32,369 nt of DNA from the NCBI GenBank assembly GCA_015485385.1, contig WFTS01000117.1, forward strand, positions 1 to 32,369, in the 5' to 3' direction. This document shows positions 1 through 32,369 of this stretch, piece by piece. Every line of letters starts with the position of its first letter. Positions within the stretch are counted from its first letter, which is position 1. Both the position numbers and the translations under genes were made by a program. The notes beneath the pieces were generated by a model. It searched no databases. It was not told the DNA's origin and was given only the letters and a program-made list of their open reading frames with translations. The DNA comes from Kordiimonadales bacterium. Its GTDB lineage: Bacteria; Pseudomonadota; Alphaproteobacteria; Sphingomonadales; Kordiimonadaceae.

Positions 1-221
1 CCATCTGCTGTTGGTGCGCTGGTGATCAAAAGGTGGCTAACAGGTGTGCGGGTGTTTAAGTGGCCTGCATCAGCCCGGACGGTCCGGTAGCCCTCGGCTT
101 CTAGCTTTTGTTTGCTGTCGAGGGTGCGGTAACTGGCCGTCACCTTCCAAGAGGCAGCTTGGGCGCGTTTCATGATAGGCGCGGCGCAGTAACCGGGACC
201 AAAAACCAGCAGATGTTTCAC
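1..221 (-). CDS. YeeZ-like NAD(P)-dependent epimerase/dehydrogenase, 5' part only
   Basis: This is the first 73 codons of a minus-strand gene whose remainder lies beyond base 1. It starts with GTG at 221-219, eight bases after a good AAGGAG ribosome site. The protein begins MKHLLVFGPGYCAAPIMKRA, a beta strand followed by a glycine-rich turn (GPGY) as in Rossmann-fold NAD(P)-binding enzymes of the extended SDR/YeeZ group. After it comes a segment resembling 'SYRTLDSKQKLEAEG', where the second strand and its cofactor-selecting end would be, and then 'HLLITSAPT', fitting the strand that packs over the cofactor. The true reaction is unknown for most of this family; nucleotide-sugar epimerase-like activity is the usual annotation. 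The active-site Tyr/Lys would lie outside the window, so function cannot be checked. Confidence is good for the reading frame and moderate for the family. Confidence 0.72.
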   Translation of the reverse strand, partial: MKHLLVFGPGYCAAPIMKRAQAASWKVTASYRTLDSKQKLEAEGYRTVRADAGHLNTRTPVSHLLITSAPTAD

Positions 222-327
222 CTTTTAAGCTCCTTATCATGGCCGGGGTCATAGCCGTGGTATTCAGCCGGGCATTGGGTAGTATATTAGGTCGTGCGTC
301 CGGCAATGCATTTGTCAGTGCTTTCGG

Positions 328-372
328 CCAAGGATTAACCAAAGGATCACCCAAGGATCACTCAAAGGTTGC
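328..372. repeat. Degenerate 11-12 bp tandem repeat upstream of the TPR gene
   Basis: Four imperfect copies of a CCAAGGATCAC-like unit follow one another: CCAAGGATTAA, CCAAAGGATCAC, CCAAGGATCAC and TCAAAGGTTGC. They sit in the 239-base gap between the divergent epimerase and TPR genes, about 90 bases before the chosen TPR start. Function is unknown. They could be a protein-binding array or simple slippage. Confidence 0.5.
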
Positions 373-460
373 TCGGGGCTTTAGCCAAAGATTGGTCAGG
401 GAAAATCTAACATGCACAATTGCCTTGAAAATGCCACCGCTGTTATGCAGTGTGCCGCGC

Positions 461-1291
461 ATGCGTAAATTGATCAACATATCCCTTGCGACCGCCTTTA
501 TATTTAGTCTGACGGCCTTGCCGTCCTTTGCACAAAATGAAGAAAGCCCCCACACGCGCTATAACAATTGCATGAGCCTTGCTGAGCGCTCCCCCGATAA
601 AGCGATTAATCAGGCATTGGTTTGGCAAAATGAGCACGGCGGCATTCCTGCGCGCCACTGCGAGGCGGTTGGCCTGTTTTACATGCAAGAATACGGCGAA
701 GCGGCGGCTCGGTTAGAGTTGATCGCTGAAGATATGCGGCGCGGCAGGCAAATGCCGTTACGCGGCGGCAGACGCACAGCCGCAACCGTATCAATGTTAG
801 CGGATATGTATGATCAGGCCGCAAATGCGTGGCTTCTGGAAGGGGAAGTTGGCCGCGCTGCCTCTGCAATTGACACCGCCTTGTCGCTGGGCGTCAAAGA
901 TAAAATGCAGAAAAGCGGTTTGTTGGTTGATCGAGCCCGTATCGCAGCAGTTGATGAAGATTATAGCATGGCGCTTGGGGATCTGGAGCAGGCGGTTTTG
1001 CTTGATCCGGGGCGCAAGGATATTCTTGTTTTAATCGCCTCGTCAGCGCGCGGTATTGGAAACTACAGCAAGGCAGAGGCCGCGATTAGCGAGTATATAT
1101 CCTTATTTCCCGACAGCGCAGAAGGCCATCTGGAGCGCGGAAACCTGTATGATGTTCAGGGCGAAAAGGCTATGGCGCGACAAAGCTGGATGGCGGCACT
1201 GGCGCTTGAAGAGGTTGGCGAGACAGCCGACGCTGCCCGTGCTAATCTGGAGCGTATAGACGTAAATAAAAGCAAGGACAGCAGCCCTTAG
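461..1291 (+). CDS. Exported tetratricopeptide-repeat protein, hypothetical
   Basis: The protein has 276 residues if it starts at ATG 461. The frame is open back to 239, but the start at 461 gives a normal Sec signal peptide: MRKL, a hydrophobic stretch, then PSFA with likely cleavage after residue 24. The upstream extension looks like noncoding sequence. There is no strong ribosome site at 461, so the start is uncertain. The mature part is helical, with alternating Ala-rich segments such as 'MALGDLEQAVLLDPGRKDILVLIA' and 'YSKAEAAISEYISLFPDSAEGHLERGNLYDVQGE', which fit the TPR pattern (Gly/Ala at 8, Ala at 20, Pro near 32). TPRs usually scaffold protein-protein contacts, here presumably in the periplasm. 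There is a Cys near the start of the mature chain and another at 'RHCEAVG', possibly a disulfide pair. No partner is suggested by context; the gene converges on the MurF-like gene. Confidence 0.75.
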   Translation: MRKLINISLATAFIFSLTALPSFAQNEESPHTRYNNCMSLAERSPDKAINQALVWQNEHGGIPARHCEAVGLFYMQEYGEAAARLELIAEDMRRGRQMPLRGGRRTAATVSMLADMYDQAANAWLLEGEVGRAASAIDTALSLGVKDKMQKSGLLVDRARIAAVDEDYSMALGDLEQAVLLDPGRKDILVLIASSARGIGNYSKAEAAISEYISLFPDSAEGHLERGNLYDVQGEKAMARQSWMAALALEEVGETADAARANLERIDVNKSKDSSP

Positions 1292-1388
1292 GGGCGTCTC
1301 TATCGCCCGAGGTTGGATTATCACCGACACCAATGTTGCTGGCCTATAAGTGAACGGCTCAAAAACTAAAACCTATAGTCTTTCTAAC

Positions 1389-1454
1389 GGAGCTTCCCTC
1401 AAGTGGTGCTCAAACGCCGCATAGGCTTTGCGGCAAAGTTGATGGGAGCTTCCC
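1389..1454. repeat. 10-bp direct repeat flanking a small hairpin, in a convergent gap
   Basis: The gap between the TPR and MurF-like stop codons holds GGAGCTTCCC at 1389-1398 and again at 1445-1454. Between them lies an inverted repeat, GCCGCA (1416-1421) and TGCGGC (1429-1434), with a 7-base loop. There is no clear U-tract on either side, so it is at best a weak terminator for the two converging genes. Confidence 0.4.
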
Positions 1455-1467
1455 CAGAAATCATGGC

Positions 1468-3231
1468 CTAGAAACTAAAGGCCGCTTCATACAGATCAGG
1501 CAGATTGTTTTCAAATAAAACAGCGTCGCCTGCTTCCCAGTGGCTTTTGGCCCAGTCTTCCGCTTTTTCTTGAGTTTCAAACGTCATTACCGTGACGCTG
1601 CCGTCGTTTTCACGCTCTAAACCTTGCATAAAACTAGGGATGCGCTCAGGTGTGACCACCAAAATAATATCGCAGTGTTTGGCTGCTAACATACCAAGCC
1701 TGTCGTGCTCTTCTGTGTGTTTTGATCCCAGCTCTACCATGCCCGGCGTTAAAAGGATGCGCCGCCCGCCAAGTTCCACAAGCGTATCAAGACATTCCAG
1801 AGCGCTAGCAAAGCCGATCGGGTTGCTGTTATAAGCGTCATTGATCAAAGTTGGCTGGCCCGAATTTCGTGAAACTTCAAGCCTGTGACGAATTTGCGGA
1901 ACAGTGGCCGCCGCCCCTTTGATCGCCGCCCACGGTAGGCCCAGCGCGCGCGCGCAGGCTGCGGCCAGCAGAATATTCCCCGCTTGATGTTTGCCGTAAA
2001 GCGGGGCTTTTATGCTGTGCTCGCCGTCTGTATCTTTTACCACGAGTGTGAGGCCATCTTTATGCTGATCAACGGAGATCAGCACCAGCGCGCTCGTGTT
2101 TGCCTCGGTCGCACCGCCCACAAGCATATAGTCGCCGGGCACAGCCTCCATGCGTTCGGCTAGAAGCCCAGCATCCATCCCGTCTTTGTTGACAACGGTT
2201 GTACCGCCTTGATTAAAAACGGCTTCGGCCAGTTCAAACTTTGCTTTTGCTACAGTTTCAAGGGATTTAAAGCGTTCATAGTGAGCCGCCCCAAGGGCTG
2301 TTATCAGCCCCACGTCGGGCGGTGTTAATTTGCACAGCCGCGCAACCGAACCCGGGCCATATGCCCCCATTTCAACAATGAAATATTGGTGGCTTTCCTC
2401 AAGGGTTTCGCGGATCACGCGGGTGATCCCCATGTCTGTGTTAACGCTGCCGGGTGTGGCAAGCGTGGGGGCTGCTGCGCCTAGAATATGAGACAAGATA
2501 TGTTTGGTGGATGTTTTGCCAAAAGATCCGGTGATTGCGATGGTTTTTGGCTTTAGCCGGTTAAATTTTTCAATTGCTTCGGCGCGAAAGCCCGCTTTGA
2601 CCCTTTCTTCATAAGGCTCCAGTAGTTTTGTCGCCAGCACCAGCACCAGCGGCAAAGCCTGCACCAAAAGGATCAATAAGGCCGCAGCGGCAACAGTTTG
2701 CCAATCATAGGACAAATGCACCAAGGCCACCATATCCAGCCAGCTCTCGCTTGCCGTTTCAACTGTGAGTGCAAAATGATCCCCCTTAGGGGCAAGCAGT
2801 GTGGCGGTATAAAGCAAAAGCGCGCCCCCAAAAGCGAGCAACAGATACACCGCGAGAATACGTTTTGCGCGCGCCGTTAAAACCAGAGGCTTTTTGGAGT
2901 GTTTGCGAACAGCGCGTGATTTCAGGCTGCCGCGTAACAAGCCAATACTTATTAAAGGCCAGATGGCATAGCCAAATATGCCCAAAAGCCACGACCCATC
3001 CTTGACGATCAGTATCTGAGAAACAATGCCCATGATAATGGCTGCAAAAAGCCACAAGCTTGTGCTTTTATCATACCCATTTTTGGCCTTGAGCCACTGA
3101 ATGAACCGAGGGCCATCATATTCTTCCTGTTGGAAAAACATCATCAGGCTAAGCCCGCGCTCCAGTATAAACCACATCAGCAGGACAGCCAGGCTGGCAA
3201 CCAACATCAGATCAAGGGGTAGCTCAGTCAT
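1468..3231 (-). CDS. Membrane-anchored MurF-type Mur ligase
   Basis: The protein has 587 residues. From about residue 230 on, it is a Mur ligase most like MurF, which joins D-Ala-D-Ala to UDP-MurNAc-tripeptide using ATP. Visible motifs are the P-loop GSFGKTST (235-242), VEMGAYGPGSVARL (286-299), GAAHYERFKSLE (314-325), YGKHQAGN (412-419), RHRLEV (448-453), and the MurF-like NDAYNSNP (464-471) followed by GMVELGSKHTEEH. What differs is the N-terminal part. Instead of the soluble UDP-MurNAc-peptide binding domain, it has about 200 residues with roughly five hydrophobic helices (near 6-32, 58-76, 81-99, 124-147 and 179-203). So the catalytic part is tethered to the inner membrane, and the acceptor is likely not the usual soluble nucleotide precursor (inference). 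Its start overlaps the hydrolase stop by 8 bases. It is not expected to be the dcw-cluster murF, which should be elsewhere. Confidence 0.88.
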   Translation of the reverse strand: MTELPLDLMLVASLAVLLMWFILERGLSLMMFFQQEEYDGPRFIQWLKAKNGYDKSTSLWLFAAIIMGIVSQILIVKDGSWLLGIFGYAIWPLISIGLLRGSLKSRAVRKHSKKPLVLTARAKRILAVYLLLAFGGALLLYTATLLAPKGDHFALTVETASESWLDMVALVHLSYDWQTVAAAALLILLVQALPLVLVLATKLLEPYEERVKAGFRAEAIEKFNRLKPKTIAITGSFGKTSTKHILSHILGAAAPTLATPGSVNTDMGITRVIRETLEESHQYFIVEMGAYGPGSVARLCKLTPPDVGLITALGAAHYERFKSLETVAKAKFELAEAVFNQGGTTVVNKDGMDAGLLAERMEAVPGDYMLVGGATEANTSALVLISVDQHKDGLTLVVKDTDGEHSIKAPLYGKHQAGNILLAAACARALGLPWAAIKGAAATVPQIRHRLEVSRNSGQPTLINDAYNSNPIGFASALECLDTLVELGGRRILLTPGMVELGSKHTEEHDRLGMLAAKHCDIILVVTPERIPSFMQGLERENDGSVTVMTFETQEKAEDWAKSHWEAGDAVLFENNLPDLYEAAFSF

Positions 3232-3982
3232 TTTTCAAATCCTTTAAAAACCCTTTGATCAGCGCTTCGCATTGATAGGCCCCGCGCGTTAAAATATCGT
3301 GGTGATTGTAGCCTTTTAGTTCCGTATAGCGCGAAACCGGGATCAGGCGCTCATAGGCTTTGCCAATCTCGCCCGGTGTATCAGTATCATCACTTCCGTA
3401 TAATAACAGTGCAGGGCATGTAATTTGCCGTGCCTGATTGGCCAAATTTTCTGTGACCGCGCTCACAAGGGTTGCGCGCAGCTCCCCTGCATTTTTATAG
3501 TCTTGGCTGCCAAAGCGCGCCACATAAGCGCTACGGAGATTTGTTCCTACGACAGCATCTATCATATGAGCGGCTTTTCCGACCAACTTTAAAAACAGCG
3601 CTTTGGCTTTAAAACCAAGCGAGCGTTTGCGCGGCAGGCCTGCCCCCCCAATTAAAACAATAGCCTTCACCAAGTTAGGGTATCTGGCGGCAACTTGCAC
3701 AGCAAGGCGTCCTCCGTAACTGTGACCGATCAGGATATGGCTGCTGGTTTGATCAAGCTGGGCAGCGAGAGCTTCGGCATAGTCGGCCGTGGAGGCCCCT
3801 TTGAAAAGGGCGGGTGTTTCCCCAAATCCGGGCAGATCAAACTGTGTGGTTACGCTATCCTTTTGAAACAACGTGGCAATGCGGTCAAAACCAGTGTGGT
3901 CATAGCCCCAACCGTGTAGCCAAACAATATTTTGGCCGTGCGTGCCTGTGACATGTTTGTGCCAATGAGGAGCCTTTGTCAT
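3224..3982 (-). CDS. Alpha/beta hydrolase in the Ddl/Mur-ligase operon
   Basis: The protein has 252 residues and is a soluble alpha/beta-fold hydrolase resembling BioH/MhpC-type esterases. The oxyanion region is HGWGYD (23-28). The nucleophile elbow is GHSYGG with Ser88. The acid is probably Asp199 in GSDDTDTP, and the base His227 in GYNHHD. There is no signal peptide, so it should act in the cytoplasm. It begins 3 bases after the Ddl-like stop and overlaps the MurF-like start by 8 bases, so the three genes are very likely co-translated. A pimeloyl-ester hydrolase (BioH) role is possible from sequence alone, but there is no biotin gene nearby. Context instead suggests an esterase, amidase or proofreading role on the product of the two ligases (inference). 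Its substrate cannot be told from the sequence. Confidence 0.88.
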   Translation of the reverse strand: MTKAPHWHKHVTGTHGQNIVWLHGWGYDHTGFDRIATLFQKDSVTTQFDLPGFGETPALFKGASTADYAEALAAQLDQTSSHILIGHSYGGRLAVQVAARYPNLVKAIVLIGGAGLPRKRSLGFKAKALFLKLVGKAAHMIDAVVGTNLRSAYVARFGSQDYKNAGELRATLVSAVTENLANQARQITCPALLLYGSDDTDTPGEIGKAYERLIPVSRYTELKGYNHHDILTRGAYQCEALIKGFLKDLKND

Positions 3983-3985
3983 AGC

Positions 3986-5209
3986 TTAGGGCTTTGTAAA
4001 AATAGTTGCGCCGCCCGAGTTTGCATCGGTCGAGCCAAGGCGCATGGCAGAAAGCGCAAACCCTTCAGAAATAATCGCGTCCGTGAGGGAAAGAAAGCTA
4101 AGCGGTTCGGCTGCGGCTTCCCACAGGAAATAAGCGAACGAGCCCGGGATGGTATTGACCTCATTGAGCCATAGCTCACCGCTTTTGCTGTCACAAAGGA
4201 AATCCACCCGCACGCTACCGGCCAAATCAAGCTGATCAAATATCGTTTGGGCACTTTCACGGATAAAGGTTTCTTGCTCTGGTGTTAGGTCTTCAGGGTT
4301 AAGAGTGCGGTTCAGCGAGACCATGCCTTCGCTTGGGCCACTTTCCAGTTTAGGACCGCCCGGTGCGCCGCCTGCCAGATATTTATTTTTAAAGTCCAAA
4401 AGGTCTGCGTCACTAGAAGGACGCTCAATCGCAGAGCTAACGGCTGTGTTGTTTGCTCGGCGTACGGCCACATTATATTCACATAAATTAGGCACAAAGG
4501 GTTCCACGAGCACGTCACTATCAAGCCGAAATGCTGCCATCAGGGCCGCGATCAGGGCATCCATATCAGGCGCTTTTCCAACACCAACGCTAGAGCCTAA
4601 ATTGCACGGTTTGACAATCAAGGGGTACGGCGCACCGCCAAAGGCATCGGCAAGCTGGGATTTCAGCGTGTCTGGGTCTAAAAACTGGCCTTTTGAGGGC
4701 CGCGTTAAGACCAGTTCGGGCAAAACCTTAATGCCGGCACTGCGGGCAATTTTTTTGGTGAAAATTTTGTTCATTGTCGCAGCCGAGCCAAGCGTGCGGC
4801 ATCCAGAAAACGGAATGGCGGCAAATTCCAACAAGCCCTGCAAGCTACCGTCTTCACCGTTAGAGCCGTGAATTGCGGGCACGATCAGATCAAAATTTAT
4901 AACTGTTCGCTTTTCGCCCATCAGGCCTTTTTGGTATGCCAGAAACCGTGGGCGACCATTGGCTGGGGTGGCAAGATCAAGTGTAAGCTGGGTTAGGCTT
5001 TTTTCTGCTGTTGGGGTTATGGGATACCGGCTGCGGCTTGTTAGCGCCTCGCCGGTCCACCACTGACCAAGCGGGTCAATATAAATGGGCAGGCCCTCAT
5101 ATTTTGCCGGATCAAGCGCCTCAATGAATTGTAGCCCCGATAGGACGCTGACATCATGTTCTACGCTTCTACCGCCAAATACTACAGCAATGACCTTCTT
5201 TGCGGCCAT
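3986..5209 (-). CDS. D-alanine--D-alanine ligase family protein (ATP-grasp)
   Basis: The protein has 407 residues, longer than the usual 300-360 of Ddl. Family motifs are clear: FGGRSVEHDVS (11-21, Glu17), HGSNGEDGSLQG (114-125), the ATP-grasp loop IVKPCNLGSSVGVGK (198-212), VRVDF (333-337) and LNEVNTIPGS (348-357). The omega-loop reads DFKNKYL, keeping the Lys-Tyr pair (276-277) that in E. coli DdlB is Lys215-Tyr216 and is typical of ligases making dipeptides rather than D-Ala-D-lactate. The end of the active site is unusual: after NTIPG comes SFAYFLWE rather than the usual FTxxS, so the Ser that holds the carboxylate of the second residue (DdlB Ser281) appears to be Phe361. The start is ATG 5209, with a GGGGG ribosome site just upstream. 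It is the first gene of the unit ddl-hydrolase-murF. It is probably a paralogue of the cell-wall Ddl with an altered second substrate (inference). Confidence 0.88.
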   Translation of the reverse strand: MAAKKVIAVVFGGRSVEHDVSVLSGLQFIEALDPAKYEGLPIYIDPLGQWWTGEALTSRSRYPITPTAEKSLTQLTLDLATPANGRPRFLAYQKGLMGEKRTVINFDLIVPAIHGSNGEDGSLQGLLEFAAIPFSGCRTLGSAATMNKIFTKKIARSAGIKVLPELVLTRPSKGQFLDPDTLKSQLADAFGGAPYPLIVKPCNLGSSVGVGKAPDMDALIAALMAAFRLDSDVLVEPFVPNLCEYNVAVRRANNTAVSSAIERPSSDADLLDFKNKYLAGGAPGGPKLESGPSEGMVSLNRTLNPEDLTPEQETFIRESAQTIFDQLDLAGSVRVDFLCDSKSGELWLNEVNTIPGSFAYFLWEAAAEPLSFLSLTDAIISEGFALSAMRLGSTDANSGGATIFTKP

Positions 5210-5388
5210 AGGTCCCCCTTATTATCCTTTGTATCACGTTAAAAACGCTACTGCCTTCTTCATGTAGCCAATATCGGCGTTCAGGTGAAGGCAAATAAAC
5301 AACAAAGCGTGGCAGATTGATGGCAAACAGCCTTTGCTTGGGGAAAAACCATTAAAGGGTTGGGATAGTATCTTCACTTCTAATTTAT

Positions 5389-5416
5389 TTGACCCAAGCC
5401 CTGCGCCCACTAGAAT
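5389..5416 (+). promoter_or_regulatory. Putative sigma-70 promoter of the metallo-hydrolase gene
   Basis: TTGACC (5389-5394) and TAGAAT (5411-5416) are separated by 16 bases, each matching the consensus at five of six positions. They lie about 40 bases before the ATG at 5457, which has a GGGAGGT ribosome site. This is the clearest housekeeping-type promoter in the window. Confidence 0.6.
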
Positions 5417-5456
5417 ACGGTGAAAGAGCATTTCATCGGGGTTAAGGGAGGTCAGC

Positions 5457-6365
5457 ATGACTTTAAAGACGAATTTGATAGCGACGGTTGCGGCTTTGTC
5501 GCTTGCGGGGTCGATAACGGGCGCCCTCAGCGCGCAGGATTTTAGCAAGGTCGAAATAAAAGCCGAGGCCCTACGCGGGAATATATCTGTCTTATACGGT
5601 GCGGGCGGCAATATTGGTGTGTCTGCTGGGGACGACGGCGTTTTCATCGTTGATGATCAATTCGCACCATTGACTGATAAAATCAAAGCAGCCCTTGCGG
5701 GTATTTCTGATAAACCGCTTCGGTTTGTCCTAAACACCCATTTTCACGGTGATCATACCGGTGGGAATGAAAATTTGGGCAAGGGCGGTGCGGTGATTAT
5801 GGCGCATGACAATGTGCGGCAGCGGCTTTCTAAAGGGGCATTTTTAAAAGCCTTCGATATGAAGATGGATCCCGCAAAAATGGCCGCTTTGCCGGTGGTG
5901 ACATTTAACGATAAAATCTCGCTTCATATGAACGGTGAAGAAGCGCGTGTGATCCATGTGAAAAACGCACACACCGATGGTGATAGCATCATCTTTTTCA
6001 AAGGATCGAACGTGATCCATATGGGGGATACATTTTTCAATGATCGGCTCCCCTTTATGGATGTTTCTAACGGCGGCTCGATCGACGGTGTGATCGCCGC
6101 GGCTAAGGCGGTGCTAGAGCTTGCAAATGATGAAACCATCGTTATTCCAGGCCACGGTAAGGTTACCGACAAAGCGGGGGTTCAGGCGTATCTTGTGGCG
6201 CTAGAGGCCTCGCGCAAGATTGTTGCGGCCATGAAGGCAGAGGGAAAGTCTCTGGAAGATATTCAAGCGTCTGGCGCTTTGGCCGATGTGAACGCCAACT
6301 GGCGGGCCAATCCAGAGGGCTGGGTTAAAAAATATATTGGTTTTGTTTATAACAGCCTGAAGTAA
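5457..6365 (+). CDS. Exported metallo-beta-lactamase-fold hydrolase
   Basis: The protein has 302 residues with an N-terminal signal peptide (Lys4, then hydrophobic 6-24, cleavage near LSA-Q at residue 26). The zinc-binding motif is complete: HFHGDH (His95, His97, Asp99, His100), His172 in NAHTDGD, Asp191 in GDTFF, and His233 in PGHG. This arrangement is that of the periplasmic MBL-fold hydrolases often annotated SoxH/quinoprotein-relay-like or 'MBL fold metallo-hydrolase'. True antibiotic lactamase activity is possible but not indicated. The gene is monocistronic, between a good promoter (5389-5416) and a strong terminator (6382-6412). The substrate is unknown. It diverges from the Ddl-like operon, so a cell-envelope role is conceivable, but that is only positional. 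Confidence 0.88.
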   Translation: MTLKTNLIATVAALSLAGSITGALSAQDFSKVEIKAEALRGNISVLYGAGGNIGVSAGDDGVFIVDDQFAPLTDKIKAALAGISDKPLRFVLNTHFHGDHTGGNENLGKGGAVIMAHDNVRQRLSKGAFLKAFDMKMDPAKMAALPVVTFNDKISLHMNGEEARVIHVKNAHTDGDSIIFFKGSNVIHMGDTFFNDRLPFMDVSNGGSIDGVIAAAKAVLELANDETIVIPGHGKVTDKAGVQAYLVALEASRKIVAAMKAEGKSLEDIQASGALADVNANWRANPEGWVKKYIGFVYNSLK

Positions 6366-6381
6366 AACGGGGTTTAAAATG

Positions 6382-6412
6382 AAAAAACAGGGGTCTTTGC
6401 CCCTGTTTTTTT
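6382..6412 (+). terminator. Rho-independent terminator after the metallo-hydrolase
   Basis: An inverted repeat AAAAAACAGGGG (6382-6393) / CCCCTGTTTTTT with a 6-base loop (6394-6399) ends in a run of seven T. The A-tract on the 5' side makes it work in both directions, so it may also stop transcription of the convergent lipoprotein gene. Confidence 0.88.
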
Positions 6413-6466
6413 GATCCTGAACTCTATCGTGTATCCGCAAAAGCGGTTGTAGGCTTGCTTGCTCTA

Positions 6467-7102
6467 TTACATGGCTGCTGGCTTTTCACGCTCAAGCTTT
6501 ATGCGGCGGGTAACACCATTTTCACCGGGGAAATCTTTAAACAGCGCTTCAGCTAAATAAGGCATGATCGCTGGCAAGTCTTTGCGCCGCGTTTCAATTT
6601 CTGATCGGCCTTCAAAGACTGTTTTTCCGTCGGGCGTGCGCAGTTCAAAGACAAGGCGCGCAGTATAAACTGTGCGGGCATAAAGTTCATTTCCGCCAAA
6701 GAAGCCGCCATATCCGGCACCGTAAGGCGCGCCCCAATATTGGCCGTAATAAGCCCCCCCGTAGCCGTGATGCCAATCAAGGCCAACATAAGGCGACAAA
6801 CGGTTTTCAAATTTTTCGCGGCCTTCAGTGATGGTAACATCAAAGCCCGCAATTAATTCAGGCTCTTGCTTGCCGGGCTCTTTATAGCCGTATGCTGCCA
6901 AATGGCTTGCTAAAACACTGGCATATTGCTGAAATTCTAGGCTTTCAACCTTATCGGCAAGCATGGGCGTGATCCTTACGCGTTCGCCGCCCGGAGAGGT
7001 TAGTTCGTGAAACGTTGCCACGCTGCTGCGGATACTATTGGAACAAGCGGCCAAAGCAAATAAGCCCAGCGCCAAAATAACCTTGTTCAAAATAGATTTC
7101 AT
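6467..7102 (-). CDS. DUF4136 family lipoprotein
   Basis: The protein has 211 residues. The signal peptide ends in the lipobox LAAC with Cys20, so it should be a lipid-anchored envelope protein. The residue after Cys is Ser, not Asp, which favours outer-membrane sorting by the usual Lol rule. The rest fits DUF4136: an N-terminal FHELTSPGGERVRITP segment, a middle stretch with FDVTITEGREKF, and a C-terminal YTARLVFELRTPDGKTVFEGRSE. Between them, residues 112-137 are extremely rich in Gly and Tyr. The function of the family is unknown. Upstream there is a TAGGAGACGG ribosome site and a candidate promoter with an overlapping inverted repeat (7176-7219), so the gene is probably transcribed alone. 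Confidence 0.85.
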   Translation of the reverse strand: MKSILNKVILALGLFALAACSNSIRSSVATFHELTSPGGERVRITPMLADKVESLEFQQYASVLASHLAAYGYKEPGKQEPELIAGFDVTITEGREKFENRLSPYVGLDWHHGYGGAYYGQYWGAPYGAGYGGFFGGNELYARTVYTARLVFELRTPDGKTVFEGRSEIETRRKDLPAIMPYLAEALFKDFPGENGVTRRIKLEREKPAAM

Positions 7103-7175
7103 CTTACCGTCTCCTAAAAGGCCGATTTTCCAAATGGGGTAAAATCAGCGAATACACGCACACTAAAGGTTTCTT

Positions 7176-7203
7176 ACTATAGGCATGAAACCAAATGCAT
7201 CAA
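7176..7203 (-). promoter_or_regulatory. Putative promoter of the DUF4136 lipoprotein gene
   Basis: On the minus strand, TTGATG (7203-7198) is followed after 16 bases by TATAGT (7181-7176). The -35 box lies inside an inverted repeat (7197-7219), so a bound regulator would compete with RNA polymerase. The start codon is about 75 bases downstream. Confidence 0.45.
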
Positions 7204-7219
7204 CCTCAATCATTGATGC
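7197..7219. promoter_or_regulatory. Inverted repeat GCATCAA-N9-TTGATGC, candidate operator
   Basis: A perfect 7-base inverted repeat (7197-7203 and 7213-7219) with a 9-base centre overlaps the predicted -35 box of the lipoprotein gene. The size (23 bp) and position are typical of a dimeric repressor site. There is no U-tract, so it is not a terminator. No regulator gene is next to it. Confidence 0.45.
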
Positions 7220-7321
7220 CAACTGCGGGATTACCTTAGCTAGGCCTGCCTGAACGGCAGCTTAACAAAGCTTGAACATGGACGCTGCCCTTTGAGCTGA
7301 AAACTGTTTGGCCTTTTGGGC

Positions 7322-8350
7322 TTAGCTTAAAAAGCCAACAGCCTTTTTCACGTCTGCCAAAATGGGCGCGGCTATCATTTGCGCACGCTCGCCGCCGTCT
7401 TTTAAAACGCTGTCGATATAAGAAGGGTCTGCTTGCAGGCGTTTCATTTCTTCGGTGATCGGGGCAAGTTTGCTAACCACCACATCGGTGAGCGCTTTTT
7501 TAAAGTCGCCAAAGCCCTTGCCTTCAAAATCGGCGCAGACCTGATCTCGGCTAATATCCGTAAGTGCCGCATAAATACCAACAAGATTTTGTGCCTCTGC
7601 ACGACCTTCAAGCATGTCAGCTTTGGCCGGCAGAAGTTCGGCATCGGTTTTGGCTTTGCGTATTTTGCGCGCCAAAGTGTCCGTATCATCATTGAGATTT
7701 ATCCGGCTGGCATCGGATGGATCAGATTTTGACATTTTTTTGGTGCCGTCACGCAAGCTCATAACGCGTGCGCCTTCGCCCATAATGATTGGTTCAGTCA
7801 GGGGAAAAAGCTCTACCCCAAAATCATGGTTAAACTTTTGCGCAATATCACGGGTAAGCTCTAGATGTTGCTTTTGGTCTTCGCCAACAGGGACATGAGT
7901 GGCCTTATAAAGAAGAATATCCGCCGCCATCAAGTTGGGATAAATATAAAGCCCGGTGGAGACTTTTTCACGGTTTTTACCAGCTTTATCTTTGAACTGG
8001 GTCATGCGGTTCAGCCAGCCAAGCCGGGAGACGCAGTTGAAAATCCACGATAATTCGGCATGGCCGGGCACTCGGCTTTGATTAAAGAGAATCGAGTTTT
8101 TTGGATCAACTCCTGCGGCGATATAGGCGGCAGCGGCCTCTCGTGTCTGAGCCGTCAGTTCTGCCGGATCTTGCCACACGGTGATCGCATGCATATCCAC
8201 GACACAGTAAATACATTCGTATGTGTCTTGCAGGCGGACCCAGTTGCGAAACGCACCCAGATAATTTCCTAGATGCATATTGCCAGAGGGCTGTGCGCCT
8301 GAAAAAACGCGGTTCTTTACGGTGGCTAGGGTGCTGGCGGTATCGCTCAC
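7322..8350 (-). CDS. trpS: Tryptophanyl-tRNA synthetase
   Basis: TrpS charges tRNA-Trp in the cytoplasm using ATP. The class I signatures are present: the HIGH-equivalent [13 protein letters not shown] near the N-terminus and KMSKS before [10 protein letters not shown]. The chosen start is GTG 8350, giving 342 residues beginning [14 protein letters not shown], close to the E. coli length of 334, with GGAG nine bases upstream. An upstream GTG at 8398 would add 16 residues and has a ribosome-site-like run directly against it, so it is less likely. It is the last gene of mutS-glnD-murJ-trpS, 68 bases after murJ. There is no leader peptide or T-box in front. Confidence 0.95.
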
Positions 8351-8418
8351 TGAGGTGGTCTCCACGAAAAAAATGCTTGAGGCCTTATGGCAAGCCACCC
8401 TCTTAGGGTCAAGCTGGA

Positions 8419-9981
8419 TCAGCCTGAACGGCGCATAAAGGCTTTGATTTCGGCCCGAGAGAGGGTGCGCAGAAGGATATTGGCCCCAAGATATGTGGCC
8501 CCGCCCAGAGCAACGAGACCCATCAGGGTCAAAATGCGCACACTGCCGTCAGCCGCAAAGCTTGCGGTCACCATGTCACCAGCAAAAAAAAGGGCTGCGC
8601 CCATAATAGAGCTGGCGAACACACATTTCCCAATGCGCCGCTTTGTGGCGGCTAGTAAAGTTAGGTGCCCTCGGGATTTCAACCCCCAATACAGCATAAA
8701 AACATTAACCCAAGCCGCAATTGCGGTGGCCGCCGCCAGCCCGACATGGGCAAAATATTGGATGAGAATGATATTGAGCGTGGTGTTAACCACCAGCGAT
8801 ATAATGCCGAACCTCACTGGGGTTTTGGTGTCTTTGCGGGCAAAATAACCGGGGGTTAAGGCTTTGGCGATCACATAAGCGGGCAGGCCAAGGGCATAAA
8901 CCATCAAGGCTGCGGCTGCGGCCTCGGTATCAGCAGCAGAAAAGGCACCGCGTTCAAACAAGGTGGCAATGATGGGTGCCGCGATAAGCGCCAAGGCCGT
9001 TGCGGCAGGCAGGGTTAAAAACAGTGAAAATTCCAGCGCCTTATTTTGTTGCAGGTTGGCGGCATCCTCTTCTTTGGCTGACAAAAGCCTGGAAATGCTT
9101 GGCAGCAGGACGGTGCCAACGGCGACTCCGATTACACCAAGGGGCAATTGGCTTAGTCTATCGGCGTAGGATAACCACGAGATAGACCCTTCCGGTAAAT
9201 ACCGGGCCGCGATCACCAGATCGATAAAGAGGTTTATCTGCATGACCCCGGCCCCAATGGCGGCTGGACCGAGAATGATAAACAATTCTTTGACATCGGG
9301 GGATAACCGGGGGCGCGGCAGCGATATGCGGATGCCAGCACGGCGGGCGCTGATATAAAGCAGCAGCAGCTGCGCAAACCCTGCAACCGAGACAGAAATC
9401 GCAAGCGCCCGCGCACCAGCCACATCGGTTTCGGCAAAATAAACAAGCGCTGCGATCATGCAGGCATTTAGCAAAACCGGGGCAAAGGCTGCGGCAGAAT
9501 AGCGGCTATAAGCGTTAAGCATACCCGCGTAAAAAGAGACCAACGAGATTAAGATTAGATAAGGGAATGTAAAGCGCCCTAATTCGACAACAAAGTTAAA
9601 TTTGGCACTGTCACCCTCAAAGCCTCCGGTTAAGCCCAGCATGACCGGAGCCATGCCCACTTCCATAATCACAAGAAAAATTAGGAGAACAGGCAAAAAC
9701 CAACTTAGGACGCGCCCGGCGAAGGCTTCGGCTGCATGGCGGCTTTCTGGGGTTATCTCATTGCCAAGGGCTCTTGAAAACAAAGGCACGAAGGCCGCAG
9801 AAAAAGCACCCTCCGCAAACAAGCGGCGGAAAAAATTGGGGACTTTAAAGGCAATAAAAAAGGCATCTGCCGCCATGCCAGCCCCTAGATAGCGCGCCAG
9901 AAGCACATCGCGTACAAACCCGAAAATTCGGGATAGCAAGGTGAACCCACCCACGGTTGAGATGTTTTTTACAAGGCTCAA
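8419..9981 (-). CDS. murJ: Lipid II flippase MurJ
   Basis: The protein has 520 residues with about 14 hydrophobic helices, a member of the MATE-like MOP flippases that move lipid II across the inner membrane for peptidoglycan synthesis. The N-terminus [25 protein letters not shown] is the family's standard beginning, with [12 protein letters not shown] and [18 protein letters not shown] following. The start is TTG 9981, which overlaps the glnD stop in the sequence TTGA. This start is supported by the canonical N-terminus and by the overlap, which suggests translational coupling. It is also called mviN in older annotation. Confidence 0.95.
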
Positions 9982-12740
9982 GGGGACGTCTCCGGCGTGT
10001 TCGCCGTGTCTTTGCTTGGCTTTAATGATTTACCATCAGCCGCCAGCAAAAGTTTGCTTTCAATATTGCGCAGACGCACTTTGTTGCTCACTTTTTGTCC
10101 CACCAGATCACGCACATAAAAGACATCGATAGCACGTTCGCCGTAGGTTGCAACATGGGCCGAATAGATCGACAGCTTCAGACGGTAGAGCGCATAGGCT
10201 AAATCATATAGTAAACCCGGTCGATCTTTGGCGTTCACTTCAATCACGGTGGCTCGGTTCGAGGCTTTATTGTCGATCAGCACAACAGGCTCTATTTCAA
10301 AGGCGCTGTCTTTGGCTCCAAAAACCCGCTTATTTTTCAGCTGCTCTTTGGGGCGCACATTGCCCTGAAGCGTGTTGAAAATGGTTTCTTCCAGCCGATC
10401 AAGCTGGCGGCGACTGTCGAACGCCCGGCCTTCTAGGTCTTGCACCGTGAAATTATCCATTGCCATGCCGTCGCGTGAGGTGTGGATTTTTGCGCCTGTG
10501 ATGGTGGCCCCTGCGACGCCAAGCGCACCGACAACACGGGCGAAAACCCCCGGATGATCCTCGACATACACCGCGACATTGGTCATATCCTGGAAGGTCT
10601 CAACACGCGCGGTAATGCCAAGGGGCTTGCCTTGCTCGTCGGTGCGCCGCATCAACCGCGCGTTCTGAAGCAGCGTGTCTTTTTCTTCGGCGATCCAGTA
10701 AGCGTCATTCATCCGGGCTTGGTGGGCTTCAATAAGGGCTGTGTCCCAGCTTTTCAGCGATTTGGCGAGCGCTGCCTTTTTCTTGGACACGCGCACTTCT
10801 CGCGCTCGGCCTGCGTGGCCTGCGTTCAGGACTTCTTCTGCCGCGCGGTATAAGTCTCGTAGCAGTTGGCCTTTCCAGCCATTCCATGTGCCCGGCCCGA
10901 CAGCGCGAATATCAACAACTGTCAGCACAAGCAAAAGCCGAAGGCGCTCCGGGCTTTTCACTATTTCGCAAAAATCCATTATGGTTTTATGGTCGGCAAG
11001 GTCTCGTTTGAAGGCGGTGTTGCTCATCAAGAGGTGCCACCGCACAAGCCAGGCAACCGTTTCAGTTTCTGCGGGTTTAAGGCCAAACCGGGGACAGAGC
11101 GCCTTGGCCACATCCGCCCCGATCACGGAATGGTCCCCGCCGCGCCCCTTGGCAATATCATGCAGCAGAACCGCCACATATAAAACGCGCCGCGAGACAA
11201 TTTTCTGGATCACTTCGGTTGATAGGGGGTGGTCGGCAACCAGTGCGCCACTTTCGATGCGCGGCAACAAACCGATCGCCTGAATGGTGTGTTCGTCCAC
11301 AGTATAATGATGGTACATATCATATTGCATCTGCGCGACAACACGGCCGAAATCTGGGATAAATCGTCCAAAAACCCCCGCTTCATTCATGCGGCGAAGT
11401 GTCACTTCGGCTTCATTGGTAGATGTTAGCACGCTTAGGAAATCAGCGTTGGCATCCGGGTTTTTGCGCACGTTAGCGTCTATAGCTTGTAGATTATGTT
11501 TCATTTGCCGTAGGGCGTCAGGGTGAATATCAAGCCCGCTTTCATCGGCCACGCGGAAAATGCGCACCATCAGCGCAGGGTTGTCTTTAAAGTCGTCTTT
11601 TTTCTGGACCGTTAACCGACCGCTTTCCACTGCAAATTCTTTCAGCTTTTTGGTACGGCGGATGCGCGAAAAGAAAGTTTTTTTCTGACGGGCCTCTAGA
11701 ACAGCGCAAAAAATACGGGTCAAGTCCCCCACTTGTTTGGCGACGATAAAATAATGCTTCATAAAGCGCTCTACCGCCGAAAGGCCGGGGTGGGCTTTAT
11801 ATTGCAGCACTTCAGACAAGCGCTTTTGCATGTCAAATGTCAGCCGTTCTTCGGCACGGTCTGCCAGAAAATGCAGGGCTACACGCACAGTCCACAGAAA
11901 AGATTCTGCTTTGTGAAACTGACGGTTTTCGCTGTCTGTCAAAATATTTGGGCTGACCGCCTTGGACCGGCTAACCCCGTATAGATACCGGGCAATCCAC
12001 CACATGGTCTGCAGGTCGCGTAATCCGCCTTTGCCGTCCTTGATGTTGGGCTCAACCACATAGCGGCTATCACCAAGACGTTTGTGGCGCTTGTTACGCT
12101 CGTCTAGTTTTTGATCGACAAAATCAGCATGGCTGCCAGAGACCACCCGACGGAAAAACCGTTTAGCGGCCACTTTGAAAAGGTCTTTGTCACCCCATAG
12201 ATAGCGCGCTTCCAAAAGGGCTGTGCGGATCGTAAGGTCTTGTTTGGCAAGGCGGCTGCATTCCTCCGGTGTTCGGGTGGCATGCCCCACTTTAAGCCCC
12301 AAATCCCACAGGACATAGAGCATATATTCAACTACACTTTCAGCCCACGGCGTTGATTTATAGGGGATAAGAAACAAGAGATCGATATCTGAATAGGGCG
12401 CGAGTTCTCCGCGGCCATACCCTCCGGTTGCGACCAAACATAACCGTTCTGAGGCGGTTGGGTTGCCAAGCGGATAGACATAAGTTGTGGTAAAATCAAA
12501 CAGGGCCCTCAGAAGCTGGTCGAGCACATACGAGAGTTCAGCGGCAGACATTTGGCCCTTTTCAGCCTCGTCAAAAAACCGTCGCTTTACCTCATTCCAC
12601 CCCTTTTGGTGCGCATCTTTCAAAATGGTTACCAGCCCGGATTGCCATTTATCTTTTGGTGTATTGTTCGCAAGGTCATCCAACGCAACAACCAAAGCTT
12701 TGCGGTTTATCAGATCCCGGCGTTTGTGAACGTTCGACAT
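9978..12740 (-). CDS. glnD: PII uridylyltransferase/uridylyl-removing enzyme
   Basis: GlnD reads glutamine and adds or removes UMP on PII proteins, setting nitrogen status. The order of domains is the usual one. The nucleotidyltransferase motif ATGGYGRGELAPYSDIDLLF lies near residues 105-125. Next comes the helical linker with PNIKDGKGGLRDLQTMWW. The HD hydrolase follows, with LLHDIAKGRGGDHSVIG. Two C-terminal ACT domains begin near VAVYVEDHPGVFARV and VIEVNAKDRPGLLYDLAYAL and bind glutamine. At 920 residues it has the family's normal length. The start is taken as ATG 12740. A TTG three codons earlier at 12749 sits closer to the AAGGA site and cannot be excluded. It lies 36 bases after the mutS stop and overlaps murJ by 4 bases. 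Confidence 0.96.
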   Translation of the reverse strand: MSNVHKRRDLINRKALVVALDDLANNTPKDKWQSGLVTILKDAHQKGWNEVKRRFFDEAEKGQMSAAELSYVLDQLLRALFDFTTTYVYPLGNPTASERLCLVATGGYGRGELAPYSDIDLLFLIPYKSTPWAESVVEYMLYVLWDLGLKVGHATRTPEECSRLAKQDLTIRTALLEARYLWGDKDLFKVAAKRFFRRVVSGSHADFVDQKLDERNKRHKRLGDSRYVVEPNIKDGKGGLRDLQTMWWIARYLYGVSRSKAVSPNILTDSENRQFHKAESFLWTVRVALHFLADRAEERLTFDMQKRLSEVLQYKAHPGLSAVERFMKHYFIVAKQVGDLTRIFCAVLEARQKKTFFSRIRRTKKLKEFAVESGRLTVQKKDDFKDNPALMVRIFRVADESGLDIHPDALRQMKHNLQAIDANVRKNPDANADFLSVLTSTNEAEVTLRRMNEAGVFGRFIPDFGRVVAQMQYDMYHHYTVDEHTIQAIGLLPRIESGALVADHPLSTEVIQKIVSRRVLYVAVLLHDIAKGRGGDHSVIGADVAKALCPRFGLKPAETETVAWLVRWHLLMSNTAFKRDLADHKTIMDFCEIVKSPERLRLLLVLTVVDIRAVGPGTWNGWKGQLLRDLYRAAEEVLNAGHAGRAREVRVSKKKAALAKSLKSWDTALIEAHQARMNDAYWIAEEKDTLLQNARLMRRTDEQGKPLGITARVETFQDMTNVAVYVEDHPGVFARVVGALGVAGATITGAKIHTSRDGMAMDNFTVQDLEGRAFDSRRQLDRLEETIFNTLQGNVRPKEQLKNKRVFGAKDSAFEIEPVVLIDNKASNRATVIEVNAKDRPGLLYDLAYALYRLKLSIYSAHVATYGERAIDVFYVRDLVGQKVSNKVRLRNIESKLLLAADGKSLKPSKDTANTPETSP

Positions 12741-12776
12741 TCGGGGCAATTTATCCTTAGTCTTTCAGCCTTAAAA

Positions 12777-15530
12777 TTAGTCGTCTGGCATAACTTTTTT
12801 AAGGTCGTATAAAATCTCTAGGGCTTGTTTGGGGCTTAGTTCATCGGGGTTAATCTCACGCAGCTCCTGTTCCACCACAGAGGAATGTTTGGCTGTTTGA
12901 GGGGCAGCAGTAGGCGCAGACTGAAATAGGGGCAAATCTTGAATGAGCCCCTGCACCTTGTCTCCCTGATCGCTATTTTCAAGATGATCGAGAACCTGCC
13001 GTGCGCGGGTGACCACATTTTTTGGCAATCCTGCAAGCTTGGCAACCTGAATCCCGTATGATCTGTCCGCCGCCCCGTGGCCAACTTCATGCAAAAAGAC
13101 CACATCCCCTTTCCACTCTCGCACTTTCATAGACCGAAGCGACACAGACTCTAGCGTCTCTTTTAGGGCGGTTAGTTCGTGATAATGGGTTGCAAACAGC
13201 GCGCGCGACTGGTTGATATTATGAAGCTGCTCTACCGCAGCCCACGCAATAGAAAGCCCGTCATAGGTTGCCGTTCCGCGGCCAATTTCATCTAAAATCA
13301 CCAAGGATTTCGGCCCAGCCTGATTGAGGATCGCCGCCGTTTCCACCATTTCAACCATGAAGGTTGAGCGCCCGTGCGCCAAATCGTCAGAGGCACCCAC
13401 ACGGCTAAACAGGCGGTCCACCACACCGATATGGGCACTGGCAGCCGGAACATAAGCCCCAAGCTGTGCCATCACAGCGATCAGGGCATTTTGCCGTAAA
13501 AAGGTAGATTTACCCGCCATGTTCGGCCCTGTGATCAACCATAATCGATCTTGTGGGGCGAGATTGCAGTCATTGGCGACAAAGGGGCTATTGTCTGTTT
13601 TCCTGAGCGCCTGTTCCACCACCGGGTGGCGTCCCCCTTCGATCTGAAACGAAAGGCTATCATCCACATCGGGGCGCACATGGCGCTCTTCTTCTGCCAA
13701 GGTCGCTAAGGCCGCCGACACATCTAAAACCGCCAAAGCATCAGCGGTGAGTGATATTTCACTGGCTTGTATGAGAATATCCTGAACTAGATCACTGAAT
13801 ATTTGGGCCTCAAGGGCCAGCGCGCGGTCCCCGGCCTCAGATATCTTGCCAGCAAGGGAGGATAATTCGGCCGTAGAAAAGCGAACCGCATTTGCCAGTG
13901 TTTGCCGATGAATAAAACTGTCACTTAATGGCGGGGATAAAAGTTTTTCAGCATGTTTTGCGGAAATATCCACATGATAGCCCAGCACGCCGTTGTGTTT
14001 TATTTTTAGTGCGCTAATTTCGGTGAGCGCTTGATATTCGCCCTCTAGCTGCGCAATCAAGCGGCGGCTGTGGTCTTTAAGTGTGCGAAATTCATCTAGT
14101 GCAGTGTTATAACCCTCGCGGATATAACCTCCATCACGGGTGATCAGGGGTGGTTCGTCCACAAGGGCACGCTCAAGCTTATCGATCAAACTATCGTGGT
14201 TACCCAAATCTTCGTGCGCTTCACTGACAAGCATGGGCACTTCATCAAGAACCCCTTCAGGGCCAGACAACAAGGTTTGCAAAGCACGCGCTGCTTTTAG
14301 GCCGTCTCTGAGCGCGGAAAGATCACGAGGACCGCCGCGCCCAAGCGATAGCCTTGCCAAAGCGCGCTCAATATCTGGCACACCTTTCAGTGTGGTTCGC
14401 AAGTCAGCGCGCAAGCTGATGCGGGCAAAAAAGTGATCTACACAGTCAAGCCGTTCATTGATGCGCACAGGATCTGTCAGCGGCGCGGACAGTCGCTTGG
14501 TCAAAAGTCGGGCGCCTGCCCCGGTTACCGTGCGGTCAAGGGTCGATAGCAAGCTGCCTGATGTGTCACCAGTTTGCGTGCGCACCAGCTCTAAACTGCG
14601 GCGCGTGGCGGCATCGATCATCATTGTGCCATCAGTTGATAGGCGACGCGGCGGCATCAAGCGCGGTAGGTTGCCTTTTTGTGTCTCGTCCAGATAATCC
14701 ACCAAAGCCCCTGCGGCGGCCAGATCCGCACGCTTAAAAGCAGCAAAACCGTCTAGCGTTGCAACATCAAATAAACCTTTCAAAAGACGCATACCAAGCG
14801 TGCTGTCAAAGTGGCTTTTATCTACCCGGCTAATGACCCCGCGCCAATCAAACAAACCGGGAGCAACGCTTTTGTCGTCTATCAAGTCATCCGGCACTAT
14901 CAGCTCGCCCGGTTGCAAGCGTGCTAAATCGGCATCCAAGCGCCCAGCCTTTGTCGGCAGGATGAAAAATTCGCCTGTTGAAACTTCAGCGACTGCCAGC
15001 GACAAAGTCTTTTGCGCGCGCCCCAAAGCAACCAAATAATTATTGCTGCGGGGGTTAAGAAGGTTTTCTTCTGTCAGCGTTCCGGGAGTTACCAGCCGTA
15101 CCACTTCGCGCCGCACCACCGATTTTGCCCCGCGCTTTTTGGCCTCAATTGGATTTTCTGTTTGCTCGCAAACCGCTACTTTAAAAGACTTTTTGATCAG
15201 GCGGGACAGGTAAACCTCACTGGCATGGACCGGCACGCCAGCCATGGGGATGTCTTGCCCATCTATTTTCCCGCGTTTTGTCAGGGTGATATCAAGAGCC
15301 GCAGACGCACGCTCTGCATCTTCGAAAAACAGTTCGTAAAAATCACCCATGCGGTAAAATAACAAACAGTCAGGATAGGCAGCCTTGATTGCCAAAAACT
15401 GTTCCATCATCGGGGTTACACCCGGTGCGTTGGCAAGCTTGGTCCATTTATTATCGGCCCCCTCTGGCCCCGCACCCCCGTTATGGGCGTGGTTTTGCTG
15501 TAATGCACCTGAAACGTTACCTGATGCCAT
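12777..15530 (-). CDS. mutS: DNA mismatch repair protein MutS
   Basis: MutS recognises mismatches and small loops in newly replicated DNA and recruits MutL. The mismatch-binding domain shows GVTPMMEQFLAIKAAYPDCL then RMGDFYELF, where the F-x-E residues that wedge into the mismatch lie. The ATPase domain has Walker A GPNMAGKSTFLRQ, then DEIGRGTATYDG and ATHYHEL. The C-terminal tail carries a helix-turn-helix region before LYDLKKVMPDD. The start is ATG 15530 (917 residues), with AAAGG ten bases upstream. A TTG at 15566 would add 12 residues. It is first in the operon mutS-glnD-murJ-trpS, and maeB is divergent. No mutL is nearby. Confidence 0.96.
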   Translation of the reverse strand: MASGNVSGALQQNHAHNGGAGPEGADNKWTKLANAPGVTPMMEQFLAIKAAYPDCLLFYRMGDFYELFFEDAERASAALDITLTKRGKIDGQDIPMAGVPVHASEVYLSRLIKKSFKVAVCEQTENPIEAKKRGAKSVVRREVVRLVTPGTLTEENLLNPRSNNYLVALGRAQKTLSLAVAEVSTGEFFILPTKAGRLDADLARLQPGELIVPDDLIDDKSVAPGLFDWRGVISRVDKSHFDSTLGMRLLKGLFDVATLDGFAAFKRADLAAAGALVDYLDETQKGNLPRLMPPRRLSTDGTMMIDAATRRSLELVRTQTGDTSGSLLSTLDRTVTGAGARLLTKRLSAPLTDPVRINERLDCVDHFFARISLRADLRTTLKGVPDIERALARLSLGRGGPRDLSALRDGLKAARALQTLLSGPEGVLDEVPMLVSEAHEDLGNHDSLIDKLERALVDEPPLITRDGGYIREGYNTALDEFRTLKDHSRRLIAQLEGEYQALTEISALKIKHNGVLGYHVDISAKHAEKLLSPPLSDSFIHRQTLANAVRFSTAELSSLAGKISEAGDRALALEAQIFSDLVQDILIQASEISLTADALAVLDVSAALATLAEEERHVRPDVDDSLSFQIEGGRHPVVEQALRKTDNSPFVANDCNLAPQDRLWLITGPNMAGKSTFLRQNALIAVMAQLGAYVPAASAHIGVVDRLFSRVGASDDLAHGRSTFMVEMVETAAILNQAGPKSLVILDEIGRGTATYDGLSIAWAAVEQLHNINQSRALFATHYHELTALKETLESVSLRSMKVREWKGDVVFLHEVGHGAADRSYGIQVAKLAGLPKNVVTRARQVLDHLENSDQGDKVQGLIQDLPLFQSAPTAAPQTAKHSSVVEQELREINPDELSPKQALEILYDLKKVMPDD

Positions 15531-15707
15531 ATTAGAAAAACCTTTAGTATTATTATAAAAATTCAATTGTCAGTGACGATATGCCATAGTATGCGCCGTA
15601 TGTAGGTCGCTTTTAGAACATTCTTGTGATTACGGCTATACCCGATCACGCCCAAGCGATAATCAAAACGCCCGAGAAGATTAGAGGCAAAGCGCCTCAG
15701 AAGAATA

Positions 15708-15717
15708 GAGGATCCTC
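15708..15717 (+). promoter_or_regulatory. Palindromic ribosome-binding site of maeB
   Basis: The GAGGA that decides the maeB start at 15719 lies inside a perfect 10-base palindrome, GAGGATCCTC. Upstream, GAGGC (15684-15688) and GCCTC (15694-15698) can form a second 5-bp stem. Either could hide the ribosome site in RNA, but both are short. This choice of start removes 31 residues from the open frame. Confidence 0.35.
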
Positions 15718-15718
15718 A

Positions 15719-18013
15719 ATGCCCATTAAAACGTCGAAGTTTACGGATGCAGAAGCCTTGAGGTTTCACTCCTCTGGCCGGCCAGGAAAATTAGAAATAA
15801 CGGCAACAAAGCCGATGGCAACCCAGCGAGACTTATCGTTGGCCTATAGCCCCGGGGTTGCTGTTCCGGTTCTTGCAATCGCGGAAGACCCCGACACAGC
15901 GTATGATTATACCACCAAAGGCAATATGGTGGCGGTGATCACCAACGGTACGGCGATTCTCGGTCTTGGTAATTTGGGGGCGCAGGCATCGAAGCCGGTG
16001 ATGGAAGGCAAGTCTGTATTATTTAAGCGCTTCGCCGATATTGATAGTATCGACCTTGAAGTGGATAGCGAAGACATCGACGAATTTGTCAACTGTGTGA
16101 AGCTTTTGGGCCCATCGTTTGGCGGCATTAATTTGGAAGATATCGGCGCGCCTGCTTGCTTTATTATCGAGCAGCGCTTGCGCGAACTGATGGATATTCC
16201 CGTTTTCCATGATGATCAGCACGGGACGGCAATTATCACAGCCGCAGGCTTTTTGAACGCGCTTGATATTACGGGTCGGGATATCAAAAAAACCAAGATT
16301 GTGGCCGTGGGCGCTGGTGCTGCTTGTATTGCCTGTATCGAATTGATCAAGGCGCTGGGTGTTCCAAACGAAAATGTAACCATGGTTGACCGTACTGGCG
16401 TGATCTATACGGGCCGGGCGGAAAGCATGAACCAGTGGAAGTCAGCGCACGCTGTGGACACAAAAGACCGGACTTTAGAAGAAGCCATGGTGGGTGCAGA
16501 TGTGGCGCTCGGCCTTGCGGGGCCTGGAGCGATCACTAAAGAAATGGTTGTCTCAATGGCGGACAAACCGATTATTTTTGCCATGGCAAATCCTGATCCG
16601 GAAATTTCCCCTGAGGATGTAAAATCTGTTCGGGATGACGCGATCATGGCGACAGGCCGTTCGGATTATCCTAATCAGGTCAATAATGTGCTGGGCTTTC
16701 CGTATATTTTCCGGGGCGCTTTGGATGTGCGAGCGCGCACGATCAATGAAGAAATGAAAATGGCGGCGGCGATCTCGCTTGCAGAATTGGCGCGAGAAGA
16801 TGTGCCGGATGAAGTGGCGGCGGCTTACGGCGGTGAACAGCCCCATTATGGCCCTGATTATATCATTCCTGCCCCGTTTGATCCGCGTTTGATCCGCCGT
16901 TTGCCTATGGCTGTGGCGCAAGCTGCGATGGATACCGGGGTGGCGCGTAAACCGATTGAAAATATGGAAGCCTACGAAGCCGAACTGTCTGCAAGGCTTG
17001 ATCCGACCGCTGGCACTATGTCAGGTATTTTTGAGGAATTAAAACGCCGGGCGCCCAAGCGGGTTGTGTTCGCCGAAGCCGAGGAAGAAAAAGTATTGCG
17101 CGCGGCTGTTGGTTTTAAGGCGGCTGGATACGGCACCCCTGTGCTTGTTGGTTATGAAGCGCCTATTCGTGAAAAACTGCGTGAAATGGGTGTTGATGAT
17201 GATACGTTTGAAATTCGGAACGCAAGTAACAGCTCGCATTACCCCGAATATATTGATTATCTTTATGAACGCCTGAACCGGCGCGGATTTTTACTTCGGG
17301 ATATCAAGCGCATGGTCAAGCGGGACCGGAATGTTTTCTCGGCCTGTATGGTGGCGACCGGGGACGCTGACGCGATGGTTACCGGGGTGACACGCCATTA
17401 TTGGCGCGCTTTGAAAAACATCAAACGGGTGATTGATCCGCTACCGGGGTTGCGCCCGTTTGGTTTGTCGATCGTTGTGACCAAGGGCCGCACAGTTTTC
17501 ATGGCGGATACCACTGTTAACGAGCGCCCAACAGCGGAAGGTCTTGCCGATATAGCCCAAGCGGCGGCTTATTTTGTCAAGCGCTTGGGGCATGACCCCC
17601 GAGTCGCGTTTTTGTCCTTCAGTAATTTTGGTAATCCGCCATCTGATAAAACCCGCCACATTCAAGAGGCCGTTTCCATTTTGGATGGCCGGGATGTGGA
17701 CTTTGAATTTGACGGCGAGATGCAAGCGGATGTGGCTCTGAATCGGGAACTGATGGATTTATACCCCTTCATGCGGCTATCGGGTCCTGCGAATTTGTTG
17801 ATTATGCCTGCGCTTCACTCGGCTAATATTGCTTATAAGCTTTTATCAGAATTGGGCGATGCGCGCGTGGTGGGACCAATGCTTTTGGGCATGAGCCATT
17901 CAATCCAAGTGGCACGGATGACATCATCGGCGTCTGATTTGGTCAATATGGCAGGGCTTGCGGCGTCGAACGCCTTCGCGCTTGAGCAAATGAAAGCCGA
18001 AAGCGAAGATTAA
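15719..18013 (+). CDS. maeB: NADP-dependent malic enzyme, MaeB type with phosphotransacetylase domain
   Basis: The protein has 764 residues, the usual size of the large hybrid malic enzyme that turns malate and NAD(P)+ into pyruvate and CO2. Residues 1-430 form the malic enzyme. The motif near SLAYSPGVAVPVLA is followed by the metal/substrate region VFHDDQHGTAIITAAGFLNAL and the Rossmann motif VAVGAGAACIACIELIKALG. The C-terminal 320 residues match the phosphotransacetylase fold (RVVFAEAEEEKVLRA, SANLLIMPALHSANIAYKLL near the end). In studied relatives this part is regulatory, binding acetyl-CoA, rather than a working enzyme. The start at 15719 is set by GAGGA six bases upstream. The gene is monocistronic and divergent from mutS. 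Confidence 0.95.
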   Translation: MPIKTSKFTDAEALRFHSSGRPGKLEITATKPMATQRDLSLAYSPGVAVPVLAIAEDPDTAYDYTTKGNMVAVITNGTAILGLGNLGAQASKPVMEGKSVLFKRFADIDSIDLEVDSEDIDEFVNCVKLLGPSFGGINLEDIGAPACFIIEQRLRELMDIPVFHDDQHGTAIITAAGFLNALDITGRDIKKTKIVAVGAGAACIACIELIKALGVPNENVTMVDRTGVIYTGRAESMNQWKSAHAVDTKDRTLEEAMVGADVALGLAGPGAITKEMVVSMADKPIIFAMANPDPEISPEDVKSVRDDAIMATGRSDYPNQVNNVLGFPYIFRGALDVRARTINEEMKMAAAISLAELAREDVPDEVAAAYGGEQPHYGPDYIIPAPFDPRLIRRLPMAVAQAAMDTGVARKPIENMEAYEAELSARLDPTAGTMSGIFEELKRRAPKRVVFAEAEEEKVLRAAVGFKAAGYGTPVLVGYEAPIREKLREMGVDDDTFEIRNASNSSHYPEYIDYLYERLNRRGFLLRDIKRMVKRDRNVFSACMVATGDADAMVTGVTRHYWRALKNIKRVIDPLPGLRPFGLSIVVTKGRTVFMADTTVNERPTAEGLADIAQAAAYFVKRLGHDPRVAFLSFSNFGNPPSDKTRHIQEAVSILDGRDVDFEFDGEMQADVALNRELMDLYPFMRLSGPANLLIMPALHSANIAYKLLSELGDARVVGPMLLGMSHSIQVARMTSSASDLVNMAGLAASNAFALEQMKAESED

Positions 18014-18046
18014 CCCCCTCCCTCCAAAAAAGCCGGCAAGATAGGG

Positions 18047-18070
18047 TGCGCCCTCAAGAAAAGGGGCGCA
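18047..18070. repeat. Inverted repeat between convergent maeB and response-regulator genes
   Basis: TGCGCCC (18047-18053) and GGGCGCA (18064-18070) can form a 7-bp GC-rich hairpin with a 10-base loop. On the plus strand it is followed by TCAAAAAG, with no T-run. On the minus strand a TTTTTT run comes about 17 bases later, after a GCCGGC. It may end transcription from either side, weakly. Confidence 0.4.
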
Positions 18071-18208
18071 TCAAAAAGGGTGATGTTCAGGCGGTTTTGC
18101 TGACTGAATTCTTTCTTATAGGTATCACGTGCCCTAACGGCGTGCGCTCTCATTGCAAGCGCTCTGAGAGGGTGGTTCTTTCGGGATGGGAGAAGGCCTT
18201 TTTCGAGG

Positions 18209-19705
18209 TCATGCGTCCTCGGCGTCCCATTCTTTGATTTTCCGGTAAAGTGTTGAGGGATTTACCTCAAGTTTTTTGGCAGCTTTGCGGACTTTGCCGC
18301 CCGATAAAGCAACAGCCCGCTCAATGAGGCGGCGCTCAGAAATGCTAAGAGGTTCAATATCGGCTTCCCCAGTTGCAGGTGATGGGGCCTGTGCGTGCGG
18401 CAGGGTCGTTTCGGTTGATTGTAGAGACTGGGGGGAGGCGCCAATATGTGCGCTTTTTTGCATGTCGCCGCGCCCGCCCTCGTTTGGGCCTCCTTGTGTG
18501 TTTGTGTGCGTGTTGCCGCTGACAGAAATCACGGGCCCCATCATCCGGGTGAGCATTTCATAGGTCAGTGTAGGCCCTTCGTTTAAGACCACCGTGCTTT
18601 GGATCACATTGCCCAGTTCACGCACGTTCCCGGGCCAGGAATGGGCCAAAAGCCGCGCTTCGGCCGCCGCTTCTATCTGGGAGAAATCTTTATGTTCTTC
18701 CGCCGCGTAAGCTTTTAAAAGATGCTGTGCAATCGCTAAAATATCGCGCCCTCGGTCCTTCAGGGGCGGCAAGTGGATCGGGACAACGTGCAGACGGTAA
18801 TATAGGTCTTCTCTGAACCGCCCGGCCTCTACTTCTTGCCACGGTGTGCGGTTGGTGGCGCAGACAAAGCGCACATCTACATCCACAGGGGTGTTGCTGC
18901 CCACAGGCACCACTTGGCCGGTTTGGATGAAACGCAACAGTTTGGTTTGCAGATCAAGCGGCATTTCGCAAATTTCATCTAGAAACAAGGTGCCGCCGCT
19001 TGCGGCAACGGCGGCGCCCTCACGGTCTGCTGTTGCTCCGGTGAAGGCCCCCTTTTTGTGGCCAAAAATCTCAGATTCCATCAGGTTTTCAGGGATGGCG
19101 GCACAATTGAGCGTGACAAAGCGCCCGCTTTTGCGAGGCCCCATCTGGTGGATTGCCTCGGCGCATAATTCTTTACCTGTGCCGGATTGCCCCATGATAA
19201 AAACGCTCGCGCGTGAGGGCGCACAGTCTTCAATCATACGGTAAACCGCTTGCATAGGGGGGCTGTCGCCGATGAACCGCCCAAATTTCTTGCCCGGACG
19301 GCCTTTATATTGCTCGACCAAATGCGATAGCCGGTGCAGCTCCAGCGCATTTTTCACAGTGGTCACAATGCGTTCGGCATTGAAGGGTTTCAGTAGAAAG
19401 TCAAGCGCGCCCTCGCGCATGGCTTCCACCGCGACCGTGACCGACCCATGCGCCGTGATCACAATCACCCGCGCATCAGACCCCGCAGCATTTAGTTTTT
19501 TAAGAATATCAATCCCGTCCATGTCGGGCAGTTTTAGATCAAGCAAAATGACGGTCGGATTATGCGCCTCGATCAGCTCTAGCGCTTTTTGGCCCGTTTC
19601 TGCCATATGGATTGGCAGAGAAAGCGAGCGCATATATTCGCGGTAGGTCATTGCCAAAGTAGGGCTGTCTTCAACGATTAGAATGTTGGCATTATTTTCG
19701 GTCAT
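18209..19705 (-). CDS. Sigma-54-dependent response regulator, NtrC family (orphan)
   Basis: The protein has 498 residues in three domains plus a linker. The receiver (6-120) has the acidic pair Glu12-Asp13, phospho-acceptor Asp56 in LLDLKLPDMDG, Thr84 and Lys106 in LLKPF. The AAA+ domain (about 143-385) has Walker A GQSGTGKE (172-179), the sigma-54-contact loop GAFTGA (219-224) and Walker B LFLDE. The end (455-493) is a Fis-type helix-turn-helix, KVRKAAKKLEVNPSTLYRKI. Between AAA+ and HTH lies a low-complexity linker of about 58 residues (395-452), rich in Gly, Ser, Thr, Asn and Gln. It should be a phosphorylation-controlled activator of RpoN promoters; rpoN itself is encoded 5 kb away. There is no histidine kinase beside it. 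The receiver start resembles LuxO-type regulators, but that alone does not imply quorum sensing. Confidence 0.9.
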   Translation of the reverse strand: MTENNANILIVEDSPTLAMTYREYMRSLSLPIHMAETGQKALELIEAHNPTVILLDLKLPDMDGIDILKKLNAAGSDARVIVITAHGSVTVAVEAMREGALDFLLKPFNAERIVTTVKNALELHRLSHLVEQYKGRPGKKFGRFIGDSPPMQAVYRMIEDCAPSRASVFIMGQSGTGKELCAEAIHQMGPRKSGRFVTLNCAAIPENLMESEIFGHKKGAFTGATADREGAAVAASGGTLFLDEICEMPLDLQTKLLRFIQTGQVVPVGSNTPVDVDVRFVCATNRTPWQEVEAGRFREDLYYRLHVVPIHLPPLKDRGRDILAIAQHLLKAYAAEEHKDFSQIEAAAEARLLAHSWPGNVRELGNVIQSTVVLNEGPTLTYEMLTRMMGPVISVSGNTHTNTQGGPNEGGRGDMQKSAHIGASPQSLQSTETTLPHAQAPSPATGEADIEPLSISERRLIERAVALSGGKVRKAAKKLEVNPSTLYRKIKEWDAEDA

Positions 19706-19808
19706 TCCAGCCCTTAGCCCTTTAAAGCGTGCATCAGTTTATAGTTAGCCTTTGCGGCCATTTGGGGCAAGCCTGTCTATTGTGTGGCCCAAGATACGTC
19801 TAAGATAA

Positions 19809-19855
19809 GCCCAGAATATGCCCAGACCACACTCAGAACGTACCCAGAGCATGTC
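19809..19855. repeat. Imperfect CCCAGA-containing direct repeats
   Basis: In the 250-base gap between the divergent response regulator and PilZ gene, GCCCAGAATAT, GCCCAGACCAC, TCAGAACGTA and CCCAGAGCATG follow one another, with a further GCCCAAGATA upstream. The copies are loose, about 10-13 bases each. They might be binding sites for the neighbouring regulator. This is a suggestion from position only. Confidence 0.35.
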
Positions 19856-19903
19856 CCGTGCGCACTGTTTTTATGAAAATTGAATGTATTTGGTGATAAT
19901 TGC

Positions 19904-19922
19904 TTTACTCTCAGCGAGTAAG
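19904..19922 (+). promoter_or_regulatory. Short inverted repeat upstream of the PilZ gene
   Basis: TTTACTC (19904-19910) and GAGTAAG (19916-19922) form a 6-bp stem plus a G-T pair around a 5-base loop, about 34 bases before the PilZ start. It could be an operator or a 5' leader hairpin. No clear promoter boxes go with it. Confidence 0.3.
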
Positions 19923-19955
19923 ATAAGCCTTAGATAACAATAACCGGGCAGAAAA

Positions 19956-20333
19956 ATGCCAAAGGCGAAAATAAAAAAACCAGTAAAAGCAGCGGATGCT
20001 GTTGATCTGACGGCGTGCGATAATTCCGAGGATAACCGGGATTTCCGGCGGCGTTCTGTGTTGTGGCCCGCTAAAATTCTGGTGGGCGCGCATGAATTCT
20101 CTTGCCAGATATGGAATTTATCTTTGGGCGGTGCGCGCGTGCGCATTGATATCCCAATTCAAGACGGCACAGATGTTATGCTGTTGGTGCCAGAGCGCGG
20201 CGAGGTGAAAGCAAGGGTTGCTTGGTCAGCAAATGGAAGCTCCGGGCTGGATTTTCTTGTTGGCTCTGATGTGATTAAGCGCATGTTTAAAGACAGGCTT
20301 CATATATTGGGCCTTGACGCCAAGGACGAATAG
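19956..20333 (+). CDS. PilZ domain protein, probable c-di-GMP receptor
   Basis: The protein has 125 residues, a single PilZ domain. The two parts of the c-di-GMP binding signature are visible: RxxxR-type arginines (Arg28 and Arg31-33, FRRRSVLWPAKI) and NLSLGGA (Asn54, Ser56, Gly59), the (D/N)xSxxG motif. The first 27 residues are charged and probably disordered, and the end HILGLDAKDE carries no other domain. Such stand-alone PilZ proteins work by binding c-di-GMP and then a partner such as a flagellar or polysaccharide protein. No such partner is encoded nearby. The DUF1491 gene begins 16 bases after its stop and may be co-transcribed. Confidence 0.85.
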   Translation: MPKAKIKKPVKAADAVDLTACDNSEDNRDFRRRSVLWPAKILVGAHEFSCQIWNLSLGGARVRIDIPIQDGTDVMLLVPERGEVKARVAWSANGSSGLDFLVGSDVIKRMFKDRLHILGLDAKDE

Positions 20334-20349
20334 TCGCCATACCCCCACT

Positions 20350-20694
20350 ATGCCTAGCCCTAGATTAAAAACCAGCCTTTGGGTAGACGCCTTGGTGCGC
20401 CAAAATTTTCTCAGCGATATGCCGTCTTTTGTTGTGGCGAAGGGGGACATTGAGCGAGGCGGCGTGATTTTAAAGCTCAACCGATTCACGGATGGTATTC
20501 AACTGTTTGAACAAACGCTGGATTTTGACGGTAATAAACTGTGGCGCTCGCTTGGGGATTTCCCGGCGGATGCTGAACGGGACGCTGATTTATTGCTCCA
20601 AAAAAAGCGGCAGTTTGACCGGGATTTGTGGATCATTGAAATTGAAGACCAGAGAGGGGTGTTCATTCTTGATGCTCCGATCAGCGATTTTTAA
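20350..20694 (+). CDS. DUF1491 family protein
   Basis: The protein has 114 residues from ATG 20350. It shows the DUF1491 pattern of small alphaproteobacterial proteins: RLKTSLWVDALVRQNFLSDM at the start, then AKGDIERGGVILKLNRF, an FEQTLDFDG strand, and the C-terminal FDRDLWIIEIEDQRGVFILD. A TTG at 20314 would overlap the pilZ gene and add 12 residues; the ATG start is preferred because the family proteins are about 110-115 long. The function of the family is not known. It follows the PilZ gene and precedes the def operon. Confidence 0.82.
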   Translation: MPSPRLKTSLWVDALVRQNFLSDMPSFVVAKGDIERGGVILKLNRFTDGIQLFEQTLDFDGNKLWRSLGDFPADAERDADLLLQKKRQFDRDLWIIEIEDQRGVFILDAPISDF

Positions 20695-20759
20695 ACCTAA
20701 CGAGAGAATTTTAACCAAACTGGCGTACCCTCAAAAATCCTGTGATAATGCTGAAAGCC

Positions 20760-20788
20760 TTGACCAAAGGGCTGATGCTTCATACTTA
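20760..20788 (+). promoter_or_regulatory. Putative promoter of def-fmt-truA
   Basis: TTGACC (20760-20765) is followed after 17 bases by TACTTA (20783-20788), 36 bases before the def ATG. The -35 box is good and the -10 box is weak. Confidence 0.4.
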
Positions 20789-20824
20789 GGGCGCATGTAC
20801 TAAAGGCGATATACGGATTTACGA

Positions 20825-21343
20825 ATGGCAATACTTGATATCATTAATGTTCCAGACCCTCTGCTGAAAACTGTCTCTGACCCCGTTGATGAGGTTGATG
20901 ATCAGCTTCGGCGCTTCATGGATGATATGCTAGAGACCATGTATGCAGCTCCCGGTATTGGCTTGGCTGCTATACAGGTGGGTGTGGCAAAACGTGTGAT
21001 CGTTCTCGATATTTCAGCGGAAGACGAAGAAAATACACCCGTGTATTTTGTAAACCCAGAGATTACTTGGGAATCAGAAGAAATGAGCGTTTTCAACGAA
21101 GGCTGTCTGTCGGTACCAGAGCATTATGCCGATGTTGAACGCCCGGCCTCTGTGAAGATAAAATATCTTGATTATCACGGAAAAGCGCACGAAGAAAAAC
21201 TTGACGGTTTGCTTGCAACCTGCGTTCAACATGAAATTGATCATTTGGACGGCATTGTTTTCATTGATTATTTGTCGCGCCTGAAGCGTATGATGATCAT
21301 TAAAAAAGTTCAAAAGGCCACTAAAGATTCGGTTGTTCTCTAG
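20825..21343 (+). CDS. def: Peptide deformylase
   Basis: Peptide deformylase removes the formyl group from the first methionine of new proteins in the cytoplasm, a metal-dependent step. The three family motifs are present: GIGLAAIQVG (44-53, Gln51), EGCLSVP with metal-binding Cys94, and QHEIDHLDG with His136, Glu137 and His140. The 172-residue length is normal. It is first in def-fmt-truA: fmt starts 21 bases later and truA overlaps fmt, so formylation and deformylation of initiator Met are encoded together, as is common. Confidence 0.97.
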   Translation: MAILDIINVPDPLLKTVSDPVDEVDDQLRRFMDDMLETMYAAPGIGLAAIQVGVAKRVIVLDISAEDEENTPVYFVNPEITWESEEMSVFNEGCLSVPEHYADVERPASVKIKYLDYHGKAHEEKLDGLLATCVQHEIDHLDGIVFIDYLSRLKRMMIIKKVQKATKDSVVL

Positions 21344-21364
21344 CAAGCTAACGAGGGATATCTT

Positions 21365-22279
21365 ATGCGGCTGATTTTCATGGGAACGCCCGATTTTGCG
21401 GTCAAAACACTGGAGAGTCTGGTCTCGGCAGGACATGAGATCGCAGCCGTATATACACAGCCGCCCCGCCCCGCTGGGCGCGGTAAAAAAGAGCGTAAAA
21501 GCGCGGTCCATACCGCCGCTGAGGCGCTTGGGCTGACGGTCTTTACACCCAAGTCTATGAAGGCAGAGCCCGCAATAGCTGAATTCTCAGCCCTTGAGGC
21601 CGATGCCGCTGTGGTGGTGGCTTACGGGCAGATATTACCGCAGGCTGTTTTGGATGCGCCCAAGCTTGGCTGTCTTAATGTCCATGCATCTTTGCTGCCG
21701 CGCTGGCGGGGGGCGGCTCCTATTCACCGGGCACTGATGGCGGGTGACAGTGTGACAGGGGTGTGCATCATGCAGATGGAAGCCGGGCTTGATACGGGGC
21801 CGGTTTTGGCGCGCACCGAGAAAAAAATTAGCAGCGACGACACCACTCAAAGCCTGCATGACCGGCTGGCTGCGGCGGGTGCGGGGCTTATCAACGGTGT
21901 GCTAAAAGATCTGGCTGCAGGCACTGCTGTGGCTGAGGCCCAGCCAAACGCGGGTGTGACATACGCCAAGAAAATTGAAAAATCCGAAGCGCGCATCAAT
22001 TGGCAGGAAAGTGCGGACTATATTGATAGGATGGTGCGCGGGCTTTTCCCGTTTCCGGGCGCATGGTGTGAGATAGGCGGGGCGCGTGTTAAAATTTTAG
22101 CGGGCTGTGTTTCCCCTCAGTCTGGCGAAGCGGGAACAGTGCTTGACGACAATTTCACTATCGCCTGCGGATCCGGGGCTTATCGGCCAATGCGGGTGCA
22201 AAAAGCAGGCAAAGAGGCGGTGGACACAGAGGCGTATTTGCGCGGAAAACCAATTTCAGCCGGTATGCGACTGAGTTGA
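21365..22279 (+). CDS. fmt: Methionyl-tRNA formyltransferase
   Basis: Fmt adds a formyl group from 10-formyl-tetrahydrofolate to Met-tRNA(fMet) for translation initiation. The 304 residues hold the N-terminal formyltransferase domain with [19 protein letters not shown] (Asn105, His107) and Asp143 in AGLDTGPV, which match the catalytic Asn106, His108 and Asp144 of the E. coli enzyme. The C-terminal domain with [24 protein letters not shown] binds tRNA. A GAGGG ribosome site precedes the ATG. It follows def and overlaps truA by one base. Confidence 0.97.
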
Positions 22280-23022
22280 TGCAGCGCTTTAAACTGACAA
22301 TTGAATATGACGGGCGGCCCTATGCGGGTTGGCAGCGCCAAGACAATGCTCTGGCGGTGCAGCAAGTGTTAGAGGAAGCCTTCAGCCAATTATTGCAGGG
22401 TGCTGCTGTTGTGGTGCAAGGCTCGGGCCGGACAGATGCGGGTGTGCACGCCCTTGGCCAAGTGGCCCATGTGGATATAGACGCAGATTTCACAGCGCAA
22501 AAATTGCGTGAGGCAATCAATTATTTTCTCCGCAAAGTGCCGATTTCGGTTTTAGAGGTGGACGCCGTGGACGCAGAATTTCACGCGCGCTTTTCCGCGA
22601 TCAAGCGCCATTATATCTACCGTATCCTTAACCGCCGCGCCCCGCCGACCTTCAACGAAGGGCTGGTTTGGCATGTGATGACCCCCTTGGATGTCGATCT
22701 AATGCACGCCGCCGCACAAGTTCTTGTTGGCAAGCATGATTTCACTACATTTCGGCATGTCCACTGCCAAGCAGAAAGCCCAGTGAAAACGTTGGATTAT
22801 TTGTCTGTCGAGCGGGACGGCGATGAGCTTCACATCAAAGCGGGCGCGCGCTCGTTCCTACACCATCAGATACGGTCGATCACTGGCAGCTTGAAGCTGG
22901 TGGGTGCTGGCCGCTGGAGCAAAGATGATCTAAAAGCATCGCTTGAGGCCCGTGATAGGCAAGCATTGGGCTATAACGCCCCGCCTGACGGGCTCTATTT
23001 TCGCAGTGTGGAATTTACATAA
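22279..23022 (+). CDS. truA: tRNA pseudouridine(38-40) synthase
   Basis: TruA makes pseudouridine at positions 38-40 of the tRNA anticodon stem. The protein has 247 residues, with the catalytic Asp53 in [17 protein letters not shown]. The start [12 protein letters not shown] and the later [16 protein letters not shown] and [16 protein letters not shown] are all family motifs. The ATG at 22279 shares its A with the fmt stop TGA, so the two genes are coupled. A TTG one codon earlier is possible. It ends 36 bases before the convergent ptsN, with no clear terminator between them. Confidence 0.97.
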
Positions 23023-23058
23023 GCGCAAGGGGGGGTGTGGGGTAAGCGTTTTCTATCT

Positions 23059-23520
23059 TTAAGCGGCTGCGCTTGTGGGGCTTGCGAGCATGGCATAAAG
23101 GGCGCTGCTATCATTGGTCATGCGCAATTTTGCACAGACATTATCATCGCGCAGCAGCCTTGATACACGGGCTAAGGCTTTCAGATGGTCAGTGCTACCT
23201 TCAGCAGGGGCCAGAAGCACAAAGATCAGGTCCACTGGATGATCATCCACCGATTCGAAATCAACGGGGCTTGCAAGCCGGGCAAACATGCCTGTGATGT
23301 GATCCAGCCCTTCGATGCGGGCATGTGGGATAGCAACCCCTTTGCCAACGCCAGTGCTCCCAAGTTTTTCTCTGTCCAACAGGCTGGCAAAAATCGTGCG
23401 CTCGGAAAGCCCGGTTTTTTGTGCCATATGTTTGGCAAGCGATTGAATCGCCTGTTTTTTACTGGATGCTTTAAAGTCAGAAAGAATGCTATCCGCCGAT
23501 AGCAGATCCTCGATTTCCAT
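23059..23520 (-). CDS. ptsN: Nitrogen PTS enzyme IIA (EIIA-Ntr)
   Basis: PtsN is the last phospho-acceptor of the nitrogen-related phosphotransferase system, a regulatory relay that does not carry sugar. The 153 residues form one PTS EIIA type-2 domain. The phosphorylated His is His66 in GVAIPHARIE, with the family surroundings REKLGSTGVGKG before it and VDLIFVLLAP after it. It lies after hpf in the rpoN block, a conserved place in Proteobacteria. Its phospho-donor PtsP/Npr genes are not in the window. Confidence 0.95.
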   Translation of the reverse strand: MEIEDLLSADSILSDFKASSKKQAIQSLAKHMAQKTGLSERTIFASLLDREKLGSTGVGKGVAIPHARIEGLDHITGMFARLASPVDFESVDDHPVDLIFVLLAPAEGSTDHLKALARVSRLLRDDNVCAKLRMTNDSSALYAMLASPTSAAA

Positions 23521-23617
23521 AGCCTAATCTTCCTTCCGAACCAGGGCGTTTCAGCCCTTGATTCGGTGCTCCTCTGGCGTTTTTGTCCCTGATGTAAGCG
23601 GTCTGCTGTGTCAGTTG

Positions 23618-24205
23618 CTAGTTCGGTGCAACCGATGGACAAATCCAGCCTACATTGCCGTCACTGCGACGATACACAACTTCAAGTGCATCGTTTTTAC
23701 TGTTTCTGAAGACAAAAGCATTTGTATTTGCCAAATCCATCAACATCACTGCGTCCCCGACGCTAACATTGGGTATCTCGGTTCGATTTTCCGCGATAAT
23801 GATCGGCTGGTCTTCAGAAGTATTGTCAGGAACGGCATCACTTTCTTCATTCTCCAAGGCGATGGTATAATCTTGGGCCAGTTCCAAGCTTATATCGCGC
23901 TGGGGCATTCTGTGGTGGTTCTTAAGGCGTCGCTTGTAACGACGCAACTGTTTTTCAACTTTCTCGGCCGCCATCTCGAAGGCAGCGTATGGGTCATCCG
24001 CTTCGCCGCGGCTATGGAGGTTGATCCCTTGGTTGGCATGAAGCGATACATCCGATCGATAAGAATGCCCTTCTTTTGCAAATGTCGTACTAGCATCAAT
24101 GGTGCGGTTGAAATATTTGTCTGCGACAGTGGATAGGCGGTCCTCAACGTGATTTGTTAAAGCATCACCAATTTTCATTTTTCGTCCGGTTACATTGATA
24201 TTCAT
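23618..24205 (-). CDS. hpf: Long-form ribosome hibernation promoting factor
   Basis: This is a 195-residue ribosome-associated inhibitor of the long HPF/YfiA type. The N-terminal domain (MNINVTGRKMKIGDALTNHVEDRL, then DPYAAFEMAAEKVEKQLRRYKRRLKNH) sits in the ribosomal decoding centre. The C-terminal domain (SVGDAVMLMDLANTNAFVFRNSKN, LEVVYRRSDGNVGWI) drives dimerisation of 70S into silent 100S particles. The start is ATG 24205. A TTG at 24214 lies nearer the AAAGGA site. The gene follows rpoN after a 264-base gap with its own AT-rich tract and inverted repeat, so it may have a separate promoter, as stationary-phase genes often do. Confidence 0.94.
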   Translation of the reverse strand: MNINVTGRKMKIGDALTNHVEDRLSTVADKYFNRTIDASTTFAKEGHSYRSDVSLHANQGINLHSRGEADDPYAAFEMAAEKVEKQLRRYKRRLKNHHRMPQRDISLELAQDYTIALENEESDAVPDNTSEDQPIIIAENRTEIPNVSVGDAVMLMDLANTNAFVFRNSKNDALEVVYRRSDGNVGWICPSVAPN

Positions 24206-24326
24206 AGGTGCCAATCGTCCTTTCTAAGCAATCGGGGAGATCGCTATTTTAACAAGCCAGTGCGGCTCATGGCGGCGGTGGCTGGTCTATTGGTGGCATC
24301 CCCGTGCCACATCCAGCTCCGCGAAT

Positions 24327-24343
24327 ATGGTCTTGATGACCAT
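24327..24343. promoter_or_regulatory. Inverted repeat ATGGTC-N5-GACCAT in the rpoN-hpf gap
   Basis: A perfect 6-bp stem with a 5-base loop lies about 120 bases upstream of hpf. Next to it, 24370-24425 is a long A+T-rich run. There is no T-tract directly after the stem on either strand, so a regulatory site or leader hairpin is more likely than a terminator. On the minus strand TAAAAT (24351-24346) is a possible -10 box without a good -35. Confidence 0.35.
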
Positions 24344-24469
24344 GAATTTTAGCCTAGCACAAAATCTGGTTTATGTATGGTAAATAGAGATGATTTTTTA
24401 AAAAAATTAAGAAAATAAAAATATTCAGGGGTGAAATCTGGCGAGGAATTTGAGGTAAAAACAGACGGT

Positions 24470-26050
24470 TTAATTTGCCATATTTTTCAGGCGGCGTCTT
24501 TGCACAGACGAGGGTATGCGCAGCGCCTCTCGGTATTTTGCAACCGTACGCCGCGCAATATCAATGCCTTCAGCTTTCATCAAAACAACAAGCTTGTCGT
24601 CGGATAAAATTTTCTTCGGAGCTTCGGCATCTATCAGTTCTTTTAAGCGAAACTTGACCGACTCGGCGGAATGGGCATCACCGCCGTCAGCTGCGGAAAT
24701 AGAGGACGTGAAGAAATACTTCAGTTCAAACATGCCGCGAGAGCAGGCCATAAACTTATTATTGGTGACACGGGAAACGGTCGATTCGTGCATCTCAATA
24801 TCATCAGCAATGTCTTTTAGCGTCAAAGGTTTCAAAAACCGCACCCCATGCTCGAAAAACAGTGCTTGGCGTTTTACTAGCGCGGTTGAGACTTTTAAAA
24901 TTGTACGCGCGCGCTGATCAAGGGCTTTCACTAGCCAATTGGCATTGGAAACACAGTCAGAGACAAAAGCTTTTTCTTCTTTGTTGCCGCCGATATCTTT
25001 TAGCTCGTTAACATATTGGCTGTTGACCAATACCTTTGGCAATGTGTCGCTATTTAGCTCAACAACCCATGTGCCAGCGCGGGTTTTTTTAATAAAGATA
25101 TCCGGTACGACGGGCTGCACAGATTCGCCGCCGTATGCTAGGCCCGGTTTGGGGTTAAGGGTGCGAATTTCGCGCACCATATCGGCAATGTCTTCTTGGT
25201 CTACACCGCAAATCCGCCGCAGCGCTGTCATGTCGCGCTTGGCCAACAGATCAAGGTTCTCCACCAAGGCCTGCATTGCAGGGTCGTAGCGGTCTAGTTC
25301 CCTAAGCTGTAGCGCCAAACATTCTGACAAGGTGCGCGCAAAAACACCCGATGGTTCGAGCGATTGCAAAGAAAGTAACGTTGCCTCGACCAAGCGTGGT
25401 TCAACGCCCAGCCGAGGTGCAACATCAGCAAGAGCATCCGCATCCACATATCCGGCCTCATCCACCAGATCAATCAGGTGAACAGCGATAAACCGCTCTG
25501 CAGGCTCGGTAAGCTGGATCGCCATTTGTCGGGTTAGGAAATCATGTAAATTTTCTTCCCCCTCAAGCGTTTGATCAAGGCTGCGTTCGTCAGAAAAGCC
25601 GCCACCGCCCTTTATGGCCCCCGCGCCTTCATAATTTAGGCCACTAGAACCAGAATTTTGCAGGTCGGTTCGGTCAGAAACAGCGTCATTATTGTAAATG
25701 TTGGTTTCAAAATTGGCATCAAGCGCACTGTCAGCGGCTGAACCGGTATCAACAGCGCTTGCAAGACTTTTGTCGGCCGCAACCAAACCATCGCTGGCAT
25801 TTTCTGCACTGCCGCCCTCGCGCATACCCTCATCTGTGGCGGTGCCGCCCTGTTCGCCGCCCCTTTGGGTCGGGCCCGTTTCAGCATTTGGATCCCCAAC
25901 TTCTAAAATTGGGTTGCGCTCAACTTCTTCAGAGACATAATCTGCAAGTTCCAGATTAGACAGCTGCAACAGCTTGATCGCCTGCTGCAACTGGGGTGTC
26001 ATCACCAGTTGTTGGCTTTGGCGTAAATCTAATCTGGGGGTAAGTGCCAT
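24470..26050 (-). CDS. rpoN: RNA polymerase sigma-54 factor
   Basis: RpoN directs RNA polymerase to -24/-12 promoters and needs an AAA+ activator. The 526 residues show the three regions. Region I begins LDLRQSQQLVMTPQLQQAIKLL. Region II (about 52-160) is a long acidic, Gly/Ser/Ala-rich linker. The core-binding and DNA-binding part follows, with HESTVSRVTNNKF (HTH) and the C-terminal RpoN box ARRTVAKYREALRIPSS near 500-516. An AlgU or NtrC dependence cannot be told. It is placed between lptB and hpf-ptsN, the standard arrangement. The same window encodes a matching GAFTGA activator and GlnD. Confidence 0.97.
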   Translation of the reverse strand: MALTPRLDLRQSQQLVMTPQLQQAIKLLQLSNLELADYVSEEVERNPILEVGDPNAETGPTQRGGEQGGTATDEGMREGGSAENASDGLVAADKSLASAVDTGSAADSALDANFETNIYNNDAVSDRTDLQNSGSSGLNYEGAGAIKGGGGFSDERSLDQTLEGEENLHDFLTRQMAIQLTEPAERFIAVHLIDLVDEAGYVDADALADVAPRLGVEPRLVEATLLSLQSLEPSGVFARTLSECLALQLRELDRYDPAMQALVENLDLLAKRDMTALRRICGVDQEDIADMVREIRTLNPKPGLAYGGESVQPVVPDIFIKKTRAGTWVVELNSDTLPKVLVNSQYVNELKDIGGNKEEKAFVSDCVSNANWLVKALDQRARTILKVSTALVKRQALFFEHGVRFLKPLTLKDIADDIEMHESTVSRVTNNKFMACSRGMFELKYFFTSSISAADGGDAHSAESVKFRLKELIDAEAPKKILSDDKLVVLMKAEGIDIARRTVAKYREALRIPSSVQRRRLKNMAN

Positions 26051-26060
26051 TTATCAAACC

Positions 26061-26840
26061 CTACAAACTGAAGCTTTCACCGAGATAAACCCGGCGAACA
26101 TCTTCACTTTTTAGCACTTCCTCTGCAGTGCCTTCGAACAAGACATGACCATCATAGATAATGAAGGCGCGGTCGATAATATCCAGCGTTTCCCTGACGT
26201 TATGGTCCGTGATCAAAACCCCGATATCGCGGTCTTTCAAATGGTGGGTCAGGTCGCGAATATCAGAAATTGCGATCGGATCAATACCGGCAAAGGGCTC
26301 ATCCAGCAGTATAAAATCAGGACGGGCCGCCAATGCGCGCGCAATTTCGCAGCGCCTGCGCTCACCGCCTGAAAGCGCCAGCGCTGGAGTATTCCGAAGA
26401 TGCGTGATTGAAAATTCATCCAGTAGCTCGTCTAGTTTCGCACGGCGCTGTGCACGGTCAACTTCAACCACCTCTAGCACTGCGAGGATATTTTCTGCCA
26501 CGGTCATGCCGCGGAAAATAGAGGTTTCCTGCGGTAGATAGCCAATACCCAACCGCGCCCGGCGGTACATGGGTAAATGGGTGATATTTTCACCGTTTAG
26601 CTCAATGCGACCATGATCGGGGGCGATCAGCCCGGTGATGGAATAAAAACATGTGGTTTTGCCTGCACCGTTAGGGCCTAAAAGCCCCACCACTTCGCCG
26701 CGCCGCACGTTTAGAGAGACATCCCGCAAAACCGGTCGGCCACCGTAGGATTTTGCAATCCCGCACACCGCCAGACCCTGCGAGCAAGTGGCATCTGATG
26801 CCTTTTCTTTAGATGTACCCATTTGGCCGTCTAAGCCCAT
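26061..26840 (-). CDS. lptB: Lipopolysaccharide transport ATP-binding protein LptB
   Basis: LptB is the ATPase of the LptB2FGC transporter that extracts LPS from the inner membrane. Visible motifs are Walker A GPNGAGKTT, the Q-loop in GYLPQETSIFRG, the ABC signature LSGGERRR and Walker B FILLDEPFAGID, with the switch His in LITDHNVRET. The core begins near GLAVCGIAKSYGG. In front is a short extension whose start is unsure: ATG 26840 (259 residues), TTG 26852 or ATG 26822. The gene is separated from lptA by about 240 bases and lies 10 bases before rpoN, so it is probably read with rpoN. Confidence 0.95.
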   Translation of the reverse strand: MGLDGQMGTSKEKASDATCSQGLAVCGIAKSYGGRPVLRDVSLNVRRGEVVGLLGPNGAGKTTCFYSITGLIAPDHGRIELNGENITHLPMYRRARLGIGYLPQETSIFRGMTVAENILAVLEVVEVDRAQRRAKLDELLDEFSITHLRNTPALALSGGERRRCEIARALAARPDFILLDEPFAGIDPIAISDIRDLTHHLKDRDIGVLITDHNVRETLDIIDRAFIIYDGHVLFEGTAEEVLKSEDVRRVYLGESFSL

Positions 26841-27086
26841 ACCCAATTCCAACTTTGTCTCAGCAATCAGCAGATCATACCATGACTAAAAACTGATTGG
26901 CTCATTTTATGCATACCTATTGTCAATAAATCATGAACAGGCATGCGGTTCCATAAAAAATTCGGTAATATTTTGAGGGATGCCCCCTAAAAACCACATC
27001 AAGCTAGGCCACGTTAACCATGTTCATGCGGGAAAGCTGGGGCTTGCTTGAATTTGATAGCCTTTCAGGGGGGCTTGTTGTCTGGC

Positions 27087-27647
27087 TTAGTTTTCCGACG
27101 GGTCTTTTTTCTCAGGCACGCTGAAAATGCCGCGCACACGGCCATCATCACTTTTGTTTTCTTGACCGTCCAGCTTGGCAAGGCCAGAAACCAGATCAAA
27201 TTCCAGCCGCTGCCCCTTTAGGGTGTTTTCGCCTTGTTTAAAGGTCACATTGCCGCCAAGGGTGATTAGACGCCGGCCAACATCATAAACGCCCCAATCA
27301 CCAGATAGGGTTTCTGTTTTTGATACCAGCGTGACAGAGCCTAGCGCATCAAGCCGTGTGATTGCGGGCTTTTCTTCATTTTCTACGGTTTTGTAAAATA
27401 CCGTTAGAGTTTCTGACGAAAGGGTCATGTCGCCCTGCACAACTTTGACCGCACCTTTGAAGATTGCGCGGCCCTCTTTTTGCTTCATCTCAAGCCGTTC
27501 TGCGGTGATATCAAGCGGTTGGTAGCTATCATGATCTTTCAAAATAGACTGTGCTATCACCCCCGGTGTGGACACAAACAGGGCCAGAAGGGTAAAAGAT
27601 TTCAAGAGGTTTAAAGATTTCATCACAGGGTTTGTCCGGTGCTTCAT
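27087..27647 (-). CDS. lptA: Periplasmic LPS-binding protein LptA
   Basis: LptA forms the beta-jellyroll bridge that carries LPS across the periplasm. The 186 residues begin with a signal peptide (hydrophobic 15-30, cleavage near GVIAQ-S). The OstA-like domain follows: PLDITAERLEMKQKEGRAIFKGAVKVVQGDMTLSSETLTV, with repeating short strands. The last part, 'GIFSVPEKKDPSEN', is a charged tail. The start ATGA overlaps the end of lptC by 4 bases, so the two are coupled. Confidence 0.93.
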   Translation of the reverse strand: MKHRTNPVMKSLNLLKSFTLLALFVSTPGVIAQSILKDHDSYQPLDITAERLEMKQKEGRAIFKGAVKVVQGDMTLSSETLTVFYKTVENEEKPAITRLDALGSVTLVSKTETLSGDWGVYDVGRRLITLGGNVTFKQGENTLKGQRLEFDLVSGLAKLDGQENKSDDGRVRGIFSVPEKKDPSEN

Positions 27648-28369
27648 GGTTGTTTCTCATTTGATGGGGCCAAGCGTGCCACATGCTTTTGGTTAGGGCG
27701 TTTGGGCACGATGCGCAATTTTACGCCGCCCTCAAAAATACCTTCTTCTTTATCTGCATAAATCACCACCCTTGAGGCTGCAAGCGACCCAAGTTTTGCG
27801 CGGCCTGTAATGGACCCTTGCCCAGTTGCTATATGGGTTTTTAGGTCCACCTCGGCCCCTGCCATATCCAAGGCATAGCCGTTGCCGGTGATCATATGTA
27901 CGCCGCCAACCAATGACAGGGTTGAGGGGTCTATCCGGTAAATACCAGTTCGTGCAGTGACGGTTGTGGGGCCTGTGCCCTCAATATCCATTTGCGCGCG
28001 AATGTCTGACAGTTTCACACGCGGAGCTGTCGGGCTGTCTTGTAGTCCGGTGCCAGCTTCTACTTGGAACAGGCGGTTGTTCGCGTCGGTTCCGACATAG
28101 CGCATATTGATCATATGGATGCTGCTTTCCCCCTTGGTGACGTCATCTGTTGAGAGGGTAAAAGCAACCTCGCGGTCATCCAAATACTGCCAAGCAACGG
28201 TAACAAAGGCTAAAATCGCGGCGCTGACAGGCAGAGCAATGCGCATCACACGAATAAAGCTGTCCCAAGCTGGGCTGGTTCTGGGGCGCTCCTTAGAAAG
28301 CATAGCTTGGCGCGCTCCTTCAAGGGCTTGCTCTTCGCTGCAGAAATGGTCTGAGGTACTTGCTGTCAT
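27644..28369 (-). CDS. lptC: LPS export membrane protein LptC
   Basis: LptC is the inner-membrane component that hands LPS from LptFG to LptA. The 241 residues have a cytoplasmic N-terminus, one membrane helix (about 42-66, MRIALPVSAAILAFVTVAWQ) and a periplasmic LptC domain with repeated beta-strands: RYVGTDANNRLFQVEAGTG, GIYRIDPSTLSLVGGVHM. This N-terminal extension is longer than in E. coli, as in many alphaproteobacteria. It lies between rnd and lptA, as is normal for the group. Confidence 0.92.
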   Translation of the reverse strand: MTASTSDHFCSEEQALEGARQAMLSKERPRTSPAWDSFIRVMRIALPVSAAILAFVTVAWQYLDDREVAFTLSTDDVTKGESSIHMINMRYVGTDANNRLFQVEAGTGLQDSPTAPRVKLSDIRAQMDIEGTGPTTVTARTGIYRIDPSTLSLVGGVHMITGNGYALDMAGAEVDLKTHIATGQGSITGRAKLGSLAASRVVIYADKEEGIFEGGVKLRIVPKRPNQKHVARLAPSNEKQP

Positions 28370-28446
28370 GATCCTAGGTGTCTGTGTCGGCCAGTATTTT
28401 GCCTGTTGGTGAGTTTTTCTGCGCCGTGATGCAACCGTTGGTGGGG

Positions 28447-29058
28447 CTAGTGTGAAAAAATATCTATTTCGCCGTATCCGGCTAGGTCCATATCACAGCG
28501 TGTGGGCAAAAACGCAAATGCGGCTTCCGCTAGATGGGTGCGTCCTTCGCGTATCAACATTGTGTCGAGTTTGGCTTTTACCGTGTGCAAATATAATACA
28601 TCAGACGCGGCATAATCTTTTTGCGCATCACTGATTTCGTCTGCACCCCAATCACTTGATTGCTGCTGTTTGTCGAGGCTGACCCCACCTAGTTCACGGC
28701 ATAAGTCTTTCAGGCCGTGACGATCAGTGTAGGTGCGAACTAGTTTGGATGCGATTTTGGTGCAATAAACCGGGCTTGTATCAACACCGAGATATTTTTT
28801 CATCACCGCGACATCAAAGCGGGCGAAGTGAAAAATTTTCAGCACATCTGGGTTCGTTAGAAGTGCTTTCAGGTTCGGAGCTGCATAGGCGCCTTGTTTG
28901 AATTTTACCAGATGCGCATCGCCGTTACCGTCAGACAATTGCACCAAGCACAGCCTATCCCTGTGCGGGTTTAGGCCCATGGTCTCGCTGTCGATGGCAA
29001 CCGAGTCCCCAAAATCCAGCCCATCAGGCAGATCACCCTCATATAGATAATTGGCCAT
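28447..29058 (-). CDS. rnd: Ribonuclease D, short form
   Basis: This 3'-5' exonuclease trims tRNA and other RNA 3' ends. The 203 residues hold the DEDD exonuclease domain: Asp23 and Glu25 in AIDSETMGL, Asp82 in HFARFDVAVM, and Tyr149 with Asp153 in DYAASDVLYL. The C-terminal HRDC domains of the E. coli enzyme are absent, as is usual for the short proteins found upstream of lptC in alphaproteobacteria. A good AGGGAGG site lies upstream of the ATG. It is probably first in the rnd-lptCA operon. Confidence 0.9.
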   Translation of the reverse strand: MANYLYEGDLPDGLDFGDSVAIDSETMGLNPHRDRLCLVQLSDGNGDAHLVKFKQGAYAAPNLKALLTNPDVLKIFHFARFDVAVMKKYLGVDTSPVYCTKIASKLVRTYTDRHGLKDLCRELGGVSLDKQQQSSDWGADEISDAQKDYAASDVLYLHTVKAKLDTMLIREGRTHLAEAAFAFLPTRCDMDLAGYGEIDIFSH

Positions 29059-29271
29059 ACTTAATTGCCCTCCCTATAAAATTCGTCTGACTACTGCAAA
29101 CAGTATAGAGGGCCTTGTGGCAGAAAAAAGGTCCGATTGCGAGGGTCTGTATTTTTTTACGTCGTTCAGATAGTGCTAAAGGCTATCAAACAGGTGTTTT
29201 CCAAAAGGCTTGAAGCACACATAGGCCGGTCTATCTTTTTCTAATAAGATAAAAGCTTGAGGGTAAAAATC

Positions 29272-30078
29272 ATGACAGATGGGACACTGCCCGAGATATT
29301 AACGCGATTGCGAGAAAGCGAATTTTCGCAGGTTACGATCAATCCGGGATGGGCACAGGGGCGTACAGTTTTTGGAGGGCTTGGGGCTGCTGTCGCCTTG
29401 ACTGCGATGGAAAGTTTGGTTGATCCAACGTGTGAAAATACCGCACCGCTTCGGTCCCTGATGACCAATTTTGTCGCGCCTATGCCAGAAGCCCTTGTGA
29501 CAGCGGACGCGCGTATTTTAAGGCGGGGCCGGGCGGTTACGCAGGCCTCGGTTGATGTGCGGGCGGGTGAGCAAATTGTTGTGCACGCTTCGGCGGCGTT
29601 TGGCGTAGGGCGCGAGACCGTAACCGTTAGCCCTGAAGCTGCCTTCAGTCCTGAATTGCGAGACAGTGTGCCTGCGATGGATGCAGGTGCTTTAAAGCTG
29701 CCCGGTTTTTTAAAGCGCTTTGATATTCACTGGACAGGCGGCGGTATTCCGCGCTCTGGATCTCAGGATCGCAGGACCGGCATGTGGGTGCGCCATAAGG
29801 ATAATATGGAGGCTTTTCCAACGGCTAAAATCGTTGCGCTTGCAGATATTCCCCCACCGGTGATGCTGTCGCATTATACAAAGCCCGTGATGGCGAGCTC
29901 GCTTAGCTGGTCTTTGGAATTTATCCGCCCCGCCAATGAGATCAAAAGTGATTGGTTCTATTTGGACTATACCTTAGAGGCGGCAGCCGATGGTTATAGT
30001 CAGCAAAACGGCCAAATTTTCACAGAAGACGGTGTGCTTGTCGCGTTATCAAGGCAATGTATGGTCTATTTTGAATAG
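29272..30078 (+). CDS. Acyl-CoA thioesterase family protein (double hotdog)
   Basis: The protein has 268 residues from ATG 29272, which has GAGGG upstream. It looks like a TesB-type (4HBT_3) thioesterase with two hotdog folds. The first half has GRTVFGGLGAAVALTAMES (the helix after the first strand), LRSLMTNFVAPM and ARILRRGRAVTQASVDVRAGEQIV. The second half has SLEFIRPANEIKSDWFYLDY followed by GYSQQNGQIFTEDGVLVALSRQCMVYF, the usual ending. It should hydrolyse an acyl-CoA, with chain length unknown. The catalytic residues of this subfamily are less fixed, so they cannot be assigned surely. It is divergent from rnd and probably transcribed alone. Confidence 0.85.
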   Translation: MTDGTLPEILTRLRESEFSQVTINPGWAQGRTVFGGLGAAVALTAMESLVDPTCENTAPLRSLMTNFVAPMPEALVTADARILRRGRAVTQASVDVRAGEQIVVHASAAFGVGRETVTVSPEAAFSPELRDSVPAMDAGALKLPGFLKRFDIHWTGGGIPRSGSQDRRTGMWVRHKDNMEAFPTAKIVALADIPPPVMLSHYTKPVMASSLSWSLEFIRPANEIKSDWFYLDYTLEAAADGYSQQNGQIFTEDGVLVALSRQCMVYFE

Positions 30079-30103
30079 GCTCTTTGGGTAAATCGGGGGG
30101 CGT

Positions 30104-30130
30104 TTTTTAGCGCTTATTTTTAGTGCTTAT
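30104..30130. repeat. 13-bp tandem duplication at convergent gene ends
   Basis: TTTTTAGCGCTTA (30104-30116) is followed at once by TTTTTAGTGCTTA (30117-30129), differing at one base. The second copy includes the stop codon of the rRNA methyltransferase gene, so the duplication lies right at its 3' end. Confidence 0.6.
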
Positions 30131-31239
30131 AAGGGCAGCGTACAATAGAGCTTCACCGGGATGCCGCCGTGAGAAAAGCTGATTTTCTTCTTTTTAAAGC
30201 GTAGGCCTGTTGCCTTCGCCAGCGCATCTGAATTGGTAACAAGCCCCACGCGCCAGCCCTTAAAGCCCGCGCCCAGTGTTTTTCCAAGCGCTTGATACAG
30301 AGGGAACAGGCGCTTTGCTTCGCTGATGCGCACACCGTATGGCGGATTGATCATGACAAGACCCGCCGGGCCAACGGGTGCCGTTAGGCCGCTGATTGTA
30401 TGGCGGGAAAATTCGGTTCTATCGGCCACGCTTGCGCGCTCGGCGTTCGCGATGCTCATGCTGATAGCGCCTGCGTCACGGTCAAAACCCCAAAATCGCA
30501 GATCGCTGGGGCGCGGTGTGCTTTCGGCCTTCATTTTTTGCCATTGCTGTGCATCAAAACTAACAAGCTTCTCAAAGGCAAATTCGCGTGTGCGCCCCGG
30601 CATCAAGCCTGCCGCAACCTCTGCCGCTTCAATGACAAAAGTGCCAGAGCCGCACATGGGGTCAAGAACTGGTTCTTGGCCGTCAAAGCCACACGCTGTC
30701 AACAAGAGTGCAGCCAAAGTTTCGCGCATCGGAGCCTTATTGACGGCTTCTTTGTGACCACGCTTATGGAGCCCTTCGCCCGATGTATCGACACTGACAG
30801 TGCACATATCATCGAAAATACGTACTTTGATACAGACATCGGCGTCGGGGGAAATTTTAGCGCCGAACTCTTGAGAAATTGCGGTTTCAAAGCGCTGTGC
30901 AGCCGCTTTATGGTGATAAATGCGGGATTTTTTGCAGGTTACTTCTACGCGTACAGAACTATCTGTCCGCAGTGTATCGCCCCAAGGGAATTGCCGCGCG
31001 CGCTTATCAAGCTTTGCCAAGTGAACCACCCGGAACGATCCAAGCCGAACCAAAACCTGACTTGCCCCCCGGAGCATGAGGTTTGCCCGCCAAACATCTG
31101 CCCAGCTACCCTGTATGGTAATCCCGCCCACACTGGTTTCTGGGTTTTTAAAGCCGAGCGCACGTACCTGTTCCAGCAGGACCGGTTCAAGCCCGGGTAC
31201 TGTAGTTAGAAAAATCTCTAGGGTATCATCTGATTGCAT
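30127..31239 (-). CDS. THUMP-domain 23S rRNA (guanine-N2)-methyltransferase, RlmL-like
   Basis: The protein has 370 residues and belongs to the class I SAM-dependent RNA methyltransferases of the RlmL/UPF0020 type. An N-terminal THUMP/ferredoxin-like region (about 1-155, LEIFLTTVPGLEPVLLEQV) binds RNA. The SAM motif is DPMCGSGTF (193-201) and the catalytic loop is NPPYG (298-302), typical of N2-guanine methylation. Length matches the single-function N-terminal half of E. coli RlmL, without the RlmK part. The substrate is probably 23S rRNA G2445-equivalent, but this is inferred from family only. It lies 3' of the thioesterase, in convergent orientation. Confidence 0.88.
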   Translation of the reverse strand: MQSDDTLEIFLTTVPGLEPVLLEQVRALGFKNPETSVGGITIQGSWADVWRANLMLRGASQVLVRLGSFRVVHLAKLDKRARQFPWGDTLRTDSSVRVEVTCKKSRIYHHKAAAQRFETAISQEFGAKISPDADVCIKVRIFDDMCTVSVDTSGEGLHKRGHKEAVNKAPMRETLAALLLTACGFDGQEPVLDPMCGSGTFVIEAAEVAAGLMPGRTREFAFEKLVSFDAQQWQKMKAESTPRPSDLRFWGFDRDAGAISMSIANAERASVADRTEFSRHTISGLTAPVGPAGLVMINPPYGVRISEAKRLFPLYQALGKTLGAGFKGWRVGLVTNSDALAKATGLRFKKKKISFSHGGIPVKLYCTLPL

Positions 31240-31302
31240 GGCGCATAGATAGCCTGTCTTTGTAGGGCCGTCGAGCCTTTCATGACGACATACTATCCTA
31301 GC

Positions 31303-31653
31303 TTAGAAGGCATGATCCAAATAATAGCGTACAGCATCTTTGACATGGCGAAAACGGTCCCCGCCCAAATGCTTGCCGCCGTACCAGCGCGTGACAACGA
31401 TGATGTGGTTTTGAAGGCCTTCTCGCTGTAGCATTTGCACAATGATCATGCCCGCACCCTGTTCGCCGTCATCATTTTTAACCGCGCCGTCTGCGCCGAT
31501 GAAGGCCCATGTATTGTGGGTGGCTTTGGCAAATTTTTTCTTGCGCCGCAATCCTTTGATAAAATCTTTCGCGGCATCCACAGACCCGCATGGCCCTCCC
31601 GACACCGCATATTTAGATCCCCGGTCAGTAATAATTCCGTCAAATATCTCCAT
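31303..31653 (-). CDS. IMPACT/YigZ family protein, single domain
   Basis: The protein has 116 residues and corresponds to the UPF0029 / IMPACT N-terminal domain. The signature is clear: ATHNTWAF, DDGEQGAGM (the family motif) and VVTRWYGGKHLGGDRFRHV. E. coli YigZ is about 205 residues with a C-terminal DUF1949 domain, which is absent here, and the stop comes directly after the conserved domain. The family's role in bacteria is unknown; in eukaryotes IMPACT affects the Gcn2 stress kinase. It lies 63 bases upstream of the RlmL-like gene on the same strand. Confidence 0.85.
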   Translation of the reverse strand: MEIFDGIITDRGSKYAVSGGPCGSVDAAKDFIKGLRRKKKFAKATHNTWAFIGADGAVKNDDGEQGAGMIIVQMLQREGLQNHIIVVTRWYGGKHLGGDRFRHVKDAVRYYLDHAF

Positions 31654-31783
31654 AGGCTTTTTATAAGGTGGCGAGCGTCTGGAACCTACAAAAAAGAAAG
31701 TATATTCTACGGATAACCGCGCTTTAACTATGCCGTGTCTCTGTTTGGTTCTATTTGGCCGCTCATGTAATTACACGCTCGCG

Positions 31784-31795
31784 CTTGCATGCAAG
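31784..31795. promoter_or_regulatory. Perfect 12-bp palindrome before the oxygenase gene
   Basis: CTTGCATGCAAG (31784-31795) is a perfect 12-base palindrome 18 bases upstream of the ATG at 31814. A second palindrome, GTAATTAC, lies at 31767-31774. Together they make a possible operator. No regulator gene is in view. Confidence 0.4.
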
Positions 31796-31813
31796 TTGAG
31801 GTATGAACGGCGT

Positions 31814-32369
31814 ATGTCAAAAATAACGTCTTTATTCGTAACGCGCCTTTACCGCGCTGATCTGGCTGAATTTGGTCCTGCGCCCGACGCTGCAGAGCTT
31901 GAAACGGCTTGTTTGTCTATTGCTGAGGATGATCAGGCTGGGCAGACATGGTGCGAGGAAAATGATTTCCCCGGCTATACCAGCTATGCCTCACTTGATG
32001 ATCTGGCTTGGCGCTTTCCAACCTTCAAGGATTTGGTGGGTGTGCTGGACAAGCATGTTAAAGCCTTTGTCAAAGACCTGCAATTTGATCTGGACAGCAA
32101 GAAGCTTACGCTTGATAGTTTGTGGATTAATATCCTGCCTGAGGGCGGTATTCATACGTCACATTTGCACCCGCACAGCGTTATCAGCGGCACAACCTAT
32201 GTTGCCGTGCCAAAGGGAGCAGGCGCGATAAAATTTGAAGACCCACGCTCTGCCATGATGATGGCAGCCCCAACGCGTAAAGCGGACGCTCGAACTGAAA
32301 TGCGCACGTTTGTTTACGCAGACCCCAAGGTTGGCGATATATTGCTGTGGGAAAGTTGGCTACGCCACG
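31814..32369 (+). CDS. TIGR02466-type putative 2OG-Fe(II) oxygenase, 5' part only
   Basis: The gene runs off the end of the window. About 185 codons are visible from ATG 31814: MSKITSLFVTRLYRADL, then SLDDLAWRFPTFKDLVG and LWINILPEGGIHTSHLHPHS followed by ISGTTYVAVPKGAGAIKFEDP. The His-x-His in HTSHLHPHS with the SGTTYV strand fits the metal-binding pattern of the TIGR02466 family of putative 2-oxoglutarate/Fe(II) oxygenases. The last visible part, VGDILLWESWLRH, matches the segment where the distal His would be. The substrate is unknown. Two palindromes lie upstream. Confidence 0.82.
   Translation, partial: MSKITSLFVTRLYRADLAEFGPAPDAAELETACLSIAEDDQAGQTWCEENDFPGYTSYASLDDLAWRFPTFKDLVGVLDKHVKAFVKDLQFDLDSKKLTLDSLWINILPEGGIHTSHLHPHSVISGTTYVAVPKGAGAIKFEDPRSAMMMAAPTRKADARTEMRTFVYADPKVGDILLWESWLRH

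Follow-up and report, generated by a model that had tools for sequence, protein, structure and literature searches.

The window analysed here is a stretch of 32,369 nucleotides from a Kordiimonadales bacterium (contig WFTS01000117.1) that carries on one strand the genes for a Ddl-type D-Ala-D-Ala ligase, an alpha/beta hydrolase and a MurF-like ligase predicted to be membrane-embedded, labeled MURFL below (Table 1). A sequence-only reading had described a packed set of three genes, with a 3-base gap between the Ddl and hydrolase genes and an 8-base overlap between the hydrolase and MURFL genes; an ORF check gave identical coordinates and Pfam agreed. A scan for promoters and terminators yielded a signal at chance level. 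The set was also thought to be separate from dcw genes, which is true in this genome, but murJ is located ~3 kb upstream on the same strand and the set lies inside dcw in some other taxa.

Table 1. Coordinates of the three-gene set, of the two MURFL regions and of murJ in the window.
Feature	Coordinates	Strand	Basis
Ddl-type D-Ala-D-Ala ligase, 407 aa	3986..5209	-	PF01820 102 bits; PF07478 110 bits
Alpha/beta hydrolase, 252 aa	3224..3982	-	PF00561/PF12697; Ser88-Asp199-His227
Membrane MurF (MURFL), 587 aa	1468..3231	-	PF08245 and PF02875; five predicted TM helices precede both domains
MURFL TM region, codons of residues 1-204	2620..3231	-	Alignments A1 and A4; segment-wise conservation
MURFL Mur catalytic domains, codons of residues 228-587	1471..2550	-	Columns counted in 37 relatives
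murJ (lipid II flippase), context outside the triad	8419..9981	-	TIGR01695 430 bits, over cut-off

Both Pfam domains of MURFL score over their cut-offs. The N-domain PF01225 was not matched, nor was any other Pfam family before residue 233, at an E-value of 0.001. The place of the UDP-binding N-domain of MurF is occupied by five predicted helices (residues 6-35, 56-78, 90-110, 120-144 and 177-226) that emerge from both a structure model (pLDDT 91.7, pTM 0.87) and hydropathy, in keeping with the earlier description of a MurF part fused to membrane helices. Two loops in the TM region, QQEEYDxxRFxxW (34-46) and KKPLVxTxRAKR (113-124), are conserved in alignments A1 and A4; by segment, their conservation is 0.53 and 0.56, compared to 0.53 for the catalytic domains, and the loop spanning 104-124 bears nine Lys/Arg and no acidic residues. 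The catalytic landmarks comprise the P-loop GSFGKTS (235-241), Glu287, His317, Lys331, Asn419, Arg450 and Asp465, accompanied by the motifs DAYNSNP (465-471) and ENNLPD (574-579). Gly235, Gly238, Lys239, Glu287, His317, Asn419, Arg450 and Asp465 are kept in all 37 relatives, and Lys331 in 36.

MURFL thus has the middle and C-terminal domains of MurF with their catalytic residues. It falls below the cut-off of the MurF family TIGR01143 (208.3 vs. 288.6 bits), which it matches at positions 64-403 only. The closest solved fold to the MURFL model is MurF (4qf5, E 3.8e-25), and the best NCBIfam and PDB sequence matches also are MurF. The phylogeny suggested previously, against MurF, MurE, CapB and CphA, was answered in part: MURFL was sister to MurF (union 99/96) and apart from MurE and MurC, in a midpoint-drawn tree that included one MurD row but neither CapB nor CphA. 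The 29 MURFL rows formed a single clade with support of 100/99, and the 18 MurF rows grouped at 99/95. The tree used 31 of the 37 rows of alignment A4; nine of 67 total rows, all without the P-loop pattern and including four of five MurD rows, were dropped.

The complete catalytic triad that the sequence-only reading ascribed to the hydrolase is invariant across an alignment of 34 hydrolases. The structure model of the protein (pLDDT 96.6) found BioH and many other esterases as nearest folds, and fold and Ser-Asp-His triad together place it in the alpha/beta hydrolase superfamily.

MURFL was found in Alphaproteobacteria, Clostridia, Bacteroidales, Chloroflexi, Poribacteria and Cyanobacteria. 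Among 80 loci, all with MURFL, the hydrolase gene immediately precedes MURFL on the same strand in 71 and ddl is inside the locus in 62; within the locus DNA, a hydrolase is missing from nine and a ddl from 18. Some loci end close to the MURFL gene. In 44 loci a ddl lies close by on the same strand, and both a near ddl and the hydrolase are evident in 43. In an earlier survey of 20 loci all three genes are shown in 16, where an overlap filter hid some ORFs in L047, L058 and L060, whose positions come from separate searches, and where L061 ends in ddl. Three Poribacteria loci read ftsI-murE-hydrolase-MURFL-Ddl-mraY-murD, which puts the set at the place of murF. In a search of 59 genomes, the 42 with strong Ddl matches were also those with strong MURFL matches, and the set turns up again in distant phyla; the gene order therefore is not due to chance, and Ddl and membrane MurF constitute one conserved set as had been supposed.

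A search of the window genome for further copies of murF and ddl, the check on which the earlier proposal of a parallel path hinged, produced a split outcome: a second murF resides in dcw on contig C120, but a genome-wide profile search recovered no second ddl and the triad Ddl was the sole strong match. As no second ddl was found, the triad enzyme most likely is the ordinary cell-wall Ddl of this genome. DdlB usually is encoded between murB and ftsQ; in the window genome murB directly abuts ftsQ. One PF01820 Ddl per genome was present in each of 21 MURFL genomes searched, and 24 of 24 genomes tested had one Ddl locus each. The triad Ddl passes the Pfam cut-offs (Table 1) and scores under those of the NCBIfam subfamilies NF002528 (238.9 vs. 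262 bits) and TIGR01205 (233.5 vs. 245.65 bits). The Lys-Tyr pair of its DFKNKY motif, which we take to be a mark of D-Ala-D-Ala ligases, is invariant in 12 relatives; with this pair and with Van families far under their cut-offs, a D-Ala-D-Lac or D-Ser enzyme is not favored. PF07478 matches on contigs C47, C143 and C89 were rejected as extra Ddl enzymes and presumably are biotin-carboxylase-type proteins: they score 31-43 bits compared to 109 for the triad enzyme and lie in frames of 452-685 aa, and PF01820 gives one Ddl. In Clostridioides difficile, ddl CD1408 is called essential in one report (PMC6143707), and another places ddl and a gene named there as murF among the precursor genes for which CRISPRi gave phenotypes (PMC12548448).

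The dcw murF of the window genome is a decaying copy: in its product the His of the catalytic His column is replaced by Arg, and the DDSYNANP motif has Thr in place of Asn, a site at which G019 and G026 differ similarly. Dcw murF was examined in 28 of the 29 genomes of the family (all but G009), and in 11 of them the gene has been deleted, shortened or stripped of its active-site motifs. In seven of these murE is joined straight to mraY, and a whole-genome search (E 1e-12) disclosed no other MurF; in two the product is a stump of 329-332 aa without the P-loop; and in two the ORF is kept with loss of the P-loop, His, Lys and DDSYNANP motif. In twelve genomes all six sites checked in dcw MurF are intact, and five further genomes show only one or two changes. 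This comparison involved 31 rows and eight columns of which six were counted: the Arg column, which varies everywhere, was omitted, as was the GxH column, which is His in five triad-less genomes and not His in 20 of 21 family rows, a pattern ambiguous between functional and damaged copies. Within the order, dcw MurF is intact in all five genomes examined of the 17 that lack the triad; of six triad genomes examined from other families, five also have it intact. No murF relic was seen by tblastn in the murF-less dcw stretches L153, L154, L156-L159, L204 and L186, since the MurF matches fall inside murE; murE, mraY and murD all are retained in the murF-less stretches read. Blastochloris sulfoviridis DSM 729 and a Balneola MAG also display murE-mraY without murF.

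More widely, ordinary murF tends to vanish where MURFL occurs. In an alphaproteobacterial sample, ordinary MurF scored over the cut-off in two of 20 MURFL genomes compared to 241 of 269 without MURFL (Fisher 2e-14, uncorrected for kinship). Because MurF is likewise missing at E 1e-40 from 15 of the 269 MURFL-less genomes, its absence alone is no proof. A survey of 35 genomes, judged by eye on matches listed down to about 1e-18, revealed among those matches at least 12 genomes with ordinary MurF (at least ten over the cut-off), one relic, 18 without and four unclear cases. In three Bacillota genomes MURFL is accompanied by a strong ordinary MurF (372-436 bits). A survey of 30 genomes, likewise judged by eye, included three with ordinary MurF, one probable MurE-MurF fusion (G222), eight genomes within the order without ordinary MurF and four there with relics, and 14 other alphaproteobacteria without a full MurF, of which G194 is 83% complete. 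Lower TIGR01143 matches in MURFL-only genomes were not accepted as MurF, as TIGR01085 gives MurE over the cut-off in 24 of 26 genomes (those and their kin). In that search G361 was just under the cut-off (244 vs. 257 bits) and G352 was without a good MurE, so that its lack of MurF counts little.

We consider it likely from the sequence evidence that the triad is a D-Ala-D-Ala module of peptidoglycan synthesis, situated outside dcw here, in which MURFL does the job of ordinary MurF. Ddl would make D-Ala-D-Ala and, as we infer from gene loss and synteny, MURFL would use ATP to join this dipeptide to the stem tripeptide on the inner side of the membrane. The acceptor probably is not UDP-MurNAc-tripeptide but a tripeptide on an undecaprenyl carrier (lipid I or lipid II), because MURFL has five predicted helices and two conserved loops instead of a uridine-nucleotide domain; the membrane-bound acceptor envisaged in the sequence-only reading is plausible. 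The hydrolase may be linked to MURFL in an accessory role, as an editing or clearing enzyme that might dispose of incorrect or excess D-amino-acyl products. This reaction, acceptor, topology and hydrolase role are extrapolated from homology, synteny, loss of ordinary murF and the single Ddl. With slightly less than even confidence, we further propose that MraY takes UDP-MurNAc-tripeptide and that MURFL adds D-Ala-D-Ala later at the membrane to the lipid I/II tripeptide; since addition would occur only after the MraY step, Park nucleotide (UDP-MurNAc-pentapeptide) would not be made. Membrane MurF seems to be taking over from ordinary MurF in many unrelated bacteria.

MURFL instead might act on UDP-MurNAc-tripeptide as MurF does, its helices serving just to hold it close to MraY for channelling and its conserved loops binding the nucleotide. 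The MURFL-Ddl pair stands right before mraY in the three Poribacteria loci and the basic loop 104-124 could bind the pyrophosphate of either carrier, but the missing PF01225 N-domain is the part of Mur ligases that binds uridine, according to PMC6085368. Loops as conserved as the catalytic domains also exceed the needs of an anchor, although a nucleotide site would fit this conservation too. Overall, a UDP-linked acceptor is possible, if somewhat doubtful.

The branch or parallel path originally proposed, in which MURFL would add D-Ala-D-Ala to something other than a peptidoglycan precursor while dcw MurF makes the wall, was not favored and is rated unlikely because a single Ddl was found and dcw murF decays. 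The two enzymes do coexist in the 12 family genomes with dcw MurF intact at six sites and in the three Bacillota, where MURFL may have a separate role. However, 11 of the 28 family genomes have a deleted or gutted ordinary MurF, and among the 20 MURFL genomes of the class sample 18 have none that reaches the cut-off. Furthermore, the persistence of murE, mraY and murD in murF-less dcw stretches and the position of Poribacteria MURFL at the dcw place of murF argue against a separate path. Some bacteria rely on L,D-transpeptidation, and murF might accordingly be lost without replacement, leaving tripeptide or tetrapeptide stems and another job for MURFL. This is very improbable: each of the 21 MURFL genomes searched retains a single Ddl, located within the set or close to it, that would be useless without a step that adds D-Ala-D-Ala, and the Mur catalytic residues checked are kept in MURFL.

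MurF is regarded as soluble and conserved, and as a drug target. No prior description of a membrane MurF was present among the literature matches listed, subscription papers being mostly outside the scope of the search. If replacement by MURFL is correct, a second, membrane-embedded MurF branch stands in for MurF across several phyla, gene-presence calls change for genomes that seem to lack murF, and the logic of the antibiotic target changes, as possibly does the order of peptidoglycan synthesis steps. Whether UDP or undecaprenyl carries the tripeptide when D-Ala-D-Ala is added becomes a directly testable question.

Compared to known systems, MURFL shares with MurF (TIGR01143; 1GG4, 4QF5) the middle and C-terminal domains, P-loop, His, Lys, Asp and YN.NP motif, but differs in having predicted membrane helices in place of the UDP-binding N-domain, in its score below the family cut-off and in its grouping with a hydrolase and Ddl. 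MurE-MurF fusions (8F5D) and MurF-alanine racemase fusions (PRK11930) also are rearranged forms of MurF; these are soluble and have N-domains. The triad Ddl is expected to catalyze the same reaction as DdlB of dcw. However, triad-less relatives have weak Ddl matches in frames of 307-333 aa (13 of 15), only weakly similar to the triad Ddl of ~405 aa, that share contigs with dcw Mur ligase matches some kilobases apart. The hydrolase has the fold and catalytic triad of BioH/EstV-type enzymes, but is far from the cut-offs of the NCBIfam models shown (best 85 vs. 300 bits) and possesses its own conserved FGSxDY segment in the cap. A precedent for the proposed MURFL acceptor is MurT of MurT/GatD, a Mur ligase homologue that, according to PMC6085368, amidates lipid I/II and not UDP precursors. 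No glutaminase was found among the 20 window proteins run against Pfam; MurT amidates D-Glu with GatD, whereas the partners of MURFL are Ddl and the hydrolase, and MURFL has membrane helices in addition.

The three genes of the triad lie on one strand, with a 3-base gap between the ddl and hydrolase genes and an 8-base overlap between the hydrolase gene and that for MURFL, a MurF-like ligase with predicted membrane helices in place of the UDP-binding N-domain. This packing, described in the sequence-only reading, was borne out by open reading frames and Pfam matches, which agree. The Mur N-domain PF01225 was not found in MURFL in the Pfam search. A purine-rich stretch, AAGGGGGACC, precedes the ddl start in the sequence. 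PQQ-relay SoxH-related hydrolases are the closest match to the product of the metallo-beta-lactamase-fold gene, at 93 of 280 bits. The murJ-trpS-DUF4136-triad neighborhood was seen again in several genomes of the family (Kordiimonadaceae), and the recurrence of murJ near the triad fits a cell-wall role. Elsewhere in the window, rpoN (sigma-54) adjoins an ABC ATPase gene (24470-26852), which from its position we take to be of the LPS-export type, and a 3'-5' exonuclease gene is located nearby (28447-29058).

Genes of the triad and their neighbors in the window
Feature	Position	Strand or orientation	Remarks
ddl	5209-3986	minus	ORF; Pfam PF01820/PF07478
hydrolase (alpha/beta)	3982-3224	minus	ORF; Pfam PF00561
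MURFL	3231-1468	minus	ORF; Pfam PF08245/PF02875
TPR protein gene	239-1291	convergent with MURFL	same place in family loci seen
metallo-beta-lactamase-fold gene	5457-6365	divergent, upstream of ddl	kept beside triad in many family genomes
DUF4136, trpS, murJ, glnD, mutS		minus	beyond metallo-beta-lactamase-fold gene, upstream of ddl
murJ	8419-9981	minus, same strand as triad	~3 kb upstream of triad

The window is contig C117 of an assembly of 2.97 Mb in 167 contigs that is 93% complete. The sequence-only reading had regarded the operon as a branch or parallel path and proposed a search for a second murF and ddl in the same genome: a further murF was found, as the copy in the cell-wall and division (dcw) cluster on contig C120, but a second ddl was not. 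Contigs C120 and C41 carry murE, murF, mraY, murD, ftsW, murG, murC, murB, ftsQ, ftsA and ftsZ, named from similarity and gene order. There, murB (5539-6483) abuts ftsQ (6480-7256) with no ddl between them. Searching the genome with PF07478 returned a single Ddl, the triad copy (109 bits), and three further matches that score 31-43 bits and whose frames span 452-685 aa. With PF01820, one Ddl per genome was found in 21/21 MURFL genomes searched; three genomes without MURFL each gave a single split match. Loss of murB and ddlB from the dcw cluster is described for the FBC superphylum in the part of PMC8871954 consulted.

The dcw cluster was read in 28 of the 29 family genomes (G009 was left out), and ordinary MurF was intact at six counted sites in 12/28. 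In 7/28 (G003, G005, G013, G014, G015, G017, G018) murE runs directly into mraY; no murF relic outside murE was seen in these stretches by tblastn, nor any other MurF in whole-genome searches of the seven. Two genomes (G001, G011) retain a murF stump of 332 or 329 aa missing the P-loop, and two (G021, G028) a 473 aa frame in which the P-loop Lys, the His, the Lys and the DDSYNANP motif are all lost. A further 5/28 (the window's own genome, G008, G019, G024, G026) differ at one or two of the six sites. The own-genome enzyme (699-2153 of locus L012, C120) has a His-to-Arg change at the catalytic His, together with DDSYTANP; as judged from these residues in one assembly only, it may be inactive. 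Among the triad genomes read outside the family, murF was lost in G033 and intact in G034, G039, G045, G047 and G050; dcw MurF was also intact in all five triad-less genomes of the order (Kordiimonadales) that were read (G031, G032, G035, G037, G046). Genome G345 has a 425 aa murF remnant, and in both Blastochloris sulfoviridis DSM 729 and a Balneola MAG no murF was found between murE and mraY. In G107, a single 803 aa frame (L196 1654-4065) encodes MurE with a shortened MurF portion after it. Long MurE-containing frames (760-778 aa) also were noted in G078, G209 and G306, with a further MurF-like N part only in G078.

MURFL, called at E <=1e-80 with the MURFL alignment A1, was present in 20 of 289 alphaproteobacterial genomes. 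Ordinary MurF exceeded the cut-off in 2/20 genomes with MURFL versus 241/269 without (Fisher 2e-14, kinship ignored). A looser MurF count (E <=1e-40, MURFL set aside) gave 5/20 (G000 [the window's own genome], G172, G222, G254 and G275) versus 254/269. Among 35 genomes from many phyla, picked for having MURFL and read by eye, 12 had ordinary MurF, one a relic and 18 none, with four unclear. MurE exceeded the cut-off in 24/26 genomes searched with TIGR01085, and thus the absence of MurF does not reflect general loss of Mur ligases. Two other Mur-type arrangements were observed: a 991 aa frame in a gut alphaproteobacterial MAG (G348 C29:28042-30921) that matches MurE twice (365 and 339 bits), an apparent MurE-MurE tandem, and a Mur-ligase-like pair of ~939 and 586 aa frames in G003 (C6:322574-325372) and kin, in several same-genus genomes, possibly cyanophycin-type synthetases.

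Strong MURFL and strong triad-type Ddl occurred in the same 42 of 59 order genomes searched (G000 included), comprising 29/29 in the window's family and 13/14 in three other families. The remaining 17 lacked both at this strength; 15 gave a weak Ddl match, in frames of 307-333 aa in 13/15. The triad order is constant across families of the order and the flanking genes differ between them. A named-genome scan with the MURFL alignment revealed at least 582 stretches encoding relatives. The best 80 of these include Alphaproteobacteria, Clostridia, Bacteroidales, Chloroflexi, Poribacteria, Melainabacteria, cyanobacteria (Chamaesiphon), Omnitrophota and Deltaproteobacteria; many are MAGs whose taxon label may be wrong. 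In these best 80, MURFL was present in 80/80 loci, the hydrolase lay directly upstream on the same strand in 71/80, ddl was within the locus DNA read in 62/80 and near MURFL on the same strand in 44/80, and upstream hydrolase and nearby same-strand ddl coincided in 43/80. The hydrolase is closely tied to MURFL, but as it was not seen in 9/80 of the loci read (e.g., L100, L117, L129), it is taken as accessory. Three Poribacteria loci read ftsI-murE-hydrolase-MURFL-ddl-mraY-murD, and in five alphaproteobacterial loci (L067, L069, L070, L076, L077) hydrolase-MURFL is placed between murB and ddl on the opposite strand.

In a tree of the Mur middle and C domains, 29 MURFL rows formed a single clade (100/99), sister to 18 MurF rows (99/95), and the two grouped together (99/96) versus MurE, MurC and one MurD. 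The MURFL structure model (pLDDT 91.7, pTM 0.87) best matched, among solved structures, Acinetobacter baumannii MurF 4qf5 over 372 columns. The P-loop Gly and Lys, Glu287, His317, Asn419, Arg450 and Asp465 are kept in 37/37 relatives and Lys331 in 36/37; the catalytic ones among these residues are known from the Mur ligase literature. Five membrane helices are predicted within residues 1-204. The loops QQEEYDxxRFxxW and KKPLVxTxRAKR have mean conservation of 0.53 and 0.56, level with the catalytic domains, and the long loop on the other side of the membrane part is poorly conserved (0.09). The charge pattern suggests that the conserved loops and catalytic part face the cytoplasm.

Neither a membrane MurF nor a ddl-hydrolase-MURFL gene set was found described in the portions of the literature searched, which include PMC11915815, PMC6085368, PMC8871954, PMC9045246, PMC6143707 and PMC12548448; the MURFL branch is not mentioned in the part of PMC11915815, on Mur ligase phylogeny, that was consulted. 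In the proposed pathway, Ddl would make D-Ala-D-Ala, which MURFL would join to a tripeptide. Ser159 and Asp161 of the hydrolase cap are invariant, together with the catalytic triad residues, and it is speculated that they may hold an amino group. The sections of PMC6085368 consulted describe binding of the uridine of UDP substrates by the Mur N-domain, and activity of the Mur ligase homologue MurT on lipid I and II, but not on UDP precursors. Because MURFL has no uridine-binding domain and is predicted to lie in the membrane, a lipid-linked tripeptide is favored as its acceptor, only slightly ahead of UDP-tripeptide.
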